DNA of 64,000 bases from Deltaproteobacteria bacterium (GTDB lineage Bacteria; Desulfobacterota; Desulfuromonadia; Geobacterales; Pseudopelobacteraceae), in NCBI GenBank assembly GCA_021780495.1, contig JAJXYO010000015.1, positions 1 through 64,000 of the forward strand, read 5' to 3'. Below the pieces are notes generated by a model. The model saw only the letters and a program-made list of their open reading frames with translations. It was not told the DNA's origin and made no database searches. The translations under genes were made by a program, and so were the position numbers. Every line of letters begins with the position of its first letter. The stretch's first letter is position 1. This document shows positions 1 through 64,000 of this stretch, one piece after another.

Positions 1-63
1 AACTATGCGTGGTCCATGGCATTTGGTGTGGTCGTGATGCTGGGCTACTACGTATTCAAGTAA
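1..63 (+). CDS. nuoL: NADH-quinone oxidoreductase subunit L, C-terminal end (partial)
   Basis: The window opens inside an ORF that reads 20 residues and stops at 61-63 (TAA). The residues are hydrophobic and end in YYVFK, as expected for the last transmembrane helix of an antiporter-like complex I subunit. Identity rests on position: nuoL directly precedes nuoM in nearly all nuo operons, and nuoM starts 38 bases later. Only the extreme C-terminus is visible, so nothing can be said about function residues. Confidence 0.8.
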   Translation, partial: NYAWSMAFGVVVMLGYYVFK

Positions 64-100
64 CCAATTATTCGCACTTTGTATAAAGGAGCATGAATTC

Positions 101-1729
101 ATGAGTAACCACCTACTGAGCCTGACGACATTCCTGCCGATTCTGGGTGTCCTGCTGTTGCTGTTCATACCCAAGGATAGCAAGGGCTTGCTGCGCGGGG
201 TGACCGTGGCAGTAACCGTGGCAACTTTCATCGTGTCGCTGCCGATCATGTTAGGTTTTCAGCCCAATGCAGAGTTTCAGTTTACGGAGAACATCCCCTG
301 GATTGCAGCCGGTCCATTTGTAATGCGTTACAATATCGGTATTGATGGCATCAGTCTGTGGTTGGTCATGTTGACGACCTTTATCATGCCGATTGCAGTC
401 CTATCAACCTTTACGGCGGTTGAAGAAAAGGTCAAAGAATACATGATCCTGTTGCTTCTGCTCGAAACAGGCATGCTGGGTGCATTTATTTCTTTGGATA
501 TGTTCCTGTTCTATATCTTCTGGGAGGTCATGCTGATCCCGATGTACTTCATGATCGGCATCTGGGGCGGTAAGAACCGTATTTATGCTGCCGTCAAATT
601 CTTTATCTACACCATGGTCGGATCACTGCTGATGCTGGTAGCTTTGATCTACCTCTACTTTAAAGGTTTAGAGGCTGGCTTTACCGATTTTGGTCTTTTG
701 CAGTTTTTTCATCTACAGCTGCCTCTTACAACACAGGTGTGGCTCTTCCTGGCTTTTGCTCTTGCCTTTGCCATCAAAGTTCCGATGTTTCCACTGCATA
801 CCTGGTTACCGGATGCCCATACCGAAGCTCCGACTGCCGGTTCTGTTATCTTGGCAGCAATACTGCTGAAAATGGGCACTTACGGCTACGTGCGCTTTGC
901 AATTCCACTCTTTCCTGAAGCAGCCCACAAATTCGCGCCGCTTATCGCAACACTGGCGGTTATCGGCATCATCTATGCCGCCTTGGTTGCCATGGTGCAG
1001 GAAGATGTTAAAAAACTGGTTGCCTATTCATCGGTAGCTCATCTCGGTTTTGTGATGTTGGGGGTGTTTGCTTTTAATGTTGAAGGCATTACCGGCGGCA
1101 TGTTGCAGATGATCAATCACGGTATCTCCACTGGTGCACTGTTCCTCATTGTTGGCTTTATCTATGAACGCCGCCACACACGTCTGATTACAGATTTTGG
1201 TGGTCTTGCCAAACAGATGCCGATCTTTGCAACCATTTTCATGATAGTGACATTTTCTTCTATCGGTCTTCCCGGTACCAACGGCTTTGTTGGCGAGTTT
1301 CTGGTCCTGATCGGTGCCTTCGGTAGTTCGTTACGCTGGTGGACAATCGTCGCTTCAAGCGGTGTCATTCTGTCGGCCGTCTATATGCTCTGGATGTTTC
1401 AGAGGGTTATGTTCGGTGAGTTGGATAATCCCAAAAACCAGAAACTACTGGATCTGAATGCACGTGAAATCGGCATTATGCTGCCGCTTATCATTTTGAT
1501 TTTTGTGATGGGTCTGTATCCTAAGCCATTTATCGATAAAATGGATCCAGCCATCCAAAAACTTGTCAGCCAGGTACGCTCAGTCTCAACGAATGCCCAG
1601 AGCGTGCCGCTGCAGGGGGTGCCGATGGGTCATCCTGCTATGGGAATGCCAGCAGGACAACCGGCCATATCACCGCCGGCTGCTGATCTTCAGGCCGCAC
1701 CGGCTGTTAATTCGCACGAAGAAAAGTAA
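101..1729 (+). CDS. nuoM: NADH-quinone oxidoreductase subunit M
   Basis: Membrane-arm, antiporter-like subunit of the proton-pumping NDH-1 complex. The 542-residue protein is nearly all transmembrane helices. The essential glutamate sits in FYIFWEVMLIP (E142) and the lysine of the proton half-channel in FAIKVPMFPLHTWLPDAH (K226), matching the E. coli NuoM E144/K234 pair. The last ~45 residues form a proline/alanine/methionine-rich hydrophilic tail (VPMGHPAMGMPAG and following) that makes it longer than the usual ~500 residues. An AAAGGAG ribosome site lies just upstream of the start. It lies between nuoL and nuoN in the expected order, so co-transcription is likely. Confidence 0.97.
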   Translation: MSNHLLSLTTFLPILGVLLLLFIPKDSKGLLRGVTVAVTVATFIVSLPIMLGFQPNAEFQFTENIPWIAAGPFVMRYNIGIDGISLWLVMLTTFIMPIAVLSTFTAVEEKVKEYMILLLLLETGMLGAFISLDMFLFYIFWEVMLIPMYFMIGIWGGKNRIYAAVKFFIYTMVGSLLMLVALIYLYFKGLEAGFTDFGLLQFFHLQLPLTTQVWLFLAFALAFAIKVPMFPLHTWLPDAHTEAPTAGSVILAAILLKMGTYGYVRFAIPLFPEAAHKFAPLIATLAVIGIIYAALVAMVQEDVKKLVAYSSVAHLGFVMLGVFAFNVEGITGGMLQMINHGISTGALFLIVGFIYERRHTRLITDFGGLAKQMPIFATIFMIVTFSSIGLPGTNGFVGEFLVLIGAFGSSLRWWTIVASSGVILSAVYMLWMFQRVMFGELDNPKNQKLLDLNAREIGIMLPLIILIFVMGLYPKPFIDKMDPAIQKLVSQVRSVSTNAQSVPLQGVPMGHPAMGMPAGQPAISPPAADLQAAPAVNSHEEK

Positions 1730-1762
1730 AATACGAGTCAATCCGACCGGAGGATATATTAG

Positions 1763-3220
1763 ATGGACATGATTACTATACCAGCCGTCAACATCACGCC
1801 GATCCTGCCGGAGATATTTCTCTCCGTACTGGCCATGGCCCTGCTTCTGATCAATGTTTTTTCTCCAAACAGTCAGAAGTCTTACCTGGGCTACATCAGT
1901 TTTATCGGGGTCATAGCGACTGGGGTGCTGGTAGGTGCTGGTTGGGGCGGGCATATAGAGAGTTTCGGTGGTTCGGTAGTACTTGACAACTTCGCCACGT
2001 TTTTCAAGATGATATTTCTGGTCTCTGCCGGATTGGCAATTCTGATTTCCGACCAGTATATGGAGCGGGAAGGCTGTAACCATGGCGAATTGTATCCTCT
2101 GATACTGTTTACCGTGGTCGGAATGATGCTCATGGCAGCTGGTACTGATCTGATGACGATCTTCCTTGGTTTGGAAGTCATGTCGGTATCGCTGTATGTA
2201 CTGGCCGGTTTCAACAGAGCCAATGTAAAGTCGAACGAAGCCGGTCTCAAATATTTTCTTCTGGGAGCCTTTTCCACCGGTTTCCTGTTGTATGGTATGG
2301 CACTGACCTATGGAGCAACAGGAACGACCCGAATTGCAAAGATCGCCGTTGCAGTCGGTCAGATGTCCCTTCCCTCTTCCAATATCATGCTTGTGGCCGG
2401 GATGCTGCTTATGTTGACCGGTTTTGCCTTCAAGGTTGCCGCTGCACCGTTTCACATGTGGACACCGGACGTTTATGAAGGTGCCCCGACCCCCATGACT
2501 GCGTTCATGTCGGCCGGTCCCAAAGCAGCCGGTTTTGCTGCAGCTCTGCGCATCTTCCTTGTTGCATTGCCGACTCTGCAGGTTGAGTGGAGCCAAGTGC
2601 TGTGGGTCCTGGCCGTTCTTACAATGACAGTCGGTAATATCACTGCGCTGCGTCAGGATAACATCAAACGCATGCTGGCCTATTCATCCATTGCTCACGC
2701 CGGCTACTGTCTGGTAGGTTTTGCCGCCGGTAACAGTACCGGTACCGCTGGAATCCTCTTCTATATGTTGTCCTACGCCTTCATGAATATCGGGGCCTTT
2801 GCGATCATTATTTTGGTTTCCAAGAAGGGCGAGACTAATGGCAATGTCCAGGATTTTGCTGGACTGGGAGTCAAACACCCCTTATTGGCCGCTGCCATGA
2901 CAGTATTCCTCTTTTCATTGGCTGGTGTGCCACCCACTGCTGGTTTTATTGGTAAATTCTACCTGTTCTCCGGGGCCGTTCAGCAAGGCTACATCTGGCT
3001 GGCAATCATCGGAGTCCTTAATAGTGCCGCTTCTGTTTACTACTACCTGCGTGTGATGGTCTTTATGTATATGAAGGATGCGACTGAAGAATTCGACTGG
3101 GTCCGGGTTACAGCACCCATGGCGCTCTGTGTTGTCATCTCTGTTCTCGGAACTCTGGTACCGGGTATCGTGCCTTCCTTGATCCTCCAATTTGCACAAC
3201 AGGCCATCAAGTTAATCTAG
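1763..3220 (+). CDS. nuoN: NADH-quinone oxidoreductase subunit N
   Basis: Third antiporter-like membrane subunit of NDH-1, 485 residues, mostly hydrophobic helices. The conserved channel lysine is in FKVAAAPFHMWTPDVYEGAP (K224; E. coli NuoN K217), and the helix DNIKRMLAYSSIAHAGY is typical of the family. It follows nuoM by 33 bases with its own GGAGG site (about 1750) and is the last gene of the nuo operon, as in most bacteria. A strong hairpin terminator follows 20 bases after the stop. Confidence 0.97.
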   Translation: MDMITIPAVNITPILPEIFLSVLAMALLLINVFSPNSQKSYLGYISFIGVIATGVLVGAGWGGHIESFGGSVVLDNFATFFKMIFLVSAGLAILISDQYMEREGCNHGELYPLILFTVVGMMLMAAGTDLMTIFLGLEVMSVSLYVLAGFNRANVKSNEAGLKYFLLGAFSTGFLLYGMALTYGATGTTRIAKIAVAVGQMSLPSSNIMLVAGMLLMLTGFAFKVAAAPFHMWTPDVYEGAPTPMTAFMSAGPKAAGFAAALRIFLVALPTLQVEWSQVLWVLAVLTMTVGNITALRQDNIKRMLAYSSIAHAGYCLVGFAAGNSTGTAGILFYMLSYAFMNIGAFAIIILVSKKGETNGNVQDFAGLGVKHPLLAAAMTVFLFSLAGVPPTAGFIGKFYLFSGAVQQGYIWLAIIGVLNSAASVYYYLRVMVFMYMKDATEEFDWVRVTAPMALCVVISVLGTLVPGIVPSLILQFAQQAIKLI

Positions 3221-3240
3221 CCTGCAGATTCAACCTACAA

Positions 3241-3280
3241 CAAGAAAGGGCGATCTTATTGAGATCGCCCTTTCTTGTTT
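3241..3280. terminator. Bidirectional intrinsic terminator between nuoN and the DUF2288 gene
   Basis: A perfect 16-bp stem (CAAGAAAGGGCGATCT with its complement at 3262-3277) encloses a 5-base loop TATTG. The stem itself ends in AAGAAA/TTTCTT, giving U-rich tails on either strand. It sits between convergent genes and can end both the nuo operon and the minus-strand DUF2288 row. Confidence 0.9.
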
Positions 3281-3303
3281 ATGAGTGGATATAGGCAGCA
3301 ACA

Positions 3304-3606
3304 TTAGTGGAATGTTGGCAAGCGCTCTTGAATTAGTACGTAGGGACTGACTATCAACATAGAAAACCTCTTTTGCAAATCTTCATTCCAGATGTGTATT
3401 TGATTCTCTGAGGGTTTACCGATTTTACCGGTCCTGATCCATTCCTCGATTGGGCCGATGTCGTCATTGGAAACGTGTAAGGCGGTATCCACGAGATCAA
3501 GAGTGTCGTCAATCAGAATCAGCCCACCTCGTTCAAGGTGGGCACGCAACATACTCCATTCTGCCTCGTCAACTGACAAGGCAAGTTCTTCCCTATTCGG
3601 CGTCAT
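3304..3606 (-). CDS. DUF2288 family protein
   Basis: A 100-residue soluble protein. The pattern E-W-S-x-L near residue 17, G-L-I-L-I-D-D-x-L-D-L-V in the middle, a 'NDDIGPIEEWIRTGKIGKP' segment and the closing 'VSPYVLIQERLP' match the DUF2288 family as I know it. The function of that family is unknown. It is the last gene of a minus-strand row that starts with the PilZ gene at about 6.0 kb, 68 bases after the glycosyltransferase. No signal peptide or membrane segment is visible. Confidence 0.75.
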   Translation of the reverse strand: MTPNREELALSVDEAEWSMLRAHLERGGLILIDDTLDLVDTALHVSNDDIGPIEEWIRTGKIGKPSENQIHIWNEDLQKRFSMLIVSPYVLIQERLPTFH

Positions 3607-3674
3607 CTTAAAACCCTTTCTTGATCCACGTGATCACTGTGTTAACTGCAGTAACCTGCTAACAATTTTTTATA

Positions 3675-4685
3675 TCAGGCTATGCAGATAAAATCGAGAC
3701 CTTCTTTGAGGCCAAGAGGATAAACAAACTTCCTGAATTGCTCGCGCGCACCGCGCACCCCGATAGCTACCAGTATTTTATTGTTTTTTTCCACCAGCTG
3801 CTCACTGCTCACGACTGGTGCGCCGTGCAGGAGCGTACCAATTTTGCGGTGATCAACATCAATCCATTTAGAAACCCTGATTCCTTCGGCAGCGAGTAAA
3901 CGCTGCCATGCGCGACCTTCCAAGCCGGCACCGGCGATAACGACCTCCTGCACATTACTCAGAAAACCTTGCTGTAGATGGCAAAGTTTGCATCTGCGAA
4001 ATGCAGTGGCAGCATATTCAACCATGCTACGGGTAGCTCGTTCGGGGTGATCACGCCAGAATAAGAGCTCTTGCGGCAAACGGGCAAAGCGCACACCGGC
4101 ATCGGCCATCCGCAGCCACAGGTCGTAATCTTCAGGCCACCCCATGTCTCGGTAAGCTCCGACAGAATTAATCACTGATCGCCGGGTTACTATACTGGGG
4201 TGGACAAAGGGCGATTCCACAAAACGGTCACGCAGAATCAGGTCGTGATTGTTAAGTCCGTTTTGCCACGTTTCGTATGCCAACATACCTTGCTTCAGAT
4301 GTGTACGTGGAAAATGGCGGAAGTTGCAGGCTACCAATCCGACGTCAGGGTTGCTGTCCAGATAGGCCACTTGTGATTCAAGCCGGCACGGGTGGCAGAT
4401 GTCGTCGCCATCCATACGTGCAACCAATGGTGTCCGGCAGGCAGCCAAACCGGTGTTGAGAGCGGCAACCAGGCCACCTCCGCTGCGATGGATGATATGG
4501 ATCCGCGGGTCACTCCGCGCTGCATTTGCCAGGATGAAAGGCGTTGTATCATCAGATCCGTCATCCACGGCAATCAGTTCCCAGGCCGTGAAGGTTTGGC
4601 GAAAAAGCGAATTGATTGCAGCCGGAAGGTACGTTGCTTCATTGTGAACCGGCATGAGGATGGATATCCGGGGAGCTGCCATCAT
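3675..4685 (-). CDS. Family 2 glycosyltransferase
   Basis: Predicted GT-A fold glycosyltransferase, 336 residues. The N-terminal half has the GT2 signature: ISILMPVHNEATYLPAAI, the nucleotide-binding VDDGSDDT, the metal-binding ARMDGDDI (DGDD) and an E-D motif in GWPEDYDLWLRMADAG. After about residue 235 a second region (VVIAGAGLEGRAWQRLLAAEGI...KILVAIGVRGAREQF) resembles a small Rossmann-like sugar-nucleotide domain attached to some GT2 enzymes. Sugar donor and acceptor cannot be told. Its start overlaps the stop of the upstream lipoprotein gene by 4 bases (ATGA), so the two are translationally coupled. Confidence 0.88.
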   Translation of the reverse strand: MMAAPRISILMPVHNEATYLPAAINSLFRQTFTAWELIAVDDGSDDTTPFILANAARSDPRIHIIHRSGGGLVAALNTGLAACRTPLVARMDGDDICHPCRLESQVAYLDSNPDVGLVACNFRHFPRTHLKQGMLAYETWQNGLNNHDLILRDRFVESPFVHPSIVTRRSVINSVGAYRDMGWPEDYDLWLRMADAGVRFARLPQELLFWRDHPERATRSMVEYAATAFRRCKLCHLQQGFLSNVQEVVIAGAGLEGRAWQRLLAAEGIRVSKWIDVDHRKIGTLLHGAPVVSSEQLVEKNNKILVAIGVRGAREQFRKFVYPLGLKEGLDFICIA

Positions 4686-4915
4686 GACAGTGTATTTAGC
4701 TTGAAGCCTGTGAGATGTGCGGCGGCAACCTTTGCAGCTGGTGTTGAGTAATAGGTAGCCGCTACTTCTTTACATGGTTTCGCTGCATGCTCCCGATTGA
4801 TCCGTATCTCTTCGCCGTGTGTCGTTTCCAGTAGTGCATCCGCCTGGGTATCCCTGGATGAGCAACCAGTCAGCGTGCTTGTGATCAGAGCAGCGATGAT
4901 GGCTGTTGATTTCAT
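4682..4915 (-). CDS. Small predicted lipoprotein
   Basis: A 77-residue protein with an N-terminal lipoprotein signal: MKSTAII, a short hydrophobic stretch and the lipobox L-T-G-C at residues 15-18. The mature part is short, polar and has a C-terminal hydrophilic stretch. I recognise no domain. It is coupled to the following glycosyltransferase by a 4-base overlap and follows the TauE-like exporter gene by 16 bases, so it belongs to that row. An AGAGG ribosome site (AAAGAGG on the minus strand) precedes the start. The gene is probably real, but its role is unknown. Confidence 0.7.
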   Translation of the reverse strand: MKSTAIIAALITSTLTGCSSRDTQADALLETTHGEEIRINREHAAKPCKEVAATYYSTPAAKVAAAHLTGFKLNTLS

Positions 4916-4931
4916 GCAACCTCTTTCTGTT

Positions 4932-5687
4932 TTAATGGTAATTCTGCCAGATCAATTTGATGGTAATAAGCAGGACCATGGTAATAAAGACCGGTCGTAC
5001 GAAACGGGAGCCCCTCATCACGACCAGGTGGGAACCCAGACGGGCGCCGATGAATTGGCCGGTTCCCATAATCAATCCTTCACGCCAGAGAACAGAGCCA
5101 CCAATCATGAACATACCCAGCGAAGTAATGTTGCTGGTAAAGTTCATTACCTTGGTGTAGCCGGTTGCCTTGATCATGTTGAAGCCCAGGCCGAGCATGA
5201 GGGCCATTACCCAGAATGAACCGGTTCCGGGTCCGAAAAAACCATCATAAAAGCCTAGTGCGATCCCAGCCAGCAGATAGAACCATGCCTTGGTCATGCG
5301 CGGGTGAATATCCTCGCGCCCCAGACGTGGAGTCAGCAGCGTGTAGAGCACAATAGTCAAAAGCAGCCAGGGGATGATGTGCCGCAAAACCCCCGGATCA
5401 AGCAGTTGTACCGTGCAGCTGCCAAACCCTGCACCTAAAGCTGTACAGACAATACCTTCAGAACAATTGCGTAGTGTGACTGTGCCGGAACGAACAAACG
5501 TCAACATGGCACTGCCTGACCCGAAACTGGACTGAAGTTTGTTGGTTCCCAAGGCCAACTGTGGTGGTAATCCGATGCCAAGCAGTACCGGGATGGTGAT
5601 GAGCCCGCCACCGCCGGCAATGGCATCTACCAGGCCGGCTATGAGTCCTGAAATAAAAAGTAGCGAGAGTAACAGTATAGCGGACAT
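4932..5687 (-). CDS. Sulfite exporter TauE/SafE family membrane protein
   Basis: A 251-residue polytopic inner-membrane protein (about seven or eight helices). The two glycine-rich half-repeats typical of TauE/SafE (DUF81) proteins are visible: GLVDAIAGGGGLITIPVLL near the N-terminus and GFYDGFFGPGTGSFWVMAL in the second half. Members move sulfite, sulfoacetate or other small anions out of the cell; the substrate here is not determinable. It lies between the PilZ gene (9-base gap) and the small lipoprotein gene on the same strand. Confidence 0.92.
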   Translation of the reverse strand: MSAILLLSLLFISGLIAGLVDAIAGGGGLITIPVLLGIGLPPQLALGTNKLQSSFGSGSAMLTFVRSGTVTLRNCSEGIVCTALGAGFGSCTVQLLDPGVLRHIIPWLLLTIVLYTLLTPRLGREDIHPRMTKAWFYLLAGIALGFYDGFFGPGTGSFWVMALMLGLGFNMIKATGYTKVMNFTSNITSLGMFMIGGSVLWREGLIMGTGQFIGARLGSHLVVMRGSRFVRPVFITMVLLITIKLIWQNYH

Positions 5688-5696
5688 GGATACACG

Positions 5697-6008
5697 TCAC
5701 TGCTCTGGCGGGGGGATAAATTCGAAAGCAATCCCGTCAGCCGCTTTTCTGATAACGCGACCCAGGAGGACGGGCGCATTCTGTCCCATCACCTGAGAAA
5801 TCAACTGTAGTTCCATAACCGTGTCTGGTGGCGGTTCCTGCTCGAATACAACCATCAGGAAGGCGCCACCATCACTAAAATCCTTGGTAATACCGACCTG
5901 AGCTGTTTGGCCCGGCCAGGTGACACGAATTTCAAGTGGAACCTCATAGCGCTCATATCTTCGATTGTCGTGCATGGTGGTAAGCCTTTCGTCATGGATA
6001 TGATTCAT
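5697..6008 (-). CDS. PilZ domain protein (probable c-di-GMP receptor)
   Basis: A 103-residue single-domain protein. It carries the two PilZ c-di-GMP motifs: the arginine motif RRYERYEV (R-x-x-x-R, about residues 16-22) and the (D/N)-x-S-x-x-G motif DFSDGGAFL (about residues 43-51), placed after the first strand. Such single-domain PilZ proteins act as c-di-GMP adaptors. The start is uncertain: M12 (position 5975) directly before the arginine motif is a good alternative, since the first 11 residues look non-conserved. It heads the minus-strand row with the exporter, lipoprotein, glycosyltransferase and DUF2288 genes and is divergent from the Nudix gene. Confidence 0.85.
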   Translation of the reverse strand: MNHIHDERLTTMHDNRRYERYEVPLEIRVTWPGQTAQVGITKDFSDGGAFLMVVFEQEPPPDTVMELQLISQVMGQNAPVLLGRVIRKAADGIAFEFIPPPEQ

Positions 6009-6111
6009 TGCCTGATTCTCCTCAGCTGCTCACACAATTCCTGCAATGTTTTTACTTGACGAATGAACCGTATTTGTAAAGGATATTCTCACTAATTCTG
6101 AGGGCATAATA

Positions 6112-6711
6112 ATGGTTCACAGGCATCGACAGTCCCAGCAGACATTGCCCGCAATTGCAGAATCTTTCAGTCGTCACCAGCTGATAAAAAAGTATGCCGA
6201 AGGGCGTACCCGGGCCGCTGTTGCGATGATTCTGCGCGAATTGCCCGGCGATCTGGAGATACTGTTTATTGAACGCGCGAGCGATGAGCATGATCCCTGG
6301 TCCGGGCATCTGGCGTTTCCAGGCGGTAAGGTAGAGCTGGGCGAGCAGGCTCGTCAGGCTGCAGAACGGGAAACACAGGAAGAAATCGGTATCGACTTGG
6401 GAGCGGAGCGCTACCTTGGCCGGATGTCCGATATCATCGGGGCAAATCTTCCTGTCCGGGTGTCATGCTTTGCCTATGGAGTCGTGACCTCGTCTGTTCA
6501 GCCAATTGTAAGTCGCGAGGTGCGTGATGTCTTCTGGGTCAAACTATCTGACATACTCATGCCGGAACGACATCAGACGGCAATGGTCGGCTTTTCCGGC
6601 GCAACCATGAAAGTGCCGGCTATCGTGATGCCTCAACCCGATAAACCGGTGTTGTGGGGCCTGACCTACCGGTTGCTCATGCAGTTTTTGGAAATCATCC
6701 AGGTTCGTTAA
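6112..6711 (+). CDS. Nudix hydrolase, CoA-pyrophosphatase-like
   Basis: A 199-residue Nudix enzyme. The Nudix box reads G-G-K-V-E-L-G-E then RETQEEIGI (G-x5-E-x7-R-E-x2-E-E-x-G-I), preceded by a DPWSGHLAFPGGK stretch that is characteristic of the CoA pyrophosphatase/NUDT7-like branch (YeaB/NudL). Expected reaction: hydrolysis of a nucleoside diphosphate linked to X, with Mg2+. GAGGG lies 8 bases before the ATG. It is divergent from the PilZ gene. Confidence 0.9.
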   Translation: MVHRHRQSQQTLPAIAESFSRHQLIKKYAEGRTRAAVAMILRELPGDLEILFIERASDEHDPWSGHLAFPGGKVELGEQARQAAERETQEEIGIDLGAERYLGRMSDIIGANLPVRVSCFAYGVVTSSVQPIVSREVRDVFWVKLSDILMPERHQTAMVGFSGATMKVPAIVMPQPDKPVLWGLTYRLLMQFLEIIQVR

Positions 6712-6721
6712 TAACCACTGG

Positions 6722-6749
6722 TTGCATTTATCCGGGGAAGTCGTACACT
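6722..6749 (+). promoter_or_regulatory. Candidate sigma-70 promoter of tpx
   Basis: TTGCAT (6722-6727), a 16-base spacer and TACACT (6744-6749) lie 39 bases before the tpx start. Five of six bases match the consensus -35, and TACACT keeps the key T-A-x-x-x-T. There is no experimental support. Confidence 0.5.
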
Positions 6750-6787
6750 AAATCGATATATGCACACCATCAGAGGAGGAATACCGT

Positions 6788-7303
6788 ATGAGCGAACGCA
6801 CCGGCATCATCACGTTCAAAGGCAACCCGTTTACCCTGCTTGGCCCCGAGTTAAAGGTCGGTGATAAGGCCCCGGACTTTGTCGTGGTCGACAATGGTCT
6901 GTCAGCGGTTACCCTGGCAAGTTCAGCAGGCAAGATCAGAGTCATCAGCGCCGTACCTTCACTGGATACGCCGGTCTGTGATAGCGAAACCCGCCGTTTC
7001 AACCAGGAGGCCGCCGGACTGCCTGGTGACGTGCTGGTGCTGACCATCAGCCTGGATCTGCCCTTTGCACAGAAGCGCTGGTGTGGTGCGGCAGGTATCG
7101 ACAAGGTAGTCACCCTGTCAGATTACCGAGAGCGCTCCTTTGGCCAGAACTACGGCGTACTTATCAAAGAACTGTTGCTGCTGACCAGGGCTGTTTTTAT
7201 TGTGGATGCAAACGACATTATCCGCTATATCCAGATTGTTCCCGAAGTCACCAGCGAGCCGGATTACGCTGCGGTTCTCAGTGCCGTGAAACAACTGTTG
7301 TAG
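6788..7303 (+). CDS. tpx: Thiol peroxidase (atypical 2-Cys peroxiredoxin)
   Basis: Reduces hydrogen and alkyl peroxides with thioredoxin as reductant. The 171-residue protein shows the peroxiredoxin active site SLDTPVCDSETRRF, with peroxidatic cysteine C64, and the resolving cysteine C99 in KRWCGAAGID, the layout of Tpx. The N-terminal TFKGNPFTLLG and GDKAPDF motifs are also typical. GAGGAGG-like ribosome site (6773-6780) directly before the start. It is probably monocistronic, with its own promoter, and convergent to the copA-like gene. Confidence 0.96.
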   Translation: MSERTGIITFKGNPFTLLGPELKVGDKAPDFVVVDNGLSAVTLASSAGKIRVISAVPSLDTPVCDSETRRFNQEAAGLPGDVLVLTISLDLPFAQKRWCGAAGIDKVVTLSDYRERSFGQNYGVLIKELLLLTRAVFIVDANDIIRYIQIVPEVTSEPDYAAVLSAVKQLL

Positions 7304-7341
7304 GGAACGCCGTCGTGACGTAGGCTGCCTGATTTCTCCGG

Positions 7342-9555
7342 TTACAGGATTTTATCGATCCGTTTCAGCATGATCGAATTCAGGACTACCGAAACGGATG
7401 AGAACGCCATGGCCAATCCGGCGAATTCCGGCTTGAGAGTCATGCCGTAGCGTGCGAGCAATCCGGCAGCAATCGGTATGCCGAGGATGTTGTAGACAAG
7501 CGCCCAGAACAGGTTCTGCTTGATTTTCGCCAAGGTTGACCGGCCGATGGTTATGGCGCGGACTACATCCATCAGGTCATCACGCATGAGTACAATATCT
7601 CCGGTTTCCTTGGCGATATCCGTGCCGCCCCCGATGGCAATGCCGATCTCGGCCTGAGCCAGGGCCGGGGCATCATTAATTCCATCTCCCACCATCCCGG
7701 TTATCATGCCACGTTGCTGGTACTCCTTGACGACTTCCTGTTTGCGGGCCGGCAGCACCCCGGCTTCGAAGGTGTCCACTCCGGCTTGTTGCGCCACGAT
7801 TTCGGCTACATCGGTGTGATCGCCGGTGATCATGCAGGTGCGAATACCCAAGCGTCTGATTTCTTTGACGGCCAGAGCAGAGTTGGGTTTGAGTGTGTCA
7901 GCAAAGGCTGCTATGCCCACAAGCTTGCTGCCTACTGCGACGAAAATAAGAGATTTGCCTTCTGCTGTCAGCCGGTCGGCTTTTTCTGAGAGCGGGCCAG
8001 GGGCGATACCTTCTTCTTCCATCAGGCGTTCATTGCCCACTGCCAGATGGAAGCCGCCGTAGATGCAGGTGATGCCGTAGCCGCCGCGTTCCTCCAGGTC
8101 ATGGGCCTGGCCGGGGAGAATCCCTGCCTCTGCCGCTGCTGCGAGGGCTGCCTGAGCTAACGGGTGGCTGGAATTGGCTTCCGCCGTTGCCAGGCATTCC
8201 AAAAGCTTTACCGGGTCTATGCTGCGTGACGCGGGAACCAGGTCGGTCATGACCGGTATGCCGGTTGTCAGGGTGCCGGTTTTGTCCAGGAGAAGCACCT
8301 GCATACGTGAGATAGTCTCAAGTACCGATCCTTTTTTTACCAGGATGCCGCGTCCAAGGGCAATACCGCTTCCGACCATGATGGCGGTAGGGGTGGCAAG
8401 GCCCATGGCGCAGGGGCATGCAATGACGATGACGGCGATGGCATAGCGGAAAGCGGTTAAAAAACCGGAATGGCCGATTGAAAACCAGAAGAAGAACGTT
8501 GCCACTGCAAGGATGATAACGATCGGTACGAACCAGGCTGAAACAGCATCCGCAAAGCGCTGAATAGGGGCCTTGTCGCCCTGTGCTTCCCGGACCATGC
8601 GTATGATCTGGGCCAGCAATGTCGCTTCGCCTACACGGGTGGCACGTATCCGCAGGACGCCACTCTTGTTGATGGTGGCACCGGTGACGCTGTCGCCCGG
8701 CTTTTTCTGGATCGGCAGGGATTCGCCGGTGACCAAGGCTTCATCGACCGTGCTGCTGCCGTCGATCACTTCACCGTCTACCGGAATAGTCTCGCCAGGG
8801 CGCACCAGTACCACGTCGTTGACCCGGATGATGGATGCCGGAACATCTTTTTCACCCATGTCCGTTACCAGCCGGGCCTTATCAGCCTGCAGGTGCAACA
8901 ATTTTTTTAATGAGTCCCCCGCTTTGCCACGAGCCCGCGCTTCCAGATACTTGCCGAGACGAATGAAGGCGATCAGCATGGCTGAGGTCTCGAAGAATAC
9001 CTCGCGATGCGGCCCAAGCAAGCCGAAATAGGCCAGCAGAGAATAAAAATAGGCCGCCGAGGTGCCCAAAGCAATCAGTACATCCATGTTGGCGCTGCGG
9101 TTTTTCAGGGAGGACCAGGCTCCACGGTAAAAGGTTAGTCCGGCGGAAAATTGCACGGCTGTGGCTAGAAGCAGGTTGAGTTGCATAACAGCACGGTTAC
9201 TGTGCATGCCCATGGTCAGCATGATCGGCAACGAGGCGGCCAGGGCGAAAATCAGCCAGTTGCGCTGAGTTTGCAGGTCATCGCGAGCGGCCGCCGCAGA
9301 TTCACGCAACTCTACCGGTGTGTACCCGGCAGCGTGAACGAGTGCAAAAACATTGGAGGTTGTAAGGCGCGTGGTGTCGAATCGAACATAGCCGGTCTCG
9401 GCGGCAAGATTTACGACGGCAGTGGTTATGGCGGGGTTTTCAAGCAGTTTTTTTTCCAGCGTATTAACGCAGGAGGCACAATGCAGGCCGCGGACACCGA
9501 AGGTCAGCTCGCCGGTTGTTTCAGGTGACAGATCTGTTTTCTCATCAGTATCCAA
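7342..9555 (-). CDS. copA: Copper-translocating P-type ATPase (P1B-1 type)
   Basis: A 737-residue heavy-metal exporter of the inner membrane. One N-terminal HMA domain carries GLHCASC (C26/C29). The transmembrane metal site is the CPC in IACPCAMGLATP, and the ATPase core has TGES, DKTGTLT (phosphorylated Asp), the HP dipeptide in SSHPLAQA and MVGDGINDAPAL. CPC plus this HMA type points to Cu(I), though silver cannot be excluded. There is one HMA domain rather than two. The AI-2E-like permease gene lies 18 bases upstream on the same strand, so the two may be co-transcribed. Confidence 0.94.
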   Translation of the reverse strand: MDTDEKTDLSPETTGELTFGVRGLHCASCVNTLEKKLLENPAITTAVVNLAAETGYVRFDTTRLTTSNVFALVHAAGYTPVELRESAAAARDDLQTQRNWLIFALAASLPIMLTMGMHSNRAVMQLNLLLATAVQFSAGLTFYRGAWSSLKNRSANMDVLIALGTSAAYFYSLLAYFGLLGPHREVFFETSAMLIAFIRLGKYLEARARGKAGDSLKKLLHLQADKARLVTDMGEKDVPASIIRVNDVVLVRPGETIPVDGEVIDGSSTVDEALVTGESLPIQKKPGDSVTGATINKSGVLRIRATRVGEATLLAQIIRMVREAQGDKAPIQRFADAVSAWFVPIVIILAVATFFFWFSIGHSGFLTAFRYAIAVIVIACPCAMGLATPTAIMVGSGIALGRGILVKKGSVLETISRMQVLLLDKTGTLTTGIPVMTDLVPASRSIDPVKLLECLATAEANSSHPLAQAALAAAAEAGILPGQAHDLEERGGYGITCIYGGFHLAVGNERLMEEEGIAPGPLSEKADRLTAEGKSLIFVAVGSKLVGIAAFADTLKPNSALAVKEIRRLGIRTCMITGDHTDVAEIVAQQAGVDTFEAGVLPARKQEVVKEYQQRGMITGMVGDGINDAPALAQAEIGIAIGGGTDIAKETGDIVLMRDDLMDVVRAITIGRSTLAKIKQNLFWALVYNILGIPIAAGLLARYGMTLKPEFAGLAMAFSSVSVVLNSIMLKRIDKIL

Positions 9556-9573
9556 TGAATGTTGTCCTCTTTG

Positions 9574-10632
9574 TTAGTAGCTGAGATCGCCCTTGATGGC
9601 GTGCCCCCACGTGATTTTGATAGCTGCGGCGATAGGCAGCGCCAGCAGAATACCCCAGAAACCGAGTAGTTCTCCCAATGCCATGACCATGATAATTGTA
9701 ACCAGAGGGTTGAGATTCATAGATTTCTTGAAGACGAGCGGCTTGACGATGTACCCTTCCAGAAAGTAGATTACACCGAATGCAACGGCGACCTTGATCA
9801 GTACGGCTACATCTTGAGATTGAAACCAGGTAAAAAACAACGCCGGCAAGATGGCGATGATCACTCCGATAAATGGCAGGATCGAGGCAGCCCCGGCGAA
9901 CATACCGCAAAAAATCGGATGGGGTATGCTGAGTGCAAAGAGTGCCAGTGATGCCAGTACCGCCACAATTAGGGACACGAATACCTGGCCGCGCATATAG
10001 CCGCCGATGCTGCTGTTGACCTCCTGCCCGATCCCCAAGATGATATCACGGCTGTTTTCGGGGATCCATGACGCAAGGGTCTCGATGACGGTCTGCTTGT
10101 AGTACAGCATGAAGAACACCAGAATCGGAGAAAGGACGATATTGAAGAGGTTGAAAAAGATCCGCCCCGCAAAACCGTATGCCCATGCACCGGCCTTTTC
10201 GGCAGTCGAGTCGACGTTGGCTGAGACTTTGTCGAGCAGCCACTGAATCTCGTCCGATCCGTAACGGTCGGGAATGCGGGTCTTCCATTCCATGGCAATC
10301 TGCTTGATCTTCTGGATATACCCTGGCAAGTCGCGGAGGAATTCGTCCCAGCTCATGGTCAGTTTTGGTACGATGAACGTCAGAAAAAAAACGGTCAGGA
10401 CGCCCAGGGCGGCGTAGAGTAGCACCAACGAGAACATCCGTTTCATGCCGCGTTGTTCTGCCTTTATCAGCAGCGGATCCAGCAGATAGGCAATGATCCA
10501 GGAAAGCAGGAAGCAAGAAATGGTGTGTTTTAGTGCATACCCGGCTGCTGCCAGCAGACAGAGCAACAGTATGGTGGCAATCAATTTGCCGTAGTCATTG
10601 CGGGGATGAATTGCGTGCTGCGTGTGCGGCAT
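9574..10632 (-). CDS. AI-2E family transporter (PerM-like permease)
   Basis: A 352-residue membrane protein with the layout of the AI-2E/PerM (UPF0118) family: two N-terminal helix pairs, a long amphipathic region in the middle (SWDEFLRDLPGYIQKIKQIA), then four or five C-terminal helices including FLEGYIVKPLVF, which resembles the conserved 'E-x-Y-x-V-x-P' family motif. Substrates of the family range from AI-2 to Na+/H+ exchange; none can be assigned here. It lies 7 bases after the UPF0158 gene and 18 bases before copA on the same strand. Confidence 0.88.
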   Translation of the reverse strand: MPHTQHAIHPRNDYGKLIATILLLCLLAAAGYALKHTISCFLLSWIIAYLLDPLLIKAEQRGMKRMFSLVLLYAALGVLTVFFLTFIVPKLTMSWDEFLRDLPGYIQKIKQIAMEWKTRIPDRYGSDEIQWLLDKVSANVDSTAEKAGAWAYGFAGRIFFNLFNIVLSPILVFFMLYYKQTVIETLASWIPENSRDIILGIGQEVNSSIGGYMRGQVFVSLIVAVLASLALFALSIPHPIFCGMFAGAASILPFIGVIIAILPALFFTWFQSQDVAVLIKVAVAFGVIYFLEGYIVKPLVFKKSMNLNPLVTIIMVMALGELLGFWGILLALPIAAAIKITWGHAIKGDLSY

Positions 10633-10639
10633 GAGTACC

Positions 10640-11095
10640 TCAGGTCCGCAATGAAGGTGTGCTTAACGCCTCGACGGTATACATGTTGTGCTCCTCGAGC
10701 CAGCTTTTTACCCTGCTGGTGACAAATTCATCTTTTATCTCCAGCAGTTTTTCCTGCTCATCAGGATAGAAGGCCAGAATGTCCTGTATCTTGCCATATG
10801 GTCTTCTGCCGGCCAACGAGCCACCCAGCAGGCGTTTGAGATCACAATTCTCAATGGAAGCAATGAAACCGGACATGATCTGACGTTCAGTGCTGTAGTC
10901 AAATCGGGGGATCTCCAGGAAACGATCATGGTTGGTTTCAATCTGGCGCCAGAAGTCTTCATCTTCCAAGGCAGCAGCTACAAAAAAAACCTCGCCGGTG
11001 AAACGATCGAGATAATATACCCGATCACCCGTACCGCTGGCAAAGGCGTCCATCAGTTCGTCCCAGGCAATTTCAACGTTATGTACAAAAGCCAT
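10640..11095 (-). CDS. UPF0158 family protein
   Basis: A soluble, acidic 151-residue protein beginning MAFVHNVEIAWDELMDAF. The start at 11095 is preferred over an upstream one at 11155 because an AGAAAGG ribosome site lies 9 bases before it. The pattern YYLDRFTGEVFFV, RFLEIPRFDYSTERQIM, F-I-A-S-I and the closing VKSWLEEHNM matches UPF0158. The family function is unknown. Its start lies 58 bases from the divergently transcribed LpxH-like gene. Confidence 0.8.
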   Translation of the reverse strand: MAFVHNVEIAWDELMDAFASGTGDRVYYLDRFTGEVFFVAAALEDEDFWRQIETNHDRFLEIPRFDYSTERQIMSGFIASIENCDLKRLLGGSLAGRRPYGKIQDILAFYPDEQEKLLEIKDEFVTSRVKSWLEEHNMYTVEALSTPSLRT

Positions 11096-11153
11096 GTCTG
11101 CGTACCTTTCTTCTCTATTGACATCTGCGGGGAGTGAAAGCACAATCCCTGCC

Positions 11154-11879
11154 ATGCGTACGATCTTTCTTGCCGATGCCCATCTTGCCGCTTCGACGGA
11201 GCCTAATTACCGTCTGTTGCTTCAATTTCTTCGAGAGCTGGAAGGAAATACGGAAACCCTGTTTATTATGGGCGACCTGTTCGATTTTTGGCTGGGCTTT
11301 CCCTCGAACCCTTTCAGGCAGTATGACGAAGTGCTGGTCGCTCTTCAATCATTGGTGAATAGCGGTTGCCGTCTGGTGTATTTCGAAGGAAATCATGATT
11401 TCCACCTGGGGCCGATTTTCCGCCAACAACTTGGAGCTGATATTCACCGCGGTCCGGATATTATGACGGTGCAGGGCCGGAAACTCTTTCTGTGTCATGG
11501 CGATCAGATACATCGTGCCGATTATGGCTACCGCATTTTGCGCATGCTTTTGCATAACCGTGTGATAGCTGCCGCGATCAAGTGTGTTCCGCCATCATTG
11601 GCATTGCGAATCAAAGCGTATCTTCAGCACAACAGCCGCGCCAGTTACCTGGTCAAAGACCAGCGTTGGAACTATCGGGAGATCATCCGCACATTTGCCC
11701 GTTCAGCGCGGCAACGCGGGTGCGATGGGCTGGTAACGGGGCATTTTCACAGCGCCTTTTGCGAAGATCTTGAGAGTCCGCCAATCACAATTCTTTCTCT
11801 GGGAGACTGGATGGAACAGTTCACCTACGGTGAGATGGTAGGGGGAACGTTGTGCCTGAAAACCTACCAGATGCGCTAG
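11154..11879 (+). CDS. lpxH: UDP-2,3-diacylglucosamine pyrophosphatase-like metallophosphoesterase
   Basis: A 241-residue calcineurin-like phosphoesterase. Metal-binding motifs in order: DAHL (D-x-H), GDLFDFW (GD), GNHD, a CHGD segment and GHFH. FDFWLGF and the length match LpxH/YbbF, which cleaves UDP-diacylglucosamine to lipid X in lipid A synthesis; Geobacter-type bacteria make lipopolysaccharide, so this fits. It could be an LpxH paralogue of unknown substrate. The start at 11154 (MRTIFLADAHL) fits the family; an in-frame start at 11094 would add 20 poorly conserved residues. Confidence 0.82.
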   Translation: MRTIFLADAHLAASTEPNYRLLLQFLRELEGNTETLFIMGDLFDFWLGFPSNPFRQYDEVLVALQSLVNSGCRLVYFEGNHDFHLGPIFRQQLGADIHRGPDIMTVQGRKLFLCHGDQIHRADYGYRILRMLLHNRVIAAAIKCVPPSLALRIKAYLQHNSRASYLVKDQRWNYREIIRTFARSARQRGCDGLVTGHFHSAFCEDLESPPITILSLGDWMEQFTYGEMVGGTLCLKTYQMR

Positions 11880-11912
11880 TACCGGTATGTCGCCCGGCTT
11901 ACGGGTGCTGCA

Positions 11913-13298
11913 TCAAGGATTGAAAAATTCTTCCAATGCCTGTTCTCCTACCTGTGATGACTTGATTTTCCATTTATCCTGATTGATGACCAGCGCCACC
12001 AGCGCAATTTGCGGATTGCGTACCGGTGCAAAGGCGGCAAACCATGAATAATGGCCGCGCGGGTCGCTACCGTTGATGGAGCCGGTCTTGGCGGCGATAT
12101 CCACATGCAATCGCGGTCGGCCTCGTCTGTCGTGAAAAGCCCTCCGTGAAGTACCGCTCGTGACAGTTCTGGAGAGCATGTGTGTCAGGGCTGCAGCCGT
12201 CTCAGGAGATACCAGGCTTCGTATCTCGCGCGGTCTGAATAGTTCTTTGTTATCACCATTGCCACTGGTGATCCTGTCGGTCAAGGCTGGGGCCATCATT
12301 CTTCCACCGTTAGCAATGGCCGCCATCATGGCAGCGGCGTGCAGGGGGGATATTTTTACTTCGTGGTCAAGACCAGCTCCCATCAGCATGAGTCCATTAT
12401 TGCTCTGTGGTTCTGCGGCCTTACTCTCTTTGGCCGAAGTGCCCGGAAAAAGCTCCTGATTGAAGCCGAAACGGTTGGCACATGCCATGACCAATGCTTT
12501 GCCGGCAATGTCACAGGCCAGTCGTCCGTAAACAGGATTGATAGACTTACTCATGGCATAGGTTACATCCAGGCGGTCGTTTTTGCCCTTGGGACTGATC
12601 GCCCAATAGCGTGGATTCTCCGAGGTAGCTCTGCCGCGAAACTCGATGACCGTCTCCGGTGTGATCTTTTTGCTCTCCAGGGCCGCCGAAGCGGTAATGA
12701 TCTTGAACAGTGAGGCCATTGGGTAAAGGTCGTAAAAGGCGCTTTTCGACCAGTCCGGATCGACGGATGAATAGGATGTCATTGCCAGGATGCGGCCACT
12801 GACAGGTTCAATTGCTACAACTACCCCATAGGGAACCCGATTCGTTGCCATAAAATCATGGACGCGCTTCTGCAGATCCCCGCGGACGGTATAATGAAAT
12901 ACCTGCCCCTCTGTATTTTTGGCTGTTAGCTGATCTACCGGTCCGGCGGCATTTGCGAGCAAAGCGCTGGCCATTTCAAAGCTGCTAACGGGTGGCTGCT
13001 TTGCCGCCTCAGCTTCCTTTAACGCCGGGGTCAGTTGTGAGTGGATCCAGGTCGCCGATACCCTGACTGCAGAGGTGGCCTTTCGGAAAATCAATATGGA
13101 AACCGGTGTCAGTGCCAGTACGATTGCTATGAAAATAAGCAAAAACTTCAGATGGTCACGCCGTTTGCCCGGGGGAAGGGAGAATCGCGCAGAAGGTCGC
13201 TCTCCGGCGCGCAATAAATTTCTGTTGCTGCGGTCGATATTAATCAAGCCAAGGCCGAGAGTGCGTTTGTTTTTGGATAGGTGTTTGAGATCCTGCAT
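11913..13298 (-). CDS. Penicillin-binding protein, transpeptidase domain
   Basis: A 461-residue protein with a short cytoplasmic N-terminus, one membrane helix at about residues 50-70 (FLLIFIAIVLALTPVSILIF) and a periplasmic class B-like transpeptidase domain. Active-site motifs are S196-L-F-K199, SIN (S-x-N) and KTG in IAAKTGSING. The dimerisation domain usual for FtsI/PBP2 is very short or absent, so it resembles the smaller PbpA/MrdA-like transpeptidases of Deltaproteobacteria. Predicted role: peptidoglycan cross-linking or remodelling. It is convergent with lpxH, 33 bases apart. Confidence 0.88.
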   Translation of the reverse strand: MQDLKHLSKNKRTLGLGLINIDRSNRNLLRAGERPSARFSLPPGKRRDHLKFLLIFIAIVLALTPVSILIFRKATSAVRVSATWIHSQLTPALKEAEAAKQPPVSSFEMASALLANAAGPVDQLTAKNTEGQVFHYTVRGDLQKRVHDFMATNRVPYGVVVAIEPVSGRILAMTSYSSVDPDWSKSAFYDLYPMASLFKIITASAALESKKITPETVIEFRGRATSENPRYWAISPKGKNDRLDVTYAMSKSINPVYGRLACDIAGKALVMACANRFGFNQELFPGTSAKESKAAEPQSNNGLMLMGAGLDHEVKISPLHAAAMMAAIANGGRMMAPALTDRITSGNGDNKELFRPREIRSLVSPETAAALTHMLSRTVTSGTSRRAFHDRRGRPRLHVDIAAKTGSINGSDPRGHYSWFAAFAPVRNPQIALVALVINQDKWKIKSSQVGEQALEEFFNP

Positions 13299-13390
13299 GG
13301 CATTCCAGGAAAAATGAGATTTACAAACTATACAGGTAAGGCTCGCCCATTGTCAATGGATGAGGGGCGGCCGCTGGACCGGAGCCGTTG

Positions 13391-14419
13391 TCAGAACGTG
13401 TTGATGCGGTTAATGAACGCAATCAGAAGTCCATAATGGTGGTGATCAAAAAGTAATGATATGCGCGGTAGCGCCGCCAGATCCGGTTCGTCAAGCTCAT
13501 CGGGGAATGGCTCGCAGTTGTGGATGTGATCTCCGGCGCCAATCAATTCGGAGAACTCGTCCTCCAGTGTGGCAATGTTTTCGGGAGATAATGGCTTGTT
13601 GAGTCGCAGTACCAGACGATTTTCAAAAAAGCGTATCGAGTGATAGACGCGATAAAAGGTATCAATTACTTCGATGGCTTCATCTTCATTCTTGGTGATG
13701 GTGAAAAGGGAGAAATCTTCGCCAGAGATGAAGCCCTTGACCAGCAGGCTCTCTTTGACGAAATCGAAAAATTGTTCCCAGTAGCCATCGCCATCGTCTA
13801 TCAGTATCAGGGGTTTTGGAGAGGTCTTGCCGGTTTGAACCAGGGTAAATACCTCCATGGCCTCATCCAGCGTTCCGAAACCGCCGGGAAAGACCGCCAC
13901 GGCATCAGCCTCCTTGACAAAGGCTACCTTGCGGTTGAAAAAATATTTATAGGTAACCAGTCTCGGATTTCGGTACATGATCGGATTCGGTCTCTGTTCA
14001 AAGGGCAGGCGGATGTTGACGGCAAAAGAGTTTTCGCTGCCGGCGCCCTCATTGCCTGCCTGCATGATACCGGGACCTCCGCCGGTGATGATCATGTAGC
14101 CTTTTTCTGCCAGCATACGGCTGAAGCGCACGCACTTCAGATACATTTCGTCCTGCGGTTCAGTACGGGCAGATCCAAAAATTGTGACCTTTTTCCGATC
14201 CCGGTAGGGGCCGAATACCTGGGCGGTGTAACGCATCTCGCGCAGAGTCCGATTGATCAGTTTCAGATCGGCCAGGTAGTCGGTCTCCTGACCTATTTTA
14301 AGCGATGAGAGCAGCATCTCGCGGATAACCTGAGGTTGGTGAATGCCTCCGGCGGTCTCGATGAGTTGGTTGATGAGTTGGTCAATCGAGTTGTTTGCGC
14401 GGGAAAAACTGAGCTCCAT
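13391..14419 (-). CDS. LOG family protein (TIGR00730-type)
   Basis: A 342-residue Rossmann-like protein. GGGPGIMQAGNEGA and PGGFGTLDEAMEV (PGGxGTxxE) are the hallmark motifs of LOG/lysine-decarboxylase-like proteins, which in tested members remove ribose 5-phosphate from nucleoside monophosphates. It has about 100 extra N-terminal residues and an ~80-residue C-terminal extension compared with short LOG proteins, as in the larger bacterial PpnN-like branch. Substrate not determined. It is divergent from the PpiD-like gene across a 223-base gap. Confidence 0.88.
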   Translation of the reverse strand: MELSFSRANNSIDQLINQLIETAGGIHQPQVIREMLLSSLKIGQETDYLADLKLINRTLREMRYTAQVFGPYRDRKKVTIFGSARTEPQDEMYLKCVRFSRMLAEKGYMIITGGGPGIMQAGNEGAGSENSFAVNIRLPFEQRPNPIMYRNPRLVTYKYFFNRKVAFVKEADAVAVFPGGFGTLDEAMEVFTLVQTGKTSPKPLILIDDGDGYWEQFFDFVKESLLVKGFISGEDFSLFTITKNEDEAIEVIDTFYRVYHSIRFFENRLVLRLNKPLSPENIATLEDEFSELIGAGDHIHNCEPFPDELDEPDLAALPRISLLFDHHHYGLLIAFINRINTF

Positions 14420-14547
14420 TGCGATAACCTCATTGCTGATTCAGGATGGTTGTGCGGGAACGGTAACACAGGTTGCGGTACATTGTAAACATGGTGTCGT
14501 CGGGTTGTTGGCTGGCCGGTTGACGCGTAGGGCCTGTAAACAAGCAC

Positions 14548-14576
14548 TTGCAATCGACCATAACGTATAGTAGTAT
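14548..14576 (+). promoter_or_regulatory. Candidate promoter of the ppiD-like/purC pair
   Basis: TTGCAA (14548-14553), a 17-base spacer and TAGTAT (14571-14576) lie 66 bases before the PpiD-like start. Spacing is ideal. This is a pattern match only. Confidence 0.45.
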
Positions 14577-14642
14577 TCTGCCTTTCGCGCCGCTTGCAGT
14601 GGCGTTTTACAAGAAATCACCCGATCAAGGAGCTTCTCGGCT

Positions 14643-16229
14643 ATGCTGGATCTCATGCGTAAGAAAAAAAATTCGATTATCATCAAAATTGTCTTTGTCG
14701 TCATCGTTCTTTCGTTCATAGGCACAATGTTTCTGGTGTGGGGTGAAGGCAGAAGCGGCCTGGGTGGAGGCAGAAACGGGTATGCCGCCAAGGTGGATGG
14801 CAGTAAGATATCCATGGAAGAATACCAGAATGCATATCAGCGTATGCGTAACATGTACCAGCAGATTTACGGGCAGTCGCTGTCACCGGAGATGGAGAAG
14901 GTGCTTGGGTTGAAAAAAGTGGCTCTGGATGGCCTGATTGACAACCTTCTGGTCATGAAGGCAGCCAAAGATATGGATATCAACGTTTCCAAAGAGGATG
15001 TTTCGAATGCCATAGCCGCGATGCCTTCGTTCCAGAAGAACGGTGCTTTCAATTTTGACCTGTACCAGCAGCTCCTGAAGAGTAATCGCCTGACCCCCAA
15101 GGATTTTGAGGAGAGCCAAAAGGATGAATTGATTCTCAAGAAAGCCCGTCAGGTAATCAAGGACAAAGCTGCAGTCAGCGATGACGATGCCCTGGCCCAG
15201 TTTAAAAAGGAAAATGATAAAATTAACCTTGAGTATGTATCCTATGCCCCATCCGATGTGATCGGCGAAGTAAAGCTGACCGAAGCGGACCTGAACGAGT
15301 ATCTGCAGAAAAACCAGTCTGAATTCAAGACGCCCGAAAAGGTTGCTATTTCCTATATACTGCTGGATCCCGCACTCCAGGCAGCCAAAATGACCGTATC
15401 AGAAGATGAAATTCAAACCTACTATCAGAAGAATATCGATAAATTCCAGAGCAAGGACGGTATCCAGCCGCTCAAAGACGTCAAGGATAAGGTCAAGGCT
15501 GCTGCCCTGCGTCAGAAGGCCGCTAAGCAGTCATACGAGCTGGCGGCAGACACATTGTATAAAAATATCAAAACCGGTGACTTGAATCTTATCGCTGGTC
15601 AATTGGGTCTTAAGGTACAGGAAACGGGGGTTTTTTCGGCCAATGCCCCAGCCGCCGCTCTGACCGGTGAGGCTGCCGTTCTTAAAAAAGCCTTTGAATT
15701 GAAGACAGGTGAACTGGGCGGGCCGGTTGAAACCTCGAAAGGTATTTATATTATTAAGGTAAAAGAGCGCAAGGATTCGGTTGTGCCGCCGCTGGCAGAG
15801 ATCAAAGCAGCTGTCGAGCAGAAGGCCAGGGTTGCCAAGTCGCTGGATCTGGCTAAACAGAAAGCTGAAGCTGCTGCCAAACAGTTTGTTGCCAAAGCGA
15901 CCATTAAAACACAGGCGACCGGTGCCTTCGGCTATTCGTCCAAGGGTGATGTGCCGACTATCGGAAACGCACCCGAGCTGATGGAGGCGGCCTTCAAGCT
16001 AACCACTGCTGCGCCGGCAGTCGGCACCCCCTTCAAGGTTGGTAATCGCTGGTATGCCGTTCGTCTCAAACAGCGCATAGAGGCTTCCAAGGCAGATTTT
16101 GAAAAGACCAAAGCAGAGTTGAAAAAGAAACTTCTGCCTAAAAAACAGGATGATGCTCTGGCCGCATGGATCAAGGAACTCAGGGCCAAAGCCAAAATTG
16201 AAATCAATCCCGCGCTTATAGCTGATTAA
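14643..16229 (+). CDS. PpiD/SurA-like periplasmic folding factor (SurA_N domain, PPIC-type region)
   Basis: A 528-residue membrane-anchored chaperone. A basic N-terminus ([12 protein letters not shown]) and one hydrophobic helix (about residues 13-36) anchor it; the next region, [19 protein letters not shown]..., is the SurA N-terminal domain (about 45-190). A parvulin-like region follows, with [21 protein letters not shown] as its best-conserved part, then lysine/alanine-rich helices. This is the PpiD architecture: it helps newly exported proteins fold near the Sec translocon. AGGAGC precedes the start. purC begins 14 bases downstream. Confidence 0.87.
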
Positions 16230-16243
16230 AGAGGAGAACGATC

Positions 16244-17134
16244 ATGTCACAGCTTGTCATGCAAACTGATTTTCCCGGTCTGAAGCTGATCACCCGCGGT
16301 AAGGTGCGTGATATCTACGACCTGGGCGACACGCTTTTGCTGGTAACCTCGGACCGTATTTCTGCCTTCGACGTCATCATGAACGAGCCAATTCCGGACA
16401 AAGGTTTTGTCCTAACGCAGATATCATCATTCTGGTTCCGCCAGATGGAGGATATTGTCCCCAATCACATCATTTCGACGGATGTTGCCGATTACCCCGC
16501 TGAATGCCAGCCCTATGCCGAGGTGCTGAAGGGACGTTCGATGTGGGTCAAGAAAGCTAAGCCACTGGCGGCCGAGTGTATTGTTCGAGGCTATGTCTCC
16601 GGATCCGGTTGGAAGGATTACATCAGTACCGGTTCCATCAGTGGCATCAAGCTGCCGGAAGGCCTGAAGGAGTCCGACCGTCTCCCCGAGCCGATATTTA
16701 CGCCTTCCACCAAGGCCGAGCTGGGGACGCATGATGAAAACATATCCTTTGAGCAGATGATCGCTGATTGTGGCCGCGAACTTGCCGAACAGGCCCGTGA
16801 CTATACCCTGAAGATCTACGCCCGTGCCCGTGACCTCGCCGCTGCAAAGGGCATCATCATCGCTGATACCAAGTTCGAGTTCGGGGTGTTTGAGGGGAAA
16901 TTGATAATTATAGACGAGTGCATGACCCCGGATTCCAGCCGATTCTGGCCCCAGGATCAGTATCAGCCCGGCGGACCGCAGCCGAGTTTCGACAAACAGT
17001 TCCTGCGTGATTATCTAGAAACTCTGGACTGGGGCAAAGCAGCCCCGGCTCCGCCTCTGCCGGCGGAGATCATCGAGAAAACTGCTGCGAAATATCGCGA
17101 GGCGCTCCAGCGCATTGCCGGTATCAGTGTGTAA
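16244..17134 (+). CDS. purC: Phosphoribosylaminoimidazole-succinocarboxamide synthase
   Basis: Catalyses the ATP-dependent joining of CAIR and aspartate in purine synthesis. The 296-residue protein has the family motifs [20 protein letters not shown], the [16 protein letters not shown] segment and DTKFEFG...[15 protein letters not shown]. Its length matches the longer SAICAR synthetase form (about 295 residues) rather than the 237-residue E. coli form. AAAGAGGAG lies just before the ATG. It is probably co-transcribed with the PpiD-like gene, and a terminator follows. Confidence 0.96.
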
Positions 17135-17164
17135 CCTGCCCTGTGCTGCAATAACGAGTATTCG

Positions 17165-17194
17165 AAGGCAGGCCATTGAGTGCCTGCCTTTTTT
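17165..17194 (+). terminator. Intrinsic terminator after purC
   Basis: Stem AAGGCAGGC (17165-17173) pairs with GCCTGCCTT (17182-17190) around an 8-base loop and runs into TTTTTT (17189-17194). Confidence 0.88.
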
Positions 17195-17285
17195 ACAAAA
17201 AAGGTGAGTAAAAATGGAAATATAAAAAAACCGCGGTAAGATTATATCGATCCGGCAAAGACACGTACAAAAATGGGAGATCGGT

Positions 17286-17465
17286 ATGAAACTCGATGAA
17301 ATCAAGGAGATAGCAAAGCAGCACAACATCAAGGTGGGCAAGATGAAGAAGGCCGATCTGGTGCGGGCCATCCAGCAGGCAGAAAATAATGACATCTGTT
17401 TTGGAACTGGTCAGGCGAATACGTGCGGACAGCAAGCCTGCCTCTGGCGCGGAGATTGCGAGTAA
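17286..17465 (+). CDS. Small Rho_N/SAP-like protein with four-cysteine tail
   Basis: A 59-residue gene found by reading the gap. GGGAGA lies 6 bases before ATG. Residues 1-31 (MKLDEIKEIAKQHNIKVGK and onward through KADLVRAIQ) match the Rho-termination-factor N-terminal/SAP helix-turn-helix fold that binds nucleic acid. The tail holds four cysteines (C38, C47, C52, C58) in the pattern C-x8-C-x4-C-x5-C, with the CLWRGDC ending I recall from other Deltaproteobacterial SAP-like proteins. A zinc or redox site is possible but unproven. It stands alone between terminators at 17165-17194 and 17485-17520. Confidence 0.8.
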   Translation: MKLDEIKEIAKQHNIKVGKMKKADLVRAIQQAENNDICFGTGQANTCGQQACLWRGDCE

Positions 17466-17484
17466 ATTGGTTAGTAATGAATGT

Positions 17485-17520
17485 CAGCGGGTGCCGGTGC
17501 TTCAGCTCCGGCACCCGCTG
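17485..17520. terminator. Strong hairpin between convergent genes
   Basis: A perfect 13-bp GC-rich stem (CAGCGGGTGCCGG with CCGGCACCCGCTG) encloses a 10-base loop. It lies 19 bases after the Rho_N-like stop and 5 bases beyond the hemerythrin stop. No clear T-run follows on either strand, so it may be a weak or factor-assisted terminator or an RNA-stabilising structure. Confidence 0.6.
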
Positions 17521-17525
17521 AACGT

Positions 17526-17933
17526 CTACGCCGCCAGAGTTTTCAAAAACGTTCCCAATCGTACATCCACCGTGGATATGTGTTGAAGCAGCCACTTCAG
17601 CAGCAGGTTGTTGGTTTCCATCACATGATGGAGCGCCACTCCTTCGGAGCTGATCTCCTCTTTGAGCACCTTCAGCCGGGCAACAAACGATTCATGTTCT
17701 TTTTTGTGGCCCTCGTATTCAGGGTAGTTGCGCAAACGCTGAATACTCTCCTCATCCGTGAAATGCTTGATGACATAGTCATCAAGGAATCCCAGCAGTT
17801 TCTGCAGTTCTTCCCGCCCTTTGCCCGCTTCGCAGGACTTCAGGAGCTGGTTGAAATGTGACAGCAGCTGTTTGTGCTGGTTGTCGATCTCTTCAACTCC
17901 AATTGAAAGCGAAGCTCTCCATTCTATTGCCAT
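17526..17933 (-). CDS. Bacteriohemerythrin
   Basis: A 135-residue single-domain hemerythrin that binds O2 at a di-iron site. Visible iron ligands follow the family pattern: EEIDNQHKQL, YVIKHFTDEE, GHKKEHESF and WLLQHISTVD (H-x4-D). Roles known for bacterial members include O2 delivery, storage and sensing. Its start lies inside the last codons of the upstream LonC-like peptidase gene (10-base overlap, 17924-17933), so translation of the two is coupled. Confidence 0.95.
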   Translation of the reverse strand: MAIEWRASLSIGVEEIDNQHKQLLSHFNQLLKSCEAGKGREELQKLLGFLDDYVIKHFTDEESIQRLRNYPEYEGHKKEHESFVARLKVLKEEISSEGVALHHVMETNNLLLKWLLQHISTVDVRLGTFLKTLAA

Positions 17934-20392
17934 GTGTTTCTCCCGGCAGTGCTGTTTTTTGTCCCCGCGGCGTTTGCTTTCCTTGGCTTCAATGTTTGTT
18001 TTTTGTCCTGCTCCTGCATGCGCTCCGCCATATCTGACAGCCGTTTATCAACAAAGTGAAAAATCGTTTTTTTGGGAAAGTCCCCATGTTTGTCGCGAGA
18101 ACCAGCTTTCATGCCGGTCAGTATTTCGATGCCCTGCTCAATGGTCTCCACGCTCCAGATATGGAACCGGCCGGCAGTAACCGCCTCAATGACCTCATCG
18201 TTCAGCATCAGATGGCGTTCGTTGGCTTTAGGAATCATAACCCCTTGGTGACCGGTCAGTCCCTGTGACTGGCAGACGGCGAAAAAGCCCTCGATCTTGA
18301 AATTGACACCACCAATCGGTTGGATTATGCCACGTTGGTTGACGCTGCCGGTGACCGCAATGCCCTGTTTGATCGGGACGCCGGACAGAGCTGACAGCAG
18401 GGCGTACAGTTCGGTGGATGAGGCGCTGTCCCCCTCGATGCCATCGTAGGATTGTTCGAAACAGATCGATGCCGACAGCGACAGCGGCCGGTCTGCTGCA
18501 AAGGTACCGCCCAGGTAGCCGGTCAGGATCAGGACCCCTTTATCATGAATCGGGCCTGAAAGCTTGACCTCGCGTTCGATGTTGACCATGCCTGCTTGGC
18601 CGGTGTAGACCCGTGCCGTAATGCGGGTCGGACGACCGAAGGTGTGGTCTCCCAGCCCGATCACCGAAAGGCCGTTGATCTGGCCGACGACAGCATGGTC
18701 TGTATCCACCATAATCGTACCGTCTACATACAGTTCGTGCATGCGTTCTTCTATCCGATTGACCCGGTAGTTTTTTTCCTCGGCCGCGCGCAGCACGTCT
18801 GCGCCGCCCACAAGCGTGTGGCCTTCTTTACGGGCCCAGAAGCTGATCTCACGGATAAAATCGGCGATTTCCATGAACTGGGAGGAGAGCTTGTGCTGGT
18901 CCTCTACCATGCGGGAGGTGTATTCCAGCAGGCGGGCGATCCCGCTACGGTCAAAGTGCAGCAGATTCTCGCAGCGGCAGTGGGTTGCAACGAACAGGGC
19001 GTAGTCGCGCATGACCTCGGGGGTCCGGGCAATGCGTGAGTCGAACTCGGCCTTGACCTTGAAAAATTTTCGATAATCCGGATCCATGTAGAATAACAGG
19101 TAATAGATCCAAGGTGTGCCGATCATGATGAGCTTTGTCTGTAGCGGCACTGCCTCGGGCTTGAGCGTTACCATGGTCATGAAGCGGTATTGTTCGAGTA
19201 CATCCTCGATACGGATTTCTCCGGTGCGGATGCAGCGTTTGAGAGCATCCCACACAAATGGGTTGATCAAGACCTCGCGGGCGTCTATCACCAGGTAGCC
19301 GCCATTGGCGCGATGCAACGCCCCGGAGCGGATCATGGTGAAATCGGTTACCGCCACGCCGCCATACTGCATGACGTGTTCTATACGGCCGAAAAGGTTG
19401 TTGTAGGTGGGATTGGACTCAAAGACCACCGGTGCTCCGCCGGTGTCCTTGTTGTCCACCAGCACGTTGACCTCGTAGCGTTCAAAGGTCGGTTCCTGGC
19501 GCTGCATCTTGATCCCTGGAATCTGGGGCTGAGCGGACTGTGGTTTGAAGTCATCCAGGTTGTTGAGGATATCCTCCTGTACCGCGTCCAGATAGGTGGA
19601 AACCTTGTCCAGGCCGGTATATTTTTCTCTCAGAGGACCCAGGCGGTGTCCCAGGCAGGACATGCCCAATTCGCGATCGGCCTGCAGCAAGGCGTCTTTG
19701 GTAGCCTTTTCGTAGTCTCGCACCTGCCGCAGTACCTCGTTCAGCTTGTCTGTCAGCTTTTTACCGGTTTCGTCGAGCTTCTGGCGCTTTTTGTCGGTCA
19801 GTTTCTCATATTCTTCCTGGGTGTAGTTGCGGCCGCCTTTCTGTGGGACAATAACCAGCCCGGAAACAGTCCGCTGCAGAGCGAAGCCGTATGTTTCCGC
19901 TTCCTTTTCCAGGGTCTGGAAGAGATCATTATTGCTTTTCTGATATTCTTCGAGTATCTCGGCGCGGCGGGCCTCATACTCGGGACTCTCCAGCGCCTTG
20001 GGGATGTCTTTTTTGAAGGCATCCACTAGTTCTTTCATGTCTGCAGCCAGTTCACTGCCTCTGCCGGCCGGCAGTGAAAGGGAAACAGCCGAGTCATTAT
20101 CCTTGAAATTATTGACGTATACCCAGTCGCTGGGCTGAGGTTCCTCTTTTGCACGCTTTTTGAGGATGTTGCGGATGGTCGAGGTGCGGCTGGTACCGGT
20201 CTCGCCGGAAATGTACAGATTGAAGCCGGTCTCCTCCATGCCCAGGCCAAATTCGATTGAGCGCAGTGCCCGATTCTGGCCGATGGCATAGTCGAGATCC
20301 GGCAGTTCTTCAGTCGTTTCAAAATCGAACACGGCCGGATCACAGGTCCAACGGAGATTTTTCGCTGGTATGCGGAAGTTGTCGAGCGCCAT
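17924..20392 (-). CDS. LonC-like (TTC1975-type) Lon-family peptidase
   Basis: An 822-residue Lon-related protein. The C-terminal S16 protease domain has the catalytic dyad S656 (EGDSASST) and K699 (NFKIEGFF), 43 residues apart as in E. coli Lon (S679/K722). The N-terminal AAA-like region has a degenerate Walker A, GETGTSRTST, in which the nucleotide-binding lysine is replaced by arginine; a long coiled-coil insertion (about residues 130-270) follows. This matches LonC-type peptidases, where some members cleave unfolded proteins without ATP. It lies between the HD gene (57 bases upstream) and the overlapping hemerythrin gene. Confidence 0.9.
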   Translation of the reverse strand: MALDNFRIPAKNLRWTCDPAVFDFETTEELPDLDYAIGQNRALRSIEFGLGMEETGFNLYISGETGTSRTSTIRNILKKRAKEEPQPSDWVYVNNFKDNDSAVSLSLPAGRGSELAADMKELVDAFKKDIPKALESPEYEARRAEILEEYQKSNNDLFQTLEKEAETYGFALQRTVSGLVIVPQKGGRNYTQEEYEKLTDKKRQKLDETGKKLTDKLNEVLRQVRDYEKATKDALLQADRELGMSCLGHRLGPLREKYTGLDKVSTYLDAVQEDILNNLDDFKPQSAQPQIPGIKMQRQEPTFERYEVNVLVDNKDTGGAPVVFESNPTYNNLFGRIEHVMQYGGVAVTDFTMIRSGALHRANGGYLVIDAREVLINPFVWDALKRCIRTGEIRIEDVLEQYRFMTMVTLKPEAVPLQTKLIMIGTPWIYYLLFYMDPDYRKFFKVKAEFDSRIARTPEVMRDYALFVATHCRCENLLHFDRSGIARLLEYTSRMVEDQHKLSSQFMEIADFIREISFWARKEGHTLVGGADVLRAAEEKNYRVNRIEERMHELYVDGTIMVDTDHAVVGQINGLSVIGLGDHTFGRPTRITARVYTGQAGMVNIEREVKLSGPIHDKGVLILTGYLGGTFAADRPLSLSASICFEQSYDGIEGDSASSTELYALLSALSGVPIKQGIAVTGSVNQRGIIQPIGGVNFKIEGFFAVCQSQGLTGHQGVMIPKANERHLMLNDEVIEAVTAGRFHIWSVETIEQGIEILTGMKAGSRDKHGDFPKKTIFHFVDKRLSDMAERMQEQDKKQTLKPRKANAAGTKNSTAGRNTWQ

Positions 20393-20449
20393 CAGAGGCT
20401 CCTTAACAGGGGGATGAGGTGGGTATTGTGTGTGCCAGTCGTTGCTATG

Positions 20450-21244
20450 TCAAGGTGAAAAAGCGGCCACCTTCAGTGCAATATGTGTCTGCGCGGAACA
20501 TATGGCAGTGGCGATGTCGTCACGGTCCGGGAGGAGCAGCGCCAGGTCATGCAGGTAGTCGCTCTCATCCACCAAACGATATGATGTGCTGAAATTGAGG
20601 TCATAGACCCAGGAAATCAGCAGCAGCTTGAAGTCGTTGATACAGGTAACCGATTCAAGCCGCACGATCCTCCCTGCCGACAACTGCTCCAGGCAAAGGT
20701 TTGATACGCCGGGAAGATCCGCAAGACCCAGCATTGTGGCGCTCGCCCGCTCCTCTTCAGGTGTTGTGAAGTATTCCAGAAAAACACGCCAGATATCGAG
20801 CTTGTCGGCATCCCGGATCAGGCGCAAAAAATCGGACGAGGCGGATTTTAGCTGCTGCGGCACCGCCAGCAGGTTGTGGAAGCGGACCGCTTCTTCGATC
20901 AACAGTCGTTCGTCTGCGTTGAGTGAATTCAGGATGTTGTGCTCACGGATAACATCGACCGACAACCTGGCGTGATTATCCGACTGGCTGTCACGGAACG
21001 TGCGCCAGCGGCGGTACTGGGGAAAACGCCCCACATCGTGCAGCAGAGCAATCGAGGCGGCAATCAGGCTATCCTCCGGGGCTAGCCCTTCGCCGGCTGT
21101 CAGCAGGTGCATGTTGTCGCAGACCCGGCGGGTGTGATCGATCTTGAGCCGGATATTTCGTTGTCCCTCGGGATCGGTGTTGCAAAATGGTGTGACATAC
21201 GCATCAAACCACAGCTGAAGTGCAGTATATTGTGATGGATTCAT
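20450..21244 (-). CDS. HD-domain phosphohydrolase
   Basis: A 264-residue HD-superfamily hydrolase. Motifs: H in KIDHTRRV (residue about 35), the metal-binding HD in ALLHDVGRFPQYRRW, and the later RDADKLDIW (D ligand). Substrate unknown; relatives act on nucleotides or signalling nucleotides. The start at 21244 (MNPSQYTALQLWFD) has GAGAAG 5 bases upstream; an in-frame start at 21346 would overlap ligA. The gene leads the row HD hydrolase, LonC, hemerythrin and is divergent from ligA (89 bases). Confidence 0.82.
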   Translation of the reverse strand: MNPSQYTALQLWFDAYVTPFCNTDPEGQRNIRLKIDHTRRVCDNMHLLTAGEGLAPEDSLIAASIALLHDVGRFPQYRRWRTFRDSQSDNHARLSVDVIREHNILNSLNADERLLIEEAVRFHNLLAVPQQLKSASSDFLRLIRDADKLDIWRVFLEYFTTPEEERASATMLGLADLPGVSNLCLEQLSAGRIVRLESVTCINDFKLLLISWVYDLNFSTSYRLVDESDYLHDLALLLPDRDDIATAICSAQTHIALKVAAFSP

Positions 21245-21285
21245 ACGCTTCTCGGTGTCGGGATGGATTGAATTTATCAGCATAA

Positions 21286-23376
<2,091 letters not shown>

Positions 23377-23429
23377 TACAGGCCGGGTAACAGCAGACGA
23401 GATGTGGCATCTGCCTGCGCTGGGAAGAT

Positions 23430-24365
23430 ATGATTCAGGTAGTTCGTATGAAAGGATTGTGCGTGGACAAGGTTGCTATGATGATAAAGGCCAGAAGACT
23501 GGTCAAGGATGTAGACGACCTCCCGGCTATCCCGGCGATAGTTTCAAAGGTAGTCAACATGCTGGATGATGTGGATGCCGATTCTGATGCTATCGCCGAT
23601 CTGATGTTGTCCGACCAGGTACTGGCCGCCCGGGTGATCCGGGTTGTCAATTCGCCCCTGTACCGGCCGAATTCGGAGATAACCTCGGTCAAACGGGCAT
23701 TGCTCTTCCTCGGTTTCAGGAGTGTGCGCGAAATGATCCTGACCAGTTATTTTGTTGGTGCCTTTAAAGGGCGGGAAGAATCCTTCGACATCAAGACATT
23801 CTGGATGCATTCGTTTAATGTTGGCGCCATCGCCAAATGCATTGCCGGTATGGTTGGGTATCGTGATACTGAAAAAGCCAACCTGGTCGGTATCATCCAC
23901 GATATCGGCAAGGTCATTCTGGGGCATTACTTCAAGGAGGAATACGGCGGCATGCTGGCCATGATCAGCGGCAAGCCCTATACAACCTACGAAGCCGAGG
24001 TGGAAGTCTTTGGCACAAGTCATTGTGAAGTCGGGCTGTGTCTTGCCCAGCGCTGGAATTTTCCTCCGGCCTACTGTGATATCATCTCCTACCATCACAC
24101 CTCCGAACTGGCAACGGAAGATCCGTTCCTGACGGCGATAGTCAGCCTTGCCGACTACCACAGTCTGGCCAGCACACCGGCCAGTGGCATTGTTCAGGCC
24201 ACCATGCCGGGGCGATCGGAAGAGAGCGCCTGGAACGCGCTCAGGCAGCTCAGCAGCAAACCGTTGCCAGTGGATCTGGATGGTTTCCTGCTGCAGCTTG
24301 CTGACGAGCTCGGTAAATCCTCCCGCGAAGCCGATATATTATTCCATTCCATGGCGCTGGAGTAG
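23430..24365 (+). CDS. HDOD domain signalling protein
   Basis: A protein of up to 311 residues with one HDOD domain (about residues 25-230): DDLPAIPAIVSKVVNML, SDQVLAARVIRVVNSPLY, SVKRALLFLGFRSVREM and the HD-like IIHDIGKVILGHYF. HDOD proteins lack clear enzymatic activity and act in regulation, often linked to c-di-GMP, chemotaxis or stress. The start is uncertain: ATGs at 23448 and 23478 are alternatives, and the latter (AAGG 6 bases upstream, 13 residues before DDLP) fits best with related proteins. Downstream is the HExxH membrane protein gene on the same strand. Confidence 0.88.
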   Translation: MIQVVRMKGLCVDKVAMMIKARRLVKDVDDLPAIPAIVSKVVNMLDDVDADSDAIADLMLSDQVLAARVIRVVNSPLYRPNSEITSVKRALLFLGFRSVREMILTSYFVGAFKGREESFDIKTFWMHSFNVGAIAKCIAGMVGYRDTEKANLVGIIHDIGKVILGHYFKEEYGGMLAMISGKPYTTYEAEVEVFGTSHCEVGLCLAQRWNFPPAYCDIISYHHTSELATEDPFLTAIVSLADYHSLASTPASGIVQATMPGRSEESAWNALRQLSSKPLPVDLDGFLLQLADELGKSSREADILFHSMALE

Positions 24366-24405
24366 CTCTGGAGATCGTGGCCAGGCGTGTGCGCTCACTG
24401 ATGAG

Positions 24406-24939
24406 ATGATACGAGTTATTCTGTCCTATATGACCTTCCCGGGGGTTGTCATGCATGAATTTGCCCATGCCTGGGCCTGCCGCAGGATGGGGGTCCCTGT
24501 TATCAAGGTCTGCTACCTGCGTTTTGGCAATCCGGCCGGATATGTGCTCCACGAACGGCCGGAGCATGCCGTTCAGCACATGGTGGTGGCGGTTGCTCCC
24601 TTCTTTATCTCAACGTTTTTTGCACTGGTTGTCAGTGCGGTGGCCAGCGCACTTCTGGCCAGCCATATTTTGATCGCATACCATGACCTGATCATGCCGG
24701 CAGCTCTGTGGCTTGGTTTTTCCATAGCTCTGCACGCCTTCCCCAGCAGCGGTGATGCCGATGCGCTCTGGGATGATGTCAGGAGGCGCGACGTGGGTTT
24801 TTGTGCAAAGCTGCTGCTCGTGCCGGTCGTCGGACTGATCCGCCTGACAGGGCTTGGGGCGCGGGTCTGGCTTGATGCCCTTTATGCCGTGTGTGTAGTC
24901 GCTTTGCCGCCGCTGGTACTGCTCTCTCTCAAGATATAG
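24406..24939 (+). CDS. Membrane zinc-metalloprotease-like protein (HExxH, M50-like)
   Basis: A 177-residue membrane protein with the zinc motif H17-E18-F-A-H21 (VVMHEFAHAWACRR) at the end of the first hydrophobic segment, and three or four further helices. The motif inside a helix near the N-terminus, plus SGDADALWDDV as a possible third-ligand site, resembles short site-2-protease-like or 'metalloprotease family' proteins. The start at 24406 (MIRVILSYMTFPG) removes an unlikely N-terminal extension. Substrate unknown. It lies 40 bases after the HDOD gene. Confidence 0.68.
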   Translation: MIRVILSYMTFPGVVMHEFAHAWACRRMGVPVIKVCYLRFGNPAGYVLHERPEHAVQHMVVAVAPFFISTFFALVVSAVASALLASHILIAYHDLIMPAALWLGFSIALHAFPSSGDADALWDDVRRRDVGFCAKLLLVPVVGLIRLTGLGARVWLDALYAVCVVALPPLVLLSLKI

Positions 24940-25041
24940 TGTTTGAATGTTCCCTTTACTCTAACCCTGATATCCGGGATACGTGCGCGTATTGCCGGTA
25001 CGGCGCGGAATATAATCTTAAACTCATCAAGGAGGCCCGTC

Positions 25042-25764
25042 ATGTCTGACGAATCACCGGTTTCATGCTCAAAATGCGCTGCTGTCTGGCAGAAGTGCGG
25101 AACGACCAATTGCTGGAGCGGTGACCCGGACACGGCGCCACCCAAGCCGGGCAACTGTCCGTCAGTTAATTACGGCGACGTGGTTACAAACAGTTTTGAG
25201 GAGTATCGTGGCGACAGCGAGGATGCCCGCATCGCCTTTGTGGCGGCCAGGGTGGAGGGGCTCTGTTATCAGCCGGTTCCGGGCAGCGATGCCGTCAATG
25301 CCCGCTGGACACGCGTTGAGGATACGATCGCCTTTGCCAAGCTGATGGGCTATACAAAGATCGGCATGGCCACCTGCATCGGCCTGCTGGATGAAGCCGA
25401 GCGGCTAGCGGCTATCCTCCGGGCGCAGGGATTTGATCCGCAGAGCGTCTGCTGCAAGGCCGGGAGTATCGACAAGCTGGAGCTTGGGCTGAGCGAGGCG
25501 GATAAGGTCCGCCCGGGAACCTTCGAGCCGGCCTGCAACCCGATTGCCCAGGCAGAGATCTGTAACCGCTTGGGTACCGATATGAATATCATCGTCGGGC
25601 TGTGTGTCGGCCACGACATGCTGTTCAACAAGCACTCCCAGGCCCCGGTTACTACCCTGATCGTCAAGGACCGCGTTACCGGGCACAATCCCGTAGCGGT
25701 ACTGTACGGCCAGAACTTTTATTACAAACGGCTGCAGAAGCAGCCGGTGCTGCCGTCAGAGTAG
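25042..25764 (+). CDS. DUF1847 family cysteine-rich protein
   Basis: A 240-residue soluble protein. The N-terminus holds a CSKCAAVWQKCG...NCWSG...NCPS cysteine cluster that probably binds metal, and more cysteines recur later (MATCIGLLDEA, SVCCKAGS, FEPACNP, GLCVGHD). MGYTKIGMATCIGL and MNIIVGLCVGHDMLF are characteristic of DUF1847, a family of unknown function common in anaerobes. The start is supported by GGAGG 7 bases upstream. A metal-binding or redox role is likely, but no reaction can be assigned. Confidence 0.82.
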   Translation: MSDESPVSCSKCAAVWQKCGTTNCWSGDPDTAPPKPGNCPSVNYGDVVTNSFEEYRGDSEDARIAFVAARVEGLCYQPVPGSDAVNARWTRVEDTIAFAKLMGYTKIGMATCIGLLDEAERLAAILRAQGFDPQSVCCKAGSIDKLELGLSEADKVRPGTFEPACNPIAQAEICNRLGTDMNIIVGLCVGHDMLFNKHSQAPVTTLIVKDRVTGHNPVAVLYGQNFYYKRLQKQPVLPSE

Positions 25765-26075
25765 TTCTGCAGCGCAGGGATTTCTGCGTTTCAGCGGCAT
25801 GGCCGCATCCGGAACGGCACTGCAATAGAAATGGTAATTTTAAGACTAACAAATTATAATACAGACAGGAACGGTACGTATGCAAAATGCAGTCTCATCG
25901 TACGTTGGCAGGAGGTGACCTATACCAATTCCAAATCAGGGTGCTGATGTTAACGGTCAAGCTTCACGCCATGTTTGAAACAATGAAATAATTCCGAGTC
26001 GTTCTGTCTGGCCGCCGTGATTACATCCTGAGTTTGAAATCGGTACAACCGGGCAAATGAAAGGAGGCGGCGGAA
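25765..26075 (+). other. 311-bp gene-free leader before the ABC transporter
   Basis: No gene of normal size is seen. A good -10 hexamer TATAAT lies at 25855-25860, without a convincing -35 at 16-18 bases. A 12-codon ORF (25880-25918, ATG to TGA) follows, its stop inside a strong AGGAGGTGA sequence (25910-25918) that has no start codon at proper distance. The rest (25919-26060) shows no obvious structure. It may be a long transcribed leader of the ABC operon. Confidence 0.35.
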
Positions 26076-27500
26076 ATGACAAGCTATTTTTCAAGACGCG
26101 ATTTCATGAAAACTGCGGGTATTGGTACCGTAGGGTTGGCACTTGGCGGACCGGCTTTCATAAACAAGGTTTTTGCACAGCCGTCGGGACGGAGAACCCT
26201 GAGGATCCTGCAATGGAGTCATTTTGTTCCCCGTTACGATCGCTGGTTTGACCCGTTCGTAAAAAAATGGGGTGAAGAACACAATATCAACGTTATTATC
26301 AACCACATCAGTCTCTCCGACCTGAGAAGCACCTTTGCATCAGAAGTCGTGGCCGGCAGGGGCCATGATATCGTAGAATTCATCGATCCTCCCTCCGATT
26401 TTGAACCCAGTGTCCTCGATTTGACTGACCTCAACCAGGAGGCGCGTCGGCGTTTCGGTGCGCAGGTGCCCTTTGCCACCCGCAGTTCCTACAATCCCGA
26501 TACAAAAAAATACTATGGATTTTGCCATGGTTGGACCATCGACCCGGGTGACTACCGCAAATCGCTCTGGCAGAAGGTCGGCAAACCTGACGGTCCGCGC
26601 ACCTGGGAAGACCTGCTGGTCTATGCGGCCCGGATCAAACGGGAACTGGGGGTCCAGAACGGCATCGGTCTGTCGCAGGAACTCGATACGAACATGGCCG
26701 GCCGGGCCCTGCTGTGGTCCTTTGGAACAGGGACGCAGGACGGCCGGGAAAACGTCATCCTCGACAACAGAAAAACCGTTGAGGCGGTCAAATTCATGGC
26801 CAACCTGTACGACCAGACGCTCACGCCCGAGGTGTTCGGCTGGACTCCGGCCTCCAACAACCAGCTGCTGATCGCCGGCCGGGCTTCCTACATTCTCAAT
26901 TCCATCTCCGCTTACCGTTCGGCCCAGAAAGATGTGCCGGAGATCGCCAAGGACATCTACTTTTCACCCGCGCTGAAAGGGCCGGACGGAATCGGCTGGG
27001 CCTGCGAGCATGTCATCTATGTCTCGGTTATCCCGAAGTTTGCCGCGGCCAATGCCGACATTGCCAAGCAGTTCCTGCTCGACCTGAGCGCCAACTATGA
27101 TCGTGCCATGTGGGAAAGCGAGCTGTACGCCTCGCCGGCATTTTTCAACACCCCGCTGCTGTCAGGTGATCGGGGCTATCCGCGGGTGAGCGGCGCGAAA
27201 AAGCTGCGTGACCTGTACTCGCACTGGTTCGCGAATGACCCCTATGCCTTGCCTGGTGAGGCCAGGGGAAAGCTGCTTCCGCTCAGGGATGCGGAAACAT
27301 GGTCAACCAACGTCGGACATCCGGGCCCGGCCAATCCTGCGGAAGGGGAAATTTTTGGCACCTTCATCATCCCCAACATGTTTGCCCGTGTCGCACAGAG
27401 ACAGCAACGTGCTGAGGAATCGGTCAAACAGGCTTCTGCCGAGTGCCGGAAGATCTTCGATAAATGGAGGGCAAAAGGTCTGATCGGCCAGAGGGGTTGA
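26076..27500 (+). CDS. ABC transporter substrate-binding protein (Tat-exported, family 1)
   Basis: A 474-residue periplasmic binding protein. The N-terminus has a twin-arginine signal, SRRDFMKTAG, then a hydrophobic stretch and a likely cleavage after VFAQ near residue 37. The mature part resembles family-1 (sugar/oligosaccharide-type) binding proteins: DIVEFIDPPSDF, YGFCHGWTIDP, WEDLLVYAARIKRELG, and a late hinge region. The ligand cannot be read from sequence. AAAGGAGG precedes the start. It is followed by an ATPase and two permeases, making a complete CUT1-type transporter. Confidence 0.88.
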   Translation: MTSYFSRRDFMKTAGIGTVGLALGGPAFINKVFAQPSGRRTLRILQWSHFVPRYDRWFDPFVKKWGEEHNINVIINHISLSDLRSTFASEVVAGRGHDIVEFIDPPSDFEPSVLDLTDLNQEARRRFGAQVPFATRSSYNPDTKKYYGFCHGWTIDPGDYRKSLWQKVGKPDGPRTWEDLLVYAARIKRELGVQNGIGLSQELDTNMAGRALLWSFGTGTQDGRENVILDNRKTVEAVKFMANLYDQTLTPEVFGWTPASNNQLLIAGRASYILNSISAYRSAQKDVPEIAKDIYFSPALKGPDGIGWACEHVIYVSVIPKFAAANADIAKQFLLDLSANYDRAMWESELYASPAFFNTPLLSGDRGYPRVSGAKKLRDLYSHWFANDPYALPGEARGKLLPLRDAETWSTNVGHPGPANPAEGEIFGTFIIPNMFARVAQRQQRAEESVKQASAECRKIFDKWRAKGLIGQRG

Positions 27501-27596
27501 TTGGAACTGCGTTAGCGGGTTGCAGAGAGGCCCGCGCGCTCCTCATGCGGTCGGCATGTTCGGCGGCTGGATGAGGAACCCGGGAGGGAGTTGGCC

Positions 27597-28598
27597 ATGG
27601 CACGTGTGCGATTCAATGATCTGAAAAAACATTTCGGAGCGGTCAGAGCGGTTGACGGGGTCGATCTGGAGATTGCCGACGGAGAGTTTCTGGTGTTGCT
27701 GGGACCCTCCGGCAGTGGCAAGACGACCCTGATGCGGCTCTGCGCCGGACTGGAGGAGCCGACAGCCGGCAGCATTTACATCGATGATCAATCGGTCACC
27801 GGCGTAGTACCCCGCAAACGGGGCATAGCCATGGTGTTTCAAAGCTATGCCCTCTATCCTCACATGACGGTATTCAAGAACATCGCTTTTCCGCTTACCG
27901 TAGAAGGTCTGTCGCGGCAGGAGATTCGCAGCAAGGTGGAATGGGCGGCCAACCTGCTCGGCATTGGCCATCTGCTGGAGCGTAAGCCAGCGCTCATCTC
28001 AGGCGGGGAGCGACAGCGTGTTGCCATTGCCCGGGCACTGGTGCGCAGGCCGCGCGTGCTCCTGATGGATGAACCCTTATCCAACCTGGATGCCAAGGTC
28101 CGCCATACCGCCCGCGACGAACTGAAAAAGTTCCAGCGGGAGATCGGGGTTACCACCATCTACGTCACCCACGACCAGGTGGAGGCCATGGGGCTGGGGG
28201 ACCGGATCGCCGTCATGAACGAGGGTAAAATCAGGCAGATCGGCTCGCCGGACGAGATCTACCAGGAACCGGCCGACACCTTCGTGGCCGGTTTCGTCGG
28301 ACTCCCTCCCATGAACTTCATGGAGGAAAACGGCACCCTGACCGCCTTTCGTCCCGAATCGTTTCTCCCCGCCAGCCTGATCGATGATCATGAGCGGCGG
28401 ATATTCAACTTCAGGATTGAACGGATCGAACACCTGGGCTCATACCTGCTGGTGTACGGCAAGGTTGGAGACGCCCTGCTGATAGCCAATCTCTCCCTGC
28501 GTCATGAGGTGAAGGAGGGCGCCGAAATACCCTTTGCCGTGCGAATGGCGGATATCCGTTATTATGACCCGGCCAGCGGGCGGAGGATCGGGAAATGA
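27597..28598 (+). CDS. ABC transporter ATP-binding protein (MalK/UgpC-type)
   Basis: A 333-residue ATPase that powers the transporter. Walker A GPSGSGKTT, Q-loop FQSYALYPHMTV, signature SGGERQRVAIARAL (L-S-G-G-Q variant ISGGERQ), Walker B VLLMDEPLSNLD and the H-loop TIYVTHDQ are all present. A C-terminal regulatory OB-like region (from about residue 240) is as in MalK but shorter. ATG at 27597 with GGGAGGG upstream is preferred to a TTG at 27591. Its stop overlaps the next permease start by 4 bases (ATGA). Confidence 0.93.
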   Translation: MARVRFNDLKKHFGAVRAVDGVDLEIADGEFLVLLGPSGSGKTTLMRLCAGLEEPTAGSIYIDDQSVTGVVPRKRGIAMVFQSYALYPHMTVFKNIAFPLTVEGLSRQEIRSKVEWAANLLGIGHLLERKPALISGGERQRVAIARALVRRPRVLLMDEPLSNLDAKVRHTARDELKKFQREIGVTTIYVTHDQVEAMGLGDRIAVMNEGKIRQIGSPDEIYQEPADTFVAGFVGLPPMNFMEENGTLTAFRPESFLPASLIDDHERRIFNFRIERIEHLGSYLLVYGKVGDALLIANLSLRHEVKEGAEIPFAVRMADIRYYDPASGRRIGK

Positions 28599-29515
28599 GA
28601 AACGGACACCTCTTCCAGCGTGACAGTTTGACAGCCTTTGCCCTGCTGCTGCCGGTGTGTCTGTATCTCGCCGCCTTCATCGGTTTTCCGTTTGTCATGT
28701 CGTTTATCTACAGCATCAGCAATGCCACTATCGGAGATCCCCACTACAGTATCACCGGTCTGAACAACTTCCGCGACATGTTTCACGATGCGGCTTTCCG
28801 GACTTCCCTGGCCAACACCTTTATCTTCACCTTTGTATCCATCGCTTTGGTGATTGTTCTGGGCCATATTCTGGCGGAGCTGCTGATCCGGGATTTTCCC
28901 GGCAAGTGGATCGTCCGCTTTCTGCTGATGCTCCCCTGGACCGCCCCGATTGCCCTGGGGACCATCGGGTTCCTCTGGTTCATGGATTCGGTCTACAGCC
29001 CCTTTGACTGGCTGCTGCGCAAGGCCGGACTGCTGGGAAGTCCGGGCGACCTGCTGGGACCGATGAGCAATCTCTACTGGCTGGCCCGGCCGGGACTGGC
29101 CATGGCCTCGGTCATCCTGGTGCATGTCTGGCGGCTGCTGCCGCTGGCCACGGTGATCCTGATCGCCGGCCTGAACGCCATCCCGCGGGAGATCGTGGAG
29201 GCGGCCCAGATCGACGGGGCCGGATATTTCCGGCGCCTGTTTCACATCACCCTGCCGCTGATCTTCCCGGTCATCGGGGTGACGGTTCTGTTTTCGGTGT
29301 TCTTCACCTTTACCGACATGACGGTGGTCTGGATCCTGACCAGAGGCGGGCCACCTCCCCATGCCACCCAGGTGCTGGCCAGCCTGGCATTTCTGAAGAG
29401 CATCCAGGGGGGCGACCTGGCCCAGGGTGCGGCAATCTCGCTGTTCTTTTTTCCGGTTCTGGCCGGCATCGCCGCCATCGTGCTCAGGCTGGTCAAAAAG
29501 GCGGTCGTTATCTGA
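28595..29515 (+). CDS. Sugar-type ABC transporter permease (MalF-like)
   Basis: A 306-residue inner-membrane permease with six predicted helices. The ATPase-contacting EAA loop reads EIVEAAQIDGAGYFRRLFHITLP when split by its parts (EAAQIDGAG, then the P in LP), typical of CUT1 permeases. The N-terminus (LLPVCLYLAAFIGFPFVMSFIYSI) matches the MalF/UgpA/LacF group. Overlaps the ATPase gene by 4 bases and precedes the second permease by 44 bases. Confidence 0.92.
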   Translation: MRNGHLFQRDSLTAFALLLPVCLYLAAFIGFPFVMSFIYSISNATIGDPHYSITGLNNFRDMFHDAAFRTSLANTFIFTFVSIALVIVLGHILAELLIRDFPGKWIVRFLLMLPWTAPIALGTIGFLWFMDSVYSPFDWLLRKAGLLGSPGDLLGPMSNLYWLARPGLAMASVILVHVWRLLPLATVILIAGLNAIPREIVEAAQIDGAGYFRRLFHITLPLIFPVIGVTVLFSVFFTFTDMTVVWILTRGGPPPHATQVLASLAFLKSIQGGDLAQGAAISLFFFPVLAGIAAIVLRLVKKAVVI

Positions 29516-29559
29516 CAGCAGCAGGAAGGTTGTATGGTTGCGAAAGGGTGTGATCGGCA

Positions 29560-30402
29560 ATGTTGAAACGAATTTTGACCAAAGGCGGATTTTACGGGGC
29601 GTTAAGTCTCTTCGTCGTTTTTTCTGCCATGCCGTTCTACATCATGCTGATCACCATGTTCAAGCGCAACCATGACCTGCTCAACCCGAACAACAACCCC
29701 TTTATCTTTAACGAACCGCCAACCCTGCAGCACTTGAATCTGCTGCTTTTCCAGACCCAGTACCCGGTTTTTCTGCTCAACACACTGCTGGTGGGTCTGA
29801 TGGTGGTCATTATCACCGTGCTGCTGTCCGTTCCGGCCGCCTACAGCCTGGCACGCCTGGCAGGTGACTGGGGCGGGATCGTGGGGGTCGGGATCTTTCT
29901 GACCTACCTCGTGCCGCCCACCCTGCTGTTTATCCCGCTCTCGCGGATAATTGCCGATCTCGGCCTGCAGGACTCTCTCTGGGCCCTGGTACTGATCTAC
30001 CCGACCTTTACGGTGCCGTTTTGTACCTGGCTCCTGATGAGTTTCTTCAAGTCCATCCCCCGCGATATCGAAGAACAGGCGTTGATCGACGGCTGCAGCC
30101 GGCTGGGGGCATTTTTCAGGATCATATTGCCGCTCTCGGTGCCGGGCATCATCACCGTAATCGTCTTTGCCTTTACCCTGGTGGTCAACGAGTATATCTA
30201 TGCCCTGGCATTTATCCAGGAGTCGGGCAGCAAAACCGTCAGTATCGGCCTGACTACCGAATTGATCAGAGGAGACGTATTTTACTGGGGTGCCCTGATG
30301 GGTGGCGCTCTGCTGGCCAGCATTCCGGTTGCCGTTCTGTATACCTTGTTCCTGGACCGGATCATTTCAGGATTGAACATGGGAACAGGTTCGCACAGTT
30401 GA
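29560..30402 (+). CDS. Sugar-type ABC transporter permease (MalG-like)
   Basis: A 280-residue permease with six helices, the second half of the membrane dimer. The EAA loop is DIEEQALIDGCSRLGAFF followed by ILPLSVPG, and PAAYSLARL is the usual MalG/UgpE-type segment. The conserved D-G in the loop is kept. With the ATPase, the other permease and the Tat-exported binding protein it completes one uptake system. Sugar or polyol uptake is expected from the family, but the real substrate is unknown. Confidence 0.92.
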   Translation: MLKRILTKGGFYGALSLFVVFSAMPFYIMLITMFKRNHDLLNPNNNPFIFNEPPTLQHLNLLLFQTQYPVFLLNTLLVGLMVVIITVLLSVPAAYSLARLAGDWGGIVGVGIFLTYLVPPTLLFIPLSRIIADLGLQDSLWALVLIYPTFTVPFCTWLLMSFFKSIPRDIEEQALIDGCSRLGAFFRIILPLSVPGIITVIVFAFTLVVNEYIYALAFIQESGSKTVSIGLTTELIRGDVFYWGALMGGALLASIPVAVLYTLFLDRIISGLNMGTGSHS

Positions 30403-30446
30403 TTCAAGGAATATCAGAGTGTTGCAGCAATTGGGCGTCTGCCCCC

Positions 30447-30474
30447 TTGACATCCATAAAATCGGCACTATTTT
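30447..30474 (+). promoter_or_regulatory. Candidate promoter of the hsp20 gene
   Basis: A perfect TTGACA (30447-30452), 16-base spacer and TATTTT (30469-30474) stand 52 bases before the hsp20 start. CCCCC directly before the -35 is not a clear sigma-32 match, and no CIRCE inverted repeat was found. Confidence 0.5.
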
Positions 30475-30526
30475 TAAATATGAAAAGTTATTGATTCCCA
30501 AAAAAAGAAACAGGGAGGTCACGATC

Positions 30527-30979
30527 ATGGCACTTGTCAAGTACAACCCGCTCAGAGAACTGCGCAGCATGCAGGAACAGATGAATAAACTCCTGAACGT
30601 ATCGTGGAACCATGATATTTCAGGAGAGGACATGAAGGACGGTATCTGGCAACCGCCGGTTGATATCTATGAAACGGTCGACTCTATCGTGATCAAGGCC
30701 GAGTTGCCGGATGTGGATCAGAAGGATATCGAGGTGCGGATCGAGGAAAATACCCTGACCCTGAGGGGTGAGCGCAGGCATGAGGATGAGGTTAAAAAGG
30801 AAAACTACCATCGTATCGAGCGCTACTTCGGCACCTTCCAGCGCAGTTTCAGTCTGCCGGCAACAGTCGATCAGGAAAAAGTTGTCGCCGCCTGCGATAA
30901 AGGGGTATTGACCATCACACTCCCTAAAAAAGAAGAAACCAAGCCCAAACAGATCAATATCGAGGTCAAATCGAAATAA
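30527..30979 (+). CDS. Small heat shock protein, Hsp20/alpha-crystallin family
   Basis: A 150-residue ATP-independent holdase chaperone. The alpha-crystallin domain (about residues 43-135) shows WQPPVDIYETVDSIVIKAELP, the beta-strand segment LTLRGERRHE and the conserved A-x-x-x-G-V-L motif as ACDKGVLTITLPK, then an I-x-I-like tail (INIEV). ATG at 30527 is selected because GGGAGG lies 8 bases upstream and MALVKYNPLRELRSMQEQM is the typical class start; an upstream start at 30419 would add 36 unrelated residues. A shared terminator follows. Confidence 0.95.
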   Translation: MALVKYNPLRELRSMQEQMNKLLNVSWNHDISGEDMKDGIWQPPVDIYETVDSIVIKAELPDVDQKDIEVRIEENTLTLRGERRHEDEVKKENYHRIERYFGTFQRSFSLPATVDQEKVVAACDKGVLTITLPKKEETKPKQINIEVKSK

Positions 30980-30981
30980 AA

Positions 30982-31007
30982 AAAGAGCCGGGGAAACCCG
31001 GCTCTTT
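30982..31007. terminator. Bidirectional terminator between hsp20 and tatA
   Basis: Stem AAAGAGCCGGG (30982-30992) pairs with CCCGGCTCTTT (30997-31007) around a GAAA tetraloop; A-rich and T-rich flanks serve both convergent genes. Confidence 0.9.
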
Positions 31008-31032
31008 CAGTAAAGCTGATTGAAAAAAGCCG

Positions 31033-31323
31033 CTACGCCTGAGGAGGAACCTTTTTTTCAGCAGGTTGTGTGTTTGTCGCTGCCGCGGCAGCGACATGCT
31101 CAGCAGGGGCGGCACTGGCAGCCTGTTCGGCCGGGGCAGCGGGCTTTTCCTCGGCTTTGCGGCTCTCTTCCTGAATATTGCGTTGGAAATCTTCGGAGGC
31201 TTTTTTGAATTCCGCCAGGCCCTTACCCAGCGATTTGGCAAGCTCCGGCAGCTTGTGCGGTCCGATCACCAGCAGGGCAATCACAAGAATGATGATGAGT
31301 TCGGGCATACCGATTCCAAACAT
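31033..31323 (-). CDS. tatA: Sec-independent translocase TatA/TatB family protein
   Basis: A 96-residue-class membrane protein (MFGIGMPELIIILVIALLVIGPHKLPELAKSLG...). It has the single N-terminal helix with E8, the GP hinge, then the amphipathic helix LAKSLGKGLAEFKKA, and a long alanine/proline-rich C-terminal tail. The helix and hinge fit TatA/TatE; the tail is TatB-like in length, so the A/B assignment is not secure. AAGGAG precedes ATG at 31323; an upstream start at 31386 is unlikely. Forms the pore for folded, twin-arginine-tagged proteins such as the binding protein encoded 5 kb upstream. Confidence 0.88.
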   Translation of the reverse strand: MFGIGMPELIIILVIALLVIGPHKLPELAKSLGKGLAEFKKASEDFQRNIQEESRKAEEKPAAPAEQAASAAPAEHVAAAAATNTQPAEKKVPPQA

Positions 31324-31416
31324 GGTGTTTCTCCTTCTGGTTCTGTTCCTGTCACTTATAGCATACCCATTAAAACCGTAAATCATACGCTTGGCAATAA
31401 AAATTTCTTTTTCCGC

Positions 31417-31463
31417 TTGCCATTTCCAGCCCCTGTGTTAGTATGCCTAAAAATTAGGCATAC
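31417..31463 (+). promoter_or_regulatory. Candidate dusB promoter overlapped by a perfect inverted repeat
   Basis: TTGCCA (31417-31422), 16-base spacer and TAGTAT (31439-31444) form a plausible promoter. A perfect 10-bp inverted repeat, GTATGCCTAA and TTAGGCATAC with a 3-base AAA spacer (31441-31463), covers the -10 element and likely transcription start. Its position fits a repressor operator; alternatively it is a small hairpin in the leader. Confidence 0.5.
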
Positions 31464-31509
31464 GATTTCTGTTCTCCAGCCCATCCCCGTTGTATCACAA
31501 CTGTCTATC

Positions 31510-32526
31510 ATGCTGAAACCATTGAAAATAGGTGACCTCGTCCTGGCGCACAACGTCGTGCTGGCCCCCTTGGCAGGAATAACCAATCTCCCCTTCCGCA
31601 TTCTCTGCCGACGTGAAGGCGCGGCCTTGGCCTTTACTGAAATGGTCAGTGTGAATGGTCTCGTGCGAGAAGGGGTCAAGACGCTGGATCTTCTGAAGAG
31701 TACACCTGAGGACCGGCCGCTTGGCATCCAGCTCTTTGGTGATACCCCCCAGAGTCTGGCTGAGGCCGCCCGCATGGTTGCGGGGTACGGTGACCTGCTG
31801 GACATCAACATGGGGTGTCCGGTGCGCAAGGTCGTTGGTACCGGCGCCGGGAGCGCCCTGTTACGGGAACCGCGCAAGATCGCCGGGATCATACATGCGG
31901 TTCGGGCCGCGACCAGCCTGCCGCTTACGGTCAAGATCCGTTCCGGCTGGCACTGTGGCGATGACAGCTACCTGGAAATCGCCCGGATTGCCGAGAGTGA
32001 GGGGTGTGATGCCATTACCCTGCACCCTCGCAGCCGTTCGCAGATGTTTTCAGGGCATGCCGACTGGAGCCAGATCGCCCGCTTGAAGGCGGGTGTAGCT
32101 ATTCCGGTGCTTGGCAGTGGTGACCTGTTTACGGCGCAGGATTGTCTGAGCATGATGCGGGAGACCGGTTGTGACGGCGTGATGGTTGCGCGTGGCGCGC
32201 TGGGCGCTCCCTGGATTTTCCGGCAGGTTGCCGAGCTTGCCGCGACGGGTGTCGTCACCGCAGTGACCAAGCTGCAGCGGGTGGCGGCCATGCGACAGCA
32301 CCTTGAATTGTTTTGCTGTGCGGTTGGCGAGGCGATTGCGGTCCGGGAGATGAAAAAGCATGTCGGCTGGTATGCCCGTGGTTTCAGCGGCGCCGCTGAT
32401 ATTCGTCGTGCCGCCAACGGAACCCGAACCATTGAAGATCTGCTCGCCCTGATGGAAAGGATGGTTGCTGTCCCGTGCCCTGAAATACAGGATACGTGCG
32501 TTAACGAAGATATTTTATGCACATGA
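31510..32526 (+). CDS. dusB: tRNA-dihydrouridine synthase B
   Basis: A 338-residue flavoenzyme reducing uridine to dihydrouridine in tRNA. FMN-binding TIM barrel: LAPLAGITNLPFRILCRREGA (split as LAPLAGITNLPFR) at the N-terminus, catalytic cysteine in DINMGCPVRKV, KIRSGW for FMN contact, and a MVARGALGAPWIF phosphate-binding strand. ATG at 31510 begins MLKPLKIGDLVL; the longer upstream frame is not conserved-looking. It heads the dusB-ntrB-ntrC row, the order known as nifR3-ntrB-ntrC in some Proteobacteria; ntrB begins 39 bases later. Confidence 0.93.
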   Translation: MLKPLKIGDLVLAHNVVLAPLAGITNLPFRILCRREGAALAFTEMVSVNGLVREGVKTLDLLKSTPEDRPLGIQLFGDTPQSLAEAARMVAGYGDLLDINMGCPVRKVVGTGAGSALLREPRKIAGIIHAVRAATSLPLTVKIRSGWHCGDDSYLEIARIAESEGCDAITLHPRSRSQMFSGHADWSQIARLKAGVAIPVLGSGDLFTAQDCLSMMRETGCDGVMVARGALGAPWIFRQVAELAATGVVTAVTKLQRVAAMRQHLELFCCAVGEAIAVREMKKHVGWYARGFSGAADIRRAANGTRTIEDLLALMERMVAVPCPEIQDTCVNEDILCT

Positions 32527-32565
32527 GACGCCATAAAATAACATCTAGCGTACTGAAGGAACACC

Positions 32566-33675
32566 ATGCACACACCTGATTGCCCCAGAGAACTGCCCGG
32601 CGCCCCGGGCGATTACTTTGCCACCGTCATCGACAGTGTTGGCGATGGCGTGATCGTCGTCGGAACTGATGGCCGCATCACCCTCTATAACCCGGCCGCC
32701 GAGGAGATCACCGGTTTTTCGCGGCGACAGGCCCTGGGAACCACCTTCGAGAAACTCTTTTCAGTAGAAACACCACTGCTGGAGATGGTTGCCAAAACGA
32801 TCCGTACCGGCATCACCATCTCTGACCATGAAAACGTGGTGGTGCGCAGTACCGGCAAGATTTCGCCGGTCGCGGTGACCTGCTATCCGCTGATACTGCC
32901 CAATGGCGAAAATATCGGCGCCATCCTGACGCTCAAGGATATTACCTATATCCGTGAGCTGGAGGCCGCCGTCCGCCAGGCCGATCGACTCTCCACCCTG
33001 GGAACCCTGGCGGCCGGACTGGCCCACGAAGTCAAGAACCCGCTGGGTGGCATCAAAGGTGCGGCACAACTGCTGGAGCGCGAACTGCCGGACAATAGTG
33101 ATATGCGCGAATATACGAGCGTCATGATCCGTGAGACCGAGCGCATTGACCGCATCATCCGCGAATTGCTGGATCTGGCCTCTCCAAGAGGTCTGAAGCT
33201 GAGTCCGGTCAATCTGCACAGGGTGCTGGGAGATATCCTGCTGCTGCAGCAACAGGCGGTCGGTCCCCGCGATATCACCTTCACCAAACAGTTTGATCCC
33301 AGTATCCCCGACATCATGGCTGACGAAGAGATGGTGACCAGGCTGCTCCTCAACCTGATCCGCAATGCCATCGACGCCATGGGTGAATCCGGCCGTCTGA
33401 CCGTTGTGAGCCGGGTGCTGTCCGACTATCGCATGACCCAGAACGAGCGCAATTCCCGCATGGTCGCTATAGAGATATCCGATGACGGTCCCGGTATCCC
33501 TGCGGGGGATCTGGAAAATATCTGGACGCCGTTTTTCAGTACCAAATCCAGTGGAACCGGCCTGGGGTTGACGATCTGCCACAAGATCGTGGCCGAACAT
33601 CGCGGCATGATCAAGGTGGAATCAGACCAGGGCCACGGCACCAAATTCACGGTGCTGTTGCCGTTGGTGCAGTAA
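32566..33675 (+). CDS. ntrB: PAS-domain sensor histidine kinase, NtrB-like
   Basis: A 369-residue cytoplasmic kinase with no membrane helix. An N-terminal PAS domain (VIDSVGDGVIVVGTDGRITLYN) is followed by the phosphorylated histidine in GLAHEVKNPLGGIKGAAQLL, and by the ATPase motifs RNAIDAMGES (N box), DDGPGIP (G1) and GTGLGLTIC (G2). The layout and the neighbouring NtrC gene identify an NtrB/GlnL-type nitrogen sensor partner, though in Deltaproteobacteria such pairs often respond to other signals. GAAGGA precedes the ATG. Confidence 0.88.
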   Translation: MHTPDCPRELPGAPGDYFATVIDSVGDGVIVVGTDGRITLYNPAAEEITGFSRRQALGTTFEKLFSVETPLLEMVAKTIRTGITISDHENVVVRSTGKISPVAVTCYPLILPNGENIGAILTLKDITYIRELEAAVRQADRLSTLGTLAAGLAHEVKNPLGGIKGAAQLLERELPDNSDMREYTSVMIRETERIDRIIRELLDLASPRGLKLSPVNLHRVLGDILLLQQQAVGPRDITFTKQFDPSIPDIMADEEMVTRLLLNLIRNAIDAMGESGRLTVVSRVLSDYRMTQNERNSRMVAIEISDDGPGIPAGDLENIWTPFFSTKSSGTGLGLTICHKIVAEHRGMIKVESDQGHGTKFTVLLPLVQ

Positions 33676-33747
33676 AAACAGGGTGTCGTGCCGGCAAGGT
33701 TTTTGTCGCGCTATCCCGTGAACCGATAAAATTAATCGAGGGGTTTC

Positions 33748-35193
33748 ATGATGCCGATTACACGCATACTGGTCGCAGATGACGAAGAGAGCATGCGCTG
33801 GGTTCTCTCCAAGGCCTTCAAACGCAAGGGTTTTAGTGTCGATCTGGCCATTGACGGCCGGCAGGCGCTTTCCATGATTCAGGACAATAACTATGATCTG
33901 GCGATCTTCGACATCAAGATGCCCGGCATCTCCGGCCTCGAACTGCTGGATAAAATCCGCGAACAGAAAAAAGAGCTGCTGGTGGTGATCATGACCGCCG
34001 AAGCCAGCATGAAAAATGCCGTAGAAGCCATGAAACGCGGGGCCTACGACTACATCACCAAGCCCTTTGATCTGGACGTGATCGATGCGATCATCGAAAA
34101 AGTCAGTCGGGCCCGCGAGGTGGCCGGCCAGGTCACCATGCTCAAACAGGAGCTCAAGGAACGCTATCAGCTTGAAAAAAACATTATCGGAAACTCAGCG
34201 GTCATGCGCGAGGTCTACAAGACCATCGGCAAGGTGGCGGCCAGCGATGTCACCGTGCTTGTCCAGGGGGAATCGGGAACCGGTAAGGAACTGGTGGCGC
34301 GGGCCGTCCATTTTAATTCGGGCCGGCTTGGCAAACCGTTTGTGGCAATCAATTGTGCCGCCATTCCCCGTGAGCTGCTGGAAAGCGAGCTGTTCGGCAG
34401 CGAAAAAGGGGCCTTCACCGGTTCTGTGGAGCGCAAGCTGGGCAAGTTCGAACAGGCCAATCACGGCACCCTGTTCCTGGATGAGATCGGCGACATGCCC
34501 TTGGACCTGCAGGCCAAGATCCTGCGGGTGTTGCAGGAACGCGAAGTAACCCGCACCGGCGGCAACCAGAACATTCCGGTGGATGTCCGCATCGTTGCGG
34601 CAACCAATCAGGAACTGATTGAAAAGGTCCGCCAGAAGGAGTTCCGCGAAGATCTCTATTACCGCCTGAATGTGGTGCCCATTAATCTGGTTGCACTTCG
34701 TGAGCGGCGTGAGGATATCCCGCTGCTGGTGCAATACTTCCTGGGGCGTATCTGTGCCGAGATGGATATTCCGCGTAAGCAGTGTAGCGACGATGCCATG
34801 GCGGTTCTCTGTGCTTACTCCTGGCCGGGTAATGTGCGCGAACTGGAAAACGCCATCAAGCGTGCGGTGATCCTCTCCAGCGACCTGCTCCTGTCGGCAG
34901 GCGACTTTGCCGGATTGGAAGCCGTGTCCGGCGGTCAGACCTCCGGCAGCCAGGATGCCTCTCTGGAAGAACTGGTTGACACGAAGTTGCGTTCCTGTCT
35001 CAATGGCGTCGAACAGCTGGAAAAAGGCGAGATCTATACCATGGTACTGGAACAGGTCGAGCGCCCGCTGATTCGCTTTATCCTGGAAAAGACCCGCTGG
35101 AATCAGGTCAAGGCGGCAGATATCCTGGGTATCAACCGCAATACCCTGCGCAAAAAGATCAACGAACTGGGCATAGAAATGAAACGGGATTGA
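33748..35193 (+). CDS. ntrC: NtrC-family sigma-54 response regulator
   Basis: A 481-residue transcription activator. The receiver domain keeps the phosphorylated Asp in AIFDIKMPGISG. The AAA+ domain has Walker A GESGTGKE, the sigma-54 contact GAFTG (SEKGAFTGSVE) and Walker B LFLDEIGDMP. The C-terminal Fis-like helix-turn-helix is WNQVKAADILGINRNTLRKK. It receives the phosphate from the NtrB-like kinase encoded 72 bases upstream and needs sigma-54 RNA polymerase. Target genes are not visible in this window; no convincing -24/-12 site was found nearby. Confidence 0.94.
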   Translation: MMPITRILVADDEESMRWVLSKAFKRKGFSVDLAIDGRQALSMIQDNNYDLAIFDIKMPGISGLELLDKIREQKKELLVVIMTAEASMKNAVEAMKRGAYDYITKPFDLDVIDAIIEKVSRAREVAGQVTMLKQELKERYQLEKNIIGNSAVMREVYKTIGKVAASDVTVLVQGESGTGKELVARAVHFNSGRLGKPFVAINCAAIPRELLESELFGSEKGAFTGSVERKLGKFEQANHGTLFLDEIGDMPLDLQAKILRVLQEREVTRTGGNQNIPVDVRIVAATNQELIEKVRQKEFREDLYYRLNVVPINLVALRERREDIPLLVQYFLGRICAEMDIPRKQCSDDAMAVLCAYSWPGNVRELENAIKRAVILSSDLLLSAGDFAGLEAVSGGQTSGSQDASLEELVDTKLRSCLNGVEQLEKGEIYTMVLEQVERPLIRFILEKTRWNQVKAADILGINRNTLRKKINELGIEMKRD

Positions 35194-35221
35194 TAGCTCT
35201 AATTTCAGAAGGGGAGGGGTT

Positions 35222-35788
35222 ATGTCGGTAAAAGACAGATTTTTTCTGGATCGTGACAAGGCGGTGTTGGTGGTGATTGATGTTCAGGAGAAGCTCTGTC
35301 TGGCCATGGATCATAAGGTGCTTCACAACCTGACGAAAAACATCGGCATTCTGCTGGAGACCGCCGCTGAACTGGGCCTGCCGGTTCTGGTGACCGAACA
35401 GTATGTCAAGGGCCTGGGGGCAACCCTGCCGGAACTGAAGGACAAGGCTGCTGCGGCGCCTTGTTTCGAAAAAATGGCTTTCAGCTGCTGCGGAAGTGCT
35501 GAGTTTGTCGAAAGGCTCACAGCGCTTGGTCGTACCCAGGTGATCGTCACCGGTATGGAAACCCACGTATGTGTGCTGCAGACCGTGATAGAGCTGCGCG
35601 ATGCCGGGTTTGAGGTGCATCTGGTCAAGGACGCCGTCATGAGCCGCAGCAAGCAGAACTGGCAGACCGCGGTTGAGGCCATGGTCTTGACCGGTGCCGT
35701 GCCGACCAGTAGCGAGTCGGTTCTGTTTCAGTTGTTGAAGGTGGCCGGTAGCGAGGAATTCAAGAAACTCTCGAAACTGGTACGTTGA
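35222..35788 (+). CDS. Isochorismatase-like cysteine hydrolase
   Basis: A 188-residue hydrolase. The catalytic triad is recognisable: Asp in LVVIDVQEKL, a middle Lys, and Cys in VTGMETHVCVLQTVIEL (THVCV). This resembles the YcaC-type branch of the isochorismatase family, whose substrates are amides; the natural substrate here is unknown. AGGGGAGGGG precedes the ATG. Its stop overlaps the TTG start of the next glycosyltransferase gene (TTGA), implying coupling. Confidence 0.88.
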   Translation: MSVKDRFFLDRDKAVLVVIDVQEKLCLAMDHKVLHNLTKNIGILLETAAELGLPVLVTEQYVKGLGATLPELKDKAAAAPCFEKMAFSCCGSAEFVERLTALGRTQVIVTGMETHVCVLQTVIELRDAGFEVHLVKDAVMSRSKQNWQTAVEAMVLTGAVPTSSESVLFQLLKVAGSEEFKKLSKLVR

Positions 35789-37092
35789 GTATCAGTTCCA
35801 ACACGATCTCACGGGCCCTGAACGGCCCGTGGCGGATTGAGGGTTGCACAGAGGGTGGTTTCGGCGGGGCGGTAGTGATACCGGCCCTGGCTGAATCCGC
35901 CACCCTGTTTGCAACCCTTTGTTCGTTGGCCTGCAACCCCCAGGAGCAGTGCGAGCGCTTCCTGGTGCTGGTGGTGGTCAATCAGCGCGCGGACGCCTCA
36001 TCGTCAGACAAGGCCGATAACCGGGCCACACTGACCCGCTTGGCTGCCGGCGACCGGCAGTTGTCCCGGCTCAAACTGGGCTGGGTGGACGCTGCCTCGC
36101 CCGGGCTGGAGCTGCCGCTCAGAGGCGGAGGTGTGGGACTGGCCCGCCGGATCGGTCTCGACCTGGCTGTGAGCAGGCTTCATGCTCACACCCCCGATCC
36201 GCTCCTGATCTGCCTGGATGCCGATACCCTGGTTCGTCCCGATTATCTCCCGGCGCTGCTCCGGCACTTTGGACAGAGTACCTGCGGGGGCGCCGTGATT
36301 CCCTTCCTGCATCAGCAGGGCCACTCTCCGCAGGCCGATACGGCGATTATGCGCTACGAACTCTTCCTGCGCAGCTACGTTCTAGGCTTGTCGCTGGCCG
36401 CGTCGCCCTATGCCTTCCATTCGGTGGGGAGCGCCATGGCCTGTCGTGCCTCGGCCTATGTGAAGATCGGGGGGATGAACAGCCGCTCAGCGGGCGAGGA
36501 CTTCTATTTCCTGCAGCAGCTGGCCCGGACCGTCGGCATCGGGCAGGTGGCGGGAACGGTTGTCTATCCGTCGCAGCGCGCCTCTCACCGCGTCCCCTTC
36601 GGCACCGGCCGGAGCGTTTCCCGGATGCTGGCAGGAGGTGACGGCGAGCTGCTGTTTTATCAGACCGCCTGTTTTCGTATCCTCGGGGAGTGGCTGGCCC
36701 TGGTGTCGAACCAGACGGATGCGGCCGGCAGCCTGTTGCTGAAACAGGCTAGGGAGGTCTCTGCTGAACTGGCGGAGTATCTCGACACGATCGCTTTCCG
36801 GGAGATCTGGCCAAAGTTGCAGAAGAACAACCCTGGCCGGACAGCCTTGTTGTCGGCCTTTCACGGCTGGTTCGATGGGCTGAAGAGCATGAAGCTGATT
36901 CATCACCTCTCAGCCGCCAGGTATCCCCGCTGTGAACCGGAGAAGACGCTGCCCGACCTGTTGCAATGGGGCCGACTGGATGCGGTCAGCGGGCTTGAGC
37001 AGCAACTGGATGTGCTGCGTTGCCGGCAACTGGGAGGGGACTTCCCCGGCTCCGGTACGGTGATTAAGGCGCCTTGGCGGGTTCAGGGCTGA
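35785..37092 (+). CDS. Family 2 glycosyltransferase-like protein (TTG start)
   Basis: A 435-residue GT-A type protein. Signals: AVVIPALAESATLFATL at the N-terminus, the DxD in CLDADTLVRPDY, and a GEDFYFLQQLARTVG acceptor-site segment. A C-terminal helical region (about 300-435) has no recognised domain. No signal peptide; substrate unknown. The start is TTG at 35785, overlapping the stop of the cysteine hydrolase gene by 4 bases; no closer ATG fits the N-terminal motif. Confidence 0.8.
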   Translation: MSISSNTISRALNGPWRIEGCTEGGFGGAVVIPALAESATLFATLCSLACNPQEQCERFLVLVVVNQRADASSSDKADNRATLTRLAAGDRQLSRLKLGWVDAASPGLELPLRGGGVGLARRIGLDLAVSRLHAHTPDPLLICLDADTLVRPDYLPALLRHFGQSTCGGAVIPFLHQQGHSPQADTAIMRYELFLRSYVLGLSLAASPYAFHSVGSAMACRASAYVKIGGMNSRSAGEDFYFLQQLARTVGIGQVAGTVVYPSQRASHRVPFGTGRSVSRMLAGGDGELLFYQTACFRILGEWLALVSNQTDAAGSLLLKQAREVSAELAEYLDTIAFREIWPKLQKNNPGRTALLSAFHGWFDGLKSMKLIHHLSAARYPRCEPEKTLPDLLQWGRLDAVSGLEQQLDVLRCRQLGGDFPGSGTVIKAPWRVQG

Positions 37093-37187
37093 GAATCATC
37101 CCTTGAAAAAATATCACAGGCGCACCCCCGTCGCACGCTCAGGCCGCTGTCGCGGCAGAAGGCGAGGGCGGTAACGTAATGCGGCAA

Positions 37188-38483
37188 TCAGCCGACGGCC
37201 TTGAGCTTTCCAATCAGCTCATCCCGTGTCAGTGAGCGTTCCACAACATTTCCCAAGCCACCCTCACCCCGACGATAGAGATCAAAGCGCGGGATGCGTT
37301 CACCCTGTGCATCCTTTACCAGGCTGGAGGTGACGATGCCTACATCGGCCAGTTGCGGCTGGCTGCAGGAGTTGTGGCAGCCGGACAAGGCCCAGCTCAG
37401 CTTTTGTCCCGACTCGCTCATGTCAGCCAGAATCTCGCGGGCCAGTGCGCGGGTTGCCGTCAGGCCCATCCGGCATTCATGGTTGCCGGAGCAGATCCGC
37501 AGAACAGGAGAGTGGGCGTCTGCAGCCAGGCCGGTGGTCTGTTGCACTCTGTGCAGCAGTGCGGCGGCATCGCTGCCGGGCGCGAGCAGCAGGGCGATAT
37601 CCTGGTTGGCGGTTACCATCAGCACGCCCTCGGCATGCTGTTCAGCGACGGCTATGATCTGCTCCAGCTGGCCGGCGGTCAACTGTCCGGCGAACACCGG
37701 CAGTTCCAGACGCTGACGCCCCTGCGTGGCCGGTACGAAATGATCCGCCAGGCCGCTGACCAGCGGGAGCTCCTCATGGAATACGGATTCGGCTTCGATC
37801 AGCTGGCGCAGTTTCGCCTCACCGAATTCGGCCGCCAGGAACTTGAGACGCTTGGGGGGCGGGGCATGGCGGGCGTAGACCGCGACGACCGCCTCGATGA
37901 TCGGAATAATCCGCTCCTCGGCTATCCGTTCAGCCATCAGGAAGCCGGGGCGCGGCTCTTTGCCCAGGCCGCCGGCGATCCAGATGTCAAAGCAACTGCG
38001 GCCATCCTCACTGCCGGCCAGCACCAGCCCCACATCCTGGATCAGGTGCCTGCCGCCGGAGGTGTCCGCTTCGATACCGATCTTGAACTTCTTCGGCAGA
38101 CGTTCAAAACGCGGGTTGCCGGTGAAGTGACGATGGAGGCGGCGGGCCAGTGTTTCGAGGATCGGGAAGCCCTGGGTGCCCTGGCTGGCGCAGGTGATGC
38201 CGCGCACGGCCCCGCCGCAGGCGCCGCGCGCGGTCAGGCCGGCCATGGCCAGTTCGCGTTTGACCTGTGGCAGGTCCGTTTCATGCAGCCAATGGATCTC
38301 CATGCTGCCGCGGCTGGTCAGGTGGATCATCCCCTGTCCGAAACGCGTTGCGACCGCGGCCACTGTACGGGCCTGAACTGCCGAGATAACCCCGGCCGGC
38401 AGTTTGACACGCTGCATGTAGAAGTCGTCCTGGCGCTGCTTGTAGATGCCGTCGAGACGGTAATCCGTTATGGTTGATGTCAT
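37188..38483 (-). CDS. Siroheme [4Fe-4S] sulfite/nitrite reductase family protein
   Basis: A 431-residue one-polypeptide reductase. The siroheme/4Fe-4S cysteine ligands appear as C-x5-C in CSGNHEC and C-x3-C in SGCHNSCSQPQ. The N-terminal half has the ferredoxin-like repeat typical of the fold, and a TSRGSMEIHW substrate motif. It is shorter than E. coli CysI (about 570), matching the compact assimilatory reductases of anaerobes. The adjacent cysK (6 bases upstream in operon order, overlapping by the ribosome-site region) suggests it supplies sulfide for cysteine. GAGG 6 bases before ATG supports the start at 38483; the frame could begin at 38495. Confidence 0.82.
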   Translation of the reverse strand: MTSTITDYRLDGIYKQRQDDFYMQRVKLPAGVISAVQARTVAAVATRFGQGMIHLTSRGSMEIHWLHETDLPQVKRELAMAGLTARGACGGAVRGITCASQGTQGFPILETLARRLHRHFTGNPRFERLPKKFKIGIEADTSGGRHLIQDVGLVLAGSEDGRSCFDIWIAGGLGKEPRPGFLMAERIAEERIIPIIEAVVAVYARHAPPPKRLKFLAAEFGEAKLRQLIEAESVFHEELPLVSGLADHFVPATQGRQRLELPVFAGQLTAGQLEQIIAVAEQHAEGVLMVTANQDIALLLAPGSDAAALLHRVQQTTGLAADAHSPVLRICSGNHECRMGLTATRALAREILADMSESGQKLSWALSGCHNSCSQPQLADVGIVTSSLVKDAQGERIPRFDLYRRGEGGLGNVVERSLTRDELIGKLKAVG

Positions 38484-38491
38484 TTGGAGCC

Positions 38492-39445
38492 TCAAATCCC
38501 TTCGAACAGTGATGTGGAAAGATAGCGCTCGGCGCCGTCAGGCAGGATGACCACGATGGTCTTGCCGGCAAATTCAGCCAGTCCGGCCAGCCGAACGGCC
38601 GCCGCAGCGGCAGCGCCGCAGGAAATCCCTACCAGCAGACCTTCCTCGTTGGCCAGACGTTTGGCAAATTCAATGGCTTCCTCGCTGGTGACCTGCTCGA
38701 CACGGTCAATCAGGGTGAGATCGAGCGTGTCAGGGATGAAACCTGCCCCGATGCCCTGGATCCGGTGAGGGGCCGGCTTGATCTCCTCTCCGGCCAGAAC
38801 CTGACTGATGACCGGGCTTTCCGCCGGTTCGACCGCCACGGAGGTGATCTGTTTGCCCCTGGTGTTCTTGATGTAGCGGGAGATTCCGGTGATGGTGCCG
38901 CCGGTGCCGACACCGGAAACAACCACATCCACCTCTCCATCGGTATCGTTCCAGATTTCCGGTCCGGTGGTTTTCTCGTGGATCTCAGGGTTGGCCGGAT
39001 TTTTGAACTGCTGCGGCAAAAACCAGCGTTGCGGATCCGAGGCTGCCAGCTCCTCGGCCCGTGTGATGGCGCCCTTCATGCCCTCGGCGCCGGGGGTCAG
39101 GATCAGGTTGGCGCCCAGGGCCGCCAGGACTCTGCGGCGCTCAATACTCATGGTCTCGGGCATGGTCAGGGTCAGTTTGTAGCCGCGGGCGGCGGCCACA
39201 TAGGCCAGGGCGATGCCGGTATTGCCACTGGTCGGCTCAATGATCTCCACGCCTGGTGTGAGAATGCCGCGCTTTTCGGCATCCCAGATCATGTTGGCGC
39301 CGATGCGGCATTTGACCGAATAGGCGGGGTTGCGCGCTTCGACCTTGGCGAGGACGGTAGCCGTGGCGCCATCTGTGACGCGGTTGAGCCTGACAAGCGG
39401 TGTGTTGCCGATTGACTGGGAATTGTCAGCGTAGATTTTGCTCAT
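38492..39445 (-). CDS. cysK: Cysteine synthase A
   Basis: A 317-residue PLP enzyme making cysteine from O-acetylserine and sulfide. The PLP lysine is K45 in [20 protein letters not shown]. Also conserved are [26 protein letters not shown] and [17 protein letters not shown]-rich AAAGGAG precedes the start. It lies 8 bases upstream of the reductase gene in the same operon and 58 bases downstream of the RND pump stop, so the pump may be co-transcribed with it. Confidence 0.96.
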
Positions 39446-39503
39446 GATGTGTCTCCTTTACGTATGGTGGCTTACGCATTCTTGCGGATTCAAAGCAGTG
39501 ACA

Positions 39504-42500
39504 TTACAGCTCGGCTGCAGCTATTTCCGCCTCTCGCTCCCGGTCTTTGCTATGGTCGCGGGCAATCAGCATGTAGATGGAGGGGACGACGAACAGGGTA
39601 AACAGGGTGCCGACGAACATACCGCCCACCAGCACCAGACCGATGGAGTTACGGGCGGCGGCCCCGGCGCCGGTGACCAGGGTCAGCGGGAAATGGCCGG
39701 CGATGGTCGCGGCGCTGGTCATCAGAATAGGGCGCAGACGGATCATGGCGGCCTGGCGCACGGCATCCAGCTTGGAGTTGCCCTGCAACTGCAGCTTGTT
39801 GGCAAACTCGACGATCAGGATGCCGTTCTTTGCAATCAGGCCGACCAGGGTCACCAGGCCGACCTCGGAATAGATGTTGAGGGTCGTGGTCCAGCCGCGG
39901 GTCCAGAAGGTGACGTTCGGATCCGGCATCTTGAGGAAGGTGAAGATCAGTGCGCCGAATATGGCCAGCGGCACCGAACCGGCCAGGATGACGAACGGGT
40001 CGCGGAAGCTGTTGAACTGGGCCGCCAGCACCAGGAAGATCAGGATGATGGCCAGTCCGAAGGCCGGCAGGAACTTGTTGCCCTCGGTGCGCAGCTGGCG
40101 CGACTCGCCGGTATAGTCGAGCACATACCCCTTGGGGAGGATCTTGCCGGATTCGGTTTCCAGAAAACGCAGGGCCTCATCCAGCGGCCGGATGGCCACA
40201 CCGCTGATCTTGACCGCATTGAGCTGCTGGAAGCGGTTGAGCGAGCGGGGTACGACCGATTCCTTCAGGGTGGCCACCGTGCTGAGCGGGATCAATTTAT
40301 TGTTGGGCCCGCTGACGTAGATATGCTCCAACTGGTCCGGGTTGAGGCGGCCCACCCGCTGGATCTGCGGTATGACCTTGTAGCTGCGGCCGGAGATGTC
40401 AAAGCGGTTGACAAAGTTGCCGCCGACCATCCCGCCCAGATCGGCGCCGATCTGTTCCAGACTCAGCCCCAGTGAGGCGACCTTGTCACGATCTATGATG
40501 AATTCTGTCTGAGGCTGATCGATCTTGGTATCGATGATCGGCGGGAAGGCAAACATGCCGCTCTTCGTGGCCTTTGCCTGCAACTCGCGGGCGAATTCCA
40601 GGATCTGGGCCGGTTCGGCCGTGGAGGCCAGGACGAATTCCACCGGAAACTGGCCGCCGCCCGGCAGCGCCGGTGGTGTTACCGGAAACACCTGTACGCC
40701 GGGGATCGCTTGCAGTTTCTTTTGTACCTCGGGCATGATCTGGAAGATGTTACGCTTGCGCTCGTTCCAGGGTTTGGCGACCAGGCCGCTGAAGCCGGAG
40801 CTGGGCATGGTGATCTGGAAGGTGAAATCGGTCTCGGGGACACTCATGAAGGCCTTGTTGACTGCTGCGGCAAACCTGCTGTTCTGGTCGAGGGTCGAGT
40901 TGGCGGCTGCGTCCAGGATGCCGAAGATGACCCCCTGATCCTCGGTCGGAGCCAGTTCCTTGGCGGACATGGTGAACATGGGGATCGTCAGCAGGCTGAT
41001 TACGATCCAGACAATATAGACCGCCGGGCGAGCGGCCAGGGTAGCGTCGAGCCAGCGCCCGTAGGTGTTCCTCAGACGCGTGAAACCGCGGGCGATGCGG
41101 CCGGCCAGTCCGTGCTCTTCCATGCCCGGCTTGAGCAGCTTGGACGACATGAGTGGCGACAAGGTCAGGGCCACAACCCCCGAGATGGTGACCGCGCCTG
41201 CCAGGGTAAAGGCGAACTCCCGGAACAGTGAGCCGGTCAGGCCGCCCTGCAGGCCGATGGGCAGGTAGACCGCCGCCAGGGTGATCGTCATGGCGATGAT
41301 CGGTCCGACCAGTTCGCGGGCACCCAGCAGAGCCGCCTCCAGAGCCGATTTCCCCTCGCCCATGTGGCGTTCCACGTTCTCCACCACCACGATGGCGTCG
41401 TCAACCACCAGGCCGACCGAGAGGACGATCGCCAGCAGGGTCAGCAGGTTGACGGTAAAGCCGGAGGCCTGCATCAGGAATACGGCGCCGATCAGGGACA
41501 CCGGAATCGCCACTATCGGGATCAGCACCGAGCGGAACGATCCCAGGAACAGGAAGATCACCACGATCACGATCAACAGCGTGTCGCCAAGCGTCTTGAG
41601 CACCTCATCGATGGCATTGGTGATGTATTTGGTGCCGTCGTAGGCCACGCGGGCCTGCATGCCAGTGGGTAAATCGCGCTGGATGGCCTTCATCTCAGAC
41701 TGCACCCGCTTGATGACATCCAGGGAGTTGGCGTTGGGCAGCGGCCAGATCCCCATGAAGACGGCGGTCTGCCCGGAGAAGTGTACCTCGCTGTCGTAGT
41801 CCTCGGCCCCCAGGGTCACATCGGCGATGTCCCCCAGGCGCACGATGGCGCCGTTCTGATCGCGTAGCGCCAGTTGCCGGAACTCATCGACCGTGCTCAG
41901 GTTGGTGTTGGCGGTCAGGTTGACCTGGATGAATGCCCCTTTGCTTTGGCCGAGGGCCGCCAGAAAATTGTTGGCGGCCAGTGCCTGACGCACCTGGGCC
42001 GGGCTGATGTTGAGCGCGGCCATCCGTTCCGGCTTGAGCCAGATACGCATGGCGAATGTCCGGGCCCCCAGGATGTCAGCCCGCTGTACGCCTTGAATGG
42101 CGGATAGCCGCGGCTGGACGACACGCACCAGGTACTCGGTGATCTCGTTCTGTTTGAGGGTGTCGGAGGTGAAGCTCAGGTAGGCCGAGGCGAACTGGCT
42201 GTCAGCTGATTCGATGTTGATTATCGGCACCTCTGCCTCGGGCGGCAGATCGCGTCGCACCTGATCAACCTTGGAACTGATCTCGGCCAGGGCCCGGGTG
42301 GCGTCATAATTGATTTTGAGCCGCACCTTGATGGTCGAGACCCCCAGCGTACTCTGGGACTCCATGTACTCGATACCGTCGGCGGCTGCAATGGCGCGCT
42401 CCAGCGGCGTGGTGACAAAGCCGCGCACCAGATCGGCACTGGCGCCGACATACACGGTCGTGACGGTCACGGCCGAGTTTTCGCTGCGCGGATACTGGCG

Positions 42501-42602
42501 CACATTGAGAGTGCGGATGGCCTGCAGACCGGCGATGACAATGATCAGGTTGATTACCAGAGCCAGTACCGGGCGGCGTATGAAGAGATCGGTGATTTTC
42601 AT
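39504..42602 (-). CDS. RND multidrug efflux permease (HAE-1 type)
   Basis: A 1032-residue inner-membrane proton antiporter. The proton-relay pair is in [18 protein letters not shown]; the N-terminus MKITDLFIRRPVLALVI and the repeated 12-helix layout are those of AcrB/MexB-type pumps. Substrate range cannot be told. It lies 13 bases after the membrane fusion protein gene and is probably expressed from the promoter at about 43.8 kb. No outer-membrane partner is in this row; the OMF of the mdt operon could serve it. Confidence 0.96.
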   Translation of the reverse strand: MKITDLFIRRPVLALVINLIIVIAGLQAIRTLNVRQYPRSENSAVTVTTVYVGASADLVRGFVTTPLERAIAAADGIEYMESQSTLGVSTIKVRLKINYDATRALAEISSKVDQVRRDLPPEAEVPIINIESADSQFASAYLSFTSDTLKQNEITEYLVRVVQPRLSAIQGVQRADILGARTFAMRIWLKPERMAALNISPAQVRQALAANNFLAALGQSKGAFIQVNLTANTNLSTVDEFRQLALRDQNGAIVRLGDIADVTLGAEDYDSEVHFSGQTAVFMGIWPLPNANSLDVIKRVQSEMKAIQRDLPTGMQARVAYDGTKYITNAIDEVLKTLGDTLLIVIVVIFLFLGSFRSVLIPIVAIPVSLIGAVFLMQASGFTVNLLTLLAIVLSVGLVVDDAIVVVENVERHMGEGKSALEAALLGARELVGPIIAMTITLAAVYLPIGLQGGLTGSLFREFAFTLAGAVTISGVVALTLSPLMSSKLLKPGMEEHGLAGRIARGFTRLRNTYGRWLDATLAARPAVYIVWIVISLLTIPMFTMSAKELAPTEDQGVIFGILDAAANSTLDQNSRFAAAVNKAFMSVPETDFTFQITMPSSGFSGLVAKPWNERKRNIFQIMPEVQKKLQAIPGVQVFPVTPPALPGGGQFPVEFVLASTAEPAQILEFARELQAKATKSGMFAFPPIIDTKIDQPQTEFIIDRDKVASLGLSLEQIGADLGGMVGGNFVNRFDISGRSYKVIPQIQRVGRLNPDQLEHIYVSGPNNKLIPLSTVATLKESVVPRSLNRFQQLNAVKISGVAIRPLDEALRFLETESGKILPKGYVLDYTGESRQLRTEGNKFLPAFGLAIILIFLVLAAQFNSFRDPFVILAGSVPLAIFGALIFTFLKMPDPNVTFWTRGWTTTLNIYSEVGLVTLVGLIAKNGILIVEFANKLQLQGNSKLDAVRQAAMIRLRPILMTSAATIAGHFPLTLVTGAGAAARNSIGLVLVGGMFVGTLFTLFVVPSIYMLIARDHSKDREREAEIAAAEL

Positions 42603-42615
42603 GGCTGGGTCACGA

Positions 42616-43728
42616 TCAGTTGTTGGCTGGTTTTGGCGCCTGCTGGAAATTCGGCGCGAGCTTGTTGTCGATTACCACCGACTGGCCGTTACGCAGCTTG
42701 AAAACGCCGGTACTGACGACGGTTTCTCCTGCGCTGAGCCCTTCGGTGACCGCAACAAAGTCACCACGCTTCCCACCCAGGCGCACAAAGTGCTGACGCA
42801 GCACCTTGCCGCTTTTGCCCGCTTCGACAACAAAGACCGAGTCACGGTAGGGGGCATACAGGACAGAGGTGGCCGGAATGGACAGTACCTTCTGCAGAGC
42901 GGGGAGTCCGACGGCGACATTGACGAACATGCCTGGCCGCAGTTTCTCGGCGCGGTTGGACAGGGTCGCTTCGAGCTTGATATTGCGGGTATCGGCATCG
43001 ACCTGGGGGCTGATGGCGGTAATCCGCCCGGTGATTGTCTCGCCCGGCAGGGCATCACTGGTCACCCGCAGTGGTTGGCCGAGGCGGACCTGGGCCAGCT
43101 GCTGCTGGGGCAGGCTGAAGTCGGCATAGATCGGGTCGAGTGCCTGCAGGGTGACGATCGGGTCTCCCTCGCGCAGGATTTGACCCAGGTTGACCTGGCG
43201 GATGCCAAGGCGGCCGCTGAAGGGGGCGCGTATGGTTTTTTTGGCGATGGTGGCGCGAATATTGTCCACCTGGGCTTGTGCCTGGGCAGCGTTGGATACT
43301 GCCGTGTCGTGGTCGGCCTGGGAGATGATGCCGTCTTTCAGGAGCTGATCGGCGCGCTTCAGGTTGGCACGGTTCAGGTCGACCTGGGAAAGGGCGGCGG
43401 GTAGCTGGGCGTCTTCCGAGCTGGTATCCTGACGCAGCAGGATGGCCCCCTTCTTCACGGCAGTGCCGGGCTCAAAGCTGATCCGGGCCACTTTGCCCGC
43501 CAGTTCGGCGGAGACAACAACGCCCTGAACGGCGTTCAGCGTACCTACCGCCGTCAGGGTGGTATCCCAGGCATCACTGCTGACCGTTGCCGTGGTGACG
43601 GGTTCCGCGGCGGGAACAAATTGTTTGCCCTTGTTGATCATGCTGCGGATCTGTAGCGCCTTGACGGCCGCCAGGGCTGCGATGAGAACGACCAGGCCGA
43701 GGATGGTAATGATGATTCGTTTTTTCAT
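42616..43728 (-). CDS. RND efflux membrane fusion protein
   Basis: A 370-residue periplasmic adaptor of the pump encoded just downstream. One N-terminal hydrophobic segment (IIITILGLVVLIAALAAV), a lipoyl-like barrel (GVVVSAELAGKVARISFEPG), a coiled-coil hairpin (about 110-165), then beta-barrel and membrane-proximal domains. No lipobox, so it is an N-terminally anchored adaptor (HlyD family). The start has a weak ribosome site (CCCCCCTGCA). Confidence 0.94.
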   Translation of the reverse strand: MKKRIIITILGLVVLIAALAAVKALQIRSMINKGKQFVPAAEPVTTATVSSDAWDTTLTAVGTLNAVQGVVVSAELAGKVARISFEPGTAVKKGAILLRQDTSSEDAQLPAALSQVDLNRANLKRADQLLKDGIISQADHDTAVSNAAQAQAQVDNIRATIAKKTIRAPFSGRLGIRQVNLGQILREGDPIVTLQALDPIYADFSLPQQQLAQVRLGQPLRVTSDALPGETITGRITAISPQVDADTRNIKLEATLSNRAEKLRPGMFVNVAVGLPALQKVLSIPATSVLYAPYRDSVFVVEAGKSGKVLRQHFVRLGGKRGDFVAVTEGLSAGETVVSTGVFKLRNGQSVVIDNKLAPNFQQAPKPANN

Positions 43729-43783
43729 TGCAGGGGGGACTCCAGTAAACGTGGTACCTGGTTACGTCTCAAATTCGACAACA

Positions 43784-43811
43784 TTTATAGCATACCGGTT
43801 CATCCATGCAA
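43784..43811 (-). promoter_or_regulatory. Candidate extended -10 promoter of the RND/cys row
   Basis: On the minus strand TTGCAT (43811-43806), a 16-base spacer and TATAAA (43789-43784) preceded by TGC (extended -10) stand 55 bases before the fusion protein start. Good match in position and sequence. Confidence 0.6.
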
Positions 43812-43872
43812 TACCAATTGTAAAAGAAACTGGCGCTATTGCGCATTAGTGCGAGACCGCGTTCCTGGAAAT

Positions 43873-43896
43873 AAAAAGCCCACCGGCGGGTGGGCT
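43873..43896 (-). terminator. Intrinsic terminator after the cytochrome c gene
   Basis: On the minus strand AGCCCACC pairs with GGTGGGCT (8 bp, 4-base loop, plus-strand 43877-43896) followed by TTTTAT. It lies 31 bases past the cytochrome stop. Confidence 0.75.
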
Positions 43897-43926
43897 GAAC
43901 TGGACCTGCTTTGGGCCTGAAAGCTA

Positions 43927-44226
43927 CTATTTTTTGAAGGTTTTTACGACATAGCCGGCAATGGCCCTGGCATCGGCATCAGAAACGGACGTACGGTCAA
44001 AGACCGGCATGCCGCCACCACCCGTACGGATTTTCGCAACTATTGTCTTCGGAACTTTGATCCCCTTGAGCTGCTTTTTTTGATTCATGATATTACCGCC
44101 GTTGGGGTGGCAGGTGGCGCATTTCTCTTTAAAGAGCGCTTCGCCGCTTTTCTGTGCTGCGAGGGCGCTTCCGACGGCGATGGTACTTGTCAGTGCCGCA
44201 ATGATGCATAGTACGGATGTCTTCAT
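43927..44226 (-). CDS. Small periplasmic monoheme c-type cytochrome
   Basis: A 99-residue electron carrier. N-terminal signal peptide (MKTSVLCIIAALTSTIAVGS, cleavage near A24), one heme-attachment motif C36-A-T-C39-H40, and a probable axial methionine in GGGGMPVF. The arrangement FKEKCATCHPNGG resembles cytochrome c6/c553-like proteins. ATG at 44226 has AAGGAGG 8 bases upstream; an ORF start at 44253 would disrupt the signal. It may deliver electrons or serve stress respiration; no partner gene lies next to it. Confidence 0.9.
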   Translation of the reverse strand: MKTSVLCIIAALTSTIAVGSALAAQKSGEALFKEKCATCHPNGGNIMNQKKQLKGIKVPKTIVAKIRTGGGGMPVFDRTSVSDADARAIAGYVVKTFKK

Positions 44227-44301
44227 GATTGCTACCTCCTTGAGTGTGTGCAACAGGTATTTTGGTTTTACATGCCATCTTTGATTTAATCAATCTAAAT
44301 C

Positions 44302-44331
44302 AAAAGACCCGCTGGTATCAGCGGGTCTTTT
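44302..44331. terminator. Bidirectional terminator after the Spy-like gene
   Basis: Perfect 13-bp stem AAAAGACCCGCTG / CAGCGGGTCTTTT with a GTAT loop. T-run on both strands. It follows the Spy-like gene (minus) and lies before the cytochrome. Confidence 0.85.
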
Positions 44332-44397
44332 GCGGCGCGGGCTGGGTCCGAGAGGTGACGGCCTGGCCACACGGTAATCTTGACAGGACTCGAACGG

Positions 44398-44880
44398 TTA
44401 TCCGGCCGGAGTGCCGGCAGGTGCCGTGCCTCTCTTATGCCTCTTTTGCTGCAAGCTCTTCAGAATTACCACCTGAGAGGGTGTCAAGATGGCACGGAAC
44501 TGCGCGTCGGTTTTCGCTCTGTTGACATTAAGGTCGGCCTGGATCCCGGCAATCTTGGCCGTTTCTGCGCGAATTGCCGCTTCGTCGATTGTGTCGGCAT
44601 GTATCAAGGCCTGCAGATTATCCTGCTCGGCCCGCAGGTTTGTGATAATCGGCTTCACAACTGCTCTGTGCGCCTGGAACACAGCCTTTGTCTGGAGCTT
44701 CTGTGCGTCAGTCAGGCCGAGTCGTTGTTCAAATTTCCTGAAACTATGCCGCTGGTGTTTGCCGCACTGCCCACCGCCCCATCCGCCGCCATCTGCCTGT
44801 GCGATCCCGGCACAGGCTGTAATTGTTGCGATACAAAAAAGTACGACTGCTTTTGCCATGGTGGTGCGTTTGTGTACCAT
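44398..44880 (-). CDS. Spy/CpxP-like periplasmic chaperone
   Basis: A 160-residue protein with a signal peptide (MVHKRTTMAKAVVLFCIATI, cleavage near QA/D29) and a mostly helical mature part. The Spy/CpxP 'LTxxQ' repeats are present as LTDAQ (near residue 54) and LTPSQ (about 134). Spy-type proteins prevent aggregation of periplasmic proteins under envelope stress and in E. coli are induced by BaeR and CpxR. GGAGG lies 8 bases before the start. An 11-bp repeat site lies 164 bases upstream (45045-45077). Confidence 0.85.
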   Translation of the reverse strand: MVHKRTTMAKAVVLFCIATITACAGIAQADGGGWGGGQCGKHQRHSFRKFEQRLGLTDAQKLQTKAVFQAHRAVVKPIITNLRAEQDNLQALIHADTIDEAAIRAETAKIAGIQADLNVNRAKTDAQFRAILTPSQVVILKSLQQKRHKRGTAPAGTPAG

Positions 44881-45044
44881 CGTTTTGACCTCCGTAACCT
44901 GTCAGGTTGCTATGCTTGGTTAGTTTCTTCCGGAAACCTCGGTGTCACTGCCAATCCATTCTTATCAGATCGATTTTGCCTGATGCCTCCTTCCACACAG
45001 CAGCGTTGAAATTGTCCCTCTCTGAAAACAGCCTACACGGACAA

Positions 45045-45077
45045 TATGGAGTGAATATGGAGCGAATGTGGATTTAT
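45045..45077 (+). promoter_or_regulatory. Tandem 11-bp direct repeats, site 1 (Spy-like/MFS gap)
   Basis: Three head-to-tail 11-bp units: TATGGAGTGAA, TATGGAGCGAA and TGTGGATTTAT. The last two together match site 3 (48109-48130) at 20 of 22 bases. Such 11-bp direct repeats are the usual layout bound by OmpR/PhoB-family regulators. The rest of this 303-bp gap holds the MFS promoter and no gene. The site can act on the Spy-like gene (minus) and/or the MFS gene (plus, 22 bases from its -35). Confidence 0.6.
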
Positions 45078-45098
45078 GTGCAATGCAGCGTTCGGGTC

Positions 45099-45127
45099 TT
45101 TACAGACATGAGCCATTGCAATAATAG
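45099..45127 (+). promoter_or_regulatory. Candidate promoter of the MFS exporter gene
   Basis: TTTACA (45099-45104), 17-base spacer, TAATAG (45122-45127), 56 bases before the ATG. Site 1 repeats end 22 bases upstream of this -35, a spacing suited to activation. Confidence 0.5.
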
Positions 45128-45183
45128 TAGGGTGGGTTTACAAAGATACCAGCAGCTGCAGCAATGAGATTCCGTTCAAGACA

Positions 45184-46524
45184 ATGACAATGACCTTTCT
45201 GAAAAGTAGTGCAGGGATAAAGTCCCTGCTGCGGGCACTGCGCTCCCGGAACTACCGGCTCTTTGTGGCCGGTCAAAGCGTCTCTCTGGTTGGCACCTGG
45301 ATGCAACAGGTTGCCATGAGCTGGCTTGTCTACCGCATTACCGGCTCGGCCTTTCTGCTGGGCGTCGTCGGCTTTACCAGTCAATTCCCCACCTTTCTGC
45401 TGGCACCGTTTGCCGGAGTACTTGCCGACCGCTGGAACCGGAGGCGTCTGCTGATTGCCACACAGGCCCTTGCCATGGTACAGGCGGCGCTTTTGGCTGG
45501 CGCCGTATTCAGCGGGATCATTCAGGTCTGGCACATCATCGTCCTGAGTCTGCTGCTCGGTGTCGTCAACGCCTTCGATATTCCGATACGGCAATCCTTT
45601 GTGGTGGAGATGGTCTCGCACCGGGAAGATCTGGGCAATGCCATTGCCTTGAATTCATCCATGGTAAACGCCGCCCGGCTTATCGGCCCCACCATTGCCG
45701 GACTGCTGGTGGCCTCTTTCGGTGAAGGGGTCTGCTTCCTGCTGAACAGTGCCAGCTACCTGGCGGTGCTGCTGGCGCTTGCGGCCATGCGACTGGAACC
45801 GGCCCCTCATCGCCTCGCGCAACACCGGCATGTCTTTCATGAACTGCGGGAAGGCTTCAGCTATGCGTTCGGTTTTGCGCCGATCAGAAGCATTCTGTTG
45901 CTGATCGCCCTGGTCAGCCTGACAGGGATGCCGTATGCCGTCCTGGTACCGGTCTTCGCAAAAGAGGTGCTCCACGGTGATGTCAATACCTACGGTTTCC
46001 TCATGACGGCCTCAGGCTGCGGTGCCTTTGTCGGCACCATCTATCTGGCATCGCGAAAAAGTGTCCTGGGGCTTGGAAAGCTGATAGTCATTTCCGCGGT
46101 GCTGTTTGCCAGCGGCATAGCGGGGTTCGCCGTGTCGAACATCCTGCCGCTGTCCCTGGCTTTTTTGGTTGTCGCCGGATTTGGCGCCATGACGCTGGTG
46201 GCGTCCAGCAATACGATTCTACAGACAATTCTTGAGGAGGATAAGCGTGGGCGAGTCATGAGCTTTTTCACAATGGCATTCATGGGCATGGCGCCCTTTG
46301 GGAGTTTCGGAGCCGGAACCATGGCCGGCGTTATCGGGCTTCGTGGTACGTTGTTGATTGGCGCTGCCTGCTGTCTTGTCGGTGCAGTCATCTTTGCCCG
46401 CTACCTGCCTCAAATCAGACAGATGGTACGACCGATTTATCAGCGCATGGGGATTATCAGGGAGGTCGCCCAGGGTACGGAAACGCCCGCCGAACAACCG
46501 CCGTTAGCCGATGCGCCGGAGTGA
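45184..46524 (+). CDS. MFS transporter, EntS/MFS_3-like exporter
   Basis: A 446-residue membrane protein of 12 predicted helices. The family motifs are GVLADRWNRRRLL in the first loop and SYAFGFAPIRSILLLIALVSL around the middle; it resembles EntS and the 'transmembrane secretion effector' group, which export siderophores or drugs. The start may be 45184 or the ATG at 45190. An inverted repeat covers the stop codon. It shares the control region of the Spy-like gene. Cargo is unknown. Confidence 0.85.
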   Translation: MTMTFLKSSAGIKSLLRALRSRNYRLFVAGQSVSLVGTWMQQVAMSWLVYRITGSAFLLGVVGFTSQFPTFLLAPFAGVLADRWNRRRLLIATQALAMVQAALLAGAVFSGIIQVWHIIVLSLLLGVVNAFDIPIRQSFVVEMVSHREDLGNAIALNSSMVNAARLIGPTIAGLLVASFGEGVCFLLNSASYLAVLLALAAMRLEPAPHRLAQHRHVFHELREGFSYAFGFAPIRSILLLIALVSLTGMPYAVLVPVFAKEVLHGDVNTYGFLMTASGCGAFVGTIYLASRKSVLGLGKLIVISAVLFASGIAGFAVSNILPLSLAFLVVAGFGAMTLVASSNTILQTILEEDKRGRVMSFFTMAFMGMAPFGSFGAGTMAGVIGLRGTLLIGAACCLVGAVIFARYLPQIRQMVRPIYQRMGIIREVAQGTETPAEQPPLADAPE

Positions 46525-46539
46525 TACGGGCGCATCGGC
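46507..46539 (+). terminator. 11-bp inverted repeat across the MFS stop codon
   Basis: GCCGATGCGCC (46507-46517) pairs with GGCGCATCGGC (46529-46539) around an 11-base loop containing the TGA. GC-rich, no T-run: possible terminator or mRNA-end structure. Confidence 0.45.
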
Positions 46540-46619
46540 GCAATGGTACTCAAGTTCTTCAGCCGATTCTTGACACGTTGGCAGCGAGATCGTTCCCTGT
46601 GTCGGAAAGCGTACCCAGA

Positions 46620-46874
46620 TCAGGTAAACGTTGAGAGATGCTGCTGCAGTAATCGCATGATTTCATCCTGTGTCAGCAGGTTGCCGACAATCACCACCAC
46701 CCCGTTTATAGCAAGTGCCGGCGATGATTTTATGCCGTATTTCAAGATGGTCTGAAGATCGTTTACCACCACAACCTTGCCGTTCAATCCGCATGCCTTC
46801 AAGGCTTCAAACGCATTTCCCAGGAATGTTTTGCTTACCTTTTTGCCACGAGTCACAATAACCTCAATTTTCAT
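46620..46874 (-). CDS. Thioredoxin-fold protein lacking the CxxC motif
   Basis: An 84-residue protein. MKIEVIVT, later YGIKSSPALAINGVVVIVG (split as YGIKSSPALAI) and the C-terminal LTQDEIMRLLQQHL match the thioredoxin_3 (redox-active disulfide protein 2) group in length and in the cis-proline (SSPAL). The usual C-x-x-C near residues 10-13 is replaced by G10-K-K-V13; one distant cysteine (C28) remains. It therefore cannot act as a normal disulfide reductase and may bind or sense. GGGGAGG precedes ATG at 46874. 11-bp repeat site 2 lies 103 bases upstream. Confidence 0.72.
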   Translation of the reverse strand: MKIEVIVTRGKKVSKTFLGNAFEALKACGLNGKVVVVNDLQTILKYGIKSSPALAINGVVVIVGNLLTQDEIMRLLQQHLSTFT

Positions 46875-46977
46875 ACAGCAGCCTCCCCTCGTGAAGATCT
46901 GTTCAGAAAACGTGCTCCGACTACCTTTTGAATATTCGGATAGTTGCTTGACCTGTGAAGCTACTCTACCTGCAAAA

Positions 46978-47010
46978 TGTGGAGTAAATATGGAGAAACG
47001 GTGAATTTTG
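46978..47010 (+). promoter_or_regulatory. Tandem 11-bp direct repeats, site 2
   Basis: Units TGTGGAGTAAA, TATGGAGAAAC and GGTGAATTTTG. The first two match units 1-2 of site 1 at 17 of 22 bases; the third keeps the T-rich end. It lies 103 bases upstream of the thioredoxin-like gene (minus). The gap 46875-47169 holds no other gene. Confidence 0.55.
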
Positions 47011-47169
47011 CCGGGAATCGTATCGGTTGGGTCTCCAGGTACGATACATCCAGCGCTTCCGGTGGTATGCGGGCGTGGAAATGCCACACGCGGACAGCCT
47101 GACCTGTTTCCGCGGGTGGGGTGGTATCTGCCGGTTGTCTAGCGAGGCGCCTCTGGTCGCACTATTCTA

Positions 47170-48018
47170 TCACCGTCTTTCGCGACGGTGAAACTCGGGG
47201 CGGAGGATACGACCATCATAATGACCCCGGTCGAGATTATAGCGCCGGTACTCCAGATCACGGTAGTGCCGGATCTCGTTGACGCGGTGCCTCAGTATAA
47301 CCGGCGGGAGGCCGCGACGGGTAGCCAGTTCCCACGGTCCGTTGTAATATGGCCCACGATACCAGCGGCCTCCGTTAAAGTAGAAGTAGGCATTCCCGTC
47401 ATACATCAGATCATAGGGCACCCCGGCGGCAACATACATATTGAGTGCCGGCGAAAAGACGAACTCTGGCGCTGTATCAAGATACACCTCCGGTGGGGGC
47501 GGGTATTGTCCCGGCGCCGGCAGCAGCTCGGGCGGAGGTGTGACGGCTATCGGCTGACGAGGCGCCGTTGCAACAGGGCGACGATATTCAGGCACCAGAT
47601 TACCATAGGTATACATGCATTCGACATAGGCGTTGTCATAGCGGTGCTGGGCCTCCCTGCCGTAGACCTGTGCCGAGCCTGAGCCGGCCACCGTACCCAG
47701 GAGCAGCCCGCTTGCAGCCCCAATGGCAGCACCTGCTCCGGCGTTGCCGGAAGCTGAGCCCACGGCTGCCCCCAGTCCCGCTCCTATGGCCGTACCGGCC
47801 ACTGCTCCGGTGACAACGTTGTTATCGGCAGTCTCTTGCGTCGGCTTTCCGAGTTGCTGTTTCGCCCACGTTCTGCAGGTCGCGTCTTCCGCCTGGAACG
47901 TTGCAAAGGACTTTCCCTTGGACGGCATGACATTGACGCTCGGCCCCGTTGGAAGCGTTGCGCACGCGCTCAGCGCCAGCAGCAGTATGACAGAAGTGAT
48001 GTGTTGCAGGTTTTGCAT
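47170..48018 (-). CDS. Glycine-zipper outer-membrane lipoprotein
   Basis: A 282-residue lipoprotein. Signal with lipobox LSAC (C19), followed by TLPTGPSVNVMPSKGKSFA, a glycine-zipper membrane segment (GAVAGTAIGAGLGAAVGSAS, about 73-92), then a proline-rich linker and a tyrosine/tryptophan-rich C-terminus (VYLDTAPEFVF, YFNGGRWYRGPYY, HRRERR end). The last part resembles YXWGXW/DUF3300-like envelope proteins. Role unknown; glycine-zipper lipoproteins are often stress-induced. It is divergent from baeS; site 3 lies 90 bases upstream. Confidence 0.78.
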   Translation of the reverse strand: MQNLQHITSVILLLALSACATLPTGPSVNVMPSKGKSFATFQAEDATCRTWAKQQLGKPTQETADNNVVTGAVAGTAIGAGLGAAVGSASGNAGAGAAIGAASGLLLGTVAGSGSAQVYGREAQHRYDNAYVECMYTYGNLVPEYRRPVATAPRQPIAVTPPPELLPAPGQYPPPPEVYLDTAPEFVFSPALNMYVAAGVPYDLMYDGNAYFYFNGGRWYRGPYYNGPWELATRRGLPPVILRHRVNEIRHYRDLEYRRYNLDRGHYDGRILRPEFHRRERR

Positions 48019-48108
48019 GGTATGTGCCCCCTTTAGTCCGGAATGTATCCGGTGTTGCGCTGAATTCCCCTCTGTACACCTACCATACCATAAAATAGTG
48101 TCATTAAA

Positions 48109-48130
48109 TATGGAGTGAATGTGGATTTTT
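48109..48130 (+). promoter_or_regulatory. Tandem 11-bp direct repeats, site 3 (lipoprotein/baeS gap)
   Basis: Units TATGGAGTGAA and TGTGGATTTTT, 20 of 22 bases shared with site 1. A weak third unit GTGTCATTAAA precedes at 48098. It lies in the middle of the 205-base divergent region, 90 bases from the lipoprotein start and 93 from baeS, and may control both. A TATACT -10-like hexamer (48189-48194) precedes baeS without a clear -35, as expected for an activated promoter. Confidence 0.6.
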
Positions 48131-48223
48131 AGCCGTTGTCCGGATTCACCTTTCTATTTTTGCGAAAGCAAAATACGATAACGATACGTATACTGACGAA
48201 TATTCCTGCATACAGGTTTTGAC

Positions 48224-49657
48224 ATGAAGAAATTGAACGTAACCTACCGGGTGTTTCTGGCGATTCTGGCAGCCAACGCGATCATTGTCCTGTGCATGTT
48301 TCTGATCATGCAATGGAGCATAGATCGTGGCTTTCTCAGTTATGTGAACCAGCTTGAACAGAGCCGCATGGAGCGCCTGGCGGCGAAGCTCGGAAAAGCA
48401 AATGGCGTATCGGGCGGCTGGGGCTTTATTCAAAAATCGCCCGGTTCGGTCTCCCAGTTGATCGGTGAAACAATTGCTGAAATCGCGCCCCCACCTCCCC
48501 CCGCGGCAACCAGCGAGTCCAGGCCCGGGCACCCCCATCAATCCGGCGCGTTGCCCCCAACCAGACACTACTACCGTCTGGAGAGGCGGGTCGTGGTACT
48601 GGATGCCCAGCGCAGTCCCGTATTCGGCATCAGCAATCCGGCGGATATCGAAATCTTTAAACCGATAACAGATAAAGGAAAGGTCGTTGGCTATCTGGGG
48701 CTGATACCGAGTAAGTTCCTCTCGGACATCCATCAGCTCAAATTCGTCAAAGATCAGAAATCCGTGTTTGCCCTGATCGCCCTGCTCATGCTGCTCGTTG
48801 CCGCTGCCATCTCATTTCCCCTGGCCCGGCTTCTGGTTCGTCCACTCAAAAAACTGGCTGCCGCCACCGGTCATCTTTCCTCGGGACAGTACGATATACG
48901 GGTGCCGGTCGACTCCGACGACGAGTTTGGCCATCTTTCCCGCGATTTTAATGCCCTGGCGCTGAGTCTCAACAAAAACGAGCAGGCCCGCCGTCAGTTT
49001 GTGGCCGATATCTCCCATGAGTTGCGGACACCGCTGGCCATTTTGGGGGGTGAGATCGAGGCCATCCAGGACGGGCTCCAGGATCTGTCGCTCGAATCGA
49101 TCTCTTCGCTTCAGGTTGAGGTCTTTCGTATCAACCGTCTGGTCGATGATTTGTACCAGTTGGCCCTCTCCGACGTGGGCGCTCTGGCATACCGCAAATC
49201 CGATGTCAGCCTGGCGGACATCCTCAAGGAAGCCATTAACCGTGCCCGGCCCAAATTGGCTGAAAGATCGATCACACTCAGTGACCATCTGCCGCAAGAC
49301 CCGGTGTTCGTCTTTGCCGATGCCGAGCGTCTGGCGCAACTCTTTGATAATCTGCTGAACAATTCACTGAAATATACGGATCCCGGCGGGGAGATTGACG
49401 TCGCAATTGAATCAGGTGTCGGCTGGGTCACCGTCGATATCAAGGATAGTGCGCCGGGTGTTACGGAAAGCGATCGCGGAAAACTGTTTGATCGACTCTA
49501 CCGGGTAGAATGTTCGCGCAACCGGGCCTCCGGTGGCGCCGGTCTCGGGCTGGCCATCTGCCGTAATATTGTCGAGGCCCATGAAGGCGCCATCGAGGCG
49601 CTCCCGTCACCACTGGGCGGGATCTGGATGAGAATCACCCTGCCACTGACCGCCTGA
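48224..49657 (+). CDS. baeS: Envelope-stress sensor histidine kinase, BaeS-like
   Basis: A 477-residue inner-membrane kinase. First helix about residues 9-29, a periplasmic sensor region with a proline-rich insert (APPPPPAATS), second helix about 184-206, then HAMP, phospho-accepting His in ADISHELRTPLAI, N box LFDNLLNNSLKYTD and G boxes (DSAPGVTES, GAGLGLAIC). It phosphorylates the regulator encoded 3-9 bases downstream. Its place at the head of the mdtABC operon is the BaeSR arrangement (in E. coli mdtABCD-baeSR, order reversed). Confidence 0.9.
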   Translation: MKKLNVTYRVFLAILAANAIIVLCMFLIMQWSIDRGFLSYVNQLEQSRMERLAAKLGKANGVSGGWGFIQKSPGSVSQLIGETIAEIAPPPPPAATSESRPGHPHQSGALPPTRHYYRLERRVVVLDAQRSPVFGISNPADIEIFKPITDKGKVVGYLGLIPSKFLSDIHQLKFVKDQKSVFALIALLMLLVAAAISFPLARLLVRPLKKLAAATGHLSSGQYDIRVPVDSDDEFGHLSRDFNALALSLNKNEQARRQFVADISHELRTPLAILGGEIEAIQDGLQDLSLESISSLQVEVFRINRLVDDLYQLALSDVGALAYRKSDVSLADILKEAINRARPKLAERSITLSDHLPQDPVFVFADAERLAQLFDNLLNNSLKYTDPGGEIDVAIESGVGWVTVDIKDSAPGVTESDRGKLFDRLYRVECSRNRASGGAGLGLAICRNIVEAHEGAIEALPSPLGGIWMRITLPLTA

Positions 49658-49660
49658 GGG

Positions 49661-50344
49661 ATGACCATGAATAACTCATTGCTGATTGTCGAAGACGAAC
49701 CGAAACTGGCGAAACTCCTGAGCAACTACCTGCGACAGGCCGGATATGAGCCGGAATGCCTGGAAAACGGGCTGGACGTCCTGCCGCGGGTGCGTGATAA
49801 TTTACCGGCGTTGATACTGCTGGACCTGATGCTGCCGGGGCGCGACGGGGTGGAGATCTGCAAGGAGATCCGTTCGTTTTCGGCCGTACCGATCATCATG
49901 GTCACCGCCCGCATTGAAGAGATCGACCGGCTGCTCGGACTTGAGCTGGGTGCCGACGATTACATCTGTAAACCCTTCAGTCCCCGGGAGGTGGTGGCCC
50001 GTGTCAAGGCTGTGCTGCGGCGAAGTGCCGGCCAGCAGCCGTCAGGCGAGACCCCTCTGCTTCAGATGGACGAGGGCCGCTTGCTGGTGTGGCTGCGTGG
50101 TCAGGAATTGGAACTGACGGTCGTTGAGTTCAAACTGCTGGAGTTTCTCGCCGCCAACCCCGGCCGCATCTATGGCCGCAACCAGCTCATGGATCATATC
50201 TACCCGGATCAACGCATTGTCAGCGATCGAACCATCGATAGCCACATCAAGAACCTGCGCAAGAAACTGGCCAGCCTGTCCCCGGATACCGACATTATCC
50301 ATTCCGTCTATGGGGTGGGCTACAAATACGATCCACAGGGTTAG
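49661..50344 (+). CDS. baeR: OmpR-family response regulator, BaeR-like
   Basis: A 225-227-residue regulator. The receiver has the phosphorylated Asp in [13 protein letters not shown] and lysine in [10 protein letters not shown]; the C-terminal winged helix reads [25 protein letters not shown] split at its ends, followed by [11 protein letters not shown]-type ending (YGVGYKYD). OmpR-type proteins bind tandem 11-bp repeats, which occur in three nearby gaps. The start may be 49661 or, with GAGGG at proper spacing, ATG 49667. Confidence 0.92.
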
Positions 50345-50377
50345 CATTATTCCGTTACTGAATCGAGGACAGTGAAC

Positions 50378-51664
50378 ATGCACGAAACCGTGATTGAAAA
50401 CGCCGCAGCACTCAACCAGCCAACCAAACCACCTGTATATAAACGCCGATTGCTGTGGTTCGTACTGCTCTGTCTGCTGGCCGGTGGCATCTTTGCCTAT
50501 TGGAAAAAACAGCAGCATTCGGGCGCTTCGCCGGCAGCCCGCTCCGGTTCCAAGGCCGCAGCCCTTCCTACGCCGGTATTTGTCGCAGCAGCCCGCAGGG
50601 GTGACATGAATCTCTACCTGACCGGGCTGGGCTCGGTGACCCCGCTCAACAATGTCACGGTGCGCAGCCGGGTCGACGGCCAGCTGATGGCGGTCCATTT
50701 CCGCGAGGGGCAGAACGTCAGCAAGGGGAGTCTGCTGGCAACCATCGACCCGCGGCCGTTCCAGGTGCAGCTGACCCAGGCCGAGGGGCAGATGGCCCGC
50801 GACCGGGAGCTGCTGAACAACGCCCGCCTGGACCTGGAACGCTATCGCACGCTCTGGAAACAGGATTCGATCCCCCGCCAGCAGTTGGACACCCAGGAGG
50901 CGCTGGTCAGGCAGAACGAGGGGGCGGTCAAGGTTGACCAGGGGCAGATCGACAGCGCCCGGCTGCAGCTTGCCTACAGCCGCATCACGGCCCCCATCAG
51001 CGGACGGGTCGGCCTGCGTCTGGTGGATCCGGGCAACATGGTGCACGCCGCCGATACCGGGGGCCTGCTGACGATCACCCAGCTGCAGCCGATTGCGGTG
51101 GTCTTCCCGCTGCCCGAGGACAACCTGCCCCAGGTCCTGGGCAAGATGAAAACCGGGCGGCTGGCTGTCGAGGCCTTCGACCGCGAGATGAAACAGAACC
51201 TGGCGGCCGGAGAACTGACGACCGTAGACAACCAGATCGATCCCACGACCGGGACGGTGAAGCTCAAGGCGCTCTTTGCCAACCGCGGCAGTGAACTCTT
51301 CCCCAACCAGTTCGTCAATGCCAGGCTCCTGCTGGATGTCAAGAAGGATACCATTATCATTCCCACCGCTGCGATCCAGCGTAACCCTCAAGGCGCCTTT
51401 GTCTTCGTGCTGAAAGCGGACAAAACGGTTGGCATGCGCCAGATCAAAACCGGTATCTCCCAGGGAGGGGATACGTCCGTCCTGGAGGGGCTGGCGGTTG
51501 GGGAACAGGTGGTGGTGGATGGAGCGGAACGCCTCCGGGAGGGCAGCACGGTCGAGGTCAAGGAACTGGGACAGAGCGCCAAGGGCGCTGGCCAGCCGGG
51601 GGGGGGCAGCGCTGCGAAGATGACCGGCGAGGCGGGCAAACAACCGCACGAACACCCTCAATGA
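50378..51664 (+). CDS. mdtA: MdtA-like RND membrane fusion protein
   Basis: A 428-residue adaptor: one N-terminal helix ([19 protein letters not shown]), lipoyl domain ([21 protein letters not shown] split), coiled-coil hairpin, then barrel ([17 protein letters not shown]) and C-terminal domain, as in MdtA. It joins the inner-membrane pump MdtBC to the outer-membrane factor. ATG 50378 has GAGG 9 bases upstream; a GTG at 50372 is too close to it. The stop overlaps mdtB by 4 bases. Confidence 0.92.
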
Positions 51665-54600
51665 ACTTCTCGCGCCTCTTCATCGTCCGCCCGGTGGCTA
51701 CCACGCTGCTGATGATCGCCATCATCCTGGCCGGGGCCGTGGCCTACAAGCAGCTGCCGGTTTCCGCCCTGCCGCAGGTCGATTATCCCACCATCCAGGT
51801 GCGTACCTTCTATCCCGGCGCCAGCTCCGACGTTATTGCCTCGTCGATCACCGCACCCCTGGAACGCCAGTTCGGTCAGATGCCGGGGCTGACCCAGATG
51901 ACCTCCTCCAGCTCCCACGGCAGTTCGGTGATCATCCTGCAGTTCGCGCTCGAACTCCCCCTGGATGTGGCCGAGCAACAGGTCCAGGCCGCCATCAACG
52001 CCGGTTTCAACTTCCTGCCCAAGGACCTGCCCAATCCGCCGGTCTACAGCAAGGTCAATCCGGCCGATACGCCGATTATGACCCTGGCGCTCTCCTCGGA
52101 TTCCCTGCCGCTGCCGAAGGTGGAGGATCTGGCCGATACCCGCTTTGCCCAGAAGATATCCCAGCTGCCGGGTGTCGGCCTGGTCAGCATCAGCGGCGGT
52201 CAGCGTCCGGCCGTGCGGATCCATGCCAATCCGACGGCGCTGGCATCCTACGGCCTGACCCTGGAAGACCTGCGCGCCGCACTGGTGGCCGCCAACGTCA
52301 ATCAGGCCAAGGGGAGCTTTGACGGGCCGCGGCAGTCCTATATCATCGGCGCCAACGATCAGCTCTTCACCAGCAAGCAGTACCGCTCCCTGGTGGTCGC
52401 CTACAAAAATGGCGCTCCGGTCCTGCTCAAGGACGTGGCCGACGCCATCGACGACACGGAGAATGTCAACCAGGCCGCCTGGATGAATTCGACCCCGGCG
52501 GTGATCGTCAACATCCAGCGCCAGCCGGGCGCCAACGTCATCGAGGTCGTCAATCGGATCAAACAGTTGCTGCCCCAGTTGCAGGCGGCCCTGCCGGCTG
52601 CGGTGAAGGTCACCCCGCTGACCGACCGGACGGTCACCATCAAGGAATCGGTCAAGGATGTCCAGTTCGAACTGCTGCTGTCCGTAGCCCTGGTCGTACT
52701 GGTCATCTTTCTCTTTCTGCGTAACCTGCCGGCTACCATCATCCCCAGCGTGGCCGTGCCTCTCTCTCTGGTCGGCACCTTCGGCGTCATGTACCTGCTT
52801 GATTACAGTCTGAACAACCTGACGCTGATGGCCCTGACCATCTCCACCGGTTTCGTGGTTGACGATGCCATTGTCATGATCGAGAATATCTCCCGCTATG
52901 TCGAGGCGGGTGATACCCCGCTGGAGGCCGCTCTCAAGGGGGCCAGGCAGATCGGCTTCACCATCTTGTCGTTGACGGTATCGTTGATTGCGGTGCTGAT
53001 CCCGCTGCTCTTTATGGGTGATGTGGTCGGGCGGCTGTTCCGCGAGTTTGCCGTCACCCTGGGGGTCACGATCCTGATCTCGGCCTTCGTTTCGCTGACC
53101 CTGACCCCGATGATGTGCTCCCGCATACTGAAACACGTGCCGGAGGAGCGTCAGGGGCGCTTCTACCACGCCTCGGGACAGTTTTTCGAACGCCTGATCG
53201 CCGCCTACGGCCGCTCGCTGCAGTGGGTGCTGCGGCATCAGAGCGCCACCCTGGCCGTGGCAGCCGGTACCCTGCTCCTGACCGTACTGCTCTATGTGCT
53301 GATCCCCAAGGGCTTTTTCCCGGTTCAGGATACCGGGGCCATTCAGGGTATATCGGAGGCGTCGCAGGCCATCTCGTTTCCCGCTATGGCCGAACGCCAG
53401 CAGGCGCTTGCCGTAGAGATTCTGAAAGACCCGGCTGTTGAGAGCCTCTCGTCGTTCATCGGTGTTGACGGCACCAATACCACCCTCAACAGCGGCAGGA
53501 TCCAGATCAACCTGAAACCATTGAGTGAGCGGGATGCCGATGCCACGGAGGTCATCCGCCGGCTGCAGCCCAAGCTGGCCCAGGTTGGTGGCATCACCCT
53601 CTACATGCAACCGGTGCAGGATCTCACCATCGATGCCAGGGTCAGCCGCACCCAGTACCAATATACCCTGGAAAGCCCCAACCCGGACGAGCTGGCGATC
53701 TGGGCGCCGCGGGTCGTGGAAGGGCTGCGGGGACAGAGCGATTTGCGGGATGTGAGCAGTGACCAGCAGAACCAGGGGTTGCAGCTGCTGCTGAACTTTG
53801 ATCGCGCCACGGCCGCGCGCTTCGGCATCACTCCGCAGAATCTCGACGACGCCCTCTACGATGCCTATGGCCAGCGCCAGGTCTCGACCATCTTCACCGA
53901 ACTGAACCAGTACCGGGTGATTCTGGCGGTCCAGCCCCAGTTCCGCCAGGACCCTGCCGGGCTGCAGACGCTCTATGTCCGCTCCAACAGCGGCGGCCAG
54001 GTGCCGCTCTCGGCCATCGCCTCGGCAACCGAGACCAAAGGGCCGCTGGTCATCAACCGCCAGGGGCAGTTTCCGGCGGTGACCGCCTCCTTCAATCTGG
54101 CACCGGGCGTATCCCTGGGGCATGCCGTGGATGCCATCGAGGCTGCTATTACGAAGATGGGGCTGCCCGCCAGCATCAAGGGCAGTTTCCAGGGCACCGC
54201 CCAGGCCTTCAAGGCCTCCCTTTCCAACGAGCCGATCCTGATCCTGGCGGCCCTGATCACGGTCTACATCGTGCTGGGCGTGCTCTATGAGAGCTACATC
54301 CATCCGCTCACCATCCTCTCGACGCTGCCGTCGGCCGGTGTCGGGGCGGTGCTCTCCCTGATGCTGTTCCGTCAGGATCTGACGGTCATCGCCATTATCG
54401 GCATTATCCTGCTGATCGGCATCGTCAAGAAGAATGGTATCATGATGGTCGATTTCGCCCTGGATGCGGAACGGCTGGAGGGCAAATCCCCGCAGGATGC
54501 TATCTATCAGGCCTGCCTGCTGCGCTTCAGGCCGATCATGATGACCACCATGGCAGCCCTGCTGGGCGCCTTGCCCCTGGCCATGGGCAGCGGTGTCGGC

Positions 54601-54807
54601 TCCGAGCTCCGCAGGCCGCTGGGCATCTCCATTATCGGCGGCCTGGTGATCAGTCAGATCCTGACGCTCTACACCACCCCGGTCATCTATCTGGCCTTTG
54701 ACCGGCTGGCGCGGAGACGAAAAGCAACCCCTCCCAGCCTCCCCTTGTCAGGGGAGGGGCTTTCCTTCCCCCCTGACAAGGGGGGATCGAGGGGGGTTGT
54801 TCTTTGA
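51661..54807 (+). CDS. mdtB: MdtB-like RND multidrug transporter subunit
   Basis: A 1048-residue pump subunit with duplicate 6-helix halves; proton-relay DD in [15 protein letters not shown]. MdtB and MdtC form a mixed trimer that exports bile salts, novobiocin and similar compounds in E. coli. The last 27 residues (from about 1022) are encoded by a palindromic repeat (54726-54798) and are rich in P, G, S: they look unlike any RND tail. Overlaps the mdtA and mdtC genes by 4 bases each. Confidence 0.94.
54726..54798. repeat. REP-like palindromic element inside the mdtB 3' end
   Basis: An imperfect inverted repeat. The left arm is AACCCCTCCCAGCC then TCCCCTTGTCAGGGG (54726-54754), the right arm CCCCCCTGACAAGGGGGG then ATCGAGGGGGGTT (54768-54798), each also locally palindromic (CCCCTTGTCAGGGG; CCCCCCTGACAAGGGGGG). 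The spacer is 13 bases. This 'CCCCTTGTCAGGGG' unit recurs as short dispersed repeats in many bacterial genomes as I know them. It is in frame with mdtB and ends 5 bases before the mdtC start. Confidence 0.75.
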
Positions 54808-57800
54808 ACATCTCGGCCATATTCATACGCCGGCCGGTGGCCACGACGCTCCTGACCCTGGGGCTGCTGCTGGCCGGCATCATCGCGTTCCGCCTGCTGC
54901 CGGTGTCGCCGCTGCCCCAGGTGGACTTCCCGACCATCTCGGTTTCGGCCTCCCTGCCCGGCGCCGATCCGCAGACCATGTCCACCTCGGTAGCCGCGCC
55001 CCTTGAGCGGCAGTTCGGCCGGATCGCCGGGGTGTCCGAAATGACATCCGTCAGCAATCGCGGCTCTACCAGCATCACCCTGCAATTTGATCTGAATCGG
55101 GATATCAATGGCGCTGCCCGGGATGTTCAGGCGGCCATCAATGCCGCCCGCAGCTACCTGCCGGCCAATCTCCCCGGCAACCCGTCCTATCGCAAGGTAA
55201 ACCCGGCGGATGCGCCGATCATGATCCTGTCGTTGACCTCGGACAGCGTCAGCAAGCCCGCGATGTACGATGCCGCTTCGTCGATTCTTGCCCAAAAGCT
55301 GTCACAGGTCAAAGGGGTCGGCCAGGTCTTCGTCGGCGGCGGGGCCTTGCCGGCGGTCCGGGCGGAGCTGAACCCCCTGGCGCTCAACAAGTACGGTATC
55401 AGCCTGGCCAAAGTACGTGCGGTACTGGCCGCCACCAACGTCAATCGCCCCAAAGGGCTGCTCTCCAACGACACGACCGCCTGGGAGATCCAGGCCAATG
55501 ATCAGCTGAAAAAGGCCGCCGACTATCGCGACCTGGTGATCAGTTATAAGGCGGGCTCAGCGGTGCGACTGGCCGATGTGGCCAGCGTCGAGGATTCGGT
55601 GGAGGATCTGCGGGTCAGCGGCTTTGTCAACGGTGCCCCGGCGGTCATGGTGATCATCTTCCGGCAACCGGGCGTCAATATCATCGACACCGTGGACAAC
55701 ATCCGCGCCCTGTTGCCGCAGCTGTCGGCCGCCATGCCGGGAGGGGTCAAGCTTTCGGTTGTGCTTGACCGGACACCACCTATTCGCGGCTCGCTGCATG
55801 ATGTTGAAATCTCGCTGCTGCTGTCCGGGGTTCTGGTGGTCCTGGTGGTGTTCTGGTTCCTGCGCAACGTCCGGGCGACCATGATCCCGGCTGTGGCTGT
55901 GACCTCTTCCATCATCGGCACCTTCGCGGTCATGTACCTGTTCGGCTATTCTCTGGATAATCTCTCCCTGATGGCCCTGACGATCGCGACCGGATTCGTG
56001 GTCGATGACGCCATCGTCGTTTTGGAAAACGTTACCCGTTACCGGGAGATGGGGCAGTCCCCGCTGCAGGCGGCGCTTAACGGCAGCAAGGAAATTGCCT
56101 TCACGGTCCTCTCCATGAGCGTTTCACTAGTGGCGGTTTTTATACCGATCCTGCTGATGGGTGGGATGGTCGGGCGTCTGTTCAGGGAGTTTGCCGTAAC
56201 GCTCTCGGCTGCTATCATGGTCTCCCTGGTGGTCTCGCTGACCGTGACTCCCATGATGTGCGCCACCGTCCTCAAGGACGAAGCCGCCAAGCCGCACGGC
56301 CGGATCTACCGGGCCAGCGAGAGCCTGTTCACCTGGATGCACAGTCACTACGAAACATCGCTGCGCTGGTCGCTGGACCATCGCCGGATCATGATCGGTG
56401 TGATGATGGCAACGGTTGCGCTGAGCATCTCGCTCTTTGTCATTATTCCCAAAGGCTTCTTTCCGGAGCAGGATACCGGCCGGATCGCCGGGAGTATCCA
56501 GGCCGCCCAGGATATCTCGTTCCAGGCGATGCGGGCCAAGTTGATCCAGATCGTGGGGATTATCAAGCAGGATCCGGATGTGGAATATGTGATCGGGTTT
56601 ACCGGAGGGGGAGGGGGCTCCACGGTCAACTCCGGCAGGATGTTCATCTCGCTGCAACCCTTTGCGAAACGGAAGTCAACGGCCCGCCAGGTGATAGCCC
56701 GGCTGCGCAAAAAACTGGCCCACATCCCCGGCGCCCCTACCTTCCTGCAGCCGGTGCAGGACCTGCGCGTGGGGGGCCGGATCAGCAACGCCCTCTACCA
56801 GTATACGTTGCAGGGGGAAAATGTTACCGAACTGAACAGCTGGAGCCAGCGGGTGCTGCAGCGCATGCGCACCCTGCCGGGGCTGGTGGATGTCAGCAGC
56901 GATCAGCAGAACGGCGGTCTGGAAGCGGACCTGGTCATTGACCGCCCGACCGCTTCCAGGCTGGGCATAGCGCCGCAACAGATCGACGAAGCGCTCTACG
57001 ATGCCTTTGGCCAGCGGCAGGTCTCCGTCATCTATACACCGCTCAACCAGTATCATGTGGTCATGGAAGCGGCCCCCGCCTTCTGGCAGCAACCGGACAC
57101 GCTGCGTGATATCCATGTGCTGTCGTCAACCGGCCAGATGGTGCCGTTATCGGCCTTTACCTCGTTCAAAACCAATGCCAGCGCCCTGGCGGTGAATCAT
57201 CAGAGCCAGTTTCCGGCGGTGACCACCTCCTTTAATCTGGCGCCGGGGGTCTCACTGGGAAAGGCGGTCGCGACGATAGAAAAAGCCACCCGTGAGATGG
57301 GCATGCCGGCGAGTATCCGCGGGCGATTTGCCGGAACGGCCCAGGCGTTTCAGGATTCGCTCAAAAGCCAGCCGCTTCTGATTCTGGCTGCGCTGCTGGC
57401 GGTCTACATCGTACTGGGGATCCTCTATGAAAGCTATATCCACCCCCTGACCATCCTTTCGACGCTCCCCTCGGCCGGTGTGGGCGCCGTGGCTGCGCTG
57501 ATGATGTTCCGTTCCGACCTGAACCTGATTGCGATTATCGGCGTGATCCTGCTGATCGGCATCGTCAAGAAAAACGGCATCCTGATGGTGGATTTTGCCC
57601 TGGCGGTTCAGCGCCGCGAAGGGAAAACGCCCCGGGAGGCCATCTACGAGGCCTGCCTGCTCCGCTTCCGGCCGATCATGATGACCACCATGGCGGCCTT
57701 GTTTGGCGCGCTGCCATTGGCCTTGGGCACCGGCATCGGCTCCGAACTCAGGCGGCCTCTGGGGATCGCCATTGTCGGCGGACTGCTGTTCAGCCAGATG

Positions 57801-57923
57801 ATGACCCTCTATACCACACCGGTGGTCTACCTGTACCTTGACCGCTTTCGCATGTGGGTCGACAGGAAGCGGAATGGACAGAGGGCTGGAGCAAAATTGG
57901 ATATGAAACGGGAGGTCTCGTGA
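54804..57923 (+). CDS. mdtC: MdtC-like RND multidrug transporter subunit
   Basis: A 1039-residue second subunit of the MdtBC pump, with [14 protein letters not shown] proton-relay region and the family N-terminus [16 protein letters not shown]. It starts at TTG 54804, overlapping the mdtB stop (TTGA). The only ribosome-site-like sequence is GAGGGGGG (54789-54796), which belongs to the REP-like element. The end overlaps the OMF start by 4 bases (GTGA). All four transporter genes are therefore translationally coupled. Confidence 0.94.
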
Positions 57924-59350
57924 AACATACAGGTGCATCAATCAGGATGATCATGGCCGTCTGCCTGCTGCTGGCGGCCGGCTGCACGGTTGGCCCTGAC
58001 TATGTCAGGCCGACAGCGGTTGCAACCATGCCGGCAACCTTCAAGGAACAGGAAGGCTGGAAGCTGGCACAGCCCGGCGACGGCAGCCTGGGGGCACGCT
58101 GGTGGGAGCTGTACCACGACCCCGTGCTCAACTCTCTGGAAGCACAGGTGGCCATATCAAACCTCACGATTGCCACTGCCGAGGCCCAGTTTCGTCAGGC
58201 GCGGGCATTGGTGCAGTCAGCCAGGGCCGGTTACTACCCGACACTTTCTATCGGCGCGGCAGCGGCCCGGTCGCAAAAATCCGGGAATCTTGGCGCAGCA
58301 AAAGGTACAACGTCACCTGCACCCTCGTCAGATTTCCAGCTGCCCTTGGATGCGAGCTGGGAGCTTGATCTGTGGGGCAGGATCCGCCGGGGAGTGGAGG
58401 CCAATCAGGCCAGCGCCCAGGCCAGCGCAGCCGACCTGGCGGCCGCGACGCTGAGTGCCCAGGCCGCGCTGGCCGGCGACTACTTTCAGCTGCGGATACT
58501 GGATGCCCAGAAACAGCTGCTCGAAGCAAGCGCAGCCGCATACCGCACGTCCCTTGAAATGACGAAAAACCGCTATGCGGCCGGGATAGCGGCCAGGTCG
58601 GATGTGCTCCAGGCCGAGACACAACTGAGAAGCACCGAGGCGCAGGCGATCGATCTCGGCGTGCAGCGTGCCCAGTTGGAGCACGCCATAGCCGTGCTGA
58701 TCGGCAAAGCTCCCGTTGCCTTTTCACTCCCTGCTACGGTATTATCAACGACCGTCCCGCCCATACCGATGGTTCTCCCTTCCGAGCTTCTGGAACGACG
58801 GCCTGATATCGCGTCGTCCGAGAGGAGGATGGCCGCTGCCAATGCCCAGATCGGTGTGGCGCAGGCAGCCTATTACCCGACCGTCCAGTTGTCGGCCGCC
58901 GCCGGCTTTGAGGCGGCGAGTACCGTTTCCTGGGTTACCTGGCCGAGCCGCCTGTGGTCTCTCGGTTCACTGGTTTCGGCGACTCTTTTCGATGGCGGCC
59001 TGCGCAAGGCCCAGTCCGAGCAGGCTTTGGCAGCCTATGATGCGACGGTAGCCGCGTACCGGGAGACCGTGCTGACGGCGTTTCAGGGGGTTGAGGATAA
59101 TCTGGCGGCGCTACGCGTTCTCGAGGAAGAGATCCGGGTGCAGGATCAGGCGGTACGGGCGGCACAGCAGGTGGTAACCATCACCACCAATCAGTACCAG
59201 GCTGGCACAGTGGCCTATCTCAATGTGCTGGTCGCCCAAACGACCGCTCTTGCCAACGAGCGGACCGCCCTGGGGCTTGCCGGACAAAAGCTTGCCGCCA
59301 GTGTCCTGCTGGTTAAGGCCTTGGGTGGAGGATGGGCGGTACAACCTTGA
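57920..59350 (+). CDS. Outer-membrane efflux lipoprotein (NodT/OprM family)
   Basis: A 476-residue outer-membrane channel completing the tripartite pump. Lipobox LLAAGC with the usual CTVGPDYVRP after it, two repeated domains with helical barrel segments (SAAAYRTSLEMTKNRYAAGIA; split) and the closing AGTVAYLNVLVAQTTAL. GTG start at 57920 with GGGAGG upstream; it overlaps mdtC (GTGA). It may also serve the RND pump at 39.5-43.7 kb, which has no OMF of its own. Confidence 0.93.
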   Translation: MKHTGASIRMIMAVCLLLAAGCTVGPDYVRPTAVATMPATFKEQEGWKLAQPGDGSLGARWWELYHDPVLNSLEAQVAISNLTIATAEAQFRQARALVQSARAGYYPTLSIGAAAARSQKSGNLGAAKGTTSPAPSSDFQLPLDASWELDLWGRIRRGVEANQASAQASAADLAAATLSAQAALAGDYFQLRILDAQKQLLEASAAAYRTSLEMTKNRYAAGIAARSDVLQAETQLRSTEAQAIDLGVQRAQLEHAIAVLIGKAPVAFSLPATVLSTTVPPIPMVLPSELLERRPDIASSERRMAAANAQIGVAQAAYYPTVQLSAAAGFEAASTVSWVTWPSRLWSLGSLVSATLFDGGLRKAQSEQALAAYDATVAAYRETVLTAFQGVEDNLAALRVLEEEIRVQDQAVRAAQQVVTITTNQYQAGTVAYLNVLVAQTTALANERTALGLAGQKLAASVLLVKALGGGWAVQP

Positions 59351-59411
59351 GTGGCTCACTATGCAGTGCAATGCGATCTTGTCGCGAACGATATTCTATC
59401 CGGAGGCCATT

Positions 59412-59720
59412 ATGAAAAGAACATGCCGAATCCTTGTCACAACCGTTGTCTGTTCTGTGCTGTTGGGCTGCGCGTCCGTTTACGCCGATGAGGCCGCCAG
59501 CAATGGACCATCGGAACAGCAGACCCGGCAAAAGAACGAGTGTCTGCTGCGCTCGAAAGACTGCGGTCGCTCGGCACGTTCCATACAGGATAAAATCGAG
59601 CTGCTCAATGAAGAGATTGCAAAGGGAAGGGCGGTCTACACCCCCGAGGAGTTGAAGGTTCTCCAGCAGAAACTGGATGACGTCAACAGGACCCTGGATT
59701 TTCTGTTGGAAAAAAAATAG
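59412..59720 (+). CDS. Small coiled-coil lipoprotein
   Basis: A 102-residue predicted lipoprotein (MKRTCRILVTTVVCSVLLGC, lipobox LLGC at residues 17-20). The mature part holds CLLRSKDC and a helical, charged C-terminal half (SIQDKIELLNEEIAKGR...LKVLQQKLDDVNRTLDFLLEKK; split here) suited to a coiled coil. GGAGG 6 bases before ATG. It follows the OMF by 61 bases and may be the last gene of the mdt operon. Function unknown. Confidence 0.7.
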   Translation: MKRTCRILVTTVVCSVLLGCASVYADEAASNGPSEQQTRQKNECLLRSKDCGRSARSIQDKIELLNEEIAKGRAVYTPEELKVLQQKLDDVNRTLDFLLEKK

Positions 59721-59729
59721 ATGCCGCTT

Positions 59730-59748
59730 GTAGCGGGCTTCTGCCCGC
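59730..59748 (+). repeat. GTAG-headed short hairpin
   Basis: GTAG (59730-59733) then CGGGC-TTCT-GCCCG: a 5-6-bp GC-rich stem with TTCT loop just after the lipoprotein stop. GTAG followed by a hairpin recalls REP elements linked to RAYT transposases, but only one copy is seen and it may simply be a terminator. Confidence 0.35.
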
Positions 59749-59781
59749 AACGGACGTAGAAATCACCCCGGCTGGTTTGAA

Positions 59782-59846
59782 ACACGAACGGCAGCGGTAG
59801 TTCCAGTATTTGCCGGAGGAACGTGCCGCTGCTAAGTAGTTCGTGT
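59782..59846. repeat. Long imperfect hairpin between the small lipoprotein and marR genes
   Basis: Nested arms ACACGAAC / GTTCGTGT (59782-59789 and 59839-59846), GCAGCGG / CCGCTGC and TTCC / GGAA enclose a 13-base loop, making a 65-base hairpin or cruciform. It carries no ORF. Confidence 0.5.
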
Positions 59847-59915
59847 GCCTGACGTCAGGGCGAGTGTAGCCGATGTGTCGCACGAATATTCCCACCCAGA
59901 AAATAATTGCAGCAT

Positions 59916-59937
59916 AATAGATGGCATGCTATCTATT
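59916..59937. promoter_or_regulatory. Near-perfect palindrome before the marR gene (probable operator)
   Basis: AATAGAT-G-GCATGC-T-ATCTATT: a 22-bp palindrome with one mismatched pair, ending 4 bases before the ATG at 59942. This is the size and position of MarR-type operators. CATAAT (59913-59918) just upstream could be the -10. Confidence 0.6.
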
Positions 59938-59941
59938 GCAC

Positions 59942-60406
59942 ATGAATGCACCTGCCTCAAAAATTGACCGCAACAACCTCCTGTACCGGCTTGGGATCTT
60001 GACGCGACGCTGGCGCCAGGTCCTTGACAATGAGTTTCAGGCTGCCGGGTTAACGGATGCAACCTGGCGTCCTCTGCTGCATCTCCACCTGCTGGGGGAT
60101 GGCGTCCGCCAGAAGGATCTGGCGGCGTCCATCGGCATTGAGGGGCCCTCCCTGGTCCGACTGCTTGATACCCTGGTAACCAAGGAGCTGGTCCAGCGAT
60201 CCGAGGATGGCACCGATCGTCGTGCCAAGCTCCTCCGATTGACCCAGGAAGGGCAGCTGGTCGTCGCCCGGATCCGGGAAATCCTGACACCCCTTGAAAA
60301 ACAGCTGCTCAGTGATTTCAGCGACGACGATATTTACCGGTTTGGACAGAACATCCTGGCTCTTGAGTCAAGCGTGAACGATGTACGGCGGCGAATAAAG
60401 CAATGA
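59942..60406 (+). CDS. MarR-family transcription regulator
   Basis: A 154-residue winged-helix regulator starting MNAPASKIDRNN (a start at 59921 would add 7 residues and lie inside the palindrome). The DNA-binding part is GVRQKDLAASIGIEGPSLVRLLDTL followed by the wing ERSEDGTDRRAKLLRLT-like segment (RSEDGTDRRAKL). MarR proteins control efflux and stress genes and dissociate from DNA on binding phenolic ligands. It follows the pump operon and could regulate it or the genes downstream. Confidence 0.88.
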   Translation: MNAPASKIDRNNLLYRLGILTRRWRQVLDNEFQAAGLTDATWRPLLHLHLLGDGVRQKDLAASIGIEGPSLVRLLDTLVTKELVQRSEDGTDRRAKLLRLTQEGQLVVARIREILTPLEKQLLSDFSDDDIYRFGQNILALESSVNDVRRRIKQ

Positions 60407-60598
60407 GAAGGGGCCGTCTGCCGTACGCCTTTCAGTGCGAGATGCCACGCCTCAGGTTTGCGGTCCCTGACCGCAGGAAAACAAGCACCCGTGAAACGCA
60501 TAAAACCGTGCCGGCCGACTGGTGTTGTTCCTGTTCCCAACGGTACGGCGTTGCGAACATACCGCCGGTTGCACACGCTACAGAAACCCGGAGCACGT

Positions 60599-61876
60599 AT
60601 GTATATCCTGACCATCACATGCTGGAGCCATAACATCGAGTACCACCTGTTTTCCCGGGATGATCGGGCACTGCTCGCTGCGGGAATTGTTGAACGCGTG
60701 GGACTGGGCGGTTCGTTCATCACCCAGAGCGTCCCCGGCCGGGAACCGTTCAGGATAGAGGCGGGCGACAACGATCACCAGAGCGCTGTCGCCCTTATCG
60801 TCGCTACCCTGAGCGATCCGCAGCACGGGATCATTTCGGATCCGCAGGAAATATCAGCCGTTGGCCACCGGGTAGTGCATGGCGGCGAGGAATTCCGGCA
60901 TTCGGTGCGGATCGACGAGCGGGTCCTCAACTCTATCCGGACGCTGCAACATCTGGCGCCATTACACTCGGTTCCCAATATCGCAGGTATCGAGGCGGCC
61001 ATGCTGCACCTGCCTGCTGTTCCCCACGTGGCGATTCTCGATACCGCCTTCCACGCGTCCATGCCGGCGTGTGCCTACCTCTATCCGCTCCCCTATGAAT
61101 GGTATCAAAACTATGGCGTCCGCCGTTACGGTTTCCATGGCCCATCGCATCTCTACCTTTCGCGGCGGGCCTCCGTACTGCTCGGCAAGCCGGTCAATGA
61201 CTGCAACCTGATCACCATCCACCTCGACCGGGGGGTCTCGCTCTGCGCCATCAGGAAGGGGGTCTCCGTGGATACCAGCATGGGAATGACACCACTTGAG
61301 GGGGTGGTCATGGGTACGCGCTGCGGCGACATCGATCCCGGTATTCATGCCTATATGATGCAGATGCTGAACCTTTCACCGAAGGAAATGGAGCAACTCC
61401 TCAACAACAAAAGCGGTGTTGCCGGCATTACCGGGCAGCGTCTCGACCGGCAGCAGTTTTTGCAGGCCGCTTTAGCTGGCGACCCCCGCTGCTCGTTGGC
61501 CCTGGAGATCGAGACCTACCGCCTCAAGAAATATATCGGATCGTATCTGGCGATTACCGGGCCGCTGGATGCAATCGTTTTTACCACCGGTTCCGGCGCG
61601 TCGGAATGGCGGGTGCGGGAGATGGTGCTGGAAGGGCTGGAGTGCTTCGGCATCCGGCTTGAGCGGGACAACAATCGCGCGCTCCGGTCAGGGGCGGAAG
61701 AGGTGGAGATTACCGCTGCGGGGGCGCTGATCAGAACCTTCGTCATTCCGGCAAATGAAGAGCTGGTCATTGCCGAGGATGTCGCTGCGGTTATCTCCGG
61801 GGACCGCAGCGATCATCGTCAGTACGATTATGTCTTCGCAAACGCCGACTTCATCCCTGCCGGTTCTGTCGCATAA
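60599..61876 (+). CDS. Divergent acetate/propionate kinase family protein
   Basis: A 425-residue homologue of acetate kinase. Kept: GHRVVHGGE (substrate Arg), LAPLHSVPN, ILDTAFHASMP (catalytic Asp), YGFHGPSH, DTSMGMTPLEGVVMG and NEEL near the end. Changed: the N-terminal N-x-G-S-S-S-x-K is TCWSHNIE, and HLGNGAS is HLDRGVS. ATG 60599 is chosen because GGAG precedes it by 6 bases and MYILTI aligns with the family start. Activity as an acetate kinase is doubtful. No pta gene adjoins it. Confidence 0.85.
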   Translation: MYILTITCWSHNIEYHLFSRDDRALLAAGIVERVGLGGSFITQSVPGREPFRIEAGDNDHQSAVALIVATLSDPQHGIISDPQEISAVGHRVVHGGEEFRHSVRIDERVLNSIRTLQHLAPLHSVPNIAGIEAAMLHLPAVPHVAILDTAFHASMPACAYLYPLPYEWYQNYGVRRYGFHGPSHLYLSRRASVLLGKPVNDCNLITIHLDRGVSLCAIRKGVSVDTSMGMTPLEGVVMGTRCGDIDPGIHAYMMQMLNLSPKEMEQLLNNKSGVAGITGQRLDRQQFLQAALAGDPRCSLALEIETYRLKKYIGSYLAITGPLDAIVFTTGSGASEWRVREMVLEGLECFGIRLERDNNRALRSGAEEVEITAAGALIRTFVIPANEELVIAEDVAAVISGDRSDHRQYDYVFANADFIPAGSVA

Positions 61877-61987
61877 ACAATCGTCAGATCTGCCGCAGGA
61901 AATGTTTCACAGCTGTCGTCTGTTCGCGGCACGCGGAGGTTCTGCGCCGTATCCCGGGGCGAATCATGCCGAAGGAAAACCAGCCGG

Positions 61988-62015
61988 TTTACAGGTCTGA
62001 TTCATATGGTAACAT
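61988..62015 (+). promoter_or_regulatory. Candidate promoter of wrbA
   Basis: TTTACA (61988-61993), 16-base spacer, TAACAT (62010-62015), 78 bases before the wrbA ATG. The -10 is weak. Confidence 0.35.
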
Positions 62016-62093
62016 TATCATCATCGTACATATGTCGCGTGATACAGACCGGAGCGCGCCGCCGGCCCGGTCAACCACAAGGAGGAATAACGC

Positions 62094-62708
62094 ATGTGCA
62101 AGGTATTGATCGTACATTACAGCATGTATGGCCACATCTACAAGATGGCAGAAGCGGTCGCCGAAGGTGTTCGCGGGGTTGAAGGCTGCGAGGCTGTCGT
62201 CAAGCGCGTACCGGAAACCCTGACTGAAGAAGTGCTGGGTATGATGGGGGCCACGGAGGCCCAGAAGAGCATGGCCCACATACCGGTTGCCAGCGTCGAT
62301 GACCTGGCCGGGGCCGATGCGATCATCTTCGGCACCCCGACCCGTTTCGGCAACATGTGCGGCCAGATGCGCCAGTTCCTGGATGCAACCGGAGGGCTCT
62401 GGATGAAAGGGGCGCTGGTCGGCAAGGTCGGCAGTGTCTTTGCCAGCTCGGCCACACAGCATGGCGGCCAGGAATCGACGATCCTCAGCTTTCATACAAC
62501 GCTCTTGCACCAGGGTATGGTGGTGGTGGGCCTGCCGTACTCGTTTGCCGGACAGATGGGGATTGCTGAAATCACCGGAGGATCACCATATGGCGCTTCA
62601 ACCATAACCGGCGGGCAGGGGGAGCGCATGCCCAGTGACAATGAACTGGCTGCCGCGCGCTATCAGGGCGCCCATGTGGCACGGATCGCATCGAGGCTGA
62701 AAGCGTAG
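62094..62708 (+). CDS. wrbA: NAD(P)H:quinone oxidoreductase, WrbA type
   Basis: A 204-residue flavodoxin-like enzyme that reduces quinones by two electrons, avoiding semiquinones. FMN-binding regions: [19 protein letters not shown] (N-terminal phosphate loop; split), [19 protein letters not shown] and the [13 protein letters not shown] segment. Length and motifs match WrbA. AAGGAGG 6 bases upstream. It probably helps with oxidative stress along with the neighbouring redox genes. Confidence 0.95.
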
Positions 62709-62862
62709 CTGCGCCGGACATGCCCTTGGGCAGCTACCGTGAAACCCCGCTCGCCCGGGGCGAACCTCTCAACGGTCATGCTGTGAAACGCCTGAAAGGT
62801 GGCAGCCCCAACCTTCAGGCCCAAGCACAGCGTCAATCTCGTTTGATGACAGGAAAGAGCAC

Positions 62863-63789
62863 ATGACGAAGAGCAGTATACGGCACTGTGTGGGGATATG
62901 TTTGTTGTTGTCGTATCTGTTGTTGACTCCGGCGCCGGCCGCTGCGACCGAGGAATATGCCAAACAAACCGGTCAGGCCTGTGCGGTGTGTCACCTCGAC
63001 CCCGGTGGCGGGGGGGAGCTGACGGCTGCCGGCACATCCTTTTCCGTCAGGCAGCACGCCACGACAGAGCAGCCTGAAAAGGGTGCGTTCGTCAAGTGGT
63101 TCCGGCTGGCGGTTGGCTATCTCCATATGTTGACCGCCATTTTCTGGTTCGGCACGATCCTGTACGTGCACCTCATTCTCAAGCCGGCCTACGCGGCCAG
63201 CGGCCTGCCGCGCGGTGAACTGCGAGTGGGTGTCGTCTCGATGATCGTCATGGGCATAAGCGGTTCAATCCTGAGCTACTACCGGGTGACCTCCTTTGAT
63301 ATGCTTTTTCATTCCCGCTTTGGCATCCTTCTGCTCATCAAGGTTTGCCTCTATCTGGTAATGGTCATCTCGGCCCTGTTTGTCATCACCGTCATTGGCC
63401 CGCGCCTCAAGGCCTCACGGAAAGAGCCTGCTCTCACGGATGGCGGCGATGAATTGACCCTTGACGATCTGGCGGCATACGACGGGAAAGAGGGGCGACC
63501 GGCCTGGTTTGCGTTCGAAGGCATGATCTATGATGCGACCCGGAGCCCGCTCTGGAAGCAGGGGGTACACATGGGGAGGCACCCCGCCGGCAGCGACTTG
63601 ACGGAGGCCTTGAAACTCGCCCCGCATGGCCGTGAAAAGGTGCTTGCCATGCCGGAAGCAGGGGCTCTGGTTGCATCGGGCCCACGAAAAGCGCCGCTGC
63701 ACGAACGGGTGTTTTTCTTCATGGCACACATGAACCTGGCGATTGTTTTCATGATTGTCCTGATACTGTCGCTCTGGCGCTGGGGGTAA
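62863..63789 (+). CDS. Membrane fusion of c-heme, CopD-like and cytochrome b5-like domains
   Basis: A 308-residue protein. A signal/anchor (residues 10-28) precedes one heme motif C40-A-V-C43-H44; then four helices (about 76-180) with GYLHMLTAIFWFGTILYV, resembling the CopD copper-resistance membrane domain; then a soluble domain (about 197-265), ELTLDDLAAYDGKEG...FEGMIYDAT...HMGRHPAG, matching cytochrome b5-like heme/steroid-binding proteins; and a final helix. Such a fusion could pass electrons across the membrane between the two hemes. ATG has AGGAAAGAG upstream. Domain order is seen directly; the role is inferred. Confidence 0.78.
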   Translation: MTKSSIRHCVGICLLLSYLLLTPAPAAATEEYAKQTGQACAVCHLDPGGGGELTAAGTSFSVRQHATTEQPEKGAFVKWFRLAVGYLHMLTAIFWFGTILYVHLILKPAYAASGLPRGELRVGVVSMIVMGISGSILSYYRVTSFDMLFHSRFGILLLIKVCLYLVMVISALFVITVIGPRLKASRKEPALTDGGDELTLDDLAAYDGKEGRPAWFAFEGMIYDATRSPLWKQGVHMGRHPAGSDLTEALKLAPHGREKVLAMPEAGALVASGPRKAPLHERVFFFMAHMNLAIVFMIVLILSLWRWG

Positions 63790-63851
63790 GCACGGAGCGC
63801 CACGACATAACGCTACGCGAATCGAACGAATCATTATCCGGGGAGGCGCAG

Positions 63852-64000
63852 ATGAAAACAGTGATTATCGGCGGGATAGCCGGGGGGCTGTCGGCCGCCA
63901 GCCAGATCAAGCGCGAGCAACATGATGCACAGGTGATCGTACTGGAAAAATCGGGCGATGTTTCCTACGCCGCCTGCGGCATGCCCTACAACCTGTTCTA
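63852..64000 (+). CDS. CoA-disulfide reductase/NADH oxidase-like flavoprotein (partial, start only)
   Basis: The first 49 residues only; the gene runs off the window. The N-terminus MKTVIIGGIAGGLSAASQIKR is the FAD-binding fold of the CoA-disulfide reductase/Nox group, and SYAACGMPYNL carries the active-site cysteine (C43) in the family motif. GGGGAGG precedes the start. It probably forms a redox row with the heme membrane protein. Confidence 0.85.
   Translation, partial: MKTVIIGGIAGGLSAASQIKREQHDAQVIVLEKSGDVSYAACGMPYNLF

Follow-up and report, generated by a model that had tools for sequence, protein, structure and literature searches.

Electron supply to the periplasmic enzymes of nitrite, hydroxylamine and NO is known mainly through donors of the NapC/NrfH type. 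NapC, NrfH and CycB (cM552) are tetraheme c-type quinol dehydrogenases that are proposed to supply periplasmic nitrogen-oxide enzymes, HAO-family octahemes included, from the inner membrane; in Nautilia, a NapC-type donor to a reductive HAO has been proposed in the reverse-HURM of Nautilia profundicola (PMC3701875). The octaheme cytochromes of the HAO family (IhOCC, 4qo5; HAO, 1fgj) are known without any N-terminal module of c-heme, CopD-like and b5 parts. The archaeal b5-domain proteins of Hadesarchaea (6nzx; PMC7096707) and Methanococcoides (6vz6) have been solved only as soluble domains.

We analysed a window of 64,000 nucleotides (contig JAJXYO010000015.1, positions 1 to 64,000) from a Deltaproteobacteria bacterium (Desulfobacterota; Desulfuromonadia; Geobacterales; Pseudopelobacteraceae). 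Near its end lies a gene, here called T (62863–63789; T, its parts and its two flanking genes are on the plus strand), which encodes 308 amino acids comprising a signal peptide, a c-heme domain, a CopD-like membrane domain and an inserted b5 domain. T does not belong to the NapC/NrfH family: it has no PF03264 match and one CxxCH rather than four, and its membrane part is a CopD-like unit of four helices, combined with a b5 domain that is predicted to face the cytoplasm. The case for a NapC/NrfH-like role comes from gene fusion and gene neighbourhood. Among the open-licence papers searched, we found no description of this architecture.

Domain architecture and distribution of T

The N terminus of T is a signal peptide (residues 1–28, 62863–62946), with a model helix at residues 2–21 and a cleavage position placed by eye before a conserved ATEEYA. 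The following residues 29–74 (62947–63084), with a conserved C..CH and a GGGELT..G motif, are predicted to form a periplasmic c-heme domain. The heme attachment motif CAVCH (C40, C43 and H44; 62980–62994) is the single CxxCH that the preliminary description had noted behind a signal or anchor segment; signal helix and motif together point to an exported c-type cytochrome, and CAVCH is present in all 61 T sequences aligned and in the fused relatives described below. C40, C43, H44, H88, H103, K160, H236 and H255 are the same in every one of these 61 sequences. Beyond its heme motif the c domain has no conserved Met, His or Lys and so no conserved distal heme ligand. A match of the c domain to 6qvm spanned only about 30 residues and was not used.

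A search for the same domain architecture recovered full-length homologues (46–76% identity) from about 80 genomes among 277 of the class; within the order, 65 of 141 genomes have T. Together with the CxxCH in 61/61 members, this distribution places the architecture far beyond chance. T also occurs in records labelled Nitrospirae, Aminicenantes, Calditrichia, Glassbacteria and Desulfobulbales, which are mostly metagenome-assembled genomes, with misbinning possible for single cases. In three genomes T is split over at least two reading frames (L045 in G182, L049 in G186, and L052/L127 in G194); one of these is a single-contig genome, and the splits may be frameshifts, pseudogenes or assembly errors.

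An AlphaFold model of T built from 61 sequences (mean pLDDT 82, pTM 0.64) contained, besides the signal helix, four helices: TM1 (residues 75–104, 63085–63174), which carries the invariant H88 and H103; TM2 (residues 117–141, 63211–63285); TM3 (residues 152–187, 63316–63423), which carries the invariant K160; and TM4 (residues 279–307, 63697–63783). The invariant residues of TM1 and TM3 extend to the fused relatives. The preliminary description had proposed a c-heme motif, four CopD-like helices, a b5-like domain and a final helix. Its three domains and last helix were borne out, whereas the model has three helices before the b5 domain and one after it, which probably places b5 in the TM3–TM4 loop of a four-helix unit. 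The membrane part matches Pfam CopD (PF05425; 35.2 bits against a cut-off of 32.1, residues 121–189), as do all 61 members. Three stand-alone CopD-family proteins of the phylum align to it with E values of 2e-8 to 1e-6, against 0.2 for the best shuffled control. These alignments bring a TM1 His, a TM3 Lys and a Gly-Pro after TM3 into register with T, which differs from the CopD family in its c-heme and b5 domains and its second conserved His (H103). Because they cover TM4 weakly, we infer, rather than observe, that b5 is inserted in the TM3–TM4 loop of a CopD-like unit.

For the membrane part, Foldseek gave no significant hit among solved structures. We take H88 and K160 to resemble the His and Lys of HemJ, but T was rejected as a HemJ since PF03653 matched neither the protein nor anything in its own genome. 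We also rejected a bis-His membrane heme b: the only invariant His residues in this part are H88 and H103, and as they share one helix, TM1, at a spacing of 15 residues, a ligand pair within one chain is not evident. In a separate locus (L225), an ORF of about 300 amino acids contains two tandem CopD-like units, each with a TM1 His and a TM3 Lys.

The b5 domain (residues 199–272, 63457–63678) lies between helices 152–187 and 279–307 and includes, at residues 236–243, the HMGRHPAG motif recognized in the preliminary description. Its score against Pfam Cyt-b5 (PF00173; residues 199–263) is 19.1 bits, below the cut-off of 23.7, although 60 of the 61 members match at E ≤ 0.1 and some fused relatives exceed the cut-off. 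The b5 identity of T is drawn from solved structures: phmmer matched 6vz6 at 8e-15 and 6nzx at 1.5e-14, and the fold gave Foldseek TM-scores of 0.94 and 0.92, respectively (on the targets). These archaeal proteins share 40–44% identity with the T domain (Foldseek) and the pattern HxxxH..G.DLT..APH; they differ in that the T domain is embedded in a membrane protein of four helices that also has a c-heme site. Membership in the MAPR/PGRMC group was rejected (PGRMC1 4x8y at E 0.006 against 5e-23 for 6nzx). Every member has H236 and H255, and 60/61 have H240; H236 (or H240) and H255 are the likely heme ligands. Stand-alone b5 proteins of about 105 amino acids and of the same subtype are common in Desulfuromonadia outside the order (L153–L168). 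They have neither the c heme nor the CopD-like part, mostly carry one hydrophobic C-terminal segment after b5, and have gene neighbourhoods that were uninformative.

Topology and fusion to octaheme cytochromes

The preliminary description had pictured a periplasmic c heme and a second heme domain linked through the membrane. Counts of Lys and Arg favour an inside position for the TM1–TM2 loop and the TM3–b5 linker and an outside position for the c domain and the TM2–TM3 loop. A stronger argument comes from fused relatives. When T residues 28–190 were searched against 395 genomes of the phylum, some matches fell in ORFs of about 730–800 amino acids. Each of the ten that we read, from ten genomes, had one N-terminal CxxCH, the membrane and b5 parts of T, and then eight further CxxCH motifs, and C40, C43, H44, H88, H103, K160, H236 and H255 of T were kept. 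Such a polypeptide would hold nine c-heme sites and one b5. As c hemes are attached outside the cytoplasm, CxxCH motifs at both ends of these proteins indicate that both ends of the module are periplasmic; four helices, with b5 after the third, then make b5 cytoplasmic. Charges, the N-terminal CxxCH and the eight-CxxCH relatives thus agree in placing the c-heme site and b5 on opposite faces of the membrane.

The C-terminal part of the fused relatives belongs to PF13447 (E values of 7e-28 to 8e-35 in six tested), and for the one compared with the PDB the closest structures were the octaheme cytochrome of Ignicoccus (4qo5) and hydroxylamine oxidoreductases. It is this C-terminal domain, not T itself, that is shared with the HAO family.

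Genomic context of T

The preliminary description had suggested that electrons might pass to or from a flavoprotein that starts 62 bases after T. This neighbour, a CoA-disulfide-reductase-like protein of 444 amino acids, does begin at an ATG at 63852, 62 bases past the stop codon of T, and runs beyond the window (63852–64000) to G000:C13:65186. Only about seven of 81 named loci have it just downstream of T, one of them with a further gene in between, and these loci all belong to a single clade of close relatives. As it does not recur outside that clade, we rejected it as a general conserved partner; it may at most be a local one. The neighbour upstream of T, a WrbA-type NAD(P)H:quinone oxidoreductase (62094–62708), did not recur in the relatives examined. 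Further upstream in the window, translations read by eye showed an RND-type efflux transporter and, after it, an outer-membrane-factor-like protein (54804–59350) and a MarR-like gene (59921–60406), and an acetate-kinase family protein (PF00871) is encoded at 60458–61876, ahead of WrbA and T.

In the genome of the window, T and the flavoprotein are followed by DUF488, RIC (ScdA/YtfE type), NDH-2-like, NrfH, NrfA and NapH-like genes. Two separate groups of relatives have T near narGHJI (NarG confirmed by TIGR01580) and a c-type cytochrome, reading in the same direction in one group and divergently in the other. In Geomobilimonas and two Nitrospirae metagenome-assembled genomes T lies near norCB, and in one of these a comparison with 3o0r confirmed NorB. 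Hcp is close to T in three loci, and L075, L100 and L129 have HAO-like genes nearby. Of the fused forms, the one in L192 has an Hcp-like gene nearby, and the one in L189 adjoins genes that resemble NapC/NrfH and HAO, as judged by eye from sequence. Altogether, NarG/H, NorB/C, Hcp, RIC or NrfA/H occurred within about 7 kb of T in 19 of 81 loci, against a rough chance expectation of one to two for loci that are not independent. Genes around T were assigned simply as the longest ORFs, a procedure that may miss small genes. Outside a few clades, most loci had no core nitrogen-oxide gene near T, and those of the Geomonas clade are among them. Loci of the Geomonas type (L084, L086, L088–L091, L107 and related) instead have a large gene of about 900 amino acids on one side of T and a gene for a GGDEF protein on the other; farther along there is often a gene resembling nitrite/sulfite reductase. 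We also observed an exported protein of about 230 amino acids, with no Pfam match, that recurs in nitrogen-oxide clusters near T (L002:13678–14370, which is G000:C13:71677–72369; relatives in L054/L075, L057/L074 and L065/L099).

Across genomes, RIC was found in 48 of 65 Geobacterales-type genomes of the order with T and in 19 of 76 without it (p=6e-9; p=5e-5 after one genus was dropped), whereas co-occurrence with NrfA was not significant without that genus (p=0.24); shared ancestry inflates all of these association statistics. For HcpR of Geobacter and Desulfuromonas, the published motif is wyTTGACnnnnGTCAArw and the regulon includes nrfHA, ndh and nar (PMC1274295). Exact TTGAYNNNNRTCAA boxes of this HcpR/FNR type lie upstream of T in five loci (L078, L131, L135, L146 and L149), against an expectation of about one even when the raised frequency of boxes in such loci is allowed for. 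In the genome of the window, boxes of the TTGAYNNNNRTCAA type precede RIC and NrfH, and none lies directly upstream of T.

A proposed electron-transfer module for nitrogen-oxide metabolism

Because relatives adjoin or are fused to enzymes of nitrite, hydroxylamine and NO, T probably wires electrons across the membrane. The reading that we favour, with modest confidence, is that T is an inner-membrane electron-transfer module serving the metabolism of these nitrogen oxides. The CopD-like four-helix unit would connect a mono-c-heme domain on the periplasmic side to b5, which would sit in the cytoplasm, inserted between TM3 and TM4. Electrons would most likely come from the cytoplasm or the quinone pool, pass through b5 and/or the membrane part to the c heme, and be handed on to periplasmic multiheme nitrogen-oxide enzymes; in some relatives that enzyme would be covalently attached, as the C-terminal octaheme domain of the HAO family. 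The domains, their conservation, the topology, the fusion, the genomic association and the boxes in some relatives support this module; we infer heme occupancy, electron direction, any heme that the membrane part may hold, and the identities of donor and acceptor. Counting against the module are the lack of an HcpR-type box directly ahead of T in its own genome, the majority of loci outside a few clades, where core nitrogen-oxide genes are missing nearby, the NrfA association that loses significance with one genus removed, and the lack of a conserved distal ligand on the c heme and of an evident His pair for a heme in the membrane. The preliminary description was thus confirmed in part as an observation and supported in part as an interpretation.

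The same module could run in reverse, with electrons from the periplasmic oxidation of hydroxylamine or NO by an HAO-like enzyme entering the quinone pool or reaching cytoplasmic b5 clients. HAO enzymes may work oxidatively or reductively, and a change from the reductive to the oxidative form has been reported within Desulfobacterota (PMC12758564), which together with the HAO-family fusion would suit this direction. We nevertheless consider it unlikely: the genes that recur beside T serve reduction or detoxification (nar, nrf, nor, hcp and RIC), and the fused tail best matches IhOCC (4qo5) rather than HAO of N. europaea, with the diagnostic cross-linking Tyr of HAO not placeable in it. It is also rather unlikely that T is a general inner-membrane shuttle tied to the adjoining flavoprotein or other donors, with the nitrogen-oxide link local to some clades. 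The many loci that have no nitrogen-oxide neighbours, and the flavoprotein adjacent or nearly so in about seven close relatives, speak for such a shuttle, but the flavoprotein does not recur beyond one clade, which weakens the partner idea, and the nitrogen-oxide link recurs in separate groups with different gene orders as well as in a gene fusion.

Two further explanations assign T no conducting role. T might be an NO- or redox-responsive heme protein whose c heme binds NO and which signals or scavenges rather than conducts; the c domain, with no Met, His or Lys conserved beyond its CxxCH, and the NO-related neighbours are consistent with this idea, which we regard as distinctly improbable given that T has no output domain and that a cytoplasmic b5 and, in relatives, a covalently attached octaheme enzyme better fit electron transfer. 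Or T might handle copper, in the manner of CopD, or heme, with its redox domains merely carried along. This seems very improbable. The CopD match in every member and the TM1 His and TM3 Lys common to stand-alone CopD-family proteins speak for it; against it, T scores 37.3 bits on the NCBIfam CopD equivalog for copper homeostasis (NF033808), where 195 is required, HemJ is unmatched, and no copper gene recurred among the neighbours identified.

We tentatively propose, as a possibility that falls short of an even chance, that T represents an undescribed class of trans-membrane redox modules, which would carry cytoplasmic or quinone electrons to periplasmic nitrogen-oxide enzymes independently of NapC/NrfH and, in some lineages, form one polypeptide with an HAO-type octaheme. 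T is directly testable in culturable Geobacterales. If the proposal is correct, T would be a second solution to the wiring of periplasmic nitrogen-oxide enzymes, one in which both faces of the membrane have a heme site, and would give a bacterial b5 domain a role in anaerobic nitrogen-oxide metabolism.
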